Below are positions 1-59,608 of a stretch of DNA of 59,608 bases, one piece after another. The position numbers were made by a program, and so were the translations under genes. This DNA is from a virus. Each line of letters opens with the position of its first letter. Within the stretch, counting starts at the first letter, position 1. Location of the stretch: positions 1-59,608 of IMG/VR virus record IMGVR_UViG_3300046000_005070. One strand, given 5' to 3'. The notes beneath the pieces were generated by a model. It was not told where the DNA came from, ran no database searches, and worked only from the letters and a program-made list of their open reading frames with translations.

Positions 1-144
1 TGCAATCAAACTTGCAAATACTTCGAGGGCATCTGAAAACTCTCGATTCTCTTGCCAGATGCGCTCTTTGTTTCCATTTGCCCAAGGTCCTTGGACCATT
101 CCTGCCTCTTTGGCAAGTTTTGTAATTAAATTTTTGTTCATCAT
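1..144 (-). CDS. Small phage protein, C-terminus cut off by window edge
   Basis: Leftward reading frame that starts at an ATG ATG pair (144-139) and runs off the left edge without a stop. The N-terminus reads MMNKNLITKLAKEAG and continues with a short region ending in EVFASLI. This layout resembles the small T4-like phage proteins that begin (N/K)xxIxxLAxxAG and end in an F(A/V)xLI segment; their function is unknown. A GGAT ribosome binding site lies just upstream. The start overlaps the stop of the preceding small gene (GAATGATG), so the two are probably translationally coupled. The family assignment is by eye only. Confidence 0.6.
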   Translation of the reverse strand, partial: MMNKNLITKLAKEAGMVQGPWANGNKERIWQENREFSDALEVFASLIA

Positions 145-287
145 TCACGAATCCTATAAATATCTGAGGTTTTGCGTCCATCTAGTTTAGTAATTACTTC
201 ATGACTATGATCTTTATGATCATTTGGCCAATCATATTTAGAATCTGGTGTCTTAAACTCAATCCTAAAAGAATATTTAGTCTTAAT
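141..287 (-). CDS. 48-aa small protein with apparent ATT start
   Basis: An open frame of 48 codons between the zinc-finger gene and the leftmost gene, ending TGA at 143-141. It encodes a charged protein (KTKYSFRIEF..., ending IYRIRE). No ATG, GTG or TTG is available. The only plausible start is ATT at 287-285, seven bases after a GGGAAGG ribosome binding site and overlapping the TAA of the upstream gene (TAATT where TAATG would be normal). Function unknown. It may be a real gene with a rare start, a gene whose start has mutated, or an assembly error at one base. Confidence 0.5.
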   Translation of the reverse strand: MKTKYSFRIEFKTPDSKYDWPNDHKDHSHEVITKLDGRKTSDIYRIRE

Positions 288-448
288 TAAACGACCTTCC
301 CATTACATTGGCCGCAAAATTCATTCCAATAAGTATAATCATCTCGATGATAATCAGTTATTTCACTTTTTTCAGATATACCTTTGCCCTGACAATGTGA
401 GCAAACTATTATATCTACAACTGATTCCCATTTAGGTTCTATTTTCAT
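287..448 (-). CDS. Small CxxC zinc-ribbon-like protein
   Basis: 53-aa protein beginning MKIEPKW. It has two cysteine pairs: CSHCQGKG near residues 16-23 and CGQCNGK near the C-terminus. This is the DnaJ-type CxxCxGxG spacing, so it probably binds one zinc ion. The start at 448 is preferred over the in-frame ATG at 472 because GGAGA lies six bases upstream of it and the longer form would overlap the preceding gene more. It overlaps the upstream gene's stop by 17 bases, suggesting coupled translation. Similar small zinc-finger proteins are common in T4-like early regions; their function is unknown. Confidence 0.75.
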   Translation of the reverse strand: MKIEPKWESVVDIIVCSHCQGKGISEKSEITDYHRDDYTYWNEFCGQCNGKVV

Positions 449-629
449 CTCGTGTCTCCGATTTTGCTGCAATATATGGATATAGAGTCTTACCTTGACG
501 ATTCAGGAAAAATTCGGCTGCAGCCAAGGCAGAACCTCCACGTGAGGATGAAAACATAGTGTGGTTCGATGACCATTCACGAGTTTCAGTCATAAGTTCT
601 TTAGCTTCTTCGTGCGATACAAGTTTCAT
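432..629 (-). CDS. Small hypothetical phage protein
   Basis: 65-aa protein starting MKLVSHEEAKELMTE, with a serine- and alanine-rich centre (FSSSRGGSALAAAEFFL) and a charged tail. A clear GGAGAA ribosome binding site sits about six bases before the ATG. It lies in a run of overlapping leftward small genes and is translated just before the zinc-finger gene, which it overlaps. I do not recognise a domain. Position and size suggest an early accessory gene acting on the host. Confidence 0.7.
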   Translation of the reverse strand: MKLVSHEEAKELMTETREWSSNHTMFSSSRGGSALAAAEFFLNRQGKTLYPYIAAKSETRDENRT

Positions 630-631
630 TT

Positions 632-982
632 TTATTCTCCGTAGTGTTTCAGAAAGTTATTCATGTATACCCGAATATTTTCAGCACCGACTGGGTTCTT
701 GGAATGAACCTTGAACTCAAAATCATCTGGTAACTGAAGACCATCCATAATCATATCACAAAGTTTTCGTGCAATCTCATAACCAGTCTTTTCGCCGTCA
801 CCAAGGTCATGGTCAAAGCTGATCATTTGTGGAAAACCAAATGTGACTACAAGTTCAAGAACATCAAGCCAGTTTCGAGCAATAGTCCAGTCACCGTCAC
901 GATAAAGTGCTTGATCTTCCCAAGGTCCCCATTTTACATCCATGGGAACTCGTTCATCATCAATGAAAAGATTATAGGTCAT
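632..982 (-). CDS. Cyclic-phosphate processing receiver-like domain protein
   Basis: 116-aa single-domain protein. The N-terminal strand and acidic loop (YNLFIDDERVP), the central FPQMISFDHDLGDG and the late VHSKNPVGAENI motif are hallmarks of the small response-regulator-like family called cyclic-phosphate processing receiver domains. These are frequent in phages and are proposed to act in RNA or nucleotide phosphate chemistry. The acidic pair DD and the FDHDLG loop would form the metal site. The start is the second Met (982), because GGAG lies nine bases upstream and the longer form at 997 has no ribosome binding site. It follows the 45-aa gene with a TAATG overlap. Confidence 0.75.
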   Translation of the reverse strand: MTYNLFIDDERVPMDVKWGPWEDQALYRDGDWTIARNWLDVLELVVTFGFPQMISFDHDLGDGEKTGYEIARKLCDMIMDGLQLPDDFEFKVHSKNPVGAENIRVYMNNFLKHYGE

Positions 983-1119
983 TACAAAATTCTCCATTGA
1001 TGATATTCAAACGACTGTTGCCACATATACTTTTCTGCTTCTGCATAATCAGAAAAGGCTCTGACACCTGTCCAATCGCCATCTGCATACCGAGGTTTGC
1101 ACTCCACAAGATACATCAT
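982..1119 (-). CDS. 45-aa small protein, first gene of leftward operon
   Basis: Short frame starting at an ATG ATG pair and ending at TAA that overlaps the next gene's ATG (TAATG). The protein (MMYLVECKPRYADGDWTGVR..., ending QWRIL) is rich in aromatic residues and has no recognised domain. An AAAGGAA ribosome binding site precedes it, and a sigma70-like promoter lies 31-59 bases upstream, making it the first gene of the leftward small-gene operon. The overlap, ribosome binding site and promoter make it a convincing gene despite its size. Confidence 0.7.
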   Translation of the reverse strand: MMYLVECKPRYADGDWTGVRAFSDYAEAEKYMWQQSFEYHQWRIL

Positions 1120-1140
1120 TAGATGATTCCTTTTCTACCT

Positions 1141-1148
1141 TATAAATA
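1141..1148 (+). promoter_or_regulatory. Late promoter TATAAATA for gp19-like gene
   Basis: Exact match to the T4 late promoter consensus recognised by gp55-RNA polymerase, 41 bases before the ATG at 1189. The downstream gene encodes a virion protein, as expected for late control. Confidence 0.6.
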
Positions 1149-1149
1149 G

Positions 1150-1178
1150 ATAGTATACCGATTCTTCACATATGTCAA
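1150..1178 (-). promoter_or_regulatory. Sigma70-like promoter for leftward small-gene operon
   Basis: Read leftward, TTGACA (1178-1173), a 17-base spacer and TACTAT (1155-1150). Transcription would start near 1143 and cover all the leftward small genes. The predicted start point falls on the late box of the divergent gene to the right. Confidence 0.65.
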
Positions 1179-1188
1179 CGGAAATGAA

Positions 1189-1674
1189 ATGATAACTAAT
1201 TATTTTTCCCCACTAGAATTTATCGTGTCCGTCAAGAGATTACCGAACACCGAGTTCTTTACACAGAGAACACAGATACCTGGTGTATCTGCAGCACCAA
1301 TTGTTAATCCAACACCATTTAACAATATATTTGAAACTCCAGATAAATTGACTTATGATAATTTTAACTTTTCATTTATAATAGATGAGAAAATGAATAA
1401 TTATCTTGAGATTTATAACTGGATTAAAGGTGTTACATTTCCGCAAAATTTTGACCAATTTAAAACAATAAATGAAAGCAAAGAAGGTAGATTTTCTGAT
1501 ATTTCAGTATTGGTATTAAACAGCAGTAAAAATCCTTCTATTAATATTACATATAGAAATTGCTTTCCAATAAGTCTTTCAGAAATAAATCTTGATACTA
1601 CATCCTCGGACCTAGTCTATCCAGAGGCAACTGTAACATTTCAATACGATTATTATGAAATAGAACAGCTTTAA
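1189..1674 (+). CDS. gp19-family tail tube-like virion protein
   Basis: 161-aa protein with the layout of the T4 gp19 tail-tube family: an N-terminal strand (FSPLEFIVSVKRLPN), a short IPGVS segment, a central hairpin ending in a DEKMNNYLEIYNWIKG helix, and a final strand pair ending ATVTFQYDYYEIE. T4 gp19 has 163 residues, so the length fits. Other family members include gp54-like tube initiators, so the exact position in the tail is not settled. GGAAATGAA precedes the ATG. It is isolated at the left end of the recombination cluster but is served by its own late promoter. Confidence 0.65.
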   Translation: MITNYFSPLEFIVSVKRLPNTEFFTQRTQIPGVSAAPIVNPTPFNNIFETPDKLTYDNFNFSFIIDEKMNNYLEIYNWIKGVTFPQNFDQFKTINESKEGRFSDISVLVLNSSKNPSINITYRNCFPISLSEINLDTTSSDLVYPEATVTFQYDYYEIEQL

Positions 1675-1678
1675 GTAG

Positions 1679-1706
1679 TTGACTTTTATTAAAAAGATTA
1701 TATAAT
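1679..1706 (+). promoter_or_regulatory. Sigma70-like promoter for uvsY-uvsW
   Basis: TTGACT (1679-1684), 16-base spacer, TATAAT (1701-1706). It lies just after the stop of the gp19-like gene and about 33 bases before the uvsY start. Confidence 0.7.
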
Positions 1707-1738
1707 ATATAAAATAGATTTATAGTATGGAGACTTCA

Positions 1739-2176
1739 ATGACACTGGAAGAATTAAATGAAATGTGGGCTAAGGATGCAAAGATTGATGAAGTTGTATT
1801 AGGTCATGAAGCTCTTAAAATACCGCAGTTACATAACAAATATTACACATTATATAGTAAAGAATCTCTGAGATTCAAAAAATATAGAGCCGATTTAACT
1901 CAACTAGAACATGCCAAATATGAATGGTACACCGGAACAATGGCTGAAGAAGACATGAAAACCCGTGGCTGGCGACCAAATTCTCTCAAAATTTTAAGAG
2001 CTGATGTAAATAAATATATTGAGAGTGACCAAGATGTCATTAACTTGAGTCTCAAGATTGACTATCATTTGCAATTAGCAAATTATCTTGAGGACATTGT
2101 CAAACAAATCAACAATAGAAACTTTATGATTAGAGCAGCTATCGACTGGGCCCGCTTCCAGGCTGGGGGATATTAA
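1739..2176 (+). CDS. uvsY: UvsY recombination mediator
   Basis: 145-aa helical protein matching T4 UvsY (137 aa). UvsY loads the UvsX recombinase on single-stranded DNA covered by gp32. The N-terminal TLEELNEMWAKDAKID corresponds to the T4 LEDLQEELKKDVFID region, followed by the conserved YYTLYS...KYEWYTG segment, and the C-terminus ends in a helix like T4's MRAFEAGK (DWARFQAGGY). The start is the second Met because GGAG lies six bases before it; the upstream ATG at 1727 has no ribosome binding site. It is followed seven bases later by uvsW, as in other T4-like phages. Confidence 0.92.
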   Translation: MTLEELNEMWAKDAKIDEVVLGHEALKIPQLHNKYYTLYSKESLRFKKYRADLTQLEHAKYEWYTGTMAEEDMKTRGWRPNSLKILRADVNKYIESDQDVINLSLKIDYHLQLANYLEDIVKQINNRNFMIRAAIDWARFQAGGY

Positions 2177-2182
2177 TATATT

Positions 2183-3688
2183 ATGGCAGACGTAGTAACT
2201 ATTGAGTACTTTAACGATGTACATATGAAGGTCATAGGTGATCCTGGTATTCGTCAAGAACTATCCCAGTATTTCTCATTTAGACCACCTGGTTATCAAT
2301 TTACGCCAGCATATAAAAACCGAGTTTGGGATGGATTTTTTCGCTTGTATAATCCAATGCGGCCACTTCTATATGCTGGTCTTGTTGACTACATCAAGAA
2401 ATTCTGTGAGGATCGTGAATATGAAATAGTTATTCCAGATTCAATGGAACCTGAAACTGATATTCCAGATAACTATGTTGAAGAACTTGCCGAAGAGATT
2501 GGTGCAAAATTAAAGCCGCGTGATTATCAAATTCAATATGTTCTCAATGCTCTTCGGAATAGAAGATCACTTTCATTGTCTCCAACATCATCTGGTAAAT
2601 CATTTATCATTTATCTAATTCAGCAGCACTATTGGAGAGCATTTAATCATCGCACATTGATTATTGTTCCGACAATTTCTCTTGTTCACCAAATGGCCGG
2701 CGACTTTATTGATTATGGTTGTGACCCAAAGCAGATTTACAAAATTCAGGGTGGTGTTGATAAGACAACTTCAGCTCCGATAGTAGTTTCAACATGGCAA
2801 TCACTCATTCGTCAACCAAAAGAATGGTTCGACCAATTCCGTGTTGTGCTTGGAGACGAAGCACACTTGTTCCAAGCAAAATCATTGACAACAATTATGG
2901 AAAAACTAACAGATGCACCTTATCGCCATGGGTTTACAGGTACAATTTCGTCAGAGTCAAAAGTTCATAGACTGATACTTGAAGGTGTGTTTGGTCCAAT
3001 CAAACGCTTTGTTACCACGAAACAGCTTATGGATGAAGGTACTGTTGCGGACTTCAAGGTGAAAGCACTTGTTCTCCAACACGATAAAGAGTCTAAAGAT
3101 ACATTTGTAAGAACTCTCAAAGACATGAAGAAGAAAAATCCTACCAAAAAGAACATGGTATATGCTTTTGAAAAAGAATATCTTTTTGCAAATGAGAAAC
3201 GAAACAATTACATACAGAAGTTGGTTCATTCCCTCGACAATCAGAATAACCTGATACTTTTTGATTGGGTTGAGAAACATGGTAAAATCTTAGAACCTTT
3301 GCTACGCAAAGAAGGACGAATCCTACATTTTATCTATGGTAATACACCTGGTGAAGAACGTGAACGAATTCGTCATTTGATTGAGAATGATCCATTGAAG
3401 AGACATGACATACTAGCTTCGTACGGAGTTTTCTCTACAGGTGTTTCTATAAAAAGAATAGACAATGCTGTCTTTGCATCTGCATACAAAGCAGAGATTA
3501 AAGTTCTTCAGTCAATTGGTAGAACACTACGCAAAGGTAATGGCTCAGATAAAGCAATCCTCTATGATATTACAGACGACTTGACAGTAGGTTCATTTAC
3601 GAATTATACTCTCCAACACTTCCGCCGCCGAATTGAAATCTATGCCGCGGAACAATTCCCATTCAAGATATATAATATAGATTTATAG
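2183..3688 (+). CDS. uvsW: UvsW RNA-DNA / DNA helicase
   Basis: 501-aa superfamily 2 helicase, close to T4 UvsW in length. UvsW branch-migrates recombination intermediates and unwinds R-loops, which turns off origin-type initiation. Motif I is SPTSSGKSF (about residues 132-140), motif II is GDEAHLF (about 222-228), motif III is FTGTISS, and motif VI is QSIGRTLRKG near the C-terminus. The N-terminal domain before residue 100 (FFRLYNPMRPLLYAG) is characteristic of UvsW rather than other SF2 helicases. It is co-transcribed with uvsY. Confidence 0.95.
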   Translation: MADVVTIEYFNDVHMKVIGDPGIRQELSQYFSFRPPGYQFTPAYKNRVWDGFFRLYNPMRPLLYAGLVDYIKKFCEDREYEIVIPDSMEPETDIPDNYVEELAEEIGAKLKPRDYQIQYVLNALRNRRSLSLSPTSSGKSFIIYLIQQHYWRAFNHRTLIIVPTISLVHQMAGDFIDYGCDPKQIYKIQGGVDKTTSAPIVVSTWQSLIRQPKEWFDQFRVVLGDEAHLFQAKSLTTIMEKLTDAPYRHGFTGTISSESKVHRLILEGVFGPIKRFVTTKQLMDEGTVADFKVKALVLQHDKESKDTFVRTLKDMKKKNPTKKNMVYAFEKEYLFANEKRNNYIQKLVHSLDNQNNLILFDWVEKHGKILEPLLRKEGRILHFIYGNTPGEERERIRHLIENDPLKRHDILASYGVFSTGVSIKRIDNAVFASAYKAEIKVLQSIGRTLRKGNGSDKAILYDITDDLTVGSFTNYTLQHFRRRIEIYAAEQFPFKIYNIDL

Positions 3689-3780
3689 ATTTAGGTTTCA
3701 CCTTTATCTTTATGGATGATAATCCAATTATACCATGTGTCGTGAATTTGTCAACACAAAAGATGGTTCTTTAATTTTAG

Positions 3781-3808
3781 TTGACAAATGAATAACTTGA
3801 TATATTAT
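3781..3808 (+). promoter_or_regulatory. Sigma70-like promoter for gene 55 cluster
   Basis: TTGACA (3781-3786), 16-base spacer, TATTAT (3803-3808). Transcription should start near 3815, which supports the downstream start of gene 55 at 3836. The 92 bases between uvsW and this box hold only a weak imperfect hairpin. Confidence 0.65.
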
Positions 3809-3835
3809 AAAATAAAAAACCAGAAGGAATGTATT

Positions 3836-4378
3836 ATGATACAGAAAAGAGTTAAAAAGAATTATATTAATAACAAGGATCTTTACCAAGCACTCATTCA
3901 GTATCAAAAAGATTGTCGTGATGCTGAAGATTCGGGTGATGAGAAACCTATGGTTCCTAGATATATCGGCGAATCAATTTTTCAGATTGCAACAAGGTTA
4001 TCCACAAAACCAAACTTCTCAGGATATTCTTTTAAAGAAGATATGATTATGGACGGTATTGAAAATTGTTTGCAATATATGCATAACTTCAATCCCGAAA
4101 AGACTGAAAATCCTTTTGCATATTTCACTCAAATTATTTGGTATGCATTTCTAAGACGAATTGCTAAAGAGAAGAAACAGATGTACATCAGATATAAATC
4201 ATCGCAGTCGATGATTTCAATGGGTGAAACATATGAAGGCGGATCGGAACTTGCACTACATTTAAATACAAGCGCCGATTATATCAATAACTTTATTGAA
4301 GATTATGAAATTAAATTAAATAAAGGTAAAAAACAAAAAGAAATAGACGAGGCAAAAGATGTTACCGACAATAATTGA
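3836..4378 (+). CDS. 55: gp55 late-transcription sigma factor
   Basis: 180-aa protein, close to T4 gp55 (185 aa). gp55 replaces sigma70 on host RNA polymerase and recognises TATAAATA late promoters. The region-2-like core is visible: DMIMDGIENCLQYMHNF followed by NPFAYFTQIIWYAFLRRI, the helix that contacts polymerase and the -10 element. The start at 3836 is chosen over the in-frame ATG at 3788 because AAGGA lies seven bases upstream and the promoter would start transcription after 3808. Late boxes in the window match its known specificity. It overlaps the next small gene by 20 bases. Confidence 0.92.
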   Translation: MIQKRVKKNYINNKDLYQALIQYQKDCRDAEDSGDEKPMVPRYIGESIFQIATRLSTKPNFSGYSFKEDMIMDGIENCLQYMHNFNPEKTENPFAYFTQIIWYAFLRRIAKEKKQMYIRYKSSQSMISMGETYEGGSELALHLNTSADYINNFIEDYEIKLNKGKKQKEIDEAKDVTDNN

Positions 4379-4517
4379 AGATTATATAAAGAATTTAACC
4401 AATAAGAATACACATATAGAAAGACGACAATTTTATTATGCCACACTTCTTAAAATTAGAGACGAAGTCGGAAGTGCAATTGCAAAGTATGAAAAGGAAA
4501 AGAGTGGACATAAATGA
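4359..4517 (+). CDS. 52-aa small protein between 55 and 47
   Basis: A short frame beginning MLPTIIEDYIKNL inside the end of gene 55, with GAGG just upstream. It ends at a TGA that overlaps the gene 47 start (ATGA). The protein is mostly helical and charged, ending in EKSGHK, and has no known domain. Overlaps on both sides indicate translational coupling in a 55-small-47-46 operon. Small genes in this position occur in other T4-like phages; the function is unknown. Confidence 0.75.
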   Translation: MLPTIIEDYIKNLTNKNTHIERRQFYYATLLKIRDEVGSAIAKYEKEKSGHK

Positions 4518-5575
4518 AGATAGCTATATTATGCGATTCACACTTTGGAATAAGATCTGATAGTAAGATATTTCTAGAACACCAAGCTAAGTTCTTTGGT
4601 AATTTGTTTTTTCCGTATTTAAAAGAATATGGTATTGATACTGTATTACATCTTGGTGATATTTTTGACCGAAGAAAGTACATTAACTTTTATACTCTCA
4701 AGAAATCAAGAGAGTTCTTTTTTGATGAATTAAAGCGCCGCAATATTGAAATGCACACAATTCTTGGAAATCATGATACATTCTTTACAACAACAAATGA
4801 AGTTAATTCAAATGTACTTCTACTAAAAGAATATGATAACATTCATATATATGAAGATACTGTGGTTCATCTAGATTTTGGTTCAACAAAATTTGCAATG
4901 TGTCCTTGGTTGACCAAAGAGAATACAGAGACTAATATGAAAATCCTGAAGGAATCAAAGGCACACATTCTTTGCGGTCATCTCGATTTAAAAGGTTTTG
5001 AATTGATGAAAGGAATTGTCAGTGACCACGGATTTGACCATAAAGAGTTTTCGAATTTTGAAGCTGTTTATTCTGGTCACTATCATCACCAGTCTGAATA
5101 CGGCAACGTCAAGTATCTTGGTGCTCAATATGAAATGAACTGGTCTGACTATGGTTGTAAAAAAGGGTTCCATGTCATTGATACTGAAACAAGAGAGTTG
5201 ACATTTGTCGAAAATGATGATAGAATATATCATAAGTTAGACTATGATGATGTTGATCTAGCGATTGATGATATTGCAGCTCTTGATACATCAATACTAA
5301 AAAACTGTTATGTCAAAGTTATCGTAAAGAATAGAACAAATCCATATCTATATGATTTATTCCTAAATAGATTAAATGAATGTGGTGCTGCTGATATTAA
5401 AACAGTAGAAGATGGATTGAATTTATCTGGAATCGGTGTTGCCGAAATGTTAGAAGAAGCAAAAGACACGAAGGATATATTACATTCATATATTGACTCA
5501 GTTGAAACAAATATCAATAAAGTTAAGATTAAAACCGTTGTTGATCAATTATACTTAGAAGCAATGAATATTTGA
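4514..5575 (+). CDS. 47: gp47 recombination endonuclease subunit (SbcD/Mre11-like)
   Basis: 353-aa calcineurin-like phosphoesterase, close to T4 gp47 (339 aa). With gp46 it forms the Mre11/Rad50-type complex that resects DNA ends for recombination-dependent replication and degrades host DNA. Metal-binding motifs appear in order: CDSHFG (residues 7-12), HLGDIFDRR (about 46-54), LGNHDTF (about 81-87) and SGHYHHQ. It follows the small gene with an ATGA overlap. Gene 46 begins 63 bases later after a palindrome. Confidence 0.95.
   Translation: MKIAILCDSHFGIRSDSKIFLEHQAKFFGNLFFPYLKEYGIDTVLHLGDIFDRRKYINFYTLKKSREFFFDELKRRNIEMHTILGNHDTFFTTTNEVNSNVLLLKEYDNIHIYEDTVVHLDFGSTKFAMCPWLTKENTETNMKILKESKAHILCGHLDLKGFELMKGIVSDHGFDHKEFSNFEAVYSGHYHHQSEYGNVKYLGAQYEMNWSDYGCKKGFHVIDTETRELTFVENDDRIYHKLDYDDVDLAIDDIAALDTSILKNCYVKVIVKNRTNPYLYDLFLNRLNECGAADIKTVEDGLNLSGIGVAEMLEEAKDTKDILHSYIDSVETNINKVKIKTVVDQLYLEAMNI
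5198..5226 (+). promoter_or_regulatory. Possible internal promoter inside gene 47
   Basis: TTGACA (5198-5203), a 17-base spacer ending in TGA, and TAGAAT (5221-5226), a good extended -10 arrangement. It lies inside the gp47 frame, 413 bases before gene 46, and could give extra gp46 transcription. It may be a chance match in AT-rich coding DNA. Confidence 0.35.
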
Positions 5576-5600
5576 AATTAAAATCAACTATTCATTCTTT

Positions 5601-5617
5601 TTGCATTAATAATGCAA
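5601..5617. promoter_or_regulatory. Perfect 8-bp palindrome between genes 47 and 46
   Basis: TTGCATTA, one base, then TAATGCAA. It is too short in GC pairs and lacks a T-run, so it is not a terminator. It could be a protein-binding operator or a weak mRNA hairpin ahead of the gene 46 ribosome binding site (GAGG at 5629-5632). Confidence 0.4.
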
Positions 5618-5638
5618 ATATAGCGCAGTGAGGACTTA

Positions 5639-7351
5639 ATGCACATACAATTCAATAAAGTTAGATATAAAAATATTATGTCTGTCGGAAATCAATTCAT
5701 AGAAATTGATTTGGTTAGATCTAAAACAACTCTCATTAGTGGTGCAAATGGAACCTCAAAGTCAACTTTCATCGAAGCTGTTGTTTTTGCCCTCTATGGA
5801 AGGCCATTTAGAAAAATTAACAAGCCACAATTAGTCAATAGTATTAATCAAAAAGAGTTACTTGTTGAACTTGAATTTTCCATTGCAGCAGATAAGTATC
5901 TAATCAGACGCGGAATGAAACCAAATATATTTGAAATTTGGAAAAATAATGATCTTGTAAATAAAGATGCAGCAACAAGAGACTATCAAGAATATTTGGA
6001 ACAGAATATTATCAAGATGAGTTTCAAGTCATTCTCTCAAATTGTTATCCTTGGAAGCGCAACATATGTTCCTTTCATGGAACTTCCAGCCGGTCAGAGA
6101 AGAGAAATCATCGAGGATCTTTTGGATATCCAGGTATTCAGCACAATGAATATTCTATTGAAAGAGAAAATTGCCGATAATAAGACAAATATCATGGACA
6201 ATAATTATTCTATTGATCTTTTGAAAACCAAAATTGAATCTGCAAAAGAACATAATGAGGAAATTCAACGGATCAAAGAAACAGAAGTTGAAAAGATCAA
6301 AGGTAAAATTGAAGAAAATCTGAATACAATAGAGGTTGAAAAACAAGTAATTGAAACACTGGAAACTGAAATTACTGAACTATCATTATTGATTACAGAT
6401 AAAGCAAAACAGAAGAAAACTTTAGAACAAGCTAAAAATCTTCTATATGAACTAACATCAAAGTATAAAACACACATTGATGAAATTTCATTTTATTCAA
6501 ATCACGATAATTGCCCAACTTGTAAACAAGGTATTGAACATCTATTCAAAGAACATATTGTATCGGAGAAATCAGATAAAAATACAGAGTTACTTGGTGG
6601 GATTGACAAACTAAAGACTCGTATAGAAACTGTTGAAACTCGTTTGTCTGAAATTTCCGATGTTGAAGATAAAATTCAAAAACAACACAATACAGCAAAT
6701 GGGCATCGGGTTCAAGTAAAGATTATGATCAATCAGTTAAAATCATTCAAGAAAGAACTTGAAGGTGCTGAACGAGAAGTAGAAGAAATTGACCAAACAA
6801 AGATACTTGAGTTTATGAATGACCTGAAAAAGAAACAAGAAGAACAGACGGAACTATACGAGAACCGTGAAACTCTCGGTATTGTTGGAACAATGTTAAA
6901 AGATGGTGGAATCAAGACGAGTATCATAAAAACATATATTCCTATCATGAATAAATTGATTAATCAGTTTCTATCAGAGTTCGAACTTTTTGTTGATTTT
7001 AACCTGGATGAAAACTTTAATGAAACTATCAAGTCACGGTTTCGCGATGCATTCTCCTTTGCTTCATTCTCCGAAGGTGAAAAAATGCGCATTTCACTCA
7101 GCATCATGTTTACATGGAGAGCTATTGCCAAACTAAGAAACTCAGTGTCAACAAATCTACTTATCATGGATGAAACACTTGATGGCCCATCTGATGCTGA
7201 TGGTGTTGAATCATTGATTGATATTCTCCACAAGATGAACGGAAATGACAACATCTTTATCATCTCACACAGAGGTCAACAATTCTCCGAAAAGTTCGAT
7301 GATCACATTCGGTTTGAAAAGGTGAAAAACTTCACGCAAATTGCAGCTTGA
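5639..7351 (+). CDS. 46: gp46 recombination endonuclease subunit (SbcC/Rad50-like)
   Basis: 570-aa ABC-type ATPase, close to T4 gp46 (560 aa), and partner of gp47. The N-terminal ATP-binding lobe begins with an FNKVRYKNIMSVGN strand matching T4. The long central part is coiled coil, with a zinc-hook CPTC at about residues 292-295. The C-terminal lobe has the ABC signature FSEGEK (about 476-481), Walker B LLIMDET and the switch IISHR. Oddity: the Walker A reads SGANGTSKST, with serine (residue 40) where the conserved glycine before the lysine is expected. GAGG lies five bases before the ATG. Confidence 0.95.
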   Translation: MHIQFNKVRYKNIMSVGNQFIEIDLVRSKTTLISGANGTSKSTFIEAVVFALYGRPFRKINKPQLVNSINQKELLVELEFSIAADKYLIRRGMKPNIFEIWKNNDLVNKDAATRDYQEYLEQNIIKMSFKSFSQIVILGSATYVPFMELPAGQRREIIEDLLDIQVFSTMNILLKEKIADNKTNIMDNNYSIDLLKTKIESAKEHNEEIQRIKETEVEKIKGKIEENLNTIEVEKQVIETLETEITELSLLITDKAKQKKTLEQAKNLLYELTSKYKTHIDEISFYSNHDNCPTCKQGIEHLFKEHIVSEKSDKNTELLGGIDKLKTRIETVETRLSEISDVEDKIQKQHNTANGHRVQVKIMINQLKSFKKELEGAEREVEEIDQTKILEFMNDLKKKQEEQTELYENRETLGIVGTMLKDGGIKTSIIKTYIPIMNKLINQFLSEFELFVDFNLDENFNETIKSRFRDAFSFASFSEGEKMRISLSIMFTWRAIAKLRNSVSTNLLIMDETLDGPSDADGVESLIDILHKMNGNDNIFIISHRGQQFSEKFDDHIRFEKVKNFTQIAA

Positions 7352-7353
7352 TG

Positions 7354-7382
7354 TTGACAAATTTATCACCTTGTGATAAGAT
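7354..7382 (+). promoter_or_regulatory. Sigma70-like promoter for gene 43
   Basis: TTGACA (7354-7359), 17-base spacer ending TTGTGA, and TAAGAT (7377-7382); TGA forms an extended -10. It sits directly after the gene 46 stop and 31 bases before the polymerase start codon. Confidence 0.7.
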
Positions 7383-7413
7383 AAACCAAATACATTATAA
7401 TTAAGAGGTACTT

Positions 7414-9951
7414 ATGTCTTCATTCTATACATCTGTTGAACGCAGCGGTAACATGATTTTATGGCGGGGCTATGAAAATAACCGCCGCTTTTCTCGTAAG
7501 ATTAAATATGAACCATCGTTGTTTATTCCAACTAAAGAGGACACGAAATATAAATCTTTGGTCGGAGACCATTCTATAAAACCAAAACAGTTTGATACTA
7601 TGAATGATGCAAAAGATTATGTTGAACGATATAAAGAGGTATCAAACTTTCAGGTTTATGGTAATACAAACTTTGTTCAACAATTCATTCAGGAAAAATA
7701 TCCGAGTGAAATTGACTTTGACATGAACCAGATCAATATCTTTTCGTTTGACATAGAAGTTGATATTTCCAAAAAACTTCCAGACATGGAAACTGCTGAT
7801 AATGAAATCACTTCTATTGCTATTAAATCATCTAAATCAGATACATATCATCTTCTTGGCCGTAAAGGCTATGACAAGACCAAGACACTGTCTGGTATTG
7901 ACCCAGACAATATCCAATTCATGGAATTTGATACCGAAAAGGCTCTACTGAACCGCTTCATCCAAATCTGGACAAATGACTTTCCAGATATTGTGACCGG
8001 ATGGAACGTGGAATACTTCGACATTTATTACATCATCACTCGGATCATCCGTTTGTTCGGTGAGGAAAAGGCCAAAGAACTTTCACCCTGGGGCTACATC
8101 CGAAAAGTCACAACTGAAATCTTCAATCGTAATCAATCAACATACAATATCTCTGGTGTCAATATCATTGACTATATGGATGCATTCAAGAAGTTCGGTT
8201 ACAAATATGGCACACAAGAGACATACAAACTAGATCATATTGCACACGTTGTTCTCGGCAAAAAGAAACTTGATTACTCTCACTATGGTTCATTGACCGA
8301 ACTATACAATCAAAACCCACAACTTTACCTTGACTATAACCTAATCGACACTCAACTTATCCAGTTGATGGAAGACGAAACGGCACTCCTTGCTCTTGTT
8401 TTGACTGTTGCATATGGTGGTGGTGTCAACTATTCCGACGCATTCGGAACCGTTGGTATCTGGGAATCAATCCTTTATCGTAAACTAATGACCAAAAACT
8501 TGGTCCCACCCGTTAAATCAGGTCCAGGTGAAAAACTTGGTGAACTTGTTGGTGGTTATGTAAAGGACCCTGACACTGGTCTGAAAGAATGGATCGTATC
8601 TTTCGACCTTAACTCACTGTATCCTCACCTGATGCTCCAATACAACATGTCACCTGAAACTTATATTCCGGACCAACGTGAATATATTTCACAGGAAATG
8701 GTTCTAAATAATGAATATAGGAATGCAAATCCAGATTATTCGGTCTGTGCAAATGGTGTATGTTTTACCAATAAGAAACTTGGCATCATTCCAGAAATCA
8801 TTCAAGAATATTATAGTAATCGTAAAAAGATTAAAACCGAAATGCTTCGTATTGAACAGCTTGAACAGGATACAAGTGATCCTGTAAAGAAAAAAGAATA
8901 CAAGAAGCAAATAACACAATTACATAATGCGCAAATGGCTATTAAAATTGCTATGAACAGCTTGTATGGTGCAACCGCTAATCGTTACTTCCTATACTAT
9001 ATCTCTGAAATGGCCGAGGCTATCACAACATCTGGTCAACTTTCAATTCGGTATTCACAGAAATCTATAAATGATTATTTAAATTCTGTTTTGAAAACTG
9101 ATAATAAAGATTACGTCTCATATGTTGACACTGACTCTAACTATGTGAATATGGCCCCACTTGTTGAAAAGATATTTGGAACTACAAAGATTACACGTGA
9201 ACAAGGTGAAAAGTTCCTTGATGCAGTTTCAAAGGAAAAACTAGAACCTGCCATCCAAGAGGGTTATGAAAAACTTGCATGGATGATGGGTGCATACCGT
9301 AATGCAATGTCCATGAAACGTGAAAAGATTACGGACAAGACTATCTTTATTGCCAAGAAGCGCTATATCATGAATGTTTTAAACTCTGAAGGCGTTCACT
9401 ATGCAAAACCAAAAATTGCAGTTACAGGTGTTGAATCTGTTCGGTCTTCTACTCCAGAAGTCTGCCGAAATAAAATGGAAGATGCATTCAAAGTGTTCTT
9501 GAACGGAACCGAAACTGATGCACAGGATTTTATTGAAGGTTTCCGTCGTGAATTTTCATCACTTCCCGCCGCAGAAGTTGCTAAGACATCTGGAACCGAT
9601 GATATCGGCAAATTCATGGACAAGCAAGGTTGGTATACAAAAGGTTGTCCAATTCACGTCCGAGGCGCGATACTTTACAATAAGTATCTTTCCGATAAAG
9701 ATCTAAATAACAAATATGAAACAATCAGATCAGGTGATAAAGTAAAATTTGTTTATTTGAAACTTCCCAACCCCGTCCGTGAAAATGTGATTGCATTTCC
9801 TGGATATCTTCCAACTGAACTCGGTATTGACCGATATGTGGATTATGACACACAATTCGATAAGGTATTCTTGAAACCTCTCGAAATCGTGCTGCATGCA
9901 ATGGGTTGGACTTCCAAAAAAGTTGACACGCTTGAAAGTTTTTTTGGTTGA
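7414..9951 (+). CDS. 43: gp43 family B DNA polymerase
   Basis: 845-aa replicative polymerase, slightly shorter than T4 gp43 (898 aa). The 3'-5' exonuclease domain has Exo I FSFDIEVD (about residues 109-116), Exo II in GWNVEYFDIYY and Exo III YNLIDTQL. Polymerase motif A is DLNSLYPHL (about 397-405), motif B is KIAMNSLYGATANRY and motif C is YVDTDSNY (about 569-576). It works with the gp45 clamp and the gp44/62 loader encoded further right. The start follows AAGAGG and its own promoter. No intein or intron is visible. Confidence 0.97.
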   Translation: MSSFYTSVERSGNMILWRGYENNRRFSRKIKYEPSLFIPTKEDTKYKSLVGDHSIKPKQFDTMNDAKDYVERYKEVSNFQVYGNTNFVQQFIQEKYPSEIDFDMNQINIFSFDIEVDISKKLPDMETADNEITSIAIKSSKSDTYHLLGRKGYDKTKTLSGIDPDNIQFMEFDTEKALLNRFIQIWTNDFPDIVTGWNVEYFDIYYIITRIIRLFGEEKAKELSPWGYIRKVTTEIFNRNQSTYNISGVNIIDYMDAFKKFGYKYGTQETYKLDHIAHVVLGKKKLDYSHYGSLTELYNQNPQLYLDYNLIDTQLIQLMEDETALLALVLTVAYGGGVNYSDAFGTVGIWESILYRKLMTKNLVPPVKSGPGEKLGELVGGYVKDPDTGLKEWIVSFDLNSLYPHLMLQYNMSPETYIPDQREYISQEMVLNNEYRNANPDYSVCANGVCFTNKKLGIIPEIIQEYYSNRKKIKTEMLRIEQLEQDTSDPVKKKEYKKQITQLHNAQMAIKIAMNSLYGATANRYFLYYISEMAEAITTSGQLSIRYSQKSINDYLNSVLKTDNKDYVSYVDTDSNYVNMAPLVEKIFGTTKITREQGEKFLDAVSKEKLEPAIQEGYEKLAWMMGAYRNAMSMKREKITDKTIFIAKKRYIMNVLNSEGVHYAKPKIAVTGVESVRSSTPEVCRNKMEDAFKVFLNGTETDAQDFIEGFRREFSSLPAAEVAKTSGTDDIGKFMDKQGWYTKGCPIHVRGAILYNKYLSDKDLNNKYETIRSGDKVKFVYLKLPNPVRENVIAFPGYLPTELGIDRYVDYDTQFDKVFLKPLEIVLHAMGWTSKKVDTLESFFG

Positions 9952-9975
9952 CATATGCATAACTTGTGTTAAAGT
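9948..9975 (+). promoter_or_regulatory. Sigma70-like promoter after gene 43
   Basis: TTGACA (9948-9953) overlapping the gene 43 stop, 16-base spacer ending TTGTGT, then TAAAGT (9970-9975). The -10 is a weak match, but the TTGTGnTAA core is shared with the promoters at 7354 and 20794. It would drive the two small paralogues and the glycosyltransferase block. Confidence 0.5.
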
Positions 9976-10006
9976 TATCTAAATAGATTTATTTTAGGAG
10001 TAAAGT

Positions 10007-10324
10007 ATGAAAGAACAAGTCAGGGATACTTCAAAAGACTATGATGATATGGTCGATTATGTAGCCGAAGAAAATATCAATAAAGGATCATTAAATGAGT
10101 TTCTTGGTGAAACACCAAAAGAATATAAACCAGAAGTCAAGAAAAAAGAACGTGATAATGAATTTCCAGAAGATTGGCAGAGACTAATGGTAAACTTTCA
10201 TTCCGAAAAAGACTATATTGAGTTTATGAACAAAATCGGAAGTAAACCTGTTCCGAAATTAAAGGGGTTTATCTATGAAACACCAGGTGAAAAATCAGCA
10301 TTTTCTGACTTCTTTGGAGATTAA
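10007..10324 (+). CDS. Small protein, paralogue of the next gene
   Basis: 105-aa acidic protein. The first half is low-complexity and charged. The second half carries a short domain: W followed by LMVNFHSEKDYIEFMNKIG, then KPVPKLKGFIYET. The next gene has the same pattern (WKQIVIKFKNKEDREHFGQL... then a YP motif), so the two look like an old duplication. The W-x-x-I-x-V-x-F...D...F pattern recurs in phage proteins, often next to ParB- or methyltransferase-like genes; its function is unknown to me. It has a good GGAG ribosome binding site and is followed two bases later by its paralogue. Confidence 0.7.
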   Translation: MKEQVRDTSKDYDDMVDYVAEENINKGSLNEFLGETPKEYKPEVKKKERDNEFPEDWQRLMVNFHSEKDYIEFMNKIGSKPVPKLKGFIYETPGEKSAFSDFFGD

Positions 10325-10326
10325 AT

Positions 10327-10650
10327 ATGAGCACATTAATTGAAATTAATACAGTAGAAGAATTACAAAATCACTGGCGCGATCATTATCTTCAATGGTG
10401 GGCTGCAGGCATGCCGAGTTTTAGACAACCATCCAAAGACCCGTGGAAACAAATTGTAATTAAATTTAAGAATAAAGAAGATCGTGAACATTTTGGACAA
10501 TTATTCGGATACAAATTGACAGATCGAACTGATGTGGTATCATATCCAGATAGACCGCGCGATCCAAATATGATGAGTCGATATGTTGAAGAAGGATATG
10601 AACAAGATAAAATTGAAGGAATTAGTGAAGATGACGACACAGATGAATGA
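10327..10650 (+). CDS. Small protein, paralogue of the preceding gene
   Basis: 107-aa protein with a tryptophan-rich start (HWRDHYLQWWAAGMPSFRQP). This is followed by the WKQIVIKFKNKEDREHFGQL domain, VVSYPDRP, and an acidic tail ending SEDDDTDE. The central domain aligns with the second half of the upstream protein. No catalytic motif is visible. The end overlaps the following glycosyltransferase gene by about 20 bases, so it is probably translated in the same operon. It could be a small DNA- or protein-binding adaptor, but that is a guess. Confidence 0.7.
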   Translation: MSTLIEINTVEELQNHWRDHYLQWWAAGMPSFRQPSKDPWKQIVIKFKNKEDREHFGQLFGYKLTDRTDVVSYPDRPRDPNMMSRYVEEGYEQDKIEGISEDDDTDE

Positions 10651-11587
10651 TAATCCTCGATACCCCATCTATGTGATATCGAAAGGCCGCTGGGAATCAA
10701 GACACACAGCAAGAACTCTGGACAAGATGGGTGTTCCGTATTATCTTGCTGTTGAACCACAAGAATATGATAACTATGTAAATGCAGTGGGCAAAGAAAA
10801 AGTTTTGGCTCTACCTTTCAGCAACCATGGGCTAGGTTCTGGACCTGCTAGAAATTGGTGTTGGGAACATTCAAAGGCAACTGGTTTCAAGCGGCATTGG
10901 CTTATGGATGATAATATGCTCGACTTCTATCGTCTACATAATAACAAGCGTTACCGCGTAGATAAAGGTTCCGCAATTTTCCGTGCCGCAGAAGATTTTG
11001 TTGATCGGTTTGAAAATATTGCACTTTCAGGTTTTCAATACAAATTCTTTGCAATTGATGATTGTGCATACCCTCCATATATTTTAAATACACGCATAAT
11101 GTCTTGTTTCCTTATTGATAATGACTGCCCTGTAATGTGGCGCGGTAAGTATAATGAAGACGTTGATCTTTCAATTAGAGTTTTGAAAGAAGGTCTTTGC
11201 ACTATGTTATTCTATTCGTTCCTTTGTGGGAAACTCCGGACTGGTACGGTTAAAGGTGGTAATACTACCGAAATCTATAACAACTATCAGGAAGATGCAT
11301 CATATAATAAGTCCAAGATGCTTTATGAAATGCATCCAGACTGTGTTGAACTTGTAGAAAAATATGGTAGAGCACACCACCATGTAAACCTTGATAAAAT
11401 CATAAATAAGTTCGGCCAACCTGCTAGACAAAATGTTCCAATCTTGAAAAAAGATGTTGACATAGTCAATAAAGTAGATAATTATGGTATGGAATTATAC
11501 CGTAACTATGGGTCAAATAACACATTTTCAGATCCTACATTCAGTTTAAATGAATACCCCAAGGGGAGACTTTCTAATCATGCATAA
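10631..11587 (+). CDS. TET-associated-type glycosyltransferase (TAGT family)
   Basis: About 318 aa with the hallmarks of the phage TAGT family. In order these are [41 protein letters not shown], a HWLMDDNM metal-binding DD loop, [32 protein letters not shown] and [15 protein letters not shown] enzymes were described in phages as transferring sugars to hydroxymethylated pyrimidines in DNA, usually beside TET/JBP oxygenases. No such oxygenase or pyrimidine hydroxymethylase is in this window, so the acceptor here is not known. The start is 10631, with 10643 as an alternative; both overlap the preceding gene. Sugar-nucleotide genes follow at once. Confidence 0.82.
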
Positions 11588-12437
11588 TATTCTTGTCACA
11601 GGTGGTGCTGGTTTTGTCGGCAGCCACCTGTGTGAACGTCTTGTATCACTGGGGCATAATGTTACATCACTTGATAATTATTTTACTGGCTCAAGTGATA
11701 ATCATATTTCGGGTGTAACTTATATTAACGGAAGTACTGAAGATATACTGTCTTTACTTTACAGTGAAACTTTTGAATATGTTTATCACCTTGGTGAATA
11801 TTCACGAGTAGAACAATCATTTGATGATATGGAACTTGTATGGAATTTTAATAAAGTAGGAACATATGAAGTTCTTAAATATGTAAAACAATGTAATGCA
11901 AAATTAATTTATGCTGGTTCATCAACCAAATTTGCAAAAGTTGATGTTATAAGTCCATATCAATGGTCGAAAGCATCCAATACAGATTTTGTAAATCAAT
12001 ATTGTTCATGGCATTCTATTGACTATGCTATTACGTATTTCTATAATGTTTATGGTAAACGTGAAATCAAAGACGGAAAATATGCTACACTTATTGCTAA
12101 ATACAAGTCATTAATGAAACAAGGCAAAAAACTTCCTATTGTAATGCCAGGTATCCAACAGAGAAATTTTACACACATTGATGATATTGTCGATGCTTTA
12201 ATTCTTGTTGGTTTCGGTGGACAAGGCGACGAATACGGTATTGGAAATCCAAATTCGTATTCAATTCAAGAAGTTGCCGAAATGTTTGGTGGTGAAATTG
12301 AATATTTACCAGAACGAAAAGGTAATCGCCTAAGTGCAGAGGTTAAGAGTGAAAAAACTATAGAATTGGGGTGGAAACCTCAGAAAGAATTAACTAAATA
12401 TATCGAATTGTTAAAATATAATGGATGGTGTGACTAA
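11580..12437 (+). CDS. NAD-dependent sugar epimerase/dehydratase (extended SDR)
   Basis: 285-aa Rossmann-fold enzyme. The N-terminal dinucleotide motif is [18 protein letters not shown], the adenine-binding acidic residue falls in SLDNYFTG, the catalytic YxxxK is SPYQWSK with an upstream serine pair (YAGSS), and [12 protein letters not shown] is a late family motif. It resembles UDP-glucose 4-epimerase, UDP-glucuronate epimerase and decarboxylase enzymes, and which of these it is cannot be decided by eye. The start at 11580 overlaps the TAGT gene end; AGGGGAG lies 11 bases upstream. It is placed to supply a modified nucleotide sugar to the adjacent glycosyltransferases. Confidence 0.85.
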
Positions 12438-12438
12438 T

Positions 12439-13284
12439 ATGAAAAAGTTAAGAATGGCTATTGTGGGGCACGGGTTTGTCGGTGCAGCAGTAGATTATGG
12501 GTTTCCGAATGGTAACTGTAATAAAACAATCATTGATCCGAAATATGGAACTCAAGTCTCTGATTTAATGGAATCTGATGTTGAAGTGTCATTTGTTTGT
12601 GTTCCAACTCCGATGGGGCAAGATGCAAGCATTGATGCTTCAATTCTAGTTTCTACTGTAACTGATTTGCTTGCATACACGTCTGGTATGATTGTGATTA
12701 AATCAACAGTCATTCCGAGTATTGTCGGTGAACTTGCAAAAGATCCAAGAGTCATTTACAATCCAGAATTTTTGACCGAAAAGTCTGCAAATGAAGATTT
12801 TGTCAATCCGATCATGCACGTGTTCGGTGGAGATTCTGAACAAACAGAAAAACTTGAAAAGATCTACACTAGATATAGTGCATGTAAACCATGTGCTGTT
12901 TACCACATGACCGCCGAAGAAGCAAGTTTTGTCAAATATGGTATGAATTCATTTTTAATGACAAAGGTATTATTTTTCAACCAACTTTTTGATTTAATTG
13001 AAAAGAACGGTTCTAATTTTAGTATTATACAAAAGGCAATCACTACGGATCCTAGGATAGGCAGTTCACATACTATGGTACCTGGACATGACGGTCGCAA
13101 AGGTGCCGCGGGGGCATGTTTTGCAAAAGACGGACCTGCATTTGTTATGTATGCAAAAAAAGAAAAAAACCACTTTACTATATTAGAAGAAGTTATAAGA
13201 ACAAATCAAAAATATAGAAATTCTTATGGTGAGCCTCTACCAAGAGAGAAAGAACAACATATTAATTTCAATTATGATATCTGA
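12439..13284 (+). CDS. UDP-glucose/GDP-mannose dehydrogenase family protein
   Basis: 281-aa protein, shorter than most bacterial UDP-glucose 6-dehydrogenases (around 390-440 aa). It begins with the NAD-binding IVGHGFVGAA. Further motifs are FVCVPTPMG, STVIPS, YNPEFLTEKSA (substrate loop), EASFVKYGMNSFLMTKVLFFNQL (catalytic lysine and asparagine helix), and the active-site cysteine in GACFAKDGPAF (about residue 227). The C-terminal UDP-binding domain of full-length enzymes appears reduced. The expected product is UDP-glucuronate from UDP-glucose. It starts two bases after the epimerase stop, so the two likely act in one pathway. Confidence 0.85.
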   Translation: MKKLRMAIVGHGFVGAAVDYGFPNGNCNKTIIDPKYGTQVSDLMESDVEVSFVCVPTPMGQDASIDASILVSTVTDLLAYTSGMIVIKSTVIPSIVGELAKDPRVIYNPEFLTEKSANEDFVNPIMHVFGGDSEQTEKLEKIYTRYSACKPCAVYHMTAEEASFVKYGMNSFLMTKVLFFNQLFDLIEKNGSNFSIIQKAITTDPRIGSSHTMVPGHDGRKGAAGACFAKDGPAFVMYAKKEKNHFTILEEVIRTNQKYRNSYGEPLPREKEQHINFNYDI

Positions 13285-14306
13285 TCTTTCGCAATTACGG
13301 AAAAACCTATTTCTCTATAGGTTTTTCCCACTATATTATTAAAAAAATTAGTTTGCAAGAAAATACTATTCCTATAAACTCTCAATGATATTTTTCTATC
13401 ACATTTTATGCACCATGTTTTCATTTTTTCACGAGAAATACCCATATCTATTAAACTTGATGCAGAATCAAATATTCCTATGGGTGTTGAATAAAAATAC
13501 TTATGTTTATGATGATTTATCCCAGACATTTTTTCGGAAATTTTATCTTTAGTTTCATTTGATACTATTTTTCCTTTCTGTGATTTAGACATTTTTTCTC
13601 TAGTTTCATCAGACCTTTTTAGACCAAGTTGCCCCTTTCCTATATTTTCTTTATGAGTTTCCGAAAGTAATCTGCCTGTTAATGCTTTCCTAACTTTTTC
13701 TGTGTGCTCACTGCTTTTCTTTTTACCTCGTAAACCAGAGGATATATTATTTTTATGAGCTGTTGTTTTGCGTACTCCTTTACTTGTATTTGAAATTTTG
13801 TGTTTATGATCATCCTTTAATGATATACCTTTTAAAATTGGAATATAATTGCCGTTTAGATAATTGTGATCGTCTATATTTGATTTAAAATATATCTCTG
13901 GATTATTTTTGTCATATACAACAACTTTATTTTTGTTTCTTTTAGAAATATTTGTTACTGCTTCTACTCTAAGTTTATCGTAAATTCTGGAGTTCATAAA
14001 TGTTTTTCTCCTGCATTTCATACCCCATATTGCATCTACACAAGAATAACTTTTTGGATAAGCTTTCCAAAGTAATAAGTGTGCAATAAAATGTTGGCGA
14101 TGTGTTAAAAATGCTTTATTCCAAGGATAAATTAAAAATGATTTATATTCTGGAAACATGTCATTTGCTTTCGGGCAAATATGGTGTTTTTCAATATTAC
14201 CATTATAATTAGTATTTTTAAGTTGACATTTTTGAATAAATGTTATATACTTATTCAAATAATGTGAATTGTGCGGCTTACTTGCCAAAATGGAATAAAT
14301 ATCCAT
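13272..14306 (-). CDS. HNH homing endonuclease with NUMOD3 repeats
   Basis: 344-aa protein on the opposite strand to its neighbours. The nuclease core is EKHHICPKA (residues 39-47) with WNKAFLTHRQHFIAHLLLW (62-80), giving the HNH histidine-asparagine-histidine set. Residues about 160-270 hold repeated NUMOD3-like DNA-binding modules (SDETREKMSKSQKGK, SNETKDKISEKMSG). This is the layout of free-standing T4-type homing endonucleases, which spread by cutting related phage DNA. AAGGA precedes the ATG by seven bases, with a late promoter and a 5' hairpin further upstream. The 3' end overlaps the dehydrogenase gene by 13 bases and contains a terminator. The gene looks AT-richer than its neighbours. 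Confidence 0.85.
   Translation of the reverse strand: MDIYSILASKPHNSHYLNKYITFIQKCQLKNTNYNGNIEKHHICPKANDMFPEYKSFLIYPWNKAFLTHRQHFIAHLLLWKAYPKSYSCVDAIWGMKCRRKTFMNSRIYDKLRVEAVTNISKRNKNKVVVYDKNNPEIYFKSNIDDHNYLNGNYIPILKGISLKDDHKHKISNTSKGVRKTTAHKNNISSGLRGKKKSSEHTEKVRKALTGRLLSETHKENIGKGQLGLKRSDETREKMSKSQKGKIVSNETKDKISEKMSGINHHKHKYFYSTPIGIFDSASSLIDMGISREKMKTWCIKCDRKISLRVYRNSIFLQTNFFNNIVGKTYREIGFSVIAKDQIS
13299..13328. terminator. Bidirectional terminator after the dehydrogenase gene
   Basis: A 12-bp perfect inverted repeat, GGAAAAACCTAT / ATAGGTTTTTCC, with a six-base loop. The core CCTAT/ATAGG hairpin followed by TTTTT works as an intrinsic terminator in either direction. It stops the rightward sugar operon. 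In the leftward direction it lies inside the last codons of the HNH gene. Confidence 0.7.
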
Positions 14307-14337
14307 GCTGCGTTCCTTTTAAAATTATCAACGTAGA

Positions 14338-14366
14338 GTAGATGGGACTGGTACTCCGTGATCTAC
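14338..14366 (-). promoter_or_regulatory. 5' leader hairpin of the HNH gene
   Basis: GTAGAT (14338-14343) pairs with ATCTAC (14361-14366), with an inner GGA/TCC pairing. In the leftward transcript from the late box the hairpin would be almost the first thing transcribed, about 32 bases before the start codon. It could protect the mRNA 5' end or act as a control element. Confidence 0.4.
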
Positions 14367-14371
14367 ACTAT

Positions 14372-14379
14372 TATTTATA
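14372..14379 (-). promoter_or_regulatory. Late promoter TATAAATA for the HNH gene
   Basis: Exact late box on the minus strand, 66 bases upstream of the HNH start codon. T4 homing endonuclease genes are also known to be late-controlled. The rest of the 118-base gap between the HNH gene and the MazG-like gene holds only the leader hairpin and a ribosome binding site. Confidence 0.6.
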
Positions 14380-14424
14380 AAGTTGTTTACCTAAAGACAA
14401 ATATATCATGAGTGAGGTTTGACT

Positions 14425-14751
14425 ATGACATCTGAAAATTTCAATAACTTAACACCAGCAGAAACAGAACGGCTTGCTATGCTTGCCGAAGAGTGCGCAG
14501 AAGTAATCCAAGTAGTAGGAAAAATACTTCGGCATGGCTATGACAGTAGTAATCCTACAATACCGAAAGAACACGGTGTTTTTATTCCTACCAACTTTGG
14601 TGATCTCATCAAAGAGTTAAGAGACATACAAGGTGTTATCTATGGCATGGTTCAAGCACGTGACTTGCCACGTGACTTTCTTGAAAATGAAGAACCAGAA
14701 AATGTATGGCAAAAGAAACTAAAATGGACTCACCACCAGGATAAAAATTAA
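14425..14751 (+). CDS. MazG-like nucleotide pyrophosphohydrolase
   Basis: 108-aa all-helical protein with the core motif LAMLAEECAEVIQVVGKILRHG. The EExxE group of the all-alpha NTP pyrophosphatase superfamily is followed by a second acidic pair in KELRDIQG. Such enzymes hydrolyse (d)NTPs or related nucleotides to the monophosphate. The ATG at 14425 is chosen because GAGG lies seven bases upstream; an in-frame TTG at 14419 is less likely. It is followed by dCMP deaminase with a TAATG overlap, which points to nucleotide pool control. A second, different MazG-like gene is at 18466. Confidence 0.75.
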   Translation: MTSENFNNLTPAETERLAMLAEECAEVIQVVGKILRHGYDSSNPTIPKEHGVFIPTNFGDLIKELRDIQGVIYGMVQARDLPRDFLENEEPENVWQKKLKWTHHQDKN

Positions 14752-15242
14752 TGCCAAAAGTTAATTCAAAATGGGATGCTCGGTTCATGAAATTAGCCCG
14801 AGAAATTTCAACATGGTCTAAAGATCCAAGCTCAAAGATTGGTGCAGTCATTGTCAATGACGAGCGCAGAATACTTGCCACTGGTTACAACGGGTTTCCA
14901 AAAGGTATTGAAGATACCGAAGAGAGATTAAATGACCGTGAACAAAAGTATCCTAGAATTGTGCACGCAGAAATGAACTCATTGATGCATGCGCTACACA
15001 GTGGTGTGTCGGTAAAAGGTGCTACAATTTATGTTTATGGACTTCCAGTCTGCCCTGAATGTACAAAATCTATAATTCAAGCTGGTATTAAAAGAGTTGT
15101 CATGTCACCAGATCCATATGTCTATATCACACCATGGACAGAAAAGTGGGATAAAGTTTCAAAACAAATGATTGTAGAAGTCGGTGACATTGGCATTACA
15201 TATACAAATTCAGATAAATTGGATTGGACAGTGAATGGCTAA
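14751..15242 (+). CDS. cd: dCMP deaminase
   Basis: 163-aa zinc-dependent deaminase. The zinc ligands and catalytic glutamate are visible as VHAEMN (His72, Glu74) and PVCPEC (Cys101, Cys104), and the N-terminal SSKIGAVIVND and GYNGFPKG are standard for dCMP deaminases. It converts dCMP to dUMP, the precursor for thymidylate. T4 Cd is 193 aa, so this is a shorter version. It lies between the MazG-like gene and a methyltransferase and overlaps both. With dUTPase at 21891 it forms a dUMP-producing module. No thymidylate synthase or hydroxymethylase is in the window. Confidence 0.9.
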   Translation: MPKVNSKWDARFMKLAREISTWSKDPSSKIGAVIVNDERRILATGYNGFPKGIEDTEERLNDREQKYPRIVHAEMNSLMHALHSGVSVKGATIYVYGLPVCPECTKSIIQAGIKRVVMSPDPYVYITPWTEKWDKVSKQMIVEVGDIGITYTNSDKLDWTVNG

Positions 15243-15882
15243 AAATCTCAAAGATATATACGTCGGTGTGAAAAAAGATGATGAAAATCGGAATGAAAAT
15301 GATCTTTATCCAACACCGCCAATAGCAACATATATACTTCAGAAATATGTTGATTTACCGAAGAATATTATTGAACCATGTGCTGGGCGCGGTAATATTT
15401 CTATTGAACTAATTCGGAATGGGTTTAATGTTAAATCATTCGATATGCACGAATATCCAGATCAATTATGTTCTATTCAAACTGGACAAGATGTTTTAAC
15501 TCTTCCAAAACAAGTTGATTATGATGCTTTTGTGACAAATCCACCATATTTTCAGGATTTACCTCGTAAAATAGCAGAAAAGGGTGTGTCCGAATATGCA
15601 GTGACCGCTTTATTTGTTCGTTTGACATATCTAGAAGGCAAAAAACGAAATAAACTATTTACAAAAAATGTTCCAAGTGATATAATTATCCTCTCGGATC
15701 GTATTAGATTTGGAGCCGGGTATCCTGAAGCTATAAATAAAAATGAGCAACTTGGCGGTATGATTGCATATATGTGGATTATTTGGGATAAACGGAAAGA
15801 TAATTCATCTACAAAACTTCGTTGGGTTCTTTTAGAAGATGAATATGATGAATGGAGACAACATTATGAGGATACTAAATGA
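15235..15882 (+). CDS. NPPY-type DNA methyltransferase-like protein
   Basis: 215-aa Rossmann-like methyltransferase. Motif I is IIEPCAGRGNISIELI (about residues 44-59), the acidic residue of motif II is SFDMHEYP, and the catalytic motif IV is VTNPPYFQ (about 99-106). (D/N)PPY is typical of enzymes that methylate exocyclic amino groups, most often adenine N6 in DNA. The N-terminus has a YPTPP motif common in phage adenine methyltransferases. It lacks an obvious target recognition domain. It overlaps the deaminase gene by 8 bases and the next glycosyltransferase by 4. Confidence 0.78.
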   Translation: MAKNLKDIYVGVKKDDENRNENDLYPTPPIATYILQKYVDLPKNIIEPCAGRGNISIELIRNGFNVKSFDMHEYPDQLCSIQTGQDVLTLPKQVDYDAFVTNPPYFQDLPRKIAEKGVSEYAVTALFVRLTYLEGKKRNKLFTKNVPSDIIILSDRIRFGAGYPEAINKNEQLGGMIAYMWIIWDKRKDNSSTKLRWVLLEDEYDEWRQHYEDTK

Positions 15883-16952
15883 CTAAAATTGTAATGCCTT
15901 TCTTAATGAATGATGAAAACGATTTAGATTCACCAAGAGTTTCTGGCGGACTAGAACGATTCTCGCAGTTTATTTACAAATATGCAAATGCGGAAGTAAT
16001 TCCGTTCTATTATAACCGAGATGATCGCAAAAATAGAACTGTAACGCCAAAGTTACTTGCATTTATACATAACCATAAACCTGACCTTGTTATTTCAAAT
16101 CAAGATTCGGGAACTATTACAACTAATATCCAAAAAATGGTTGATGTACCTATGATGTGGATATCACATACAGCATCTGGTGGTATTTTTAAAATCCCTC
16201 AACTTGATATGATGAAAGAGTTTGTCGACAACGGTGGTACTCTTGCTATGGTTAGTCAATGGCAATATGATGGTATGAATGATCTGTCCAAGAGAGTTCG
16301 GAGCAGAGAACTTGAATTAAATGGTGGTCTAATTAATTCTGCATTCTGCAATGGAGATGAACAAGTTTCTATGCAGATTGATTATGATTGTGTCACCATT
16401 GGCAGAGTTGACAAGGAAAAAGATCCATTTCTTTTACATAAACTTGCAGGTAAGAGTGACTTGAAATCATTGGTTCTTACCTCTGCGTATGAATTACTTC
16501 CAGTTCAACAAGAATACCTTGACAAGAATAACCATTGGGAAAGCCCAAAGGAAACCATGTTTAATCTAAAACACGTCGAAGTTATGGATCACCTATCAAG
16601 ATCTGGTGTTTATCTTTCCACTTGTGCCAGAGAGACCTGGGGTATTACTGCACTTGAAGCATTTGCTCGTGGTGTACCAGTAGTTTTATTCAGAATTGGC
16701 GCTAATAAAAACAAACACGCTTCTGAGGATATTGCACCAGGACCAGAGTATTTTGAAGCAATGACTAATAAAACTGAGAAGGACTTCAAATTAGCAGTTG
16801 ACAAATTACTAAAAGTTGATAGAATGGAACTATCACAAAAGACCAAAGAGAAACATTCCAAAGAAAATTGGGTGCAAACTCTTAATAATCTTATTGATAA
16901 AGCAATCGAAAATAAAAAGCAACATCAGAAACCTGTATCATGGTTTGATTAA
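15879..16952 (+). CDS. GT-B fold (GT4-like) glycosyltransferase
   Basis: 357-aa protein. The N-terminal VSGGLERFSQFIYKY resembles the acceptor-side glycine loop of GT4 enzymes, and TIGRVDKEKDP starts the C-terminal Rossmann domain. The nucleotide-sugar-binding signature is CARETWGITALEAFARGVPV, with the two spaced glutamates of retaining GT-B enzymes. It is not recognisably T4 alpha- or beta-glucosyltransferase, though DNA glucosyltransferases also have the GT-B fold. Its position between a DNA methyltransferase and dexA, near a TAGT enzyme and nucleotide-sugar genes, suggests it joins the same modification pathway. The acceptor could instead be a protein or surface glycan. Confidence 0.8.
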   Translation: MTKIVMPFLMNDENDLDSPRVSGGLERFSQFIYKYANAEVIPFYYNRDDRKNRTVTPKLLAFIHNHKPDLVISNQDSGTITTNIQKMVDVPMMWISHTASGGIFKIPQLDMMKEFVDNGGTLAMVSQWQYDGMNDLSKRVRSRELELNGGLINSAFCNGDEQVSMQIDYDCVTIGRVDKEKDPFLLHKLAGKSDLKSLVLTSAYELLPVQQEYLDKNNHWESPKETMFNLKHVEVMDHLSRSGVYLSTCARETWGITALEAFARGVPVVLFRIGANKNKHASEDIAPGPEYFEAMTNKTEKDFKLAVDKLLKVDRMELSQKTKEKHSKENWVQTLNNLIDKAIENKKQHQKPVSWFD

Positions 16953-16963
16953 GAAAGTATATT

Positions 16964-17599
16964 ATGAAATTAATCTTTATAGATTTTGAAACAATGGGCG
17001 ATGATGTGCTCGAACCTTGTGCCGCAGTAGACATGGCTATACTTGTCGCCGATACGGATAAAATGTTGTCTGACAATCCTTATTCTTGTAGAGACGTTAC
17101 CCTTTCAAAGAAGTTTAAATTGTCAGTGAAAGATCAAGTCACGAATTATGGGTTTATTGTCCAAGATACTGCGCTTAAATTTTGGCAAGAAGTATCACCA
17201 GAAGCTCGTAAACATGTCAAACCTTCCCCCGATGATCTTACCGTAGATCAGTTTATCAATCAACTGATTACACATATGAATACAATTGGTAAGTTTGACT
17301 ATTGGTTCTCACGTGGTAATACTTTTGATCCAATTATTCTCCAAAGACTATTTAAAGTAGTTGGCAAAACTTACACCTTTAAGGAATATTTCCGATTTAA
17401 TAGAGTGCAAGATATGCGAACTCATATTAATGCTAAATTGAATAATCCCGTTACTACAAATATTACCCCAATCCAAGACGAAGAATTTTGGAAATCAGTT
17501 TTTGTAGAGCACGACAGCGCGTGGGATATTCTTGCCGATATGCTGCGGTATCAAACAATCCTTAGACTAGAAAATGATTTAGAACAACCGAAAAGGTGA
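16964..17599 (+). CDS. dexA: DexA exonuclease A
   Basis: 211-aa DEDD-family 3'-5' exonuclease matching T4 DexA (227 aa). The first acidic motif is IFIDFETMG (residues 4-12), followed by DTALKFWQEVSPEARKHV, which corresponds closely to T4's TIEWWKNQSPEARKNI. The second motif is RGNTFDPIIL, and the late HDSAWDILADM carries the final His and Asp. It degrades single-stranded DNA. It is the one classical T4 gene inside the accessory glycosyltransferase block, which suggests the accessory genes were built around a conserved backbone. Confidence 0.9.
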   Translation: MKLIFIDFETMGDDVLEPCAAVDMAILVADTDKMLSDNPYSCRDVTLSKKFKLSVKDQVTNYGFIVQDTALKFWQEVSPEARKHVKPSPDDLTVDQFINQLITHMNTIGKFDYWFSRGNTFDPIILQRLFKVVGKTYTFKEYFRFNRVQDMRTHINAKLNNPVTTNITPIQDEEFWKSVFVEHDSAWDILADMLRYQTILRLENDLEQPKR

Positions 17600-17602
17600 T
17601 AA

Positions 17603-18469
17603 ATGAAACTTGAAATAACTACAGAAGACTTACGAAAGTATTCCATATTCCTCGGCACTCCTATGTATGGAGGTAATTGCGCAGGTCTTTTTTGTAAATC
17701 TACAAATGATCTTTTTAAACTTTGTGCTACACATGGAATTGAGGTTAAAGAATATTTTCTTTTTAACGAGAGTTTAGTTCAACGTGCAAGAAATTATGTT
17801 GTTGATGAATTTTTGCGATCAGATTGTACACATTTGATGTTTGTTGATGCTGATATTGGATTTAATCCTAAAGATGTATTAATGCTATTAGCACTGCAAA
17901 TATCAGATCCGGTAAAATATCAGATTGTTACTGGTCCATATCCTAAGAAAACAATTGCATGGGAAAAAGTAAAATCTGCTGTTAAAAATGGCAAAGCAGA
18001 AAATCCTTCCGATCTTGCCTTTTATTCTGCAGATTATGTATTTAATCCTGCAAGAGAAGTTCAATCATTTAAAATTGACGAGCCAGTTGAAGTTGCCGAA
18101 GGTGGTACTGGGTTTATGCTTATTCCTAGAACTGTGCTAGAAAAATATTCTGCAGCATATCCAGAGTATAGTTATAAACCAGACCATGTAAGATCTGAAA
18201 ATTTTAACGGTGATAGAGAAATCACTGCATTCTTTGATTGTGGAATTGATCCAGAAACAAAGCGGTATCTATCTGAGGATTATTTCTTCTGTAAAAATGC
18301 TCGTAAGATAGGTATTACAATTCATATGTGTCCATGGATGCAATTACAACATGTTGGAACTTATGTCTTCCGCGGCTCGATGGCAGCAATCGCATCTATT
18401 GGAGCGTCTCCTACAGCAGGAGCCGATGCAAAAGCAAAGAAAAAGAATAAATTAGGGACAAGACCATGA
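17603..18469 (+). CDS. GT-A fold glycosyltransferase
   Basis: 288-aa protein. The N-terminal FLGTPMYGGNCAGLFC strand, the SLVQRARNYVVDEFL helix and the metal-binding DxD in LMFVDADIGFNP (Asp82, Asp84) define a GT2-type GT-A domain. EGGTGFMLIPRTVLEKY and FFDCGIDPETKRYLSEDYFF are the later acceptor-side motifs. This family is widespread in environmental T4-like phages and its acceptor is not established. The last 30 residues are alanine- and lysine-rich and look disordered. AAAAGGTG precedes the start, and the end overlaps the MazG gene (ATGA). It is the third glycosyltransferase within 8 kb. Confidence 0.8.
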   Translation: MKLEITTEDLRKYSIFLGTPMYGGNCAGLFCKSTNDLFKLCATHGIEVKEYFLFNESLVQRARNYVVDEFLRSDCTHLMFVDADIGFNPKDVLMLLALQISDPVKYQIVTGPYPKKTIAWEKVKSAVKNGKAENPSDLAFYSADYVFNPAREVQSFKIDEPVEVAEGGTGFMLIPRTVLEKYSAAYPEYSYKPDHVRSENFNGDREITAFFDCGIDPETKRYLSEDYFFCKNARKIGITIHMCPWMQLQHVGTYVFRGSMAAIASIGASPTAGADAKAKKKNKLGTRP

Positions 18470-18810
18470 CAGACTCATTTTTGACACAACTACGACAAAA
18501 GAATAATCAGCGCCAGACTATGTGGACTGGCGCTGAAAATGTTGATATTTTATTTCGAGCAGTAGAATTTGCTGGTGAAGCGGGTGAACTTGCAAATGCC
18601 GTAAAGAAAGTTTATAGAGCACGGAATGGGATTATCGGCAATAACAAAGACATTAATGATCTTATGGAAAATCTAGTCGAGGAAATTGGTGATGTTCTCA
18701 TCACTATCGACTTGCTTGCAAATGAATTTAACATCGACCTAGAGCAAGCGGTCAAGTCAAAGTTTAACAAAACATCCGAAAAAGTCAGTATTCCAGTATT
18801 TCTGGAGTAA
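18466..18810 (+). CDS. mazG: MazG nucleotide pyrophosphohydrolase
   Basis: 114-aa protein with the classical MazG pattern. EFAGEAGELANAVKK gives an ExxE (Glu38, Glu41) and LVEEIGDVLITIDLLA gives ExxD (Glu73, Asp76), forming the Mg2+ site on the helical bundle. It hydrolyses NTPs to NMPs; phage MazG proteins have been shown to prefer deoxynucleotides such as dGTP and dCTP. It starts in the ATGA overlap with the GT-A gene. The clamp gene follows behind its own promoter. A weak hairpin (TCCAG/CTGGA) overlaps the stop codon. Confidence 0.85.
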   Translation: MTDSFLTQLRQKNNQRQTMWTGAENVDILFRAVEFAGEAGELANAVKKVYRARNGIIGNNKDINDLMENLVEEIGDVLITIDLLANEFNIDLEQAVKSKFNKTSEKVSIPVFLE

Positions 18811-18816
18811 TTTTGG

Positions 18817-18844
18817 TTGACTTTTTCCCACATTATGATATATT
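18817..18844 (+). promoter_or_regulatory. Sigma70-like promoter for gene 45
   Basis: TTGACT (18817-18822), 16-base spacer ending ATGA, and TATATT (18839-18844), with a TGn extended -10. It lies between the mazG stop and the clamp gene, 37 bases before the start codon. Confidence 0.65.
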
Positions 18845-18880
18845 CAATCTATTATATGACACTCATTGAAAGGAATTACT

Positions 18881-19543
18881 ATGAAATTTTCTGAACGCAC
18901 ACTCACAGTTCTCAAGAATTTTGCGACAATTAACCCATCCATTATCTTTAAACCCGGCAAACAACTGCGCACTATCAGTCCACAAAAGACTGTAATGGCT
19001 ATTGCAAATATTGAGGACGAGATTCCTTCAGAAGCCTGTGTTTATGACATGTCTCGTTTCCTATCTACTTATGGACTATTCGGTGAACCAGATGTTCAAT
19101 TTGAAAGTAATCATTTCACGATGGCTCAAGGTAAAACAAAGACCCGATATTACTTTGCTGACAAATCTATGATTATCGCCCCGCCAGAAAAAGAAATCAC
19201 TATTCCATCCAATGATGTTGAAGTTGAAATTGACTGGAATGATCTTCAATCTGTAATTAAAGCTGCTGGTGTTCTTCAACTACCAGAAGTTGCATTCGTT
19301 GGTGATGGCGATACTTGTTCACTGAAGGCAATCGACTCAAATAATACAACTGCTGATACTTTCGGTGTGGAACTTGGTTCCACTGGTGATAAATTTCAAT
19401 TGATTATCAAGACTGAAAATCTGAAACTAATTCCGCAGAAGTATAAGGTTACACTATGCTCAAAAGGTATTTCAAAGTTTGTATGTGATCAAGTTACATA
19501 CTTCATTGCTATTGAATCCAAATCAACATACAAGAAAGGCTAA
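18881..19543 (+). CDS. 45: gp45 sliding clamp
   Basis: 220-aa protein, the same size as T4 gp45 (228 aa). As a trimer it tethers gp43 polymerase to DNA and, in T4, activates late transcription through gp55 and gp33. The N-terminal MKFSERTLTVLKNFATINPS and C-terminal ICSKGISKFV-like segments (TLCSKGISKFVCDQVTYFIA) match the clamp family. The ATG at 18881 is chosen because AAAGGA lies eight bases upstream; an in-frame TTG at 18866 is unlikely. It is followed two bases later by a small gene and then by the clamp loader. Confidence 0.92.
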   Translation: MKFSERTLTVLKNFATINPSIIFKPGKQLRTISPQKTVMAIANIEDEIPSEACVYDMSRFLSTYGLFGEPDVQFESNHFTMAQGKTKTRYYFADKSMIIAPPEKEITIPSNDVEVEIDWNDLQSVIKAAGVLQLPEVAFVGDGDTCSLKAIDSNNTTADTFGVELGSTGDKFQLIIKTENLKLIPQKYKVTLCSKGISKFVCDQVTYFIAIESKSTYKKG

Positions 19544-19545
19544 TA

Positions 19546-19731
19546 ATGGAAACAAATATTAATTTAAGTGATATGATTACTATGGTAAATATCATTGATG
19601 CTTGCACAGAACGTGGGGCATTCAAAGGTAACGAGTTGATAACTGTAGGAACACTACGTGAAAAAATTGCAAATTTTGTTCGTGAAAATCAATCACAACA
19701 AGAACCTGTTACTAAGGAAAGTGCTGAATAA
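19546..19731 (+). CDS. Small conserved protein between clamp and clamp loader
   Basis: 61-aa protein (METNINLSDMITMVNIIDAC..., then GNELITVGTLREKI) with a glutamine- and glutamate-rich tail. Small proteins of this type, starting with a similar NINLSDL motif, lie next to the clamp gene in environmental T4-like phages; their function is unknown to me. It starts two bases after the gene 45 stop, so it is co-translated. Its last codons form half of a strong hairpin (19716-19740). Confidence 0.75.
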   Translation: METNINLSDMITMVNIIDACTERGAFKGNELITVGTLREKIANFVRENQSQQEPVTKESAE

Positions 19732-19740
19732 GCACTTTCC
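19716..19740 (+). promoter_or_regulatory. Intercistronic hairpin before gene 44
   Basis: GGAAAGTGCT / AGCACTTTCC, a perfect 10-bp stem with a five-base loop over the stop codon of the small gene. No T-run follows, so it is more likely an mRNA processing or stability element, or a partial terminator setting the clamp to clamp-loader ratio. Confidence 0.5.
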
Positions 19741-19779
19741 CATATTCGTATTGAAATTTTTGAAAAGGAATACTATATA

Positions 19780-20730
19780 ATGTCTCTTGATGTGAAATCC
19801 GACGAACTTCTATGGGTTCAAAAGTATCGTCCGCAAAAAGTCGATGATACAATTCTGCCTGTATTGACTAAAACTGCATTTCAGAAATTCATTAATACCA
19901 GCAACATTCCAAATCTTCTTCTTGCTGGTTCACCGGGAACTGGTAAAACAACCGCAGCAAAAGCAATGCTTGAAGAAATGGCTTGCGATTACATTATCAT
20001 CAATGCTGCATTAAACCGCGGCATTGATACTGTTCGCAGTGAAATCTCAACCTTTGCATCTTCGATCTCTCTTACAGGTGGTCGCAAATACATCATCCTA
20101 GACGAAGCTGATTATCTTACTCCTGATGCTCAAGCATCCATGCGTAACCTAATTGAAACCTTCTCTAAAAACTGTGGTTTTATCTTTACTTGTAACTTTA
20201 AAAATCGCATCATTGCTCCACTTCGTTCTCGTCTTTCTGAGGTTGACTTCGCGATTGAAAAAACCGAAAAACCAAAGCTTGCCGCACAATTTTTCAAGCG
20301 CACACTTGCAATTCTTAATTCTGAAAATGTTGACTATGAACCAAAAGTTGTGGCAAAAGTCATTGAAAAATATTTCCCAGACTTCCGCCGAATCCTAAAT
20401 GAACTTCAAAAATATGCTGGTAACGGTCGTATTGATGAAGGCATCTTTGCTGACTTCAAACAAGAGTCTATTGATGAACTCTTTTTACTCTTGAAGGAGA
20501 AAAACTTCACCGGTATGCGTAAATGGTGTGCAGATAATTCTGACCAAGATGCAAATGAAATCTTCCGTAAAATCTATGACACTGCGTCTGACAAACTTGA
20601 ATTGAAAAGTATGCCATCTTTTGTCGTGTCTCTTGCGGACTATATGTATAAATCTGCATTTGTCGCTGATCAAGAAATCAACCTTGTCGCTTTCCTTACT
20701 GAAATTATGATGGAAACGAGTTTCCGCTAA
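19780..20730 (+). CDS. 44: gp44 clamp loader large subunit
   Basis: 316-aa AAA+ ATPase, as in T4 gp44 (319 aa). Walker A is AGSPGTGKTTAA (residues 49-60), Walker B is ILDEADYL (about 106-113), the sensor 1 region is FIFTCNFKNRI, and the arginine-finger SRL motif is PLRSRLSE. Four copies with one gp62 load the gp45 clamp. The N-terminal LLWVQKYRPQKVDDTILP is typical. AAAAGGA lies upstream. The stop overlaps the next gene (TAATG). Confidence 0.95.
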   Translation: MSLDVKSDELLWVQKYRPQKVDDTILPVLTKTAFQKFINTSNIPNLLLAGSPGTGKTTAAKAMLEEMACDYIIINAALNRGIDTVRSEISTFASSISLTGGRKYIILDEADYLTPDAQASMRNLIETFSKNCGFIFTCNFKNRIIAPLRSRLSEVDFAIEKTEKPKLAAQFFKRTLAILNSENVDYEPKVVAKVIEKYFPDFRRILNELQKYAGNGRIDEGIFADFKQESIDELFLLLKEKNFTGMRKWCADNSDQDANEIFRKIYDTASDKLELKSMPSFVVSLADYMYKSAFVADQEINLVAFLTEIMMETSFR

Positions 20731-20930
20731 TGCTATCCGGTCTGTTCAAGAAAAAAAATACAAATGTAACTTGTCACTTCTGCAAAATAGATATTGACAA
20801 AAGTGTTGCATTTGTGTTAAAATATAAAGCAGCGGATGGAAGTGGGTCGATGAATGTTTGCACAGAATGTTCACATTATCTCAACAATATTATAGATACA
20901 TGGGAAAGCCTCAATGAAAAAGACGACTAA
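20730..20930 (+). CDS. Small two-CxxC zinc-finger-like protein
   Basis: 66-aa protein with CHFCKIDIDKS near residue 15 and NVCTECSHYL near residue 42, a likely four-cysteine zinc site. It begins in the gene 44 stop codon and overlaps the gene 62 start by 17 bases, so it is translated with both clamp loader subunits. I do not recognise it beyond the zinc-ribbon pattern. It could bind nucleic acid or one of the replication proteins. A promoter-like sequence lies within its frame. Confidence 0.7.
   Translation: MLSGLFKKKNTNVTCHFCKIDIDKSVAFVLKYKAADGSGSMNVCTECSHYLNNIIDTWESLNEKDD
20794..20823 (+). promoter_or_regulatory. Promoter-like sequence inside the zinc-finger gene
   Basis: TTGACA (20794-20799), 18-base spacer ending TTGTGT, TAAAAT (20818-20823). 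It has the same TTGTGnTAA core as the promoters at 7354 and 9948. It would give independent transcription of 62, regA and dut. Confidence 0.45.
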
Positions 20931-21444
20931 AAAAACCGCAGTGGTCCAACAAAAACTTTCTGCTAGAGATGATGACTTCCAGGAATTTAACTATTTTGGT
21001 CTTGGTAAACCAGAAGAACTTGAGGAGATTGATCTTTCCGAACTCAAAGAGGAAAACATGACCTTCAAGTTTGTTGAAGCTGTCTCTAAATCCAAGAAGG
21101 ATCTTATTAGAGATGCTGAAATCCCCGAGGAGATGGAACGGAAATACAATCCATACATTACCAATAAAGCATTTTCATTCTACATTGATACAATACTTCA
21201 TGCAAATGAAATGAATGGTAAACACTGGGTATTTAAAGATGCCCAATTCCGATATTATCTTGGTGCCCTGCGGCCTCGTTACCGGAAAGGTGAATGGTTT
21301 AAAGCTAAAAAGGACTCTGATCTAGACAATATCCAACAAGTCTATCAATGTAATAGAACTGTCGCCAAACAATACTTGAAAGTACTTTCAAAGGAGAACC
21401 TTGAATTGATAAATAATAGGGTCTCCAAAGGAGGCAACTCATAG
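20914..21444 (+). CDS. 62: gp62 clamp loader small subunit
   Basis: 176-aa protein, similar in size to T4 gp62 (187 aa). Sequence identity to T4 is low, but the conserved parts of environmental gp62 proteins are present: NPYITNKAFSFYIDTILHAN, then FRYYLGALRPRYRKGEWFKA, which parallels T4's FNYLMAAVPRGKRYGKWAK, and a C-terminal ISKEN-like segment before VSKGG. The position after gene 44 and before regA is the usual T4-like order. The first 45 residues are charged and lysine-rich and are probably flexible. It is the structural partner of gp44 and has no ATPase motifs. Confidence 0.85.
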   Translation: MKKTTKKTAVVQQKLSARDDDFQEFNYFGLGKPEELEEIDLSELKEENMTFKFVEAVSKSKKDLIRDAEIPEEMERKYNPYITNKAFSFYIDTILHANEMNGKHWVFKDAQFRYYLGALRPRYRKGEWFKAKKDSDLDNIQQVYQCNRTVAKQYLKVLSKENLELINNRVSKGGNS

Positions 21445-21478
21445 TAATGAATAACAATAATAATAAAGGTGACCTTAT

Positions 21479-21883
21479 ATGGAAGACATTTTTCACGGTG
21501 TTGGAGTTGAAATAGAACTACCTATACCAGAGAATTTCTTAAAAGTAAAAGAAACTCTCACACGAATTGGAATTGCATCTAGAAAAGATAAGAAACTATA
21601 TCAGTCTTGTCATATTTTACATAAACAAGGCAGATATGTAATTCTTCACTTCAAAGAACTTTTCATCCTAGATGGCAAGGAAAATAACTTTACAGAAGAA
21701 GATAAAGGTAGACGAAACACTATTGTAAATCTACTTGAAGAATGGGATTTGGTCAAAGTACTAAATTCTGAAAAAGTTCAAGATCCCGTGGCACCATTAA
21801 GCCATATTAAGGTCTTATCGCATAAAGAAAAGAATCAATGGGAATTGACAAGTAAATATAATATCGGCAAAAAGAAAGGTTGA
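21479..21883 (+). CDS. regA: RegA translational repressor
   Basis: 134-aa protein with very high similarity to T4 RegA (122 aa). FLKVKETLTRIGIASRKDK, LYQSCHILHKQGRYVILHFK and LDGKENNFTEED match nearly residue for residue, as does the C-terminal WELTSKYNIG. RegA binds ribosome binding sites of early mRNAs, including its own and those of 44 and 45 in T4. The 34 bases before the start are very A/T-rich, with AAAGGTGACC, and could be an autoregulatory site. The N-terminus is 8-10 residues longer than T4. Confidence 0.95.
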   Translation: MEDIFHGVGVEIELPIPENFLKVKETLTRIGIASRKDKKLYQSCHILHKQGRYVILHFKELFILDGKENNFTEEDKGRRNTIVNLLEEWDLVKVLNSEKVQDPVAPLSHIKVLSHKEKNQWELTSKYNIGKKKG

Positions 21884-21890
21884 TTACATA

Positions 21891-22403
21891 ATGAAAATAT
21901 TTCGTTTAAATGACGCAGCAGAACTACCAGTTTTTGCAACAGAAGGTTCTGCTTGCTTTGATGTGAAAGTATGTCTTACCGCAGAAACAAGACTAAAAAC
22001 CTACAGTCCACACAATAAAGAAATTATTGTGCCTACAAAATTTGCATCAGACGGTCGTGCAGTAACTGTATTGCATCCGCAATTTCGTACACTAGTTCCA
22101 ACTGGTCTGATTTTTGATATTCCAAAGAATCATGTACTCAAAGTATTCCCAAGATCAAGTATGGCAGTTAAATATGGCATAGGTCTTGCAAATTCCACTG
22201 GTATCATTGATTATGATTATGTTGAAGAACTATTCATCCCAATATATAACATGGGTGATACACCAGTCAGTATCTACCACGGCGATCGTATTGCGCAGGG
22301 TATGCTAGAAGAAATTAAACAATACACGCTCGTAGAACGGAAGAGCCGCCCTGAACAAAAGACAGAGCGTGTGGGTGGAATCGGCTCAACCGGCACTAAC
22401 TAA
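21891..22403 (+). CDS. dut: dUTPase
   Basis: 170-aa trimeric-type dUTP diphosphatase. Motif I is TEGSACFDVKV, motif II PRSSMAVKYGIGLANSTG, motif III GIIDYDYVEELFIPIYN, motif IV GDRIAQGMLEE and motif V RVGGIGSTG, the C-terminal lid. It makes dUMP and removes dUTP. Insertions between motifs I and II (about residues 30-60) make it longer than the usual 140-150 aa. It complements the dCMP deaminase in supplying dUMP. It begins seven bases after regA. Confidence 0.92.
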   Translation: MKIFRLNDAAELPVFATEGSACFDVKVCLTAETRLKTYSPHNKEIIVPTKFASDGRAVTVLHPQFRTLVPTGLIFDIPKNHVLKVFPRSSMAVKYGIGLANSTGIIDYDYVEELFIPIYNMGDTPVSIYHGDRIAQGMLEEIKQYTLVERKSRPEQKTERVGGIGSTGTN

Positions 22404-22435
22404 CTTTATTTTACACATAGACACGGAGAAAACAA

Positions 22436-22681
22436 ATGAATAAGAACGGTTTTGAAATTCGTCTTGAAGTCCTCAAGATGGCAAAAGAAATGATGGATCA
22501 GCAGTATAGTGAAGCTTCCAATGCCTACTGGTCTGCCTGCTCAACTCTAGCAGAAAACTGGAATAAATCTGCTGCCGAACTAATTGAGCAGACTCAATCC
22601 ATGAAGCCTGTTATGTATACACCTCAGGATATCATGACAAAGGCGCAAGAACTTTACGGATTTGTGGTCAAGAAAGACTAA
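22436..22681 (+). CDS. Small conserved phage protein
   Basis: 81-aa protein (MNKNGFEIRLEVLKMAKEMM..., with a C-terminal TPQDIMTKAQELYGFV). This architecture, an N-terminal helix beginning MNKNGxEIR and a C-terminal PxxIxxxAxxxxxFV, is widespread in T4-like environmental phages, usually near hsp20. The function is unknown. It has an excellent CGGAGAA ribosome binding site and ends just before a strong terminator. Confidence 0.8.
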   Translation: MNKNGFEIRLEVLKMAKEMMDQQYSEASNAYWSACSTLAENWNKSAAELIEQTQSMKPVMYTPQDIMTKAQELYGFVVKKD

Positions 22682-22696
22682 TCATAATATAAATGA

Positions 22697-22726
22697 AGTG
22701 GGGATGCCTTATGGGTCCCCACTTTT
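22697..22726 (+). terminator. Intrinsic terminator after the replication operon
   Basis: AGTGGGGA / TCCCCACT, eight base pairs with an 11-base loop, followed by TTTT. It separates the clamp-loader/dut operon from hsp20. A weaker AGCCG/CGGCT hairpin follows at about 22730-22748. Confidence 0.8.
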
Positions 22727-22781
22727 AAACAGCCGGTTAGATGACGGCTATTACTAAAACTCGCTTAATAAGGAGAAACAA

Positions 22782-23225
22782 ATGACTATTGAACAATTAC
22801 TTCGTAACGATCCACTTTTTGTAGGTTTTGATCGTATTTTCGACCGCATGAATGCAGGAGCAAAACTTGCACCCATTCAAAAGTACCCACCATACAATAT
22901 CGTAAAAACGGATGAGAATGATTATCTCATCGAGCTAGCTGTTGCTGGTTTCGGTCCCAATGATATTGATATTGAGTTACACAACGGTGTTCTAACTATC
23001 ACTGGCAATATAGAAACTTCATCTGAAGATAAGTATGTTTATAAGGGTATTGCAAATAGATCCTTTGAGAGACGATTCACTCTCGCCGATACAGTTCAAG
23101 TTGAGGGTGTTGATCTGAATCAAGGTATTCTTACAGTCAAACTGAAGAACGTAATACCAGAAGAAAAGAAACCTCGAAAAATTCCTATTGGTAAACCAAC
23201 AGAGAAACAGTTACTTACTGAGTAA
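22782..23225 (+). CDS. hsp20: Hsp20 small heat shock protein
   Basis: 147-aa IbpA-like chaperone. The N-terminal NDPLFVGFDRIFDRMN, the alpha-crystallin domain from YPPYNIVKTDENDYLIELAV through GVLTITGNI, RSFERRFTLADTV and the closing GILTVKLKNVIPEE are all present. The C-terminal IPI motif (KIPIG) used for oligomer docking is kept. Hsp20 genes are a marker of marine and freshwater T4-like phages, where the protein may help virion assembly. AAGGAGAA lies upstream. A terminator lies on each side, so it is a single-gene unit, though no clear promoter was found in the 50-base gap. Confidence 0.93.
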   Translation: MTIEQLLRNDPLFVGFDRIFDRMNAGAKLAPIQKYPPYNIVKTDENDYLIELAVAGFGPNDIDIELHNGVLTITGNIETSSEDKYVYKGIANRSFERRFTLADTVQVEGVDLNQGILTVKLKNVIPEEKKPRKIPIGKPTEKQLLTE

Positions 23226-23227
23226 CA

Positions 23228-23254
23228 AGAAGGGGAGCTTTTAGCTCCCCTTCT
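23228..23254. terminator. Bidirectional terminator between hsp20 and tape measure gene
   Basis: AGAAGGGGAGCT / AGCTCCCCTTCT, a perfect 12-bp stem with a TTT loop. T-rich sequence follows on the plus strand (CTAATTTT) and TTACT on the minus strand. It ends the rightward hsp20 transcript and the leftward tail operon. Confidence 0.85.
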
Positions 23255-23258
23255 AATT

Positions 23259-25601
23259 TTACATAGCAGATCCGAAACTTAATTCGGAATCGGAATTCGA
23301 CATGTTATTAATGTATGTCGGACCGCCAACATATGTTGCAGCTCTAGCATCAGTAGGAGCATATGTAGGTGCATTTATGCTAGCAGCTGCTTGTGCAGAA
23401 GCCGCCGTTCTTCTTTCAATTTCTGCTTCAAGTCTAGCACTTCGTTCCTGTTCTTGTTGTATTCTTGTACTAGTTTCTCTAATCGCGCCGTCCATCGGGA
23501 TATTGCCTTGAGCACCTGTTAAATTAGATTCGGCAGTTGCCGATGCAGCACTCTGCTGCACATTTGGATTTACATTTGATTTTCCTAATACAAAGTTTAC
23601 CTTTGCTATTGCATCAGCCATCTCATCTAATTGAAGTGATGGGTTTAATAAACCTTTTGGAAAATTAATATCTTCTCCCCACCAACTGCCAGACCCTTCT
23701 ACAGGACCGCCGTGGGCCAGCGCATCCAAGAATGGAATTGCTCTACCTAAATCTATAGCTAATTGTTTAAAATCAAGATTAATTCCACTAATTTTAATAT
23801 CTGCAAATTTACTTAAAGCAGACGTAATTTTTTCTAATGCTTCTCCGCCTTTTACCAAGCCATCCGCATTATCAGCAATTTTCATAATTTGATCAAATGC
23901 ACTTTCGCCAGTAAAAAATGCAATAATTGCTGCCCCAGCTTGCCCCAAACCACTAATTATAGAACCAACACCAAATGCTGCCAAGCCAGCAGAAACGGAA
24001 ATTAGACCAGCACCAAGTCCTACTAAATCAATACCATCCAGTTCTTTTGCGGCGGCGACACCTTGGAACACATTAGTAAATAGTGCTTTTAATCCAGCAC
24101 CTGGTTCACCACCAGTTCCCATTGCTATTAATTGAGTAATACCATCACCGACTGCAAGTGCTGACATAAAACCTGCTATACCAACACCAATTAAAGGTAG
24201 ACCTACAGCTATGGTTGCCCCTCCGACACCGGTCGCTGCGACTGCCATCAGTACACCAAGTGCTGTCATAGCTTCTGTACTTAACGATAAAATTATGTCA
24301 TTAAACATTTTAAACGCAGAAACTAAACCTTCGCCACTTCCTGAAGGTATTCCATCAAGCCATGATAAGCCCTTATCTGCTAGAACAAGCCCACCCAAGA
24401 ATCCTGCAATACCAGCACTAATACCAAACATATTTTTTGCAATAGTTGCAGGATTGATAGTAAATTTAGATGCAATACCTAGTAATCCTCCAAGTATAGC
24501 AACACTTTCTACAGAAAGACCTGTCACAGAATCATTAAACAATTTAAATGCGCCATTTAAATCAGAACCATCTGTTCCAGATATTCCTGTAATCCAATCA
24601 AGACCTATATCTGTTAAAACAAGACCACCTAAAAAGCCTGCAATACCAGCGCTAACTCCAAACATATTTTTGGCAGTCCTTTTTGGATCTGCATCAAATT
24701 TAGTTGCAACTGCTGCTAAACCACCCAGCACTAATAAACTTTCAGGTGAAAGACTTCCTACTGAATCACTGAACATTTTAAATACCGTGCTTAGACCAGA
24801 ACCATCTGCCCCAGATATTCCTGTAATCCAATCAAGACCTATATCTGTTAAAACAAGACCACCTAAAAAGCCTGCAATACCAGCAGCAACACCTGTCATA
24901 TTTTTTGCTAAACTTTTTGCATCTCCGCCGAACGCTTGATTTGCTATAGCTATAGCAGCTACACCAGCAAATAAAGTCACTGCCCCAGTAGTAAGATTAC
25001 CTATAGCTTCACTAAATGAAGCTAGCGCGCCGCCGACAGCAGAATAATCATTTCCAACCCAACTTAGTCCAATTTCACCAATAGAAAGACCTACTAAAAA
25101 TCCACTAATGCCGGCGCCAAGTCCTGTCATCCCACTTGCAGTACCAAGACCATAAAGATTTTTAAGAGAAGCAGTTCCCGCCGCGATTGCCGCGGCGCCA
25201 GCTAATGCAGTCATTGCAGCTGGCGATAGATTTTCCATTGCATCACTAAACGACGCAAACGCAGTACTTAGTCCGCTATAATCGTTGCCAAGCCAGTCTA
25301 ATCCTACACTTCCTATTGAAAGCGCTGCCATAAATCCTGCTATGCCAGCACCCATACCTATGAGACCCCCGGCTCCGCTAGCAGCAGCACCTATACCAGC
25401 ACCAACACCCGGCGCAGCTGCTTGACCTATAGATTGTCCCTGAGCGGCCTGCGCGGCAGGAGAAACAATATCAGTACCAGTACTAGAAAGACGATCTCTA
25501 GTTGCTTGAGCAGTAAGCATATTGACCAATAACGTTTTTTGATCAGTCATTGTCTTATCAATAGATTTTAAAACATCCTGGAGATCGTCTAATGTTGCCA
25601 T
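23259..25601 (-). CDS. Tape measure protein (gp29-like position)
   Basis: 780-aa alanine- and glycine-rich protein, the last gene of the leftward tail operon. Residues about 80-475 contain six related units of about 75-80 residues built on GxxAGIAGFLGGL, then GLDW, a small polar loop, FKxFxDSxxxLS and another hydrophobic helix. Hydrophobic helices of this kind are typical of tape measure proteins, which fix tail length and may form a membrane channel on infection. The C-terminal part is a coiled coil (QQEQERSARLEAEIERR) with a low-complexity end. It directly follows the gp26/gp51 chaperone-like pair, the usual place for the tape measure. Specific homology to T4 gp29 (590 aa) is not evident by eye. 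Confidence 0.75.
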   Translation of the reverse strand: MATLDDLQDVLKSIDKTMTDQKTLLVNMLTAQATRDRLSSTGTDIVSPAAQAAQGQSIGQAAAPGVGAGIGAAASGAGGLIGMGAGIAGFMAALSIGSVGLDWLGNDYSGLSTAFASFSDAMENLSPAAMTALAGAAAIAAGTASLKNLYGLGTASGMTGLGAGISGFLVGLSIGEIGLSWVGNDYSAVGGALASFSEAIGNLTTGAVTLFAGVAAIAIANQAFGGDAKSLAKNMTGVAAGIAGFLGGLVLTDIGLDWITGISGADGSGLSTVFKMFSDSVGSLSPESLLVLGGLAAVATKFDADPKRTAKNMFGVSAGIAGFLGGLVLTDIGLDWITGISGTDGSDLNGAFKLFNDSVTGLSVESVAILGGLLGIASKFTINPATIAKNMFGISAGIAGFLGGLVLADKGLSWLDGIPSGSGEGLVSAFKMFNDIILSLSTEAMTALGVLMAVAATGVGGATIAVGLPLIGVGIAGFMSALAVGDGITQLIAMGTGGEPGAGLKALFTNVFQGVAAAKELDGIDLVGLGAGLISVSAGLAAFGVGSIISGLGQAGAAIIAFFTGESAFDQIMKIADNADGLVKGGEALEKITSALSKFADIKISGINLDFKQLAIDLGRAIPFLDALAHGGPVEGSGSWWGEDINFPKGLLNPSLQLDEMADAIAKVNFVLGKSNVNPNVQQSAASATAESNLTGAQGNIPMDGAIRETSTRIQQEQERSARLEAEIERRTAASAQAAASINAPTYAPTDARAATYVGGPTYINNMSNSDSELSFGSAM
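24180..25370 (-). repeat. About six 75-80-residue repeats in the tape measure gene
   Basis: In-frame repeats encoding the GIAGFLGGLVLTDIGLDWI unit. Two copies share an identical 74-base stretch (24577-24650 and 24811-24884) at a spacing of 234 bases, so duplication or recombination has been recent. Changes in repeat number would change tail length. Confidence 0.8.
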
Positions 25602-25781
25602 TTATCTAGTTCTTTCTTTCTCGTTTTGACTTTGAATATATTCAATTAACATATCAAAATATAAATCTCTTTCATATGGTAATAAATTTTCAATATCAGA
25701 TATACTATATTTATGGTGTTGAGCCATTCCAAATACTTTTTGGTAGTATACAAAAAGATTAGTGTGACTCGTGATTATATA
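25602..25781 (-). CDS. 51: gp51-like domain reached by -1 frameshift from gp26
   Basis: An open frame of 59 codons with no ATG, GTG or TTG before the internal ATG at 25727. The protein segment (TNLFVYYQKVFGMAQHHKYS, then DIENLLPYERDLYFDMLIEY) matches what I recall of gp51, the baseplate hub assembly factor of T4-like phages. Its conserved part begins well upstream of that ATG. The frame is -1 relative to gp26 and overlaps its end at a run of seven T. The likely product is a gp26-gp51 fusion of about 291 aa; a 41-aa protein from the ATG at 25727 is the alternative. The stop codon is adjacent to the tape measure ATG. Confidence 0.7.
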   Translation of the reverse strand, partial: YIITSHTNLFVYYQKVFGMAQHHKYSISDIENLLPYERDLYFDMLIEYIQSQNEKERTR

Positions 25782-26476
25782 AAAAAACTTTGAGTACCTT
25801 GTATTGTAAATACCTTATCTTTACCTTTAGAATTTTTATATGGCATCTCGTGTCTTACTTTTGGCATTGTATCAAAAAATGTCTTAATCTTCTTTATGAC
25901 ATCAGCGTGCAAACTTTCAATAAATTCATCAACCTGTTTCTTTGTAAAATCTTTGAAGTTATATACTTCATTTTCTGATGCTAACATGTCAATGCATGAA
26001 ATTAGAATTTCATAACTTTTCTCTGGTGATAAATCTTGTTTATCTAAAATTTCTGTAAAATCATCTATAGAAGGATATTTTAGAAAAATTGTATATTTTT
26101 CATCTAATGATATTTTATTTGTATGCTTTTCATCTCTATAGACTTTTACATTTTGAAGATCTAAAGTCAATTTTATTTTTTCTTGTGTATCTGGATCGTC
26201 AATTTCAAATTCTACATTATTATCAACAGATCTTGATCTGATATTAATAAGTAAATACTCAAGATCAAATAGTGCTAATTTATCTACATCATAATCTTGT
26301 ATACAATTATTTACAATTTGTTTAATTGCCATAATAATCTGTTCTGGATCTTTAGATTGCTGCGCAGTCAAAAGAATTTTTTCTTCTTTGACAGTGAATG
26401 GTCTATATTGAACTTTCTTTCCATTAGAAGGAAGTATTAATTCATAAAGTGGTAACTCAATTTTTGGTAGTGACAT
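25775..26476 (-). CDS. 26: gp26 baseplate hub subunit / tail chaperone-like
   Basis: 233-aa protein similar to gp26 of environmental T4-like phages. The N-terminal PKIELPLYELILPSNGKKVQ, followed by YRPFTVKEEKILL, is the diagnostic region, then LFDLEYLLINIRSRSV. The C-terminal region is acidic and helical. T4 gp26 is 208 aa. It lies just upstream of gp51 and the tape measure gene, the position held by tail assembly chaperones in lambda-like and P2-like phages. The last codons contain the T7 slip site. Confidence 0.85.
   Translation of the reverse strand: MSLPKIELPLYELILPSNGKKVQYRPFTVKEEKILLTAQQSKDPEQIIMAIKQIVNNCIQDYDVDKLALFDLEYLLINIRSRSVDNNVEFEIDDPDTQEKIKLTLDLQNVKVYRDEKHTNKISLDEKYTIFLKYPSIDDFTEILDKQDLSPEKSYEILISCIDMLASENEVYNFKDFTKKQVDEFIESLHADVIKKIKTFFDTMPKVRHEMPYKNSKGKDKVFTIQGTQSFFI
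25781..25787 (-). promoter_or_regulatory. Slippery T7 run, probable -1 frameshift site
   Basis: Read leftward, gene 26 ends AGT TTT TTT ATA TAA. T TTT TTT is a classical X XXY YYZ slip site, and a -1 slip gives TTT TTT TAT ATA, entering the gp51 frame just before the gene 26 stop. No clear downstream pseudoknot was seen. Confidence 0.6.
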
Positions 26477-26489
26477 TTATCTCTCCATG

Positions 26490-27290
26490 TTAAAATAGCC
26501 CGCGAAATGTATTAAAGGTATTTTTTATAGCATTAAAATCATTTCGGACTGTTGTAAAAGTATTTATTGCATCTTGTACTGTTGTTGGTAAGTTTCTTTG
26601 TTGGGTATTTTGGCCTCTAAATCCCACACTATTTAGTAATTCAAGAGTTCCATTTCCTCTTGATAGATCTGATATTGTAGTACCTGGGTCTGTAGCAGTG
26701 AAATCAAACGCGGTGGCATTAAAGGTTACACCTAATGTTTGGATAGAATCATTAGGAGCCCATGAAAGATTTTTTCCTCCAACTTCTGTTGGAAATACAT
26801 TAGCAAAATTATAAATATATGTATCTCCTAATTTGCCATCTGCATTAGTTTTAAAATGATGTATTTCCATTGTACCACAAGCATAGTCTTCCTTATATCC
26901 TATTTCATATGGTAGGTGATCCCCGTTGACCTGTGATAAAGAACCACCATAAATAGTGTTATAATTTATTATCTCTTGCATCCAAGAATGAAAGAATGAA
27001 AGTACTCTATGTTCAGAATCTAGCATGAACGTGCAATTTATATTAACTGAGGATAAGTTTAGTGGCATTGCTTCAGGTATACCTATTGTATTAGGAGTGT
27101 ATGATGCAGAATTTATATTCAAAGCTGGTATTGATACTTCAGAACAAAAGAATCTAAGATCAAATTTATCAATAAAATCAATTTTACGAGTTGGCTTAGA
27201 CTGTGTTCCAAGTGATACAACAAATAAATTTGATTTTGCAGGGCCGCCATACTTATTCATTACTGACTTAAATTCGTTAATATTGAACAT
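26490..27290 (-). CDS. 54: gp54-like baseplate tail-tube initiator
   Basis: 266-aa protein. The N-terminal FKSVMNKYGGPAKSNLFVVS strand, the CSEVSIPALNINSA loop and the central strand-helix VNINCTFMLDSEHRVLSFFH, then WMQEIINY, follow the tail-tube (gp19) fold. They occur in the longer form used by proteins that start the tube on the baseplate. C-terminal helices after residue 210 are extra. T4 gp54 is 320 aa, and similarity is structural rather than by direct identity. It is in a leftward operon with gp4 and gp26, separated from gene 48, its partner in T4. Confidence 0.65.
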   Translation of the reverse strand: MFNINEFKSVMNKYGGPAKSNLFVVSLGTQSKPTRKIDFIDKFDLRFFCSEVSIPALNINSASYTPNTIGIPEAMPLNLSSVNINCTFMLDSEHRVLSFFHSWMQEIINYNTIYGGSLSQVNGDHLPYEIGYKEDYACGTMEIHHFKTNADGKLGDTYIYNFANVFPTEVGGKNLSWAPNDSIQTLGVTFNATAFDFTATDPGTTISDLSRGNGTLELLNSVGFRGQNTQQRNLPTTVQDAINTFTTVRNDFNAIKNTFNTFRGLF

Positions 27291-27899
27291 TTATTTTGTT
27301 CCTCTTATAATTTTCTGCGAGTCTTCCCAGACTTTAGTTTGTGTAGCACCTTCAAATCTAGCAATATTCAAGAATAACGCCACATCCCATTCGGATGGGT
27401 TTACATAAAGTAATCTACTGCGAACATGACCGAATAGATAATGTTTTACCGCAGGTCTAAATTCTTTGTATTGTGAACTTGCGTTTAAAATATTATATGA
27501 AATTTTCATTTTAGTAGTTTCATCATATTTATCATTTGATGCTGTATCATAAATGTTATCCATTAATTTAGCTCTCATCTTCAAAGGTAAGTAGTGAAAG
27601 TTAATTCCTAGGAATCCACCTTTTGCTCTATTGATAGGAAATATGAGAGGTACTCTGTCATAATATGGAAGTGTATCTTTATGCTTTGGATCATAATAGA
27701 ACATATACATTGACCCAATTTGAAATTGACCGCTATTTCTAAATCTGTCAGCATCTGCAGTTCTAAAAAATGAAGTCTCATTTACTTTACCGACTTCTTT
27801 AGCCTTTTCTCGATACCATACTCGTGCGGTACTATTACGAGAAGGCATTTGCCCTGCTCGAATACCTTTTAGTAGAATATCATCAAATATTTTAGCCAA
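27291..27899 (-). CDS. Conserved T4-like structural/assembly protein, TTG start
   Basis: 202-aa protein with a highly conserved core: MYMFYYDPKHKDTLPYYD, then FPINRAKGGFLGINFHYLP and FRPAVKHYLFGHVRSRLLYV, followed by PSEWDVALFLNIARF. This family is present in most environmental T4-like phages next to gp4 and the tail hub genes, but I do not know an established function. A virion or assembly role is inferred from the neighbours and late control. The start is TTG at 27899-27897, with AAGGT six bases upstream; the next in-frame ATG comes about 17 codons later and lacks this signal. Confidence 0.75.
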   Translation of the reverse strand: MAKIFDDILLKGIRAGQMPSRNSTARVWYREKAKEVGKVNETSFFRTADADRFRNSGQFQIGSMYMFYYDPKHKDTLPYYDRVPLIFPINRAKGGFLGINFHYLPLKMRAKLMDNIYDTASNDKYDETTKMKISYNILNASSQYKEFRPAVKHYLFGHVRSRLLYVNPSEWDVALFLNIARFEGATQTKVWEDSQKIIRGTK

Positions 27900-27903
27900 G
27901 TTC

Positions 27904-28362
27904 TTACCTTATGTTTAAATGTTTTTCGGTCATTATCTGGAAAATCCAGCCATGAGAACCACAATATTGTCTAGCAGCTTTCCATTTTGCATCATTAATA
28001 CCAAATGTTTTAACTTCGTTTATGTACCGTCTAGAAATTCTACCAGTTGGTGTTTTATTCTTTTTACTTATATCAGGTGGTAGTGTCTGCTTTTCAGGTT
28101 TTATCTCAATCATAATAGTTTCAAACTTATCAGGACCTACCTTTTTATTTAATATCACATCAGGAAAATATCTATGCATCCTACCGTCAATTGGCGATAA
28201 ATAAGGAATGGCTAATTCTTCTGATTGCCACCAAATTACATCAGGGTGTAAGTCAATAAATTTGAAAAACTTAAGTTCCCATAATGATCTGTATACTATA
28301 TTGCTCGGATCACCCCGGTATTTTTGCGGATTAGCCGGTCTAAATCGTCCTTTGTATGCCAT
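27904..28362 (-). CDS. 4: gp4 head completion protein (nuclease-like)
   Basis: 152-aa protein matching T4 gp4 (150 aa). YRGDPSNIVYRSLWELKFFK, the LAIPYLSPIDGRMHRYFPDV strand and IMIEIKPEKQT are almost identical in pattern. The E...PD...EIK arrangement is a PD-(D/E)xK nuclease site. gp4 (also called gp50/65) completes packaged heads before tail joining. The ATG at 28362 is preferred to an in-frame TTG at 28368. It is the first gene of the leftward late operon. Confidence 0.9.
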   Translation of the reverse strand: MAYKGRFRPANPQKYRGDPSNIVYRSLWELKFFKFIDLHPDVIWWQSEELAIPYLSPIDGRMHRYFPDVILNKKVGPDKFETIMIEIKPEKQTLPPDISKKNKTPTGRISRRYINEVKTFGINDAKWKAARQYCGSHGWIFQIMTEKHLNIR

Positions 28363-28375
28363 GCCCAACTTTTAA

Positions 28376-28383
28376 TATAAATA
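28376..28383 (+). promoter_or_regulatory. Late promoter TATAAATA for the gp48 operon
   Basis: Exact late box 36 bases before the GTG start of gene 48. It serves the long rightward baseplate operon. Confidence 0.7.
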
Positions 28384-28398
28384 GGTTAAACTCAATTG

Positions 28399-28406
28399 TA
28401 TTTATA
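28399..28406 (-). promoter_or_regulatory. Late promoter TATAAATA for the gp4 operon
   Basis: Exact late box on the minus strand, 37 bases before the gene 4 ATG. The two boxes face each other across 15 bases, so the two late operons start from one overlapping, face-to-face control site. Confidence 0.7.
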
Positions 28407-28418
28407 AGGGATTTCAAG

Positions 28419-29429
28419 GTGACCACACCAAGAGAAGAAATACTAAGAAAGAAAGAAGATCTGAATGGAATGTCTGTATTGACATTTCCAAAAAAAGATC
28501 AATCTGCGCATTCAATGTTACTTATCTTTAAAAAGTATAAGTATCAAAGCCCAGGTACCAGAGGGATAAACAGTGTAGCAGAAAATAATTTCAGCATAGA
28601 AGAAATAAGTGGAAATGCTCTCTTATTACCTTTGCCTAAAGAAATTAGTGATTCATTTAGAGTCAATATAGGTGAATTTAGTCAAGGTGTATTTGGCGAT
28701 GCTGTAAGTCAAAGTGCAAGTTATATGCTAAATGGGGGTGCTACTCCAAGTTTAGGTGGAATTGCAGAAAATATGGGAGTACCTAGCACACAAACAATGG
28801 TAAAGGGGGTTGGTTCAGCTATTGGTGGAACTCTTGCTTTCTTATCTAGAGGAGCTGGCAAGGCGGGCAAAGCTGGTAAAGGTGCTTCTAGGCTTCAAGA
28901 TACAGCTGCAGGTAGTTTTATAGGTTCACAAATAGATGCAGGACAGCTTACAAGTTCGTTGGAGGCAGGTGCGGGTGCTACTGTAAATCCAAAACAAGCA
29001 CTTCAATTCAAAGGAATTGAAATGAAAACACATAGCTTTAGTTGGACATTTGCCCCAAGATCTACAGATGAATCAGATGAAATTCTTAAAATAACAAATT
29101 TGGTAAAGCGCAATGCACTACCAAGTTATGCCGCATTAGGGCCATTAAAGAGAGCAATTTTAAGTTACCCTAGTACTGTTGATATATACTTTTTTGGATT
29201 ACAAGAAGAATATTTTACACGCTATAAAACATGTATGATAGAAAACTTCAATTTTAATTATACACCTCAAGGCATGGCAATTATGAGAGGCGGCAAACCA
29301 GCTGTAGTCAACATGTCTATGACTCTGAAAGAAATGGATATTCATACAGCGGAAGATTATGGTGGTGAAGGTCGGACAATTGATACTAGGACTATAAATT
29401 CTTTAAATAATCGCGATCGCCAGAATTGA
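28419..29429 (+). CDS. 48: gp48 baseplate tail-tube cap
   Basis: 336-aa protein. The late region HSFSWTFAPRSTDESDEILK matches T4 gp48 FTWDLTPRSTEDLMAI, and IENFNFNYTPQGMAIMRGGK followed by MSMTLKEMDI matches its C-terminal part. T4 gp48 is 364 aa. gp48 sits on the hub and starts tail tube assembly with gp54. The start is GTG (GTG ACC ACA CCA) with AAGGGA eight bases upstream; the frame is open further back to 28356, but the late promoter lies inside that extension. The middle is glycine- and alanine-rich. Confidence 0.85.
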   Translation: MTTPREEILRKKEDLNGMSVLTFPKKDQSAHSMLLIFKKYKYQSPGTRGINSVAENNFSIEEISGNALLLPLPKEISDSFRVNIGEFSQGVFGDAVSQSASYMLNGGATPSLGGIAENMGVPSTQTMVKGVGSAIGGTLAFLSRGAGKAGKAGKGASRLQDTAAGSFIGSQIDAGQLTSSLEAGAGATVNPKQALQFKGIEMKTHSFSWTFAPRSTDESDEILKITNLVKRNALPSYAALGPLKRAILSYPSTVDIYFFGLQEEYFTRYKTCMIENFNFNYTPQGMAIMRGGKPAVVNMSMTLKEMDIHTAEDYGGEGRTIDTRTINSLNNRDRQN

Positions 29430-29452
29430 AGAAGAAAAAAGAGGATTATTAA

Positions 29453-29830
29453 ATGTCAAACTATTTTGATCAATTACCAATAATTAACTATAATGGTTAT
29501 CAAGTGCGAGATATTTCCCGCAGAAATAGATTAATAACATCTTCACTTTCAAATCCTTATCTGTTTTTACCATACACAATAACAGATGAAGATCGCCCCG
29601 AAGATATTGCATACTATTATTATGGTTCCACCGACTATACTTGGCTAGTACTTCTTGCTAATAAGATTACAGATCCATATTATGAGTGGCCATTAAAAGA
29701 TGATGATTTTCATAAATATCTAATTAAAAAATATGAGGAACAATCAGGACAAAAAGGCTATGCTGTTATTGATTGGTTAAAAAATGAAAATATACTAGAA
29801 AATATAGCTTATTACTCAAAGTTGGTATAA
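29453..29830 (+). CDS. 53: gp53 baseplate wedge, N-terminal part
   Basis: 125-aa protein matching the first two thirds of gp53 (196 aa in T4). DRPEDIAYYYYGSTDYTWLV, then LANKITDPYYEWPL, corresponds to T4's RPEELANAIYGNPQLYWVLL and DPYYGW. It ends early, at LV. The next gene, in another frame, carries what looks like the missing C-terminal segment, so the gene appears split. gp53 is a wedge subunit that strengthens contacts between neighbouring wedges. AGAGGA ribosome binding site upstream. Confidence 0.8.
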   Translation: MSNYFDQLPIINYNGYQVRDISRRNRLITSSLSNPYLFLPYTITDEDRPEDIAYYYYGSTDYTWLVLLANKITDPYYEWPLKDDDFHKYLIKKYEEQSGQKGYAVIDWLKNENILENIAYYSKLV

Positions 29831-29834
29831 ACAA

Positions 29835-30089
29835 ATGGCAATAGATAGACTTATTTTAAATCCGGAAAGTTTTAGAACTATATATCTTAGAAAAGAAGAT
29901 AATATCATTCTAAGAACCGAAAAAGGTAGACGAATTGTTATAAGACAAATTATCCCACAAGAATGGATCCCTACAAGACTCTATGATTATGAATATGAAA
30001 TGAATGAAAATAAACGAAATATTCTTTTGGTTGATAAACAATACTTACCAGTTGTTGAAAAAGATCTTAAAAGATTAATGAGAGATTAA
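29835..30089 (+). CDS. gp53-like C-terminal segment as separate gene
   Basis: 84-aa protein. YDYEYEMNENKRNILLVDKQ is the pattern found at the C-terminus of gp53 in environmental T4-like phages (YEYExELNExKRxIxLL). It begins five bases after the previous stop in a different frame, with only a weak ribosome binding site, so it may depend on coupled translation. Either gp53 is naturally made as two chains here, or one indel separates two parts of one gene. The frame is open for nine codons before the ATG, consistent with a simple frameshift break. Confidence 0.65.
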   Translation: MAIDRLILNPESFRTIYLRKEDNIILRTEKGRRIVIRQIIPQEWIPTRLYDYEYEMNENKRNILLVDKQYLPVVEKDLKRLMRD

Positions 30090-30095
30090 TAATTT

Positions 30096-31403
30096 ATGTC
30101 TGATCAAGAATTTCTACTTCCGGGTTACTATAAACTTATAGCAGCATATATTTCACCATACGGCAGCACTGCTCGTATAGATATATCTGCTATTATACAT
30201 AAAATAGAAATACAAGAGTCACTTGAAAATGATTCTATACGAGGCTATGTAAGTGTAGCAGACGGCGTTGGATTATTAGAGAAATTACCATTAAGAGGTG
30301 AAGAGAGACTTTTTATTGAAGTAGAAGATATTCTAAAAAACAAGAAAATATTTGATCTTCTGGTGTATAAAATAAAGAATGTTGTTACAAAAGAAGCAAA
30401 TGATATCATTTTTTATGATATGGGATTTGTTTCATATATGAGATGGAATGCAGGTACTAGAAAAATAATTAAAGCATTTGATGGTCTTATTTCAAATACA
30501 GTTAAAGAAATATTTGATGCAAATTATAGTCCAAACACAAAACCTATAGCAATAGAAAGAACTGAAGGTGATTTTTATTGCGTAATACCTAATTATATGC
30601 CGCCTCAGGCTTTAAAATTTCTTGCAAATAGAGCATATAGTAATTTATCACCATCGTGTACATTTAGATTCTTTGAAAATTCTGAATCATTCTATTTTGT
30701 TCCTGATGAATGGTTGATTGCAGAAGCAATCCGTTTAAATAATATAAAAGAATTTACTTACACACCATATTCAAATCCTATGGAAATAAGTAGTTCAAAT
30801 AATAGAATATCATTTGATCTTGAAGTACAATTACGAAATTTAATAGAACTTAAGAATACAGATCGTATTAATACTGTTGCAGATTTGTTAAGTGGTGCTT
30901 ATCGTAATAATCCTATAGTCGTAGATTTTGTAAATAAAACTGTAACTAATAATAGATATTCATATGAAGATAGTAAAACTGAATTTGCTAGTCTTAATTT
31001 CGGCAATAAAAATATTGAAGATACTCACGGTGATAATTTTATCAATAGAGTTTTTACTGATGAAAATGAAAGACGCTATTTAGTTTTTAAAGATTATCAA
31101 TCTGCTGGGGATGGACCAACTACTATTAGAAGTGATCAATATCTCCCAGAAATTGTTTCTAGACGAACTACATACCGCTATATGCTTTATAGAAATAAAA
31201 TCTATGTGAAAGCACATGGAAGGCTAGATTTAAAGGCTGGCGATGTTGTGAAATTAAAAATACCAGAAATAACACCCGGCGAAAATAAGACTGATTCTAA
31301 ATTAGCTGGTAATTATTTAGTTCACGATTGCACTCACACATTTAATAAAGAAGTATACGAAGTTTCTATGATGTTAACTAAATTTGATTGGAGAGAAGAT
31401 TAA
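30096..31403 (+). CDS. 27: gp27-like baseplate hub
   Basis: 435-aa protein in the gp27 position. The N-terminal IHKIEIQESLENDSIRGYVS is the first tube-like domain. VIPNYMPPQALKFLANRAYS and RFFENSESFYFVPDE belong to the segment between the two tube-like domains. KIYVKAHGRLDLKAGDVVKL with HTFNKEVYEVSMML closes the last domain. T4 gp27 is 391 aa; it forms the trimeric torus on which the gp5 spike sits. It is directly followed by gp5 with a TAATG overlap, matching their known complex. Confidence 0.85.
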   Translation: MSDQEFLLPGYYKLIAAYISPYGSTARIDISAIIHKIEIQESLENDSIRGYVSVADGVGLLEKLPLRGEERLFIEVEDILKNKKIFDLLVYKIKNVVTKEANDIIFYDMGFVSYMRWNAGTRKIIKAFDGLISNTVKEIFDANYSPNTKPIAIERTEGDFYCVIPNYMPPQALKFLANRAYSNLSPSCTFRFFENSESFYFVPDEWLIAEAIRLNNIKEFTYTPYSNPMEISSSNNRISFDLEVQLRNLIELKNTDRINTVADLLSGAYRNNPIVVDFVNKTVTNNRYSYEDSKTEFASLNFGNKNIEDTHGDNFINRVFTDENERRYLVFKDYQSAGDGPTTIRSDQYLPEIVSRRTTYRYMLYRNKIYVKAHGRLDLKAGDVVKLKIPEITPGENKTDSKLAGNYLVHDCTHTFNKEVYEVSMMLTKFDWRED

Positions 31404-33430
31404 TGTTTGAAGATACTGGCGTAGGCATTAAAAATCCTTTATGGTTTGTTGGTGTTGTAGAAAACAGAAATGATCCAAGAAAAGAAGGTCGTGTTCAAGT
31501 AAGAGCATTTGGTGTTCACGGTACCAATAAAGAAGTTGAAACTACAAACTTACCTTGGGCAATATGTATATCAGGGAACTATGATCCAAATTATCCAATC
31601 CCGCCGCTTAATTCATGGGTGTTCGGATTTTTTTTAGATGGCCGTGATGCACAACAACCAATGATACTTGGTTTAATACCAACTCAAATGACTAGTTTAA
31701 TTGATCCTGAAGTAAATGGCTGGGGTGCTATTCCTGCAGAAAATGTAGATCTCCAATCTCAGGGTTCAAGAGCAGTAGACTACGGACAGCCTCAAAACTC
31801 AAGAAAAGCTAGAGGAGAAGAGCTACACAAAACTGACGTGTTGATGCAGGAAGTCACTAGAGTCAGTGCTGATCTATCAGCGATAGAAGAAGATTTTATT
31901 ATTGAAGAGCCCGCGCCCGGCGCGCAACCAGTTTATCCCTTTAACAGAGTAACAGAAACCGCGGGCGGTCACTGTTTTGAGATGGATGATTCACCATCCG
32001 CAGCAAGAGTTAGATTAGGACACAGCGAAGGTCAATTTTTAGAAATGCATCAAAATGGAGTAACAGTTTTAAAATCAGTGAATGATTTGTGGCTTATTTC
32101 AGAAGCAAATATAGTTATTATTGCAAAAGCCGGACAAGTTATAAAGGTAGAAGGTGACGCAGTTTTTAACGTAGATGGAAATTTTACTCAAGATGTAACT
32201 GGTGATATGAGACAAGTAGTTCATGGAAACTATGAACTATCAGTTGCGGGCCAATTGAATTTAAATGCCGGGGATGAAATTCAGGCCCGTGCAGGTAAAA
32301 TTAGAATTGAATCAAATATAGAAGGCATTAACTTAAGGTCTGCTAAAAAGATTAATATACAGTCTGGTGAATTGATAAACATTAAATCTGGTCAAGGTAT
32401 ATTCCAAGAAGCAGTAGAAGATATTAATATCAAAGGCGATAACTTATTCATCCAAGGATCAGGTACTTCAAATATAAAATCTTCTGAGATATCAATAGAT
32501 TCTTCCGGCAATTTAAGCCTCAAAGCAGATCACGTAATCGCTGGCGGGGGACAGCTTGTAAGCATCAATGCATCGACTGTAGCTATTGATGATATTGTTC
32601 AACTTGCTAACGGAATGGCTGGAACTCCGATTGCGGCAGATGATGCCGTAGCGGCTTCACCTGCAGAATCTACCGAATTACCAGAACCGGCGGCAAAGTC
32701 TAGCGGTAACGGGAACGGTGGTGGTGCCGGGTTTGGAAATGGTGGTTATAAAAGTCCTTCACTATCTGGCAGTGGTGGTTATGTATCACAAGACGATGGA
32801 GTAACTGACGGTAATAAAACATCTGATACTCCAGTAGAAGGTAATTATGTTGCCGGAGATTATGCTGATATTGAAGAAGCGCTTCGCGCGCAAGGTTTCA
32901 GCGAAAACGAAATAACTGCGGCACTTGCGATTATTGGCGGTGAATCAAATGGTGCCTTTACCGCAACTGAAACAAGTTATTCAGGTACTTCTAATGAACG
33001 AATTAGATCTATATTCTCTCGTACATCATCACTTTCCGATACAGAGTTAACTGCACTTAAAAGTAATGATACAGAATTCTTTAATTATGTTTATGGCGGC
33101 CAGAATGGCAATGGTTCTGGAAATAATGATGGATATAATTATAGAGGCCGCGGACTTATACAATTGACATTCAGAGCTAATTATGACAGATATGCCAAAT
33201 TAACTGGATATAATATTGTTGCTAATCCTTCTCTTGTTAATACCGACAGACAAGTTGCAGCTTCAGTTACCGCAGCATATCTAAAAGATAGAGTCAGAAG
33301 AACAGGTGACCCTGTCGGTGATATTCGTGCGGCCGTAGCAGGAACAAGAACAGGACAGACTTACACAATGAATATAGATAAAGATAGAGCAAGATATGAA
33401 CGCCTCTTAAAAGAGCGCGGGATTAGTTAA
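31403..33430 (+). CDS. 5: gp5-like spike with C-terminal GH19-like lysozyme
   Basis: 675-aa protein. Residues about 1-115 are the OB-fold of gp5/VgrG (WFVGVVENRNDPRKEGRVQV, GFFLDGRDAQQPMILGLIP). About 175-395 form the spike stalk with short beta-helix repeats (INIQSGELINIKSGQG). About 415-450 are a Gly/Ser-rich linker, and about 475-660 are a GH19 chitinase/lysozyme-like domain with ALAIIGGESNGAF (candidate catalytic Glu) and YRGRGLIQLTFRANYDRY. In T4 the lysozyme lies between OB-fold and stalk and is a different fold, so the enzyme here has been replaced and moved. It would cut peptidoglycan during penetration. Confidence 0.85.
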   Translation: MFEDTGVGIKNPLWFVGVVENRNDPRKEGRVQVRAFGVHGTNKEVETTNLPWAICISGNYDPNYPIPPLNSWVFGFFLDGRDAQQPMILGLIPTQMTSLIDPEVNGWGAIPAENVDLQSQGSRAVDYGQPQNSRKARGEELHKTDVLMQEVTRVSADLSAIEEDFIIEEPAPGAQPVYPFNRVTETAGGHCFEMDDSPSAARVRLGHSEGQFLEMHQNGVTVLKSVNDLWLISEANIVIIAKAGQVIKVEGDAVFNVDGNFTQDVTGDMRQVVHGNYELSVAGQLNLNAGDEIQARAGKIRIESNIEGINLRSAKKINIQSGELINIKSGQGIFQEAVEDINIKGDNLFIQGSGTSNIKSSEISIDSSGNLSLKADHVIAGGGQLVSINASTVAIDDIVQLANGMAGTPIAADDAVAASPAESTELPEPAAKSSGNGNGGGAGFGNGGYKSPSLSGSGGYVSQDDGVTDGNKTSDTPVEGNYVAGDYADIEEALRAQGFSENEITAALAIIGGESNGAFTATETSYSGTSNERIRSIFSRTSSLSDTELTALKSNDTEFFNYVYGGQNGNGSGNNDGYNYRGRGLIQLTFRANYDRYAKLTGYNIVANPSLVNTDRQVAASVTAAYLKDRVRRTGDPVGDIRAAVAGTRTGQTYTMNIDKDRARYERLLKERGIS

Positions 33431-33441
33431 GGATTAAAATC

Positions 33442-34998
33442 ATGGCAGAAATATGTAAAGATACTACCGAATCAAGAAATACTGCTTCTTTAATTAGCAC
33501 AGATGGATTTGCTTATTCACCCACAATACAAATATATCAATTAGATAAATTACAAGCAGATTTCGAGAAAAGTGCAGTAAATAGGATTAGTTCTAATAAT
33601 TATATAGATTTATACACACAAGATACATTCAACCAGGGCTTAATAGCATTTAATAATTTTCTTTTAGCATCGAGTACAAATACTAATTTAAATTTACCTG
33701 TGAATTATCCATTGGTTAATGATAGAATATCTAAAGGTGTTGCGATTACTACAATAGAATATATTGATTTTATGGAAGATATTGGTTATAATCCTATTAC
33801 AATACAAAGTGCAATAACATCAAGTCCTAAAACTGTATTAAAACTTTACAATTCACATATTAATGGTAGATTTTCCAAAAGTACGATGGGTACATTTTGC
33901 GAATTAGCTCCATCTATTTTTGGTGCCGTCGCAGGTTTCTTTACAGCTATTAGAAACTTTGCAAATAAAATTACAGATATTGTCAATAAAATCCAAAATT
34001 TTAGTTTGGCTGCATTACTAACTAGTCTTAAAGATAAAATAATGTCAGTTATTGAGAATACAATAGAAAAGGTAAAAAGTATTATTGAAAACTTTTCTAT
34101 AGACGAACTTATTTCTGATGTAAATAAATTCTTTCATAATAAAATAGCAAATAAATTCTTTCTACTAAAATCAAAAGCCATGAAATTTTTTGAATCAATA
34201 AATGTAGAGAACTTTAAGAAAAAAATTGAAGGTCTTATTTCGTATGCAACAAACATTTTTAAAGATCCTAAAATTGAAGAAATACAGTTTTTAATCTATA
34301 GATTTTGTTCATTCATTACTCAAGTCGAAGATATTATTAATGGTATTAAATCACCGCTTGAAGATTTTTCAAATAAATATGTGTATGCTGGAAATATATT
34401 AAAAACAAATTCATCTGTTAATACAATTGATGCTGTCAACTCTGGTGCTAAAAGATTTGATGAAGCTGAAATTGCTGCGGCCATTGAACGAGGTGCTGCA
34501 TTAGAAACTGCAAGCGGTAATCAACCATTGATTACAGGACCTGAAAAAGATGATTTACCTGGGTGGAATAATGGCAAAGGTGATAGTAGAGTAACATTTG
34601 CTGGTAACTGGATAAAGCCACCAGGTGAAGGTTGTGCTGGTGGTATGGGATCAGAAGGATGGGAATTGGATACTGACGTATTTCTTACATCAAAAATACT
34701 TCTAATGAGAGTTTATAAAGAATTTTCTAAACAAACTGGAGTTAATCAGATTACAATAAATAGCGCATATAGAAGCCCCAAATATAACTACTGTCTTAGT
34801 AAAAGAACAAGTGGTGTAGCAAAGACTAGTCAACACATCCAAGGAAAAGCTTTCGATGTGACATGGGCTGGTTGGCCGAATAATTTAGATGTGTTTATAG
34901 AAGTTGCAAAGTCAGTTGGATTTAATGGTATTGGTATATATAGAAAAAGTAATTTTGTGCATATAGATAGAGGCCCCACAAGAAGTTGGAACGGATAA
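33442..34998 (+). CDS. Virion protein with C-terminal M15-type peptidase
   Basis: 518-aa protein between gp5 and gp25. The N-terminal 160 residues are of unknown fold. About 165-310 are helical with repeated KITDIVNKIQ-like segments. The C-terminal 100 residues are a D-Ala-D-Ala peptidase domain: INSAYRSPKYN, SQHIQGKAFDV (the SxHxxGxAxD zinc motif) and FVHIDRG (HxD). This would cut peptide cross-links in the cell wall. The location in the baseplate operon suggests a hub- or wedge-associated enzyme. There is no counterpart at this position in T4. Confidence 0.75.
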   Translation: MAEICKDTTESRNTASLISTDGFAYSPTIQIYQLDKLQADFEKSAVNRISSNNYIDLYTQDTFNQGLIAFNNFLLASSTNTNLNLPVNYPLVNDRISKGVAITTIEYIDFMEDIGYNPITIQSAITSSPKTVLKLYNSHINGRFSKSTMGTFCELAPSIFGAVAGFFTAIRNFANKITDIVNKIQNFSLAALLTSLKDKIMSVIENTIEKVKSIIENFSIDELISDVNKFFHNKIANKFFLLKSKAMKFFESINVENFKKKIEGLISYATNIFKDPKIEEIQFLIYRFCSFITQVEDIINGIKSPLEDFSNKYVYAGNILKTNSSVNTIDAVNSGAKRFDEAEIAAAIERGAALETASGNQPLITGPEKDDLPGWNNGKGDSRVTFAGNWIKPPGEGCAGGMGSEGWELDTDVFLTSKILLMRVYKEFSKQTGVNQITINSAYRSPKYNYCLSKRTSGVAKTSQHIQGKAFDVTWAGWPNNLDVFIEVAKSVGFNGIGIYRKSNFVHIDRGPTRSWNG

Positions 34999-35427
34999 AT
35001 GGCAATAATACCTCAGACTAGAATCACACCAAGAACAAGAAAAATAGAAACAGTATACGCAGATTTTCACAAAGATCTGACTACAAATCCATTTTCTAAT
35101 GATCTTGCACTTAAAACAGATGAAGAGGCAATTAAAGAGTCTCTTAAAAATATTATATTAATGGATAAAGGTGAAAAACTATTCCGACCATCATTTGGTG
35201 GCAATATTAAAGCAATGCTTTTTGAATTAAATAGTCCCGCTACTATAAAATTAATTCAAGAACAACTTAAAAGTACCATAAATAACTATGAACCAAGAGT
35301 AGAATTAATTTCAGTTGAAGTTTATAGTTTAATAGACGACAATAGAGTAGTAATAAAGATAATTTATGCTCTTAGAAATAGAGAAGAGCCAATTCAAGTA
35401 GAGTTTATTTTGGAAAGAGTAAGATAA
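34999..35427 (+). CDS. 25: gp25 baseplate wedge
   Basis: 142-aa protein, like T4 gp25 (132 aa). The core FHKDLTTNPFSNDLALKTDE, then SLKNIILMDKGEKLFRPSFG with MLFEL, is the conserved gp25/lysozyme-like wedge fold found in all contractile systems (for example TssE). It links the central hub to gp6 and gp53 and starts the sheath. It begins right after the peptidase gene stop and ends one base before gene 6. Confidence 0.95.
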   Translation: MAIIPQTRITPRTRKIETVYADFHKDLTTNPFSNDLALKTDEEAIKESLKNIILMDKGEKLFRPSFGGNIKAMLFELNSPATIKLIQEQLKSTINNYEPRVELISVEVYSLIDDNRVVIKIIYALRNREEPIQVEFILERVR

Positions 35428-35428
35428 A

Positions 35429-37216
35429 ATGGCAAAGACACCTATTACTGAACTTGATTTCTTTGCGATTAAAGAACAATTTAAAACATATTTAAAAACA
35501 CAGACATCTTTTAAAGACTATAACTTTGAAGGCTCAAACATGTCTATTCTATTGGATGTATTAGCATATAATACGTTTCAGAATAACTTTTATACAAATA
35601 TGGCATTATCAGAAATGTTCCTTGATACTGCACAATTAAAAAATTCTATTGTGTCTCACGCAAAAGAACTTAACTATTTGCCAAAATCTTCTACTTCTGC
35701 CAAGGCAATTGTAAGAGTGACATTTACAGATACCAATGGAGCAAGTACCGTTACAATTCCAAAGGGAACTAAATTTACATCTTCATCTAATGGTAATTCT
35801 TTTAACTTTGTAACTGCACAAGTTTTCCTTGCAAGAAAAACTGCTGTATCTGCCGATGGTTTAACTGCAACCTACGTAGCGGATCAAGTTGAAATTTTTG
35901 AAGGTGAAATATTTACAAACTTTGAAACTGAAGGTTATTTTGTAGAAGACACAGCATTCAAGTGCGTATTATCAAGTGAAAATGTTGATATTTTATCAGT
36001 AGCAGTAAGCACTGATGATAATGAATTGCAATATACATATAAAACAGACATATTTGGTGTTGAACCAACAGATCGTGTATTCTATATCGAACCATACTTT
36101 GACGATAGATATGCTGTAGTTTTTGGTAGAAATACATTTGGTTTACAACCAAGCCCAGATGAAAAGATACAAATTGAATATCGTGTGTGTAATGAAGATG
36201 CTTCAAATGGCGCATCTAAATTTGCAACATCATTTAAAACTGGTGTGAGAGTAGAAACAATTCAAGCTGCAGCTGGTGGTGCACCTAAAGAAACACTTGA
36301 AAGTATTCGTTTCTTTGCTCCCCGTTCTATTCAAATTCAAGAAAGAGCTGTTACAACTAAAGATTATGAGATCTTGCTTAAACAAAAATACAATGAAATA
36401 CAGGCAGTTTCTGTTTATGGTGGCGAGAATCTTGAACCACCACAATTTGGAAAGGTTGCTATTTCTGTAGTGCTCGAAGGTACAAATGATCTTTCGGAAA
36501 GTAGAAAGAATGAGTTTAAAAGATATCTCATTGATAAAACTCCATTGACCATTGAACCTATATTTGTAAGTCCAGAATTTATGTATGTCGACGCTTTGGT
36601 CAACATATATTACTCATATAAGCAGACAAATAGAACTGAAAGTGAATTAGAAAATTTAATCAGAAAAGTAATGTTTGATTATGATACAGTTAATTTAAGT
36701 GCATTTGGTGCTACTCTCCGAACTTCAAAATTAATGGCACTGATAGATGATGTAGATGATGCAATACTAAGTAATAGTCTTGAATTAAGAGCTATTATTG
36801 AATATTCACCTCCGCTACTATTACCACAGAACCCGACATTTAAATTTGGATCTCCACTTATAAAACCATACCCGTTCGTAAATTCATCCGGTTTTGCAGA
36901 TTTTAAACCTACTATTGCAAGTTCTATATTCTCTTACAATGGTATATGTGCGCTATTACAAGATAATGGTTCTGGTATCATACAGATTATTACCAGCGAT
37001 ACTATAAATACCAGAGTATTGAATGCAAGTGCTGGTACAGTAGACTACACAACTGGTACTTTAAGATTAGTTAATTTTACTACGGATGATTATTCAGGTT
37101 CTGCTATTAAAATATTCGCAAGAAAGAAAGAAGCGGATATTATTGCTCCAAAAAATAGACTTCTTCAATTAAGAGATGAAGATATTAGAATAATCTTTAA
37201 CGAGGTTTCTTCATAA
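35429..37216 (+). CDS. 6: gp6 baseplate wedge
   Basis: 595-aa protein, similar to T4 gp6 (660 aa). The N-terminal ITELDFFAIKEQFKTYLKTQ, then SFKDYNFEGSNMSILLDVLA and NTFQNNFYTNMALSEMFLDT are diagnostic. The middle VTTKDYEILLKQKYNEIQAV and the SVYGGE motif are shared with baseplate J-like wedge proteins. gp6 dimers form the continuous ring of the inner baseplate. The stop overlaps the gene 7 start. Confidence 0.95.
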   Translation: MAKTPITELDFFAIKEQFKTYLKTQTSFKDYNFEGSNMSILLDVLAYNTFQNNFYTNMALSEMFLDTAQLKNSIVSHAKELNYLPKSSTSAKAIVRVTFTDTNGASTVTIPKGTKFTSSSNGNSFNFVTAQVFLARKTAVSADGLTATYVADQVEIFEGEIFTNFETEGYFVEDTAFKCVLSSENVDILSVAVSTDDNELQYTYKTDIFGVEPTDRVFYIEPYFDDRYAVVFGRNTFGLQPSPDEKIQIEYRVCNEDASNGASKFATSFKTGVRVETIQAAAGGAPKETLESIRFFAPRSIQIQERAVTTKDYEILLKQKYNEIQAVSVYGGENLEPPQFGKVAISVVLEGTNDLSESRKNEFKRYLIDKTPLTIEPIFVSPEFMYVDALVNIYYSYKQTNRTESELENLIRKVMFDYDTVNLSAFGATLRTSKLMALIDDVDDAILSNSLELRAIIEYSPPLLLPQNPTFKFGSPLIKPYPFVNSSGFADFKPTIASSIFSYNGICALLQDNGSGIIQIITSDTINTRVLNASAGTVDYTTGTLRLVNFTTDDYSGSAIKIFARKKEADIIAPKNRLLQLRDEDIRIIFNEVSS

Positions 37217-39543
37217 TGGATATTGAAAAATTTATAGCATATCAGATAGAAAAACAATTCCCTTCGCTCTTTAGAGAGGAAGGTACTGAATTAGTAGCAC
37301 TGATAAAATACTATTATGAATTTTTGGAAACAGATGTTTCTGCATTTTATGTACAGGGTACTAAAATAGTAGATGGAGTAAGCCAAACATTTTCAGAAAA
37401 ATTCAAGATAAGAAAAGATGCAGAACAAAGACTTTTTGATCTAAAAAAGATACCTTCATATTCTAATTTAGTGTTAAAAGAAGATAAAAATCAAAGTGTT
37501 TATAATAACAGAAGATTATTTGAATTTAGAGATATAGATAATACTCTTGAAGATATGGTAATATTCTTTAAAAATAAGTATATGAAAGATCTGCAATTAG
37601 ATGGTAACAATACACGATTTATTGTAAAAAATATTCTTGATCTATATCGAAGACGAGGCACACCTGATGGTGTCGAACTCTTCTTTAGATTATTTTATAA
37701 TGAAAATATTGAAATATATTATCCTTCAGAGGCTATATTAAAACCTTCTACCTCATCTTGGAATCAAGGCATATTTTTACAACTTTATCCAAAAGAAATA
37801 ACAGAACTTAAAGATTTAACAGGGCGATCTATATACGGATCTATTTCCAAAGCCGAAGGTATTGTCAATAGAATTTCATTTACACTTGTAAATAATGCCC
37901 TAATACCTATTTTATTTTTGAGTAGTGTAAAAGGTAACTTTATAGGGTACGATGACATATTCAGTATCATAGATGGAACTATTGTAAATTTTGGAATAGT
38001 ATATGGATCATTGGATTCTGTCAATATAAATCAAACTGATCCTAGGGCAACAACCGGAAATGAAATTGGAGACTTAGTAAACGTAACTTATGCAGGCGCC
38101 CGCGGCGGCAAAGCAATAGTTACAGATGTTTCACAAACAATCAGTGGTGAAATAACTTATGAGTTTTTAGAAACTGGATTTGGTTACACAGAAGAAAATA
38201 CATTATTGCTGGTGTCAAATCAAATTATATTTCCATTTAAGTTTACTACTGAATCACCAGATTTAATTGACGACTTGGTAGTATTGGAAACCGTACAAGA
38301 CCAATTCGGTAATGTTGGTAAAGTAATAGGCGGGAACGAAACCATTTTTGGTATAAAAATGGATGAGGGGATGCAATTTACTTCCAATTCCGTTATTACA
38401 ACCACAAGAGCAGTAGACAATACTATAGTGATATCAGGTGCTGAAATCATAATAGATAGTCCTAATATTATAATTGTAAATAAAACAGCTAATAATTATT
38501 TTAGTGATAATGACATTTACTATTTTGATCTAGTAACACCTAAAAATGATTCTTCTCCGGGGCCTTTATATCCAGAAACAGCAAACACAGAAATACTTTC
38601 GGTTAAATTAAATGAATTAGATAATGAAGAAACTGTATCTCTTATTGTAGATATAATTGGCAATTTCTTAGATGTACAACTCGATTCAGTAAACTATAAT
38701 GATCCACCCGCATTAACTGTAATGAGCGGTAATACCGATCCAGTTGATGCTAATACTCCATTAAACGAAGCATTTAATTTGGAACCATTTACTATTGGTT
38801 CAATCAAAAAGTTCATAAACATAAAGCCAGGAACAGATTATAAGAATAAAGTATTTGCTGTTGCATATGATCCAGTTATGAAAAATTTTGATGTATATAA
38901 TCAGATTATCACATTGGAAACTATATCCGCAACACTTGAAGTCGGAAGTATTATAACACAAGGTAGCGGCCCATCGGAAATTTCTGGGAAAATAATTAAA
39001 ATTGTTGAAAATACCATATTTGTACTTCCTTATTCTTATTATGGATTTACAAGTAATCCCATTACATTCAATGGAAATAATTTTAATGTTCTAAGTATCA
39101 GTAGAGATTATAGTTCGGCACCAATTGGATTTAATGCTAATATTAATGCAATTACCGAATTTGCTGTAGGAAAAATATTAAATGTTGAAGTAACAAATTC
39201 TGGATATGGTTATGGCGATAAAGAAGAAGTAACTATTACCGATGATTTTGGAGATGTACTTGCGGTTGGTGTGGCAAATGCAAGAGGCCAAGGTAGAATT
39301 GAAGGTAGATGGTCCTCGAAGGAATCGCACTTAAATTTCCAAAGCGGAAAGGTACTTCAAGATAGTGACTATTACCAAGAATATTCATACGAGATACAGT
39401 CACAAACGGATATAAATACCTATAAATCTACTCTTACTGAAGTATCACATCTTGCAGGAACAAAAATATTTGGAAAATTTGTTTTAAAAGACGAGGCAAA
39501 GGTAAATACTACTGCTAGATTTTCTATAATAAGAAACACTTGA
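37216..39543 (+). CDS. 7: gp7 baseplate wedge
   Basis: 775-aa protein, shorter than T4 gp7 (1032 aa). The N-terminal IEKQFPSLFREEGTELVALI, KYYYEFLE and NILDLYRRRGTPDGVELFFR are strongly conserved in T4-like gp7. The middle holds beta-rich modules, and GYGYGDKEEVTITDDFGDV near the C-terminus is a recurring gp7/gp8-type motif. gp7 forms the wedge core with gp6 and gp53 and reaches out to gp8 and gp10. The shorter length suggests loss of a peripheral domain. Confidence 0.9.
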   Translation: MDIEKFIAYQIEKQFPSLFREEGTELVALIKYYYEFLETDVSAFYVQGTKIVDGVSQTFSEKFKIRKDAEQRLFDLKKIPSYSNLVLKEDKNQSVYNNRRLFEFRDIDNTLEDMVIFFKNKYMKDLQLDGNNTRFIVKNILDLYRRRGTPDGVELFFRLFYNENIEIYYPSEAILKPSTSSWNQGIFLQLYPKEITELKDLTGRSIYGSISKAEGIVNRISFTLVNNALIPILFLSSVKGNFIGYDDIFSIIDGTIVNFGIVYGSLDSVNINQTDPRATTGNEIGDLVNVTYAGARGGKAIVTDVSQTISGEITYEFLETGFGYTEENTLLLVSNQIIFPFKFTTESPDLIDDLVVLETVQDQFGNVGKVIGGNETIFGIKMDEGMQFTSNSVITTTRAVDNTIVISGAEIIIDSPNIIIVNKTANNYFSDNDIYYFDLVTPKNDSSPGPLYPETANTEILSVKLNELDNEETVSLIVDIIGNFLDVQLDSVNYNDPPALTVMSGNTDPVDANTPLNEAFNLEPFTIGSIKKFINIKPGTDYKNKVFAVAYDPVMKNFDVYNQIITLETISATLEVGSIITQGSGPSEISGKIIKIVENTIFVLPYSYYGFTSNPITFNGNNFNVLSISRDYSSAPIGFNANINAITEFAVGKILNVEVTNSGYGYGDKEEVTITDDFGDVLAVGVANARGQGRIEGRWSSKESHLNFQSGKVLQDSDYYQEYSYEIQSQTDINTYKSTLTEVSHLAGTKIFGKFVLKDEAKVNTTARFSIIRNT

Positions 39544-39550
39544 GGGAAAA

Positions 39551-41338
39551 ATGTCAATTATAACAAATAAATTTAAGACAAGTAATGTTACAGATTTCAA
39601 GCAAGATTTTATAGATTCAGATTACTATGTTTTTGTTTCTTCTACACAAATAACACAGACAAATGATTCCGAGTATTATATAAATGAATTTTTAGAGAAT
39701 ACACTTTTTGGTAAAAAAATAAACCCCGATGAAGTATTCTTTATGATAGATAATAATAGATGGCAATCTGGTTTAATTTATGAAAAGTACGATGATAAAT
39801 CAGATCTATCAGATAAAAAATTCTATGCAATAGTCTATCCTACTGATAATAGTACTGGCGATTATAGAGTGTACAAGTGTCTTTCAAATGATCATGGTGC
39901 TAAATCTTTCAATCCACCAAATTATGATCCAGATACAGATGAACAAATTTATAGAATGGGTGATGGTTATGTTTGGAAATTTATGTACGTGATATCTACT
40001 GTAGAATACCAAAAATATTCCGCACTTCAATATTTTCCAATCGTGTATCCCACTGCTGTAATTACAAACGTTGTTGCAACGGGAACTGCAATTACATATT
40101 TCGCGGACAATATTTTTAAACCTGGTATGATTGTAACTGTAAAAGGTATTATACCAAATCAATTTAATGTTACTGATAGAGTGATTACTGCCGCATCAAT
40201 TACTTCATTTACAATTAGCGGTACTGAAACTGGATCGTATCAAATAACATCACAAGGTGAATGTGTTGTAAAAAATGGGCTCGTTAATAAGCGATCCATT
40301 GATCACATTGAAGTTGAAAATTATGATTTAAATAAAGGATATGAATTAAGATCTGGAATAATAGAAGAAGTCGGTGAAACTAATATTACAATATCATCAC
40401 CTAAGCTAGATTTAAATCCTTTAGCTAATTATTATTCCGGCCAGACCTTTTATGTTATAGATACAAATAATTATGCAAATACATATACTATAGATACATA
40501 TAGTTATAACGAATCTACCAAAAAAGCAATTATCACACTTTTAGATAAAGATTCGTTTATTGATATTAATTTTGATTTTGAAATTTTCCCTAAAATTGAA
40601 ATAGCGGGGGATGGTACTGGTGCAGAAGCTGTGCCCAAAATAAACAGTCTAGGTACAATAGAAACTATATTAATTCTAAATAAAGGTAGTGGTTATACAC
40701 GTGCAACAGCAAGAATAGTAACACCTCTTTATGGGTTTGATACTGTATCAGCATTATCAACTGATGTTGAAGCAATATTAAGACCTATTTTATCACCTAA
40801 AAATGGGCATGGTTATAATTTTGAAACTGAATTACTATCTAGAAGAGCACATGTATATACATCTTTAACTGATACTGATAATATAACTATACCATCATCA
40901 AATGTGTATACTAGAATAGGTATTGTAAAAAATCCAGAATTTACATCTAATACAGATTTATTTGATAACAGATTAAAACTTACACTTAGTTCAAGCATTT
41001 TAACTGTTGGTGAAACTGTGACTCAAAGTTATCAACAACCTATTTCATTTTCCTCTGAAGTTCATGCTGTTGATGGAAATATAGCATATTTGTGTAATTA
41101 TCACGGACCATATAGAACGTATCCTTCTGCAAACAGTTCTGCAGAAGGATATGAAGATATTCCAATAAACATAAAGAGTTCTATTATATCATCTCAAAAT
41201 CAGATATTGAATATAAATAACATTATAAGACCGAATTACATCCAGAAAACTGGGGATGTATATTATGTAACTAATTTTGTTCCGATCACTCGAACAACTA
41301 CTTCGAATGAAGAATATAAGATCGTATTAGAATTTTAA
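39551..41338 (+). CDS. 8: gp8 baseplate wedge
   Basis: 595-aa protein, longer than T4 gp8 (334 aa). The N-terminal YYVFVSSTQITQTNDSEYYI, IDNNRWQSGLIYEKYDD and RMGDGYVWKFMYVIS followed by YFPIVYP are the conserved gp8 region. Extra beta modules lie in the middle (about residues 180-400), including GSGYTRATARIV. The C-terminal ILTVGETVTQSYQQP and ITRTTTSNEEYKIVLEF close the fold. It follows gp7 as in all T4-like phages. Confidence 0.9.
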   Translation: MSIITNKFKTSNVTDFKQDFIDSDYYVFVSSTQITQTNDSEYYINEFLENTLFGKKINPDEVFFMIDNNRWQSGLIYEKYDDKSDLSDKKFYAIVYPTDNSTGDYRVYKCLSNDHGAKSFNPPNYDPDTDEQIYRMGDGYVWKFMYVISTVEYQKYSALQYFPIVYPTAVITNVVATGTAITYFADNIFKPGMIVTVKGIIPNQFNVTDRVITAASITSFTISGTETGSYQITSQGECVVKNGLVNKRSIDHIEVENYDLNKGYELRSGIIEEVGETNITISSPKLDLNPLANYYSGQTFYVIDTNNYANTYTIDTYSYNESTKKAIITLLDKDSFIDINFDFEIFPKIEIAGDGTGAEAVPKINSLGTIETILILNKGSGYTRATARIVTPLYGFDTVSALSTDVEAILRPILSPKNGHGYNFETELLSRRAHVYTSLTDTDNITIPSSNVYTRIGIVKNPEFTSNTDLFDNRLKLTLSSSILTVGETVTQSYQQPISFSSEVHAVDGNIAYLCNYHGPYRTYPSANSSAEGYEDIPINIKSSIISSQNQILNINNIIRPNYIQKTGDVYYVTNFVPITRTTTSNEEYKIVLEF

Positions 41339-41347
41339 GGATAAAAA

Positions 41348-44300
41348 ATGCCAATTCGCACTAATCTAAATGAGTCTCCATACTATGATGATTACGATAT
41401 TACTAAACAGTACCATAGAGTTTTATTCAGACCTGGTTATGCAGTTCAAGCAAGAGAACTGACTCAGCTTCAAACAATTCTACAAAATCAAGTAGAACAA
41501 TTTGGTGATAATATCTTTAAAGAAGGTAGTATTATTAAAGGGTGTAACTTTACTGAATTATCAGCATTAAGTTATGTAAAAGTAACAGATACTGCGGTCA
41601 ATATCATAAATCCCCTGTTAGAAATAACAGTAAATGAACTTGTTGGTGGGATTGATCCAGAAACTGGAATTGAAACATTTTATGAAATTGAAGGTGCTAT
41701 AACTGGGCTGAAAGCATTGATTATAGCTGCGGCATTTGGTTTTGAAACTAATGATCCCGATTTAAATACATTCTTTATTAATTATCTAAATTCAAACGAA
41801 GCACAAGAAAAAGTTTTTGATCAGAATGAAACTTTAGAAATTTATAGATATACAATAACTGATGATGTAACAAGTGTCGGTGTAAAAGTAGCAGAATTTT
41901 CAGTGACATCAAGAGCAAATCATGTTGGAAAATCATTTGGTGTACAATCTGCTATAGGTATTACATATCAAAAAGGTCACTTCTTATATGCCAAAGAACA
42001 AATTGTAATACTAACAAAGTACACAAATGTACCAAATAACATTTCAGTTGGTTATAGAGTAAGGGAAAGCTTAATTAGCCCTCTGACCGATAATACACTC
42101 TATGATAATTCGATTGGTACACCTAATTTTAATGCCCCTGGTGCAAACAGATTAAAATTAGAACCTGTACTTATTGCAATTTCAACCGTGGAAGCAGATG
42201 GAGATCCTACATTCTTTACACTTGCCCGTTATATTAACGGAAGTGCTGTTCAGGTTAGAGACGTTTCTCAGTATAATGTACTTGGTGAGGAAATGGCTCG
42301 TCGTACATTCGAAGAATCTGGCAATTATATTGTGCGCGGCTTTAAAACAAAAGTTATCAACACCGCAAATGGAGCTATACAGGCAGCAGTGGAACCAGGT
42401 GTAGCATATGTCAAAGGCTATAGAATAGAAACTAAGGGCGAGATCTTTGTTCCTATTGACCAATTGGAACTTTCTGATACTGAGACACAAGCAAATCAAC
42501 CTGTATCTTTCAATTACGGATCATATGTTGATATTGCAAATACAGATTCAATGGGAACACTTCCAGTTGGAACATACGCAACCGCTTCTCTAAAAAATAT
42601 TAGTAATACTACAATTGGTACTGTAAGAGTAAGAAACTTTACCCCAGATAGAGTATATGTTTCAAACATCAGAATGGGTGCAAATAATTTTAGTGATGTA
42701 GCTTCTATTGATGGAGCTGCAGGTTCTGTAAAAATTATTCCTACTATAAAACAGAAAAGTAATGACACTTCAATTTTTAATGTCGGTGAAACATTTCTTA
42801 AAAGTGTAACAGATATCAGTATTCCCGTAAGAAAAGCAAGAGCATTAACTAATATTGCAGACACGTTTACTTTGACTTCACTCTCGGGTGAAGATTTTAA
42901 TGTTCAACTCGATGATACCCTTATTGTAGATACAACACAAGATAATCTTCAGATATCCAGTATTGTAAAAGATAGTTCAACTCAATTGACTATTAATTTA
43001 GTGGCAGGCCAAACACCAGCTGCTACAGGGACTATTTACTACAATTCCAGAGTACAACTTGCAGAACCATACGACAAATTAGATACAACACTTTATGTCA
43101 AAGCAACATTCTCTGCTGGAACAACAAAATATAGTCTTGGTTTCCCAGATGTGTATCAATTAGTAAGCATAACAGATTCTGGAAGTAATGATGTTACTAA
43201 TAGTTTTAGATTAATAGAAAATCAGCAAGATCATTACTATGATCTTTCATACATTGAATATATACCTGGTCGCCCAGTTCCTGCCAATGGTCTTATGACC
43301 ATTAGAGTAAAAGCATTCAAAGTAAGTACTGCAACAGGATCATATTTCTTTACAGTTGATAGTTATCCAAATACAATAGATCTAAGTTATATTCCTTCAT
43401 ATAAAACATCATCTGGCACAACATTAAATCTAAGAGATTGTGTAGACTTTAGACCACATGCAGCAAATACTGTAGCATATGCAAGTGCCGAAGTACTGGG
43501 AACAGCTCCTACTGTAAGCACAGCCGTAGGTGCAAATCCTACGTTTACTGGTACTTTCTTAATACCAGCGCTTAATTCTGCGGCAACACTTGATTACGAA
43601 TATTATCTTAATAGAACTGATATTATAACAATAGATTCGTATGGTAAATTTTCTGCAACAAAAGGTAAACCTTCAAGAAAATCTCGGTCACCTACTATCG
43701 GTGACGATAAATTAGTCATTTCAGAAATTTACGTACCCGGGTTTCCTGCCATATCTTCTGATAGAGCATCACAGGAAAATAAACCAGCATTGGCAATAAA
43801 ATCCAAGACTTTGGGCGCGAAAACATATACGATGAAAGAAATCGGAGATCTTGACAGTAAAATCAGTAAACTTTTCTACTATATGTCCGTATCATTATTG
43901 GAAGCATCTACACAAAATCTAAATATCACAGATGAAGCTGGTATTACTAGATTTAAAAATGGTATTCTCGTAGATCCATTCAATGATTTATCAATAGCAG
44001 ATGTTAAGAATCCAGAATTTAATGCATCACTAGATTTTACAGAAAAATCACTTTTACCTGCTGTTAAAACAATACCTATTAATCTAAAATATAAAACATC
44101 CTCGAATGTTTCATTACACCCAAGTAGTGCAGAAATAGATGCTGCAACTCTTGCAACATCAATTAACACACCGTTAATTACACAACCTTATGCAACAAGC
44201 TTTAGAAATTGTGTAAGTAATTTCTATGACTATATTGGAACTGGTTTCTTATTTCCAGAATATGATGGTGCATATGATACTGTAACAGCACCATCTCCAA

Positions 44301-46708
44301 ATATAAACATTGACATTGCAACACCATTTATTGAATATACTGAAGCACTACAGGAATTTGTACCATTAACTTCAACTCAATCAACTTTGCTAGAATCACG
44401 TATAGAAGAAATTGGAAGAACAACTTCAGGCAAAGGTAAAGGTCGAAGTACTACCGTTAGCACACAGCAAACTGATATTATTCAAGATATAACTCGTTCC
44501 CTTCAAGTTTCCGAAGGTCGTGTTAATGAGCAAAATCTAGGTGAATTTGTTACAAACTTCAACTTCAATCCATTTATGAGATCAAGAGAAGTTAAAATCT
44601 TGATGCACGGTTTAAGACCAAATACACGTCATTATTTCTTCTTTGATGATATTGATGTGAATTCAAGTGTTATCCCTGGCTTAGTTCCTTCATCAGATTC
44701 TGTTCGTGATGTAGTTGCAAAAGGGACTACAGTTGCAAGTGTCATTACAAATTCTAATGGTAGTCTTGCAGCAATATTCACAATACCATCTGCAGCATTC
44801 TATGTCGGCGATAGAGTTCTATTGGTATCTGATGTTGATAATATAGATTCTGTATCATCTGCAGGAACATCTGGTGGTTCAATTACTTATAGAGCATATA
44901 ATTTCTCTGTAAATAAGCAAAGTCTAACTCTCACGACACGTGAACCTGAAATAAGAGTTTCAGAAACTTCAACAACTAGAACTGTAGTAAATAGACCTGT
45001 AGCAGTAACTACAGGAAACTCTGATCCACTAGCACAAACATTCTTTATAAAATCTGCAATGGCAAACGGAGCAGATTGTATCTTTGCTTCACGTGTTGAC
45101 TTGTTCTTCAAGAGAAAAAGTGTTACCAACGGTGTCACAGTCATGCTAAGAGAAGTCATTAATGGCTATCCAGCTGCGGAAATAATACCTTTCTCTAAAG
45201 TGCACTTAAATGCAAGTGATGTTGCAATTTCAGATAATGGTTTGACTGCAACATCTGTATTCTTCAAAGCACCTGTAAGACTTGATGTTGAAAAAGAATA
45301 TGCAATTGTTATTATGCCTGATGCAGGTGATCCTGATTATCTAATATATACTTCAAAGGTGGGTCTAACTGATCTAATTACAGATTCTCCTGTAGTTATG
45401 GACTGGGGTGACGGTGTTCTATTCACTTCTACAAATAATAGAGCATGGCAGTCATACCAAGATGAAGACATCAAGTTTACACTTTATAGAAGAGAATTCA
45501 GTCAATCAACTGGAACTGTAACTCTTACAAATGAAGATAACGAGTTCTTGACTCTTTCAAATATTACTGGTGACTTCCAAAATGGAGAACTCGTATACGT
45601 ACTCAAATCTGTCGGCGGTGGAACATCAAATACGATATCTCTTTCTGCTGGAAATACTACTTCTACAGGGACAGCACTTTCAACTACATACAATCAATAT
45701 GACTATGTATATGTTGAAAGTGGCGCAAATAAAGATTTAATGAAGATCGTAGAAGCTCCTACGTCGGGAGCTATGATATTTGATAAACCTTCTAAATTTA
45801 CCGGATCATTTATTGCAAATCCTGCTGTAATAGGTAAAATTGTTTACTATACCAATAGAAATCCTGAACTTATGATACTCGAAGGTTCATCAGCAAGTCT
45901 AACTAAGGTATTATCTCCTGGTGATACTATTGTAGGATTTGTAACTGAAGCATCGGCAACAATTTCAACAGTTGATAATGTTGAATTGAGTTACATGCAA
46001 CCAATCATATTAAAAACAAATAACAGTGTTACTGATGTTACAATGACTGGTACATTCACAGATCCTTCAGATACTGATGTGACATATACAAGAAATATTC
46101 CATTTAATAATAAGACAACATTTAACGAAAAAGGCTGTATTATTTTCAGTAAATCAAATGGTGTTAAACCGTTTGACATAACATTAACTCTTACTAATGG
46201 AAATAATACTACCGCATCACCATTTGTAGATGTCGAAACTGCTACTATGTTAGCATATCAATATAAAGTTGGTGCTAATACAGATAACACTTCTGCATAT
46301 ATTTCACGGACAATTGAATTGGCTGAAAATCTAGATGCAGAAGATTTTATTCTCTACACTACAGCATACAGACCCTTAAATACAAGTATTAATGTTTATG
46401 TCAAAGTTCAACATGCTTCTGATCCAGTTGCATTTGAACTAAATGATTGGATACCATTAGAATTAGTTGAAGGTGCTGAAGTTTATTCATCAACAAGTAA
46501 TACTAATGATTTTAAAGAGTTTGTATATAAATTACCAGAAACTGAAAAGGTCGGCGGTGTATTAACATATTCCAATACTTCCGGTGAATATTCTGGTTAT
46601 AGAAAATTTGCTGTAAAGATAGAATTTATAGTTGATGAGGTATCCGGAAGATTACCAATCGGTTCAATACCAAGACTTCTCGATTATAGGGGGATTGCAC
46701 TTACATGA
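41348..46708 (+). CDS. Giant DUF4815-type baseplate/fibre structural protein
   Basis: 1786-aa protein. The N-terminal SPYYDDYDITKQYHRVLFRP, then GYAVQARELTQLQTILQNQV, is the DUF4815 signature, found in large structural proteins of cyanophages and other environmental T4-like phages. The rest is beta-rich, with recurrent TxTxTLTNEDNEFLTLS-like strands and a late NRPVAVTTGNSDPLAQTF segment, which in relatives precedes a DUF4082-like beta-sandwich. It occupies the place of T4 gp9/gp10 at the end of the baseplate operon and probably connects fibres to the wedge. No enzymatic motif was seen. Confidence 0.8.
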   Translation: MPIRTNLNESPYYDDYDITKQYHRVLFRPGYAVQARELTQLQTILQNQVEQFGDNIFKEGSIIKGCNFTELSALSYVKVTDTAVNIINPLLEITVNELVGGIDPETGIETFYEIEGAITGLKALIIAAAFGFETNDPDLNTFFINYLNSNEAQEKVFDQNETLEIYRYTITDDVTSVGVKVAEFSVTSRANHVGKSFGVQSAIGITYQKGHFLYAKEQIVILTKYTNVPNNISVGYRVRESLISPLTDNTLYDNSIGTPNFNAPGANRLKLEPVLIAISTVEADGDPTFFTLARYINGSAVQVRDVSQYNVLGEEMARRTFEESGNYIVRGFKTKVINTANGAIQAAVEPGVAYVKGYRIETKGEIFVPIDQLELSDTETQANQPVSFNYGSYVDIANTDSMGTLPVGTYATASLKNISNTTIGTVRVRNFTPDRVYVSNIRMGANNFSDVASIDGAAGSVKIIPTIKQKSNDTSIFNVGETFLKSVTDISIPVRKARALTNIADTFTLTSLSGEDFNVQLDDTLIVDTTQDNLQISSIVKDSSTQLTINLVAGQTPAATGTIYYNSRVQLAEPYDKLDTTLYVKATFSAGTTKYSLGFPDVYQLVSITDSGSNDVTNSFRLIENQQDHYYDLSYIEYIPGRPVPANGLMTIRVKAFKVSTATGSYFFTVDSYPNTIDLSYIPSYKTSSGTTLNLRDCVDFRPHAANTVAYASAEVLGTAPTVSTAVGANPTFTGTFLIPALNSAATLDYEYYLNRTDIITIDSYGKFSATKGKPSRKSRSPTIGDDKLVISEIYVPGFPAISSDRASQENKPALAIKSKTLGAKTYTMKEIGDLDSKISKLFYYMSVSLLEASTQNLNITDEAGITRFKNGILVDPFNDLSIADVKNPEFNASLDFTEKSLLPAVKTIPINLKYKTSSNVSLHPSSAEIDAATLATSINTPLITQPYATSFRNCVSNFYDYIGTGFLFPEYDGAYDTVTAPSPNINIDIATPFIEYTEALQEFVPLTSTQSTLLESRIEEIGRTTSGKGKGRSTTVSTQQTDIIQDITRSLQVSEGRVNEQNLGEFVTNFNFNPFMRSREVKILMHGLRPNTRHYFFFDDIDVNSSVIPGLVPSSDSVRDVVAKGTTVASVITNSNGSLAAIFTIPSAAFYVGDRVLLVSDVDNIDSVSSAGTSGGSITYRAYNFSVNKQSLTLTTREPEIRVSETSTTRTVVNRPVAVTTGNSDPLAQTFFIKSAMANGADCIFASRVDLFFKRKSVTNGVTVMLREVINGYPAAEIIPFSKVHLNASDVAISDNGLTATSVFFKAPVRLDVEKEYAIVIMPDAGDPDYLIYTSKVGLTDLITDSPVVMDWGDGVLFTSTNNRAWQSYQDEDIKFTLYRREFSQSTGTVTLTNEDNEFLTLSNITGDFQNGELVYVLKSVGGGTSNTISLSAGNTTSTGTALSTTYNQYDYVYVESGANKDLMKIVEAPTSGAMIFDKPSKFTGSFIANPAVIGKIVYYTNRNPELMILEGSSASLTKVLSPGDTIVGFVTEASATISTVDNVELSYMQPIILKTNNSVTDVTMTGTFTDPSDTDVTYTRNIPFNNKTTFNEKGCIIFSKSNGVKPFDITLTLTNGNNTTASPFVDVETATMLAYQYKVGANTDNTSAYISRTIELAENLDAEDFILYTTAYRPLNTSINVYVKVQHASDPVAFELNDWIPLELVEGAEVYSSTSNTNDFKEFVYKLPETEKVGGVLTYSNTSGEYSGYRKFAVKIEFIVDEVSGRLPIGSIPRLLDYRGIALT

Positions 46709-46905
46709 TTAGAGACGAAAGAACAAAGGCATTAATTAATACCGATGCGGATGCCCTTTATAAATACAAAATGGAAAGAGATAAAGTACGAAAGATGACT
46801 TCTATGCAGAAAGAAATAGATCATCTTTATTCTCAAGTAGAAAATTTATATAAACTCTTAGAAGATAGAATAGAGAAGAATAATGGCAAAATCCGCAATA
46901 ACTGA
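46705..46905 (+). CDS. Small coiled-coil protein before the first fibre
   Basis: 66-aa highly charged helical protein (MQKEIDHLYSQVENLYKLLE shows a heptad pattern). It starts in the stop codon of the giant structural gene (ATGA) and overlaps the next fibre gene by 23 bases. Short coiled-coil genes in this place occur in related phages. It may be a trimerisation or attachment piece for the fibre, but this is inference. Confidence 0.7.
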   Translation: MIRDERTKALINTDADALYKYKMERDKVRKMTSMQKEIDHLYSQVENLYKLLEDRIEKNNGKIRNN

Positions 46906-48124
46906 AGTATCTGCTAATAATACATTTCAAGTTTGGTTAGACAAAACAAATGAACTTGTAAATCTTGTTCAAAGTGATATAGTTACTGCTTCTCTTGCTT
47001 CTGCAAATGGTGACATTACAATCGGTAATGCAACACTTGATGGTAATTTTAGAGCCAATACTATAACTGCATTTGACCTATTAAGAGTAGATTCTATAAG
47101 TCCAAATGTTGGATCTACAGCAATAGAATTTACTGCTCCAGTTAATATAGTCACAAACCAGACAGTTTTGGAAAGACTTTCAAGTACAACTGGCCCGAGA
47201 TTATCATTTTATAATACTATAGACTCTGATTGGCAAATTGGTTTTGAAAATAATACAACAAAGAAGTTTGTAATTACTAATGGCGGAGGTGCTCTTAAAT
47301 TAGATACTTCCGGAAATCTAGAAATCACTGGTATTTTTTCTGGTACTGCTCAAACCGCAAATACAGTCACTCTTGTCGCTACAAATACCACAAATGCTAC
47401 ACATTTTCCAGTTTTTGTGGATGCAGCAACTGGAAATGAAAATGTAAGAACAGATACTGGTTTTACATATAATCCAAGTACTGGTGCTTTAACTGCGACA
47501 GGCTTTGTTGGAGCATTAACTGGTAGCGTCACAGGTAATGTTACAGGAAATGTAACTGGTAACGTATCTGGTAGTGCTGGTTCTGTAACTAGTTTCACAG
47601 GTCGTACCACTAATGATCTCAGTGAAGGTACAACTAATCGTTATTACACCGATCCTCGCGCGCGACTTGCAATTAGTGGATCCACAGGTGTCACGTATAA
47701 TGCTACAAGCGGTGCTATATCTATAGGCCAAGCGGTTGGCATCGGTAACAATGTGCAATTTGCAAATCTTACTACAACCGGAACTATTTCTTCAACTGGC
47801 GCAATATCATCAAATGGTGACATTACAGCATTCGCATCATCATCTGATATACGAAAGAAAGAAAATATTGTAAGAATAGATAATGCACTTGAAAAGGTTC
47901 TGCAAATAGGCGGTTATACTTACAACTTTAAAAATGATGATAGAAAAATAACCGGTGTTATTGCTCAAGAATTAGAAAAAGTATTACCAGAAGCAGTCTA
48001 TGAAATAGATGATGAAGCATTTGGCGGAAAATCTAAAGCTGTACGATATGGTAATATTGTTGGTCTTCTTATAGAAGCTATTAAAGAGTTAAAAACAGAA
48101 TTAGACGAAATAAAAGGAAGATAA
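46883..48124 (+). CDS. Tail fibre with C-terminal Peptidase_S74 chaperone
   Basis: 413-aa fibre protein. The N-terminal FQVWLDKTNELVNLVQSDIV is an attachment motif of environmental phage fibres. The shaft has short beta-helix repeats and a GSVTGNVTGNVTGNVSGS run (about residues 212-230). RTTNDLSEGTTNRYYTDPRA is a common trimer-connector. The last 110 residues are an intramolecular chaperone (SSDIRKKENIVRI, GVIAQELEKVLPEAVYE) that trimerises the fibre and then cuts itself off at the serine of the SD motif. It is the first of two S74 fibres in the window. Confidence 0.88.
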   Translation: MAKSAITEVSANNTFQVWLDKTNELVNLVQSDIVTASLASANGDITIGNATLDGNFRANTITAFDLLRVDSISPNVGSTAIEFTAPVNIVTNQTVLERLSSTTGPRLSFYNTIDSDWQIGFENNTTKKFVITNGGGALKLDTSGNLEITGIFSGTAQTANTVTLVATNTTNATHFPVFVDAATGNENVRTDTGFTYNPSTGALTATGFVGALTGSVTGNVTGNVTGNVSGSAGSVTSFTGRTTNDLSEGTTNRYYTDPRARLAISGSTGVTYNATSGAISIGQAVGIGNNVQFANLTTTGTISSTGAISSNGDITAFASSSDIRKKENIVRIDNALEKVLQIGGYTYNFKNDDRKITGVIAQELEKVLPEAVYEIDDEAFGGKSKAVRYGNIVGLLIEAIKELKTELDEIKGR

Positions 48125-48221
48125 AATGCTTTTACCATCTTTCGGCATTTTATGTAAACTTTTTAAAGAAAATGATAAAGACCAGTGTTATGTTAGAGTC
48201 AGAATAATATGATTCTAAAAT

Positions 48222-48229
48222 TATAAATA
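48222..48229 (+). promoter_or_regulatory. Late promoter TATAAATA before the beta-helix fibre gene
   Basis: Late box 21 bases before the ATG at 48250, in the 125-base gap after the first S74 fibre. The spacing is shorter than at the other late promoters. The gap also holds a 28-codon open frame that I do not call. Confidence 0.55.
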
Positions 48230-48249
48230 ACTAAAAAAGGTATAGTTAA

Positions 48250-50427
48250 ATGTCAAAAATCTCTCAATTAGGTCCATTACTTGCAGATGAAACTGCATCC
48301 AGCGACCTTTTTGTTATGGTAAATCTTGTGCAAGGTGACAATGGTACAAAAAATATCACAAGATCTGAACTAGCAAAAGCCTTACAAAAAGAACCTTTTA
48401 CTAATATCAATATAACTGGTGGCACTATAAACAATGTCACAATGTCAAATAGTGTAATTAATACTACTTCCATTGCAAGTCCTACTATTAGCAATCCAGC
48501 AATTACTGGTGGTTCTATTTCCAGTGCTACAATCAATACAAGTACTATAAATAATTCAGCATTAAATCAACCAATATTTGGAAATTTAAATGAATACGCG
48601 GCACCGTTAGATGATAATGATGAATTTATAATCCGTGAAGCACAAAATGGATCTACTGTTACAATTAAATTCTCTGATTTAAATGATGAAATTGCAGAGC
48701 AGTTAAAGAAAGTAAACAAAGTGTATGTAGCTGCTGATGCTGACGCCGGCGGCAATGGAAGTTATATGAAACCATATCAAACACTAGAACAAGCATTTGC
48801 TTTTATGAATTCAATAAATTATCCAATTTCAATTTCAGTAATGCCAGGTAATTACTATACGGAAGGGAATCTTTCACTTCCAGATAAATGTTCAGTCGTG
48901 TCAACAAATGGTCAATATGCAACAAATATACATCTATATGATCCAACTAATGGACCGGGTGTAGATTGGTACTTACATGATCCAATCGAAGAAAATTGTT
49001 TCTTGGTCGGATCTGGATGCTATATTCAAGGTTTCGGTTTCAGAAATATGAGAGTAGATGATTTTGATGATCCTACAAAAGGATTTGCTGTTGCATTCAG
49101 ACCAGGTGCTACAATACTTAGATCGCCATATATAAAAGATTGCAGTCAGGTAAGTAACTATACAGAAAGAGCTATTGCGGCGCCGTTAGATCCAGTTAAT
49201 GCTAATCCTCTTGTTGGTAGAGGTGGCGGTGTTCTTCTTGCAGATCGCGCGGTTTTAGATTATGATACAATTTTCCCATATATGTTAGCTTTTGGTGCTA
49301 CACCAAGATCGCCAAATGGGATGGGATATGTTGCAAAGAATGGTGCTGGCATTAACGGTATCGGTTCTATTACAATTTTCCAAAGATGTGCTTTCTATGC
49401 ACTTAATGGTGGTCAAGTCACACTCAATAACTCCGGCACACAATTCGGTGATATATCAATGCGGGCCAAAGGTTTTACCTATGTAGTAGAACCATATGAA
49501 TTAACTGGTGTAGAAAAGAATGATTTAATTTTTGCAAATACAGCAGCAGAAACAATAGATAATGCACGTGACGATATTATAGAAGATATGTGGGAACGAA
49601 TATACAGCGACTATGTTGTAGGTCTTGGATATGAAATAGATGAAGCACTTACTAGACGAGATGCAAACAGTTTTATTCAATCAATTTATTATGATTTAAT
49701 TTCAGCAGGCCAAACAAGTTCTAGAAACTTTGCAGCTTCATTCTTTGACTATAAGGCAGATCACGTATTTCAAGTATTTAATCCATCGGATGAAGATGCA
49801 ATATATATTGGAAGTGTTTCCGCTATTAGCGGTGAAGGCGGTCTTCCAGATGCAAATACAGTAGAACCAAATTCAGCATATATTGTTTATGATCCGGATG
49901 GAGAACCTATAAATATATATAAAGGTGATGTTTATGTTTCCGATGGATCTACTTGGACCAATACTGGTCCTAATGATACAACATTGCTAGATTCATTTAT
50001 ATTTGCATACGAAAGAATGAAAATATATATGTTAACATTGACTGCAGATACAGCGCAGCAGGATATGATCTCTACATTAATTAATAACATTATTATTAAA
50101 ACTTTGTTGAATCCATCTAAACTATTATTTGGCAGTCTTATTGAAAGTTTGGCACATCAGTTTAACTTGGCGGGCGCAGGTGTAAATAAAAATGCGCTGC
50201 CACTTAACTTCAGAAGAGTCGGAAAGCCATTGCCTGCTAGCGGATCAGTATTAAAGGAAGATAGTGGTCGAGTAAGATGGTCAGGTGCAGATGAATTAAA
50301 CAACCAGTATTTTGCTGGAGGTTTAAAAATTAACGGTAGGACCGGTCGTCTGGAAGGAAGACCTTTCACATCATCAGTTAGAAGATTAGCAAGAAGAGCA
50401 GCAAATAGTAGGGTATCAATTACATGA
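48250..50427 (+). CDS. Beta-helix tail fibre/spike protein
   Basis: 725-aa protein. The N-terminal SKISQLGPLLADETASSDLF, then VMVNLVQGDNGTKNITRSEL, is an attachment domain widespread in environmental T4-like fibres. Next comes a short run of triple-strand repeats (ITGGTINNVTMSNSVINTTS). KVYVAADADAGGNGSYMKPY opens a pectin-lyase-like right-handed beta-helix (about residues 155-400) of the kind that binds or degrades surface glycans. A helical region (about 410-480) and a final RTGRLEGRPFTSSVRRLARR tail follow. No catalytic residues can be assigned by eye. Confidence 0.8.
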   Translation: MSKISQLGPLLADETASSDLFVMVNLVQGDNGTKNITRSELAKALQKEPFTNINITGGTINNVTMSNSVINTTSIASPTISNPAITGGSISSATINTSTINNSALNQPIFGNLNEYAAPLDDNDEFIIREAQNGSTVTIKFSDLNDEIAEQLKKVNKVYVAADADAGGNGSYMKPYQTLEQAFAFMNSINYPISISVMPGNYYTEGNLSLPDKCSVVSTNGQYATNIHLYDPTNGPGVDWYLHDPIEENCFLVGSGCYIQGFGFRNMRVDDFDDPTKGFAVAFRPGATILRSPYIKDCSQVSNYTERAIAAPLDPVNANPLVGRGGGVLLADRAVLDYDTIFPYMLAFGATPRSPNGMGYVAKNGAGINGIGSITIFQRCAFYALNGGQVTLNNSGTQFGDISMRAKGFTYVVEPYELTGVEKNDLIFANTAAETIDNARDDIIEDMWERIYSDYVVGLGYEIDEALTRRDANSFIQSIYYDLISAGQTSSRNFAASFFDYKADHVFQVFNPSDEDAIYIGSVSAISGEGGLPDANTVEPNSAYIVYDPDGEPINIYKGDVYVSDGSTWTNTGPNDTTLLDSFIFAYERMKIYMLTLTADTAQQDMISTLINNIIIKTLLNPSKLLFGSLIESLAHQFNLAGAGVNKNALPLNFRRVGKPLPASGSVLKEDSGRVRWSGADELNNQYFAGGLKINGRTGRLEGRPFTSSVRRLARRAANSRVSIT

Positions 50428-50870
50428 CAATAACAAAACTTATAACAAGTCAGGCTCCTGATGCAAAACCCGTCGGAGTTTCTAAATCTATAACTAGTGC
50501 TGGTTGGACTACTTTAATAGAAGTGCCAGAATATGAAATACCCGAAGAAACATTCGGCGGGGGAACCATTACTGTACCAGGTGTTGCTGAAATTATCAGC
50601 CCTTTACTTATTACTAATATAAGTGCGGCAAGCATCGATGTAGATATACGAATTTATAGAAATACCGATACTACTAACTATTTAATTGCTACACAATTAC
50701 CAATACCAGCATTTGATATTTTGCCACTTCCGTTAAATGGTCAATTTATTGCTAGTGGTGATAAACTAGAAATTACTAGTTCTGCAGCTAGTGGCATTAA
50801 TGTGACAATATCTTATACAGTGGGTCAAGCTGAACAGGATGATGTAGACGGAATAGTGGAGACCGTATAA
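50424..50870 (+). CDS. Beta-sandwich fibre-region protein
   Basis: 148-aa protein starting MTITKLITSQAPDAKPVGVS. The alternating pattern (LLITNISAASIDVDIRIYRN, KLEITSSAASGINVTISYTV) indicates a small beta-sandwich. Small proteins like this accompany fibre genes in environmental T4-like phages and may act as connectors or decorations. Start and stop overlap both neighbouring genes, so it is translated with the fibres. Function not known. Confidence 0.7.
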   Translation: MTITKLITSQAPDAKPVGVSKSITSAGWTTLIEVPEYEIPEETFGGGTITVPGVAEIISPLLITNISAASIDVDIRIYRNTDTTNYLIATQLPIPAFDILPLPLNGQFIASGDKLEITSSAASGINVTISYTVGQAEQDDVDGIVETV

Positions 50871-53800
50871 TGGCTTTTAGGACAATCCGCGGTAAAACTT
50901 CTCTTCTTGGACAAGGATCTAAGTTAGAAACACCAATTAACCTAGACCCTCAAAACTTTGAGGGTGCTATTGTTTATGGTGATGATACATTTGTTTACTA
51001 TTCAAATGGAACTCTGTGGATTAGATTAAATGAAGGTCTCCAAGGTTTACAAGGACTTCAGGGTATCCAAGGTTTGCAGGGATTTCAAGGCTTGCAGGGT
51101 ATACCTGGTCAAGGATTACAGGGTCTACAAGGTTACCAAGGTATACAAGGTATTCAAGGCCAGGTAGGTCAAGGTATTCAAGGTATCCAGGGACCTCAAG
51201 GCATTCAGGGCGAACAAGGTACACAAGGAATTCAGGGCCCTCAAGGAATTCAGGGCCAACAAGGTATTCAGGGAACTCAAGGTATAATAGGACCTCAGGG
51301 TCTCCAGGGATCACAGGGTGTTCAAGGTAATCAGGGTATTCAGGGTCAGCAAGGTATTCAAGGTTCCACTGGTGAGCAAGGTATTCAGGGTCTTGTCGGG
51401 CAGCAAGGACTTCAAGGTATACAAGGTTCAATAGGAATTCAAGGTATACAGGGTGCTCAAGGCATTCAAGGAACTCAAGGTATTCAAGGAACTCAGGGAA
51501 CACAAGGTGAACAGGGTATTCAAGGAACTCAGGGTGAACAAGGTATTCAAGGAATACAGGGTACTATAGGACCACAAGGAATACAAGGAACTCAGGGGAA
51601 CCAGGGAACTCAAGGTGTTCAAGGAACTCAGGGGAACCAGGGAACTCAAGGTGTTCAAGGTACACAGGGTATTCAAGGTACTCAAGGGCCACAGGGTATT
51701 CAGGGACTTGTCGGTCAGCAAGGACTTCAAGGTATACAAGGTTCGATAGGAACTCAAGGTATTCAAGGTACACAGGGGACACAGGGTATTCAGGGGCCAC
51801 AGGGTACTCAAGGTGTTCAAGGTATCCAAGGATATCAAGGAATTCAGGGATCTCAAGGTATTCAGGGGCCACAGGGTACTCAAGGTGTTCAAGGTACTCA
51901 AGGTCGCCAAGGTCTTCAAGGAACTTATGGGCCATCATTAACAATTATCGGATCTGTTCTTGATGTTTCAAATTACACACCCCCAGATGATGAACAAGAT
52001 GTTTTAAATACTGCATTTAACACTGCAGTTGCGGGCAATGGTGTGATAGATCAAGCATCTGGCAATCTCTGGGTTTATGATGGTGTTAATTGGAACAATG
52101 TTGGACAAATTCAAGGTCCACAAGGCGCCCAAGGTACACAGGGTATAACAGGATCAGGAATTCAAGGTATTATTGGAAGCCAAGGTATTCAAGGTAATCA
52201 AGGTATCCAGGGGCCGCAAGGAACTCAAGGAACTCAAGGTATCCAGGGACCACAAGGTATCCAAGGACCTCAGGGTATTCAAGGTTCTATTGGCATTCAA
52301 GGTATTCAGGGTCCACAAGGTATCCAAGGGACACAGGGTACTCAGGGTATTCAAGGTTCTATTGGTTCCCAAGGTATTCAAGGCTCTATTGGTTTCCAAG
52401 GTATTCAAGGCACTCAGGGTGAACAGGGTGTCCAAGGTATACAAGGTTTGATAGGAACTCAAGGTATTCAGGGACCACAGGGTATTCAAGGAACTCAAGG
52501 CCGACAAGGTATTCAAGGTCTATTTGGTATTCAAGGTAACCAAGGTATTCAGGGTAACCAAGGTATTCAAGGTCTATTTGGTATTCAAGGTATTCAGGGT
52601 ATTCAAGGTTCTATTGGTATTCAAGGTATTCAGGGACCACAGGGTATTCAAGGATCTCAAGGTATTCAGGGTATACAAGGATCTATTGGCGCTCAAGGTA
52701 TTCAAGGCACTCAAGGTATTCAAGGCACTCAAGGTATTATTGGAAGCCAAGGTATTCAAGGTAATCAAGGCATCCAGGGGCCGCAAGGTATTCAAGGCGC
52801 TCAAGGTATTATTGGAAGCCAAGGTATTCAAGGTACTCAAGGTACTCAAGGTATACAAGGTCAAGTAGGACAGGGTATTCAAGGTTTACAAGGACCTCAA
52901 GGTCAACAAGGTGTGCAAGGAACTCAGGGCCCGCAAGGAACTCAAGGTGTTCAAGGTCAAATCGGTCAACAAGGTATCCAAGGCTCTCAGGGTGTTCAAG
53001 GTATTCAAGGCATTCTTGGTAATCAAGGTATTCAAGGTATTTCAGGATTTGTCGGAGCAGTAGGTTCTCAAGGTGTCCAAGGTATTCAAGGTCTATTTGG
53101 TAATCAAGGTATTCAAGGCCGTCAAGGTATTATAGGGCCAATAGGTGTTCAAGGTCTAAGAGGCGCTCAAGGTGTCCAAGGAACTCAAGGAACTCAGGGT
53201 GTTCAAGGTTTACAAGGTCTTGTTGGCCAAGGTATTCAGGGACTTCAAGGTGTTCAAGGTACATTCGGACCTGCGCTTACTGTTATTGGAAGTATTAGTG
53301 TAGCAAGTGATGCGGCACTTAAAATTGCGTTTCCAAGTGCAGTTTCAGGTAATGCTGTAATTGAAACCAGTACCGGTAAATTATGGGTTTATGATGGTGT
53401 AAATTGGTCTGAAGTAGGTCAATTCGTTGGAGCTCAAGGTATTCAGGGGCGCCAAGGTGTTCAAGGCATTCAGGGACTTGTTGGTCAAGGCATACAAGGT
53501 ATTCAGGGACCTCAAGGTACTCAAGGTCTACAAGGTGTCCAAGGAATTCAAGGTTCAACTGGGTCTCAAGGTAGACAAGGTGTCCAAGGTATACAAGGTC
53601 TTGTGGGCCAAGGCCTACAGGGGCTTCAAGGTCGACAAGGTATACAGGGTGTTCCTGGGTCATTTGCCGCTCAAGGTATCCAGGGTGTTCAAGGTATATC
53701 CGGTCAAAGTTTCAATCAAGGCCTACAAGGTGTTCAGGGTACACAAGGCCGTCAAGGTTTCCAGGGAATATCGGGTCAAAGTTTTAACCAAGGTGTTCAA

Positions 53801-54934
53801 GGTGTTCAAGGGCAATCTGGTTCCGCAGTATTACAAGGTTTCCAGGGACTTCAAGGTACCGATGGTTTGTTTGCAGGACAAGGTATTCAAGGTCGCCAAG
53901 GTGTCCAAGGCCAATCTGGATCTGCTGTTGCTCAAGGTTTCCAGGGACTTCAAGGTACTTCAGGCTCTGCTGTTGCACAAGGTTATCAAGGTATACAAGG
54001 ACAGTCTGGATCTGCTGTAGCCCAAGGTTTCCAGGGACTTCAAGGTACTTCAGGGCAAAGTTTCAACCAAGGCTTACAAGGTGTTCAAGGACAATCTGGT
54101 AATGCGGTTGCTCAAGGTTTCCAAGGACTTCAAGGTACTTCTGGTCAAAGCTTTAATCAAGGTCTCCAAGGTATTCAGGGTGTTCAGGGCGGCGGAGGTG
54201 TTATTGGTAACCAAGGTCTACAAGGTCGCCAAGGTGTCCAAGGAACTATTGGTGGTCAAGGTATTCAAGGTCTTTCAGGTGTAAGTTTCAACCAAGGTCT
54301 CCAAGGTCTACAAGGTCGCCAAGGTGTACAAGGAACTATTGGTGGTCAAGGTCTTTCAGGTGTTGGTGCTAACGGTTCACAGGGTATCCAAGGTATCCAA
54401 GGTATTCAAGGTCGCCAAGGTATTCAGGGTACTTTAGGTCTGCAAGGTATAACAGGAGTTGGGTCACAAGGTATTCAAGGGATCTTTGGTATCCAAGGTA
54501 TTCAAGGTACTACAGGTGTTACTGCCGACCAAACAGTAAATACTTCGAGTAACGTACGATTTAACAGTCTTGGGGTAGGAACTACCGCATCTGGAACTGC
54601 AGGTGAAATTAGAGCAACTAATAATATTACTGCTTATTATTCCGATGATAGACTTAAAACTAGACTTGGGTTAATTGAAAATGCACTTGAAAAAGTTAAA
54701 ACACTTGATGGTTTCTATTATGAAGCAAATGAAATTGCTCAGAGAATGGGTTACAAACCAATAAGAGAAGTCGGTATTTCTGCTCAGAAAGTGAAAGAAA
54801 TTTTACCAGAAATTGTTGCTCCAGCTCCAATTGATGAAAGATATCTGACTGTAAGATATGAAAAAATAGTTCCACTTCTAATTGAAGCAATTAAAGAACT
54901 ATCTGTAAAAATTGAAAGTCTGGAAGGGAAATAA
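50870..54934 (+). CDS. Collagen-like fibre with C-terminal Peptidase_S74
   Basis: 1354-aa protein. Residues 1-54 are an adaptor (MAFRTIRGKTSLLGQGSKLE, ending WIRLNEG). From about residue 55 to 1215 it is Gly-X-Y collagen repeat, in which Y is glutamine in almost every triplet (GIQGPQGIQGTQ) and proline is rare. Two related islands interrupt it at about 352-415 and 798-853; both contain GPxLTxIGS and LWVYDGVNW with an NVGQ or EVGQ ending. The last 130 residues are an S74 self-cleaving chaperone (YSDDRLKTRLG, VGISAQKVKEILPEIV). The product should be a very long trimeric fibre of triple helix. AGGAGACC-type ribosome binding site upstream. Confidence 0.9.
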   Translation: MAFRTIRGKTSLLGQGSKLETPINLDPQNFEGAIVYGDDTFVYYSNGTLWIRLNEGLQGLQGLQGIQGLQGFQGLQGIPGQGLQGLQGYQGIQGIQGQVGQGIQGIQGPQGIQGEQGTQGIQGPQGIQGQQGIQGTQGIIGPQGLQGSQGVQGNQGIQGQQGIQGSTGEQGIQGLVGQQGLQGIQGSIGIQGIQGAQGIQGTQGIQGTQGTQGEQGIQGTQGEQGIQGIQGTIGPQGIQGTQGNQGTQGVQGTQGNQGTQGVQGTQGIQGTQGPQGIQGLVGQQGLQGIQGSIGTQGIQGTQGTQGIQGPQGTQGVQGIQGYQGIQGSQGIQGPQGTQGVQGTQGRQGLQGTYGPSLTIIGSVLDVSNYTPPDDEQDVLNTAFNTAVAGNGVIDQASGNLWVYDGVNWNNVGQIQGPQGAQGTQGITGSGIQGIIGSQGIQGNQGIQGPQGTQGTQGIQGPQGIQGPQGIQGSIGIQGIQGPQGIQGTQGTQGIQGSIGSQGIQGSIGFQGIQGTQGEQGVQGIQGLIGTQGIQGPQGIQGTQGRQGIQGLFGIQGNQGIQGNQGIQGLFGIQGIQGIQGSIGIQGIQGPQGIQGSQGIQGIQGSIGAQGIQGTQGIQGTQGIIGSQGIQGNQGIQGPQGIQGAQGIIGSQGIQGTQGTQGIQGQVGQGIQGLQGPQGQQGVQGTQGPQGTQGVQGQIGQQGIQGSQGVQGIQGILGNQGIQGISGFVGAVGSQGVQGIQGLFGNQGIQGRQGIIGPIGVQGLRGAQGVQGTQGTQGVQGLQGLVGQGIQGLQGVQGTFGPALTVIGSISVASDAALKIAFPSAVSGNAVIETSTGKLWVYDGVNWSEVGQFVGAQGIQGRQGVQGIQGLVGQGIQGIQGPQGTQGLQGVQGIQGSTGSQGRQGVQGIQGLVGQGLQGLQGRQGIQGVPGSFAAQGIQGVQGISGQSFNQGLQGVQGTQGRQGFQGISGQSFNQGVQGVQGQSGSAVLQGFQGLQGTDGLFAGQGIQGRQGVQGQSGSAVAQGFQGLQGTSGSAVAQGYQGIQGQSGSAVAQGFQGLQGTSGQSFNQGLQGVQGQSGNAVAQGFQGLQGTSGQSFNQGLQGIQGVQGGGGVIGNQGLQGRQGVQGTIGGQGIQGLSGVSFNQGLQGLQGRQGVQGTIGGQGLSGVGANGSQGIQGIQGIQGRQGIQGTLGLQGITGVGSQGIQGIFGIQGIQGTTGVTADQTVNTSSNVRFNSLGVGTTASGTAGEIRATNNITAYYSDDRLKTRLGLIENALEKVKTLDGFYYEANEIAQRMGYKPIREVGISAQKVKEILPEIVAPAPIDERYLTVRYEKIVPLLIEAIKELSVKIESLEGK
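51034..54512 (+). repeat. Collagen-like Gly-X-Gln codon repeat array
   Basis: About 3.5 kb of nine-base units (GGT-ATT-CAA and variants), interrupted twice by non-collagen islands. Synonymous variation at GGT/GGA/GGC/GGG and CAA/CAG breaks up perfect repetition, but many longer blocks recur, so slippage and recombination are likely. Neighbouring copies differ mainly in the X residue (I, L, V, T, P, N, S). Confidence 0.9.
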
Positions 54935-54937
54935 GTA

Positions 54938-55978
54938 ATGACCCTTCCACTATTTCCTAACGGAATATCAACAAATCAAATGAATGTCGAGTTGGCAAGA
55001 ACTGACACGACAACTCTGACTATGAATGAAAATATTGTTCGGGATATGCTGGCAGGAGATACGCCAAATCTTGCGGCAGCACCATATGCAAATTTATCAC
55101 AAATATCATTTTCGGATGGACACGGAAAAGATGCACCATTTAGAGCATCAATTTCTACTAATGCAAATGATGTTAATGTTAGAACATATTTAATAGGACT
55201 TGGATGGGATCAAGCTAAAAGAGTTGTATTAACAATAGATTCGGGTATTACGGTATCAACAACCAGTTCAGGTGCAGGTTTTTATGCCCTTACAGTTTCT
55301 GGCTCATTTCCTAAAGGTATTCGTATTGTTAATAACGGTACTATAGCAGGAAAAGGCGGTCCTGGTGGAAATGGTGGTGGTTCTCCAGCAACAAATTCAA
55401 CATCATTACGAGGTACTGCTGGAGGTTCTGGAGGTGCTGCATTATATGCTAGCACTGCGGTGACTGTTATTAATAATGGTACTATAGCTGGTGGTGGCGG
55501 CGGCGGCGGCGGCAGTGCTGGTGTATATGCTGTTATGACTGCAAATGCTAAAAAGTTATGGGCCGGGGGTCCTGGCGGTGGAGGTGGTGCAGGCGGCACT
55601 GGAGGTACTGGAGGTACTCGCGGCACAACAACATGGCAATCTCCTATTATTCCTGCAATAACATATCCGACAAATGGTTCTAGTGGCACTGCCACAGCAG
55701 GAGGAAGTGGTGGTGATGGTGGTAACTATGCATTTAATGATGGATCCGGTGGTAGCGGCGGGTTGATCTGGTCAAATCCACCAAATGGTGGTAGCGGTGG
55801 GGCTTTGGGCAGTGCCGGAACAAGTGGAAATTCTGCAGGCGGGGCATTTGGTTCCGCGACTATTGTTAATGGATCTGCAGGCGGCGCTGGTGGAGCTGCA
55901 GGTCTTGCAGTTAAAGGGTCAAATTATGTTACTTTTTCTACATTAGGAACTGTAGCAGGCGGGACAGAAACAGTTTAA
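54938..55978 (+). CDS. Glycine-rich adhesin (gp38-like)
   Basis: 346-aa protein. About 110 residues of N-terminal adaptor end with VRTYLIGLGWDQAKRVVLTI and a beta strand. The remaining part is glycine-rich, with runs such as GGGGGGGGSAG and GGPGGGGGAGGTGGTGG separated by short variable loops. This resembles gp38 adhesins of T-even-like phages, in which stacked polyglycine II helices present hypervariable loops that bind the receptor. It follows the long collagen-like fibre directly, as gp38 follows gp37. NNGTIAG segments occur twice (IVNNGTIAGKGG and INNGTIAGGGG). Confidence 0.75.
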   Translation: MTLPLFPNGISTNQMNVELARTDTTTLTMNENIVRDMLAGDTPNLAAAPYANLSQISFSDGHGKDAPFRASISTNANDVNVRTYLIGLGWDQAKRVVLTIDSGITVSTTSSGAGFYALTVSGSFPKGIRIVNNGTIAGKGGPGGNGGGSPATNSTSLRGTAGGSGGAALYASTAVTVINNGTIAGGGGGGGGSAGVYAVMTANAKKLWAGGPGGGGGAGGTGGTGGTRGTTTWQSPIIPAITYPTNGSSGTATAGGSGGDGGNYAFNDGSGGSGGLIWSNPPNGGSGGALGSAGTSGNSAGGAFGSATIVNGSAGGAGGAAGLAVKGSNYVTFSTLGTVAGGTETV

Positions 55979-55990
55979 TAGGAAAACAAC

Positions 55991-56431
55991 ATGCAAATCA
56001 AATATACATATAAAGTATTAAATGTTGATACAAATGGAAGAACTATGGAAGTTAAATATACATCACCAACTCATGGTGATATGAATGTATATACAAGAAT
56101 TCCATATGAAGGTGAAACTTTAGAAGCTGTAATAGTCCAATATTCACCTGTTGCATATTGGATAGAAAAAGATGCAGTAGTTCAAACTATAGATGTTGCA
56201 GCTGCATTCGGTGCAATTGATTATTCTGATGAACCTACATTGGAAGAGCGCTCAGGACAAATGAGAGCAATCCGTAATCAACTGCTTCTTCTTTGTGACT
56301 ATACACAACTTCCAGATGCACCTGCTTCGATCAATAAAGAAGCTTGGTCACTATATCGTCAAGAATTAAGAGATGTGACATCACAAGCTGGTTTCCCAGA
56401 CAATATTGTATGGCCGACACCGCCTCAGTAA
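55991..56431 (+). CDS. Phage tail assembly chaperone-like protein (fibre region)
   Basis: 146-aa protein. The C-terminal half QMRAIRNQLLLLCDYTQLPD, then WSLYRQELRDVTSQAGFPDN and IVWPTPP, is the signature of the small phage tail assembly chaperone family often found with fibre genes. The N-terminal half is a small beta domain. It is likely needed for folding or attaching the neighbouring adhesins. AGGAAAACAAC precedes the ATG. Confidence 0.85.
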   Translation: MQIKYTYKVLNVDTNGRTMEVKYTSPTHGDMNVYTRIPYEGETLEAVIVQYSPVAYWIEKDAVVQTIDVAAAFGAIDYSDEPTLEERSGQMRAIRNQLLLLCDYTQLPDAPASINKEAWSLYRQELRDVTSQAGFPDNIVWPTPPQ

Positions 56432-56439
56432 TATAAATA
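56432..56439 (+). promoter_or_regulatory. Late promoter TATAAATA before the RCC1 gene cluster
   Basis: Late box in the 44-base gap after the assembly chaperone gene, 37 bases before the ATG at 56476. It would drive the short fibre-like gene and both propeller genes. Confidence 0.65.
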
Positions 56440-56475
56440 CTTGTATAGCCGAGTACTCATGAAAGGGGCGCGAAG

Positions 56476-56730
56476 ATGGCAATCAAGATTCAAGGCACTA
56501 CGATCATCAATGATCAAACTGCTTACATAGATTTAGCTGGAACTACAGCAGTCAAAGTTCCTGCGGGAACAACTGGTCAGCAACCAACTGGTGTTCTAGG
56601 TCAGTTGCGCTACAATACTACAACAAATTCGTTTGAAGGTTATAGTAATGCTGGTTGGGGTTCCATTGGCGGCGGTGGCGGAGCAGGTACTGATGAATTT
56701 GCAAGAACAATAGCATTTTTAGGATTATAA
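56476..56730 (+). CDS. Short fibre N-terminal-like protein
   Basis: 84-aa protein. IQGTTIINDQTAYIDLAG and GQLRYNTTTNSFEGYSNAGW are motifs seen in longer phage fibre and adhesin proteins, where they surround the trimeric shaft. A glycine run (GGGGGAG) and a short tail follow. It may be a stand-alone adaptor for the propeller protein encoded one base later, or a remnant of a larger fibre. AAAGGGGCG ribosome binding site upstream. Confidence 0.7.
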   Translation: MAIKIQGTTIINDQTAYIDLAGTTAVKVPAGTTGQQPTGVLGQLRYNTTTNSFEGYSNAGWGSIGGGGGAGTDEFARTIAFLGL

Positions 56731-56731
56731 T

Positions 56732-58057
56732 ATGATACCTGTAAATAGTCTCATTACAAAATTAAATTCTGCTATAGCAACTGGTGGATTGACTAGTCTT
56801 GAATTAGCACAAGTTTTTGGTGCAATAGAATCAATAGAAAAAAGTGGTATAGGAGTTGTTACTGCAACTTTAAATTTACCGCCTGCTGCCAATAATAAAG
56901 GTAGATTTGTATACATCACTTCTGAAAGTAAATATGTATATAGCAATGGTATTACTTGGGACATTAATAATATACTTAGATTTCCAGATGCCAATGGATA
57001 TGCATGGGGCACCGCTGTCTATGGTAGACTTGGCGATGGTACTACTGTTGCTAAATCATCACCTGTTTCTGTAATAGGTGGTTTTACAGATTGGGTTCAA
57101 CTAAATGCTGGCTCTCAACATAGTTTTGGTATTCGTGCAAATGGGACTGCATGGGCGTGGGGTGCCGCCACCTCGGGAAAACTAGGTGATGGAACAACTG
57201 TTTCTAAATCATCTCCTGTATCGGTTGCAGGTGGGTACACTGATTGGGTTCAAGTAAGTGCAGGTGCCACACATAGTCTTGGCTTAAGAGCAAATGGGAC
57301 TGCGTGGGCATGGGGCGCTGGTACAAACGGAAGACTTGGTGACAACACTGCAGTAGCAAAATCGGCTCCTGTATCGGTTGCAGGTGGTTTTATAGATTGG
57401 GTGCAAGTAAGTGCTGGCGCCATTCATAGTCTCGGTGTAAGAGCAAATGGAACCGCATGGGCTTGGGGTTCTGGTGCAAGTGGTATTTTGGGGGACAATA
57501 CCACAGTATCCAAATCGTCTCCAGTTTTGGTGGTAGGTGGCTTTACAGATTGGATTCAAGTAAGTGCTGGTGCCACACATAGTCTTGGCTTAAGAGCAAA
57601 TGGAACTGCTTGGGCATGGGGGCCGAGCACAAATGGCAGACTTGGTGATGGAACAATAGTTTCTAAATTGTCTCCAGTTTCAGTGGTAGGTGGTTTTACG
57701 GATTGGATTCAAGTAAGTGCGGGCGGCTTGAGCAGCGGGCATAGTGTCGGTCTTCGAGCTAATGGAACTGCTTGGGCATGGGGTTATAATACTAACGGTC
57801 AATTAGGTGATGGTACGGTTTCATCTAGAACATCACCAGTATCTGTAGTTGGTGGTTTTACAGATTGGGTTCAAGTAAATGCCGGGACCTCTAATAGTGT
57901 CGGTCTTCGAGCTAATGGAACTGCTTGGGCTTGGGGTGCTGCTATTTTAGGTGACAACACGGCAGTAGGTAAATTGTCTCCAGTATCTATAGTGGGATCC
58001 CTCAATTGGGTTCAAATAAGCACAAATGTTGCCCATATGTTAGGAATTAAAGCATGA
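56732..58057 (+). CDS. Seven-bladed RCC1-type propeller protein 1
   Basis: 441-aa protein. About 88 residues form an N-terminal adaptor (helical start, then KGRFVYITSESKYVYSNGIT). The rest is seven repeats of about 50 residues: AWAWGxxxxGxLGD, an SPVSVVGGFTDWVQVSAG stretch, then HSLGLRANGT. The motif W(G)xNxxGQLGDGT...SPV...W..VsaG..HslalraNGt is the RCC1 beta-propeller pattern. In bacteria such repeats occur in surface and secreted proteins; here the place in the adhesin region suggests a receptor-binding head. The last blade is shortened (ILGDNTAVGKLSPVS). The end overlaps the next gene (ATGA). Confidence 0.88.
   Translation: MIPVNSLITKLNSAIATGGLTSLELAQVFGAIESIEKSGIGVVTATLNLPPAANNKGRFVYITSESKYVYSNGITWDINNILRFPDANGYAWGTAVYGRLGDGTTVAKSSPVSVIGGFTDWVQLNAGSQHSFGIRANGTAWAWGAATSGKLGDGTTVSKSSPVSVAGGYTDWVQVSAGATHSLGLRANGTAWAWGAGTNGRLGDNTAVAKSAPVSVAGGFIDWVQVSAGAIHSLGVRANGTAWAWGSGASGILGDNTTVSKSSPVLVVGGFTDWIQVSAGATHSLGLRANGTAWAWGPSTNGRLGDGTIVSKLSPVSVVGGFTDWIQVSAGGLSSGHSVGLRANGTAWAWGYNTNGQLGDGTVSSRTSPVSVVGGFTDWVQVNAGTSNSVGLRANGTAWAWGAAILGDNTAVGKLSPVSIVGSLNWVQISTNVAHMLGIKA
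56995..58050 (+). repeat. RCC1 repeat array 1
   Basis: Seven in-frame units with a period near 150 bases. Nearly identical blocks encoding GGFTDWIQVSAG and RANGTAWAWG recur, while the 4-6 codons between AWAWG and LGD differ in every unit. Confidence 0.85.
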
Positions 58058-59388
58058 CAGCAATATTAAATATTATTGAAATTATAGTAGATAAAATTAC
58101 TAATTCTACAACAGAACAAGAATTTCTATTCCTTTCTAAGATTATAGAAAAATTAAATGTAAATAAAGTAAAAACTGTAACTTTATATACAGATATGTTT
58201 GATGATTCTTATACATATGGTGATCTGTATTTTGTAGAAACTGAAAATTCTCTATATTATAGTTTTGGCCCTAATAGACTTAAGGTAGTAGAAGGAAGTC
58301 CAAGTCTATTCTCATTTGGCGAAAATGGATCTGGACAATTAGGCGATAATACCGGTATAGGAAAGCAATCACCAGTTTCAGTAGTTGGTGGTTTTACAGA
58401 TTGGATTTATTCGAGTTCTGGATTTAGTCATAATCATGTAATTAGATCTAATGGTACTTTATGGGGTTGGGGATATAACGGCAACGGCCGAATAGGTGAC
58501 AATACTGTTACAGTTAGATCATCACCTGTATCTGTTGTAGGTGGTTTTACAGATTGGACAGAAGTAAGTGCTGGAAATGCATTTTCTCTAGGTTTAAGAG
58601 CAAACGGAACTGCCTGGGCCTGGGGTAATAATACTAGGGGCCAATTAGGTGATGAAACAATAGTTTCTAAATTATCTCCTGTATCTGTAGTCGGTGGTTA
58701 TGTTGATTGGATTCAAGTAAGTGCTGGGCCAGCCTCATTCCCGCATAGTGTAGGTTTAAGAGCAAACGGAACTGCCTGGTCCTGGGGTAATAATGGTAAC
58801 GGACAGCTTGGAGATAACACTTTAGTATCCAAATCTTCCCCTGTATCGGTTGTAGGTGGTTTTACAGATTGGACACAAGTAAGCGCCGGAGGTTACCATA
58901 GTTTGGGAATTAGAGAAAATGGAACTGCGTGGGCGTGGGGAGCGAACACAAATGGAAGACTTGGTGATAATACTACAGTAGGTAAATCGTCTCCAGTGTC
59001 AGTAGTTGGTGGGTACACTGATTGGGTTCAAGTAAGTGCAGGTGATCGTCATAATCTCGGTATAAGAGCAAATGGAACTGCTTGGGCATGGGGTTATAAT
59101 CTATATGGAAGACTTGGCGATGGAACGACTGTTTCTAAATCATCTCCTGTGTCAGTTGTAGGTGGTTTTACAGATTGGGTTCAAGTAAGTGCTAATATAC
59201 ATAGTGTAGGATTAAGATTAAATGGTACAGCATGGGGCTGGGGTGGAAATGGTAGTGGCCGCTTAGGTGATGGTACTGTTACTAGTAGATTATCACCAGC
59301 ATCTGTCATTGGTGGATTTGGCAATTTTAATGATTGGGTTCAACTAAATGCTGGTGGTGCATTTAGTGTCGGTATAAGAACATTATAA
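58054..59388 (+). CDS. Seven-bladed RCC1-type propeller protein 2
   Basis: 444-aa protein with the same layout as its upstream neighbour. About 85 N-terminal residues differ in sequence (LFLSKIIEKLNVNKVKTVTL, FVETENSLYYSFGPN) but look like the same adaptor type. Seven RCC1 units follow, from LFSFGENGSGQLGDN to the final GRLGDGTVTSRLSPASVIGG. Blade 3 carries a small insertion (GPASFPHSVGL) matching one in blade 5 of the first protein (GGLSSGHSVGL). The propeller halves of the two genes are clearly paralogous and the adaptors much less so, suggesting domain exchange. It starts in the stop codon of the first gene. Confidence 0.88.
   Translation: MTAILNIIEIIVDKITNSTTEQEFLFLSKIIEKLNVNKVKTVTLYTDMFDDSYTYGDLYFVETENSLYYSFGPNRLKVVEGSPSLFSFGENGSGQLGDNTGIGKQSPVSVVGGFTDWIYSSSGFSHNHVIRSNGTLWGWGYNGNGRIGDNTVTVRSSPVSVVGGFTDWTEVSAGNAFSLGLRANGTAWAWGNNTRGQLGDETIVSKLSPVSVVGGYVDWIQVSAGPASFPHSVGLRANGTAWSWGNNGNGQLGDNTLVSKSSPVSVVGGFTDWTQVSAGGYHSLGIRENGTAWAWGANTNGRLGDNTTVGKSSPVSVVGGYTDWVQVSAGDRHNLGIRANGTAWAWGYNLYGRLGDGTTVSKSSPVSVVGGFTDWVQVSANIHSVGLRLNGTAWGWGGNGSGRLGDGTVTSRLSPASVIGGFGNFNDWVQLNAGGAFSVGIRTL
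58309..59385 (+). repeat. RCC1 repeat array 2
   Basis: Seven units of about 150 bases, paralogous to array 1. Blocks such as the one encoding SPVSVVGGFTDW are close to identical within and between the two arrays, making the pair a likely recombination substrate. Confidence 0.85.
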
Positions 59389-59405
59389 TATAAGGATTAA
59401 GTAAT

Positions 59406-59608
59406 ATGTCATATGGAATAGTACACAAAAATAGAGTAGTTGTAGGACCAATGGCTTGGTCCCAAAAGTATTTTACATCAGCTCTTAAAATTCGTCATAA
59501 AATAGATGCAAATATACCTGGCATTGAACCAGAAATATTGCCATATGTAATTGACAATGATACTAAAATTCATAGAGTTGTCGAAAATAGACCAGAATTA
59601 AATACTCT
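59406..59608 (+). CDS. Fibre-region protein, cut off by window edge
   Basis: Open frame starting MSYGIVHKNRVVVGPMAWSQ and running off the right end after 67 codons. The visible part includes YFTSALKIRHKID and LPYVIDNDTKIHRVVENRPE. I recall this N-terminus from conserved proteins near fibre genes in environmental T4-like phages; their role is unknown. AAGGATTAAG precedes the ATG, and it lies 17 bases after the second propeller gene, probably in the same late operon. Confidence 0.7.
   Translation, partial: MSYGIVHKNRVVVGPMAWSQKYFTSALKIRHKIDANIPGIEPEILPYVIDNDTKIHRVVENRPELNT

Follow-up and report, generated by a model that had tools for sequence, protein, structure and literature searches.

The window analysed here, a 59,608-nucleotide IMG/VR virus record (IMGVR_UViG_3300046000_005070, taken over its full length), carries T4-like genes, and on its minus strand a gp51-like reading frame follows gene 26 directly upstream of a putative tape measure gene. 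The locus raises the question of whether this frame is a gene in its own right or the C-terminal part of a longer product of gene 26. In our view the two very probably form one tail assembly chaperone gene, the long form of which would be made by −1 slippage on T_TTT_TTT. The evidence is sequence-based and consists of a conserved heptamer, an open −1 frame, the lack of a ribosome-binding site, a selected RNA fold and the collinearity of T4 gp51 with the long product. We infer the slippage itself, its frequency and the binding roles as follows. Most ribosomes would stop at the TAA and release a 233-residue short chaperone. In a minority the P- and A-site tRNA-Phe on T_TTT_TTT, delayed by a stem-loop 10 nt downstream, would move back by one base, and these ribosomes would go on to make a 291-residue long form with a C-terminal domain of about 60 residues. 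By analogy with G/GT of phage lambda, the product of the neighbouring gene, the tape measure protein, may be coated by the short form, and recruitment of tail tube subunits may fall to the long form.

The gp26 junction in the window

The features of the locus are collected in Table 1. The 3′ end of gene 26 reads AGT TTT TTT ATA TAA on the leftward strand, as the first-pass annotation had it, and the gp51-like frame is indeed offset from gp26 by exactly −1. Entry into it is over T_TTT_TTT, and it reads FFYIITSHTNLFVYYQKVFGMAQHHKYSISDIENLLPYERDLYFDMLIEYIQSQNEKERTR. A conserved heptamer of the form X_XXY_YYZ is present in phase close to where the first open reading frame ends. Conceptual fusion at this point gives 232 + 59 = 291 residues, which agrees with the length of roughly 291 foreseen earlier, with the junction peptide TQSFFYIITSHTNLF. 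The stop codon of the −1 frame (25602–25604) abuts the ATG of the tape measure gene (25599–25601) with no gap.

Table 1. Features of the gp26/gp51 locus in the window
Feature	Position	Strand	Evidence
gp26-like short tail assembly chaperone (TAC-N), 233 aa, standard reading	25775..26476	−	Pfam PF12322 T4_baseplate, E 1e-59 (residues 10–232); PHROG 150; about 34–44% identity to cyanophage gp26
Slippery heptamer T_TTT_TTT, gp26 codons 231–232 (Phe-Phe)	25781..25787	−	Sequence; conserved at the junctions of relatives
TAA that ends gp26 in the zero frame, one codon past the heptamer	25775..25777	−	Same one-codon spacing in 184/188 junctions
gp51-like C-terminal domain (TAC-C), −1 frame, 61 codons from FF plus stop; first start ATG 25725–25727 (codon 21)	25602..25787	−	PHROG 634, E 2.4e-19; aligns to T4 gp51 residues 200–243
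Proposed 291-aa fusion (TAC-NC) via −1 frameshifting	25602..26476	−	Inferred product
Predicted stimulatory stem-loop, 6 + 4 + 7 bp, starting 10 nt after the heptamer	25721..25770	−	−14.5 kcal/mol, z −3.88; synonymous recoding z −2.4; core pairs covary in relatives
ACG codon; near relatives L009 and L010 have ATG there	25770..25772	−	Sequences of relatives
Putative tape measure protein gene, 780 aa, directly downstream	23259..25601	−	Location and repeat-rich composition; in records of relatives the gene annotated just after gp26/gp51 is a tape measure

The open reading frames of at least 80 residues in the window hold three in-phase T_TTT_TTY heptamers. Only that of gp26 gives access to a −1 frame that runs on well beyond the stop (57 codons), and for this reason we regard the junction as beyond chance. 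The T7 run, together with ACG in place of a start, recurs unchanged in four further contigs (L005–L008), which come from different metagenomes, so an assembly error in the T7 run is unlikely. A megablast search of the region against phages gave no match.

The statement that the −1 frame has no ATG, GTG or TTG before residue 19 was borne out, the first such codon being codon 21 counted from FF and residue 19 if counting begins after FF. It had also been claimed that conserved gp51-like residues lie upstream of the only ATG. This holds for the residues, as His8, Leu11, Tyr14 and Tyr15, all 5′ of the first ATG, are at least 90% conserved among 44 aligned sequences, but not for the ATG, since a second one is found at codon 46.

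Codons and reading frames at the junctions of relatives

Relatives were gathered as viral contigs matching the gp26 of the window, an alignment, or the gp26 of Aeh1, OLIVR6 and Bellamy, together with annotated phage records. Removal of identical junctions left 190, which fall into 56 clusters at 70% protein identity. All but two of these distinct junctions (188/190) have Phe-Phe near the end of gp26, coded as T_TTT_TTC in 121 cases, T_TTT_TTT in 66 and G_TTT_TTT in one; the slippery run seen in the window is kept as T_TTT_TTY in 187 of the 188. The two junctions without Phe-Phe are those of phiM9, which reads T_TTT_TTG, and AB2I3, which is of the T4 type and has no such site. At internal Phe-Phe sites of the same genes T_TTT_TTY occurs in only 1 of 56 among the cluster representatives, and we conclude that the codons of the junction, and not the amino acids alone, are constrained.

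These counts bear on two of the alternatives. The first is that AT-rich composition alone explains the Phe-Phe codons and that the two frames are unrelated genes. The window and many relatives are AT-rich, and TTT makes up 72–75% of the Phe codons elsewhere, but internal Phe-Phe sites of the same genes show T_TTT_TTY in only the 1 of 56 given above, and GAT TTT TTC is also kept in phiW-14, Bhz51 and SRB7757. Furthermore, some members of the T4 group, in which the long form is separate, have a Phe-Phe in gp26 that is coded TTC TTT or TTC TTC. We find this explanation scarcely credible. The second, in which RNA polymerase adds one base on the T7 run and so gives the fusion, is very improbable. 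Slippage on seven consecutive T is conceivable, but 121 of the 188 junctions have six T followed by C, and a six-T run is too short for usual transcriptional slippage; in addition, the codon phase is kept while the length of the run varies, and a downstream stem-loop suits ribosomal stalling.

Slippage by the ribosome on the heptamer agrees with the state of the reading frames. Read from the heptamer onward, the −1 frame runs for 56–88 codons without a stop in all 188 complete cases, whereas the +1 frame closes at a median of 10, and the −1 peptides of the relatives align as one family. The remaining alternative is a separate gp51 gene translated by coupled re-initiation at an overlapping ATG (TAATG or TGATG), with ACG or the later ATG in use in the window. 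It is consistent with the public records, which list gp51 as its own coding sequence, and with 34 of 55 cluster representatives, in which codon 4 or 5 of the −1 frame is the earliest ATG, GTG or TTG and overlaps or just follows the gp26 stop; the S-PM2 record annotates an ATG at such a position as the gp51 start. Against it, 16 of the 55 representatives have no start before codon 10, as in the window, and they are scattered such that the tree forces at least nine changes. The mean Shine–Dalgarno energy is −5.75 kcal/mol for gp26 starts and −0.01 kcal/mol for the gp51 ATGs, which is weaker than at random sites (−1.67 kcal/mol). Moreover, re-initiation requires neither a −1 frame that is always open through the slip site nor constrained Phe-Phe codons, both of which are seen, and it does not account for the conserved residues upstream of the first ATG of the window. 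The position of the ATG within the 5′ arm of a conserved stem offers another possible cause of its partial conservation. We therefore consider re-initiation as the source of gp51 to be improbable.

The missing start noted in the window is shared with part of the relatives. Relatives with a normal gp51 start had been named as speaking against a frameshift, and many relatives do have an ATG overlapping the gp26 stop that looks like such a start; this argument fails because these ATGs lack a Shine–Dalgarno sequence, are not conserved and, in the group of the window, lie in the 5′ arm of the stem. For the same reasons, and because a start is absent from 16 of 55 representatives, the early ATG is probably not the main start of the frame. 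The annotated gp51 start would accordingly not be a real one, and the evidence on this point is possibly new. Since 34 of the 55 do have a start at codon 4 or 5, some free C-terminal domain may be made by re-initiation in those phages.

Several relatives have unusual junctions or annotation. In the Ackermannviridae (S117 and phiEa2809), Cygsa01 and Vibrio K475 the −1 gp51-like frame is open, with the codons ATT TTC or CTT TTT and without the heptamer (L264:1770–1990, L265:1750–1950, L262:2790–2985 and L266:1700–1910). These cases weigh against the proposed explanation and point to another signal for slippage or another mechanism. Around the gp26 stop of S117 and phiEa2809 there is no start codon, and gp51 is not annotated in them. 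The −1 C-terminal domain is likewise unannotated, and has no early start codon, in Aeh1 (L086:3215–3390) and P19 (L093:2705–2873). In SRB7757, an unannotated record (L267 from 1001), the domain is present and a start codon is entirely absent.

The predicted stem-loop after the slip site

Folding was evaluated over the 65 nt that follow the heptamer; a 50 nt stretch missed the stem of the window itself. Compared with dinucleotide shuffles, the 55 representatives have a mean z of −2.83, with 40 below −2 (control stretches, −0.11 to −0.40). Compared with synonymous recodings of the same peptide the mean z is −2.95, with 44 of 55 below −2 (controls, −0.05 to −0.35). The cyanophage-like group of 91 sequences gives a mean fold z of −2.51 (controls, −0.26 to −0.92).

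Among the 55 sequences of the window group an 11 bp stem, 88.8% paired, begins 5 nt past the heptamer. Typical arms are GTTGAGTCA/TGGCTCAAC and GCTGTGCCA/TGGCACAGC. Double-changed cells number 41 in this stem compared with 22.6 ± 5.8 after shuffling. The covariation score is 0.246, whereas shuffles give 0.169 ± 0.011 (none of 500 reaches the observed value) and slid partners give at most 0.098. Shuffling of this kind leaves shared ancestry as a possible contribution to the score. A tree-aware test leaned toward covariation but fell short of significance, there being too few independent pairs. The early ATG of the gp51 frame sits in the 5′ arm of this stem in the window group.

In the window the six inner pairs of the conserved stem are retained, with extensions of 4 and 7 bp. 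Two departures weigh against the reading: the majority of the outer pairs are broken, and 10 nt separate the stem from the heptamer, compared with about 5 nt in most relatives. At the same place the hairpins of cyanophage-like relatives are shorter (14 bp in S-PM2). RNAalifold found no consensus structure for the cyanophage-like junctions, and the hairpins there seem to differ in geometry; the folding is still significantly stable. Taken from these comparisons, the RNA fold appears to be under selection and the stem-loop is a predicted stimulator of frameshifting, so that the locus would hold a compact frameshift signal with a structural stimulator. Structures of this kind are frequent at −1 frameshift sites, though slippage does not require them. 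The covarying stem-loop in this role is the main addition of the present analysis and is possibly new: no description of an RNA fold after the slip site was found in the literature, in which Vladimirov et al. (2022) is represented here by the papers that cite it. The −1 programmed frameshift proposed in the first-pass annotation thus draws support from the comparison of 188 junctions, the open −1 frame and the predicted stem-loop.

T4 gp51 and related chaperone systems

The short form of the window belongs to the gp26 family, and its C-terminal extension is homologous to the C-terminal part of T4 gp51. T4 gene 51 encodes 249 residues and is transcribed divergently from gene 26. Residues 1–201 of T4 gp51 are a gp26-family domain (PF12322, E 3.9e-52) and residues 200–243 match the −1 domain (hhalign E 1.6e-4); because the two follow in this order, T4 gp51 is collinear with the frameshift product and is joined at the position of the slip site. 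With hhalign, the −1 domain gave no match to T4 gp26, and the gp26 profile left the N-terminal part of the single T4 gp51 sequence unmatched, where Pfam gives the E value above. In the T4 group gp26 ends with Phe-Phe coded as TTC TTT or TTC TTC, or has no Phe-Phe; the heptamer is absent, and the gene leads into gene 25 with no gp51 frame after it. Judged from these sequences, phages that encode the long form in a separate gene lack the slip site, and the T4 group serves as a natural control. We consider it somewhat probable that in most T4-like phages outside the T4 group a conserved covarying stem-loop, with the annotated gp51 ATG in its 5′ arm, drives the frameshift, that gp51 is no gene there, and that T4 gp51 is the fused form fixed as a second gene. 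We also note that in RB43 (L261:1501–2794) what appear to be the two chaperone genes, one long (gp51-type) and one short (gp26-type), lie one after the other on the same strand, whereas the T4 pair is divergent.

The −1 frameshift of lambda G/GT is said to go back to Levin et al. in 1993, and the lambda slip site is GGGAAAG. As proposed for the window, lambda makes a short and a long form from one gene located upstream of the tape measure gene, the −1 slip occurring shortly before the short form ends. The window differs in its slippage on U_UUU_UUU and in its strong predicted downstream stem-loop, and no sequence homology was detected. That gp26 and gp51 would be a chaperone pair of this kind, as had been suggested, is supported comparatively by their position before the tape measure gene and by the collinearity of T4 gp51. 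An AlphaFold model of gp26 (pLDDT 87.6) has as its top PDB match the HK97 tail assembly chaperone 2ob9, but weakly (E 0.39, probability 0.72). A search of PDB sequences with the gp26 profile returned nothing credible, and a fold search with the gp51-like domain returned nothing useful. In the lambda model the short form is on the tape measure protein and the long form recruits tube subunits (PMC5009743).

The first-pass annotation knew of no description of such a frameshift in T4-like phages. This does not stand, going by the papers that cite Vladimirov, Gautam and Davidson (2022; Virology 566:9–15), who identified the tail assembly chaperones of T4-like phages: they are cited for separate short and fused genes (PMC10885494) and for poly-T slippery sequences in TAC-N genes (PMC12846349). 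As so cited, some T4-like phages resemble the window in having a poly-T slip site in TAC-N, and others have separate short and fused long genes; in T4 the two forms are separate divergent genes, whereas the window has one locus with a −1 frame. The frameshift is therefore already published for T4-like phages, and the window adds another case. A 2016 review gave the G/GT-type frameshift as conserved "except T4" (PMC5009743); together with Vladimirov et al., the present comparison suggests that the relatives of this listed exception keep the usual frameshift and that T4 itself has two genes. It would also imply an annotation error in many cyanophage records, which list gp51 as a separate gene, and an omission of gp51 from others (Aeh1 and P19). 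The chaperone frameshift of the Vandenendeviridae and Andersonviridae (phage Adele; PMC12846349) is similar in its always open −1 frame and its invariant GTTTTT motif, but these are other phage families and their motif is shorter.

Three further loci of the window were noted in passing. A 1354-residue protein (50870–54934) consists mostly of collagen-like QGIQG repeats and is perhaps a tail fibre or adhesin. Two adjacent genes (56732–59388) carry WAWG...GDNT...SSPVSV repeat units that by eye are RCC1-like. On the minus strand a 344-residue open reading frame that opposes its neighbours (13272–14306) has, by eye only, the look of an HNH-type homing endonuclease.
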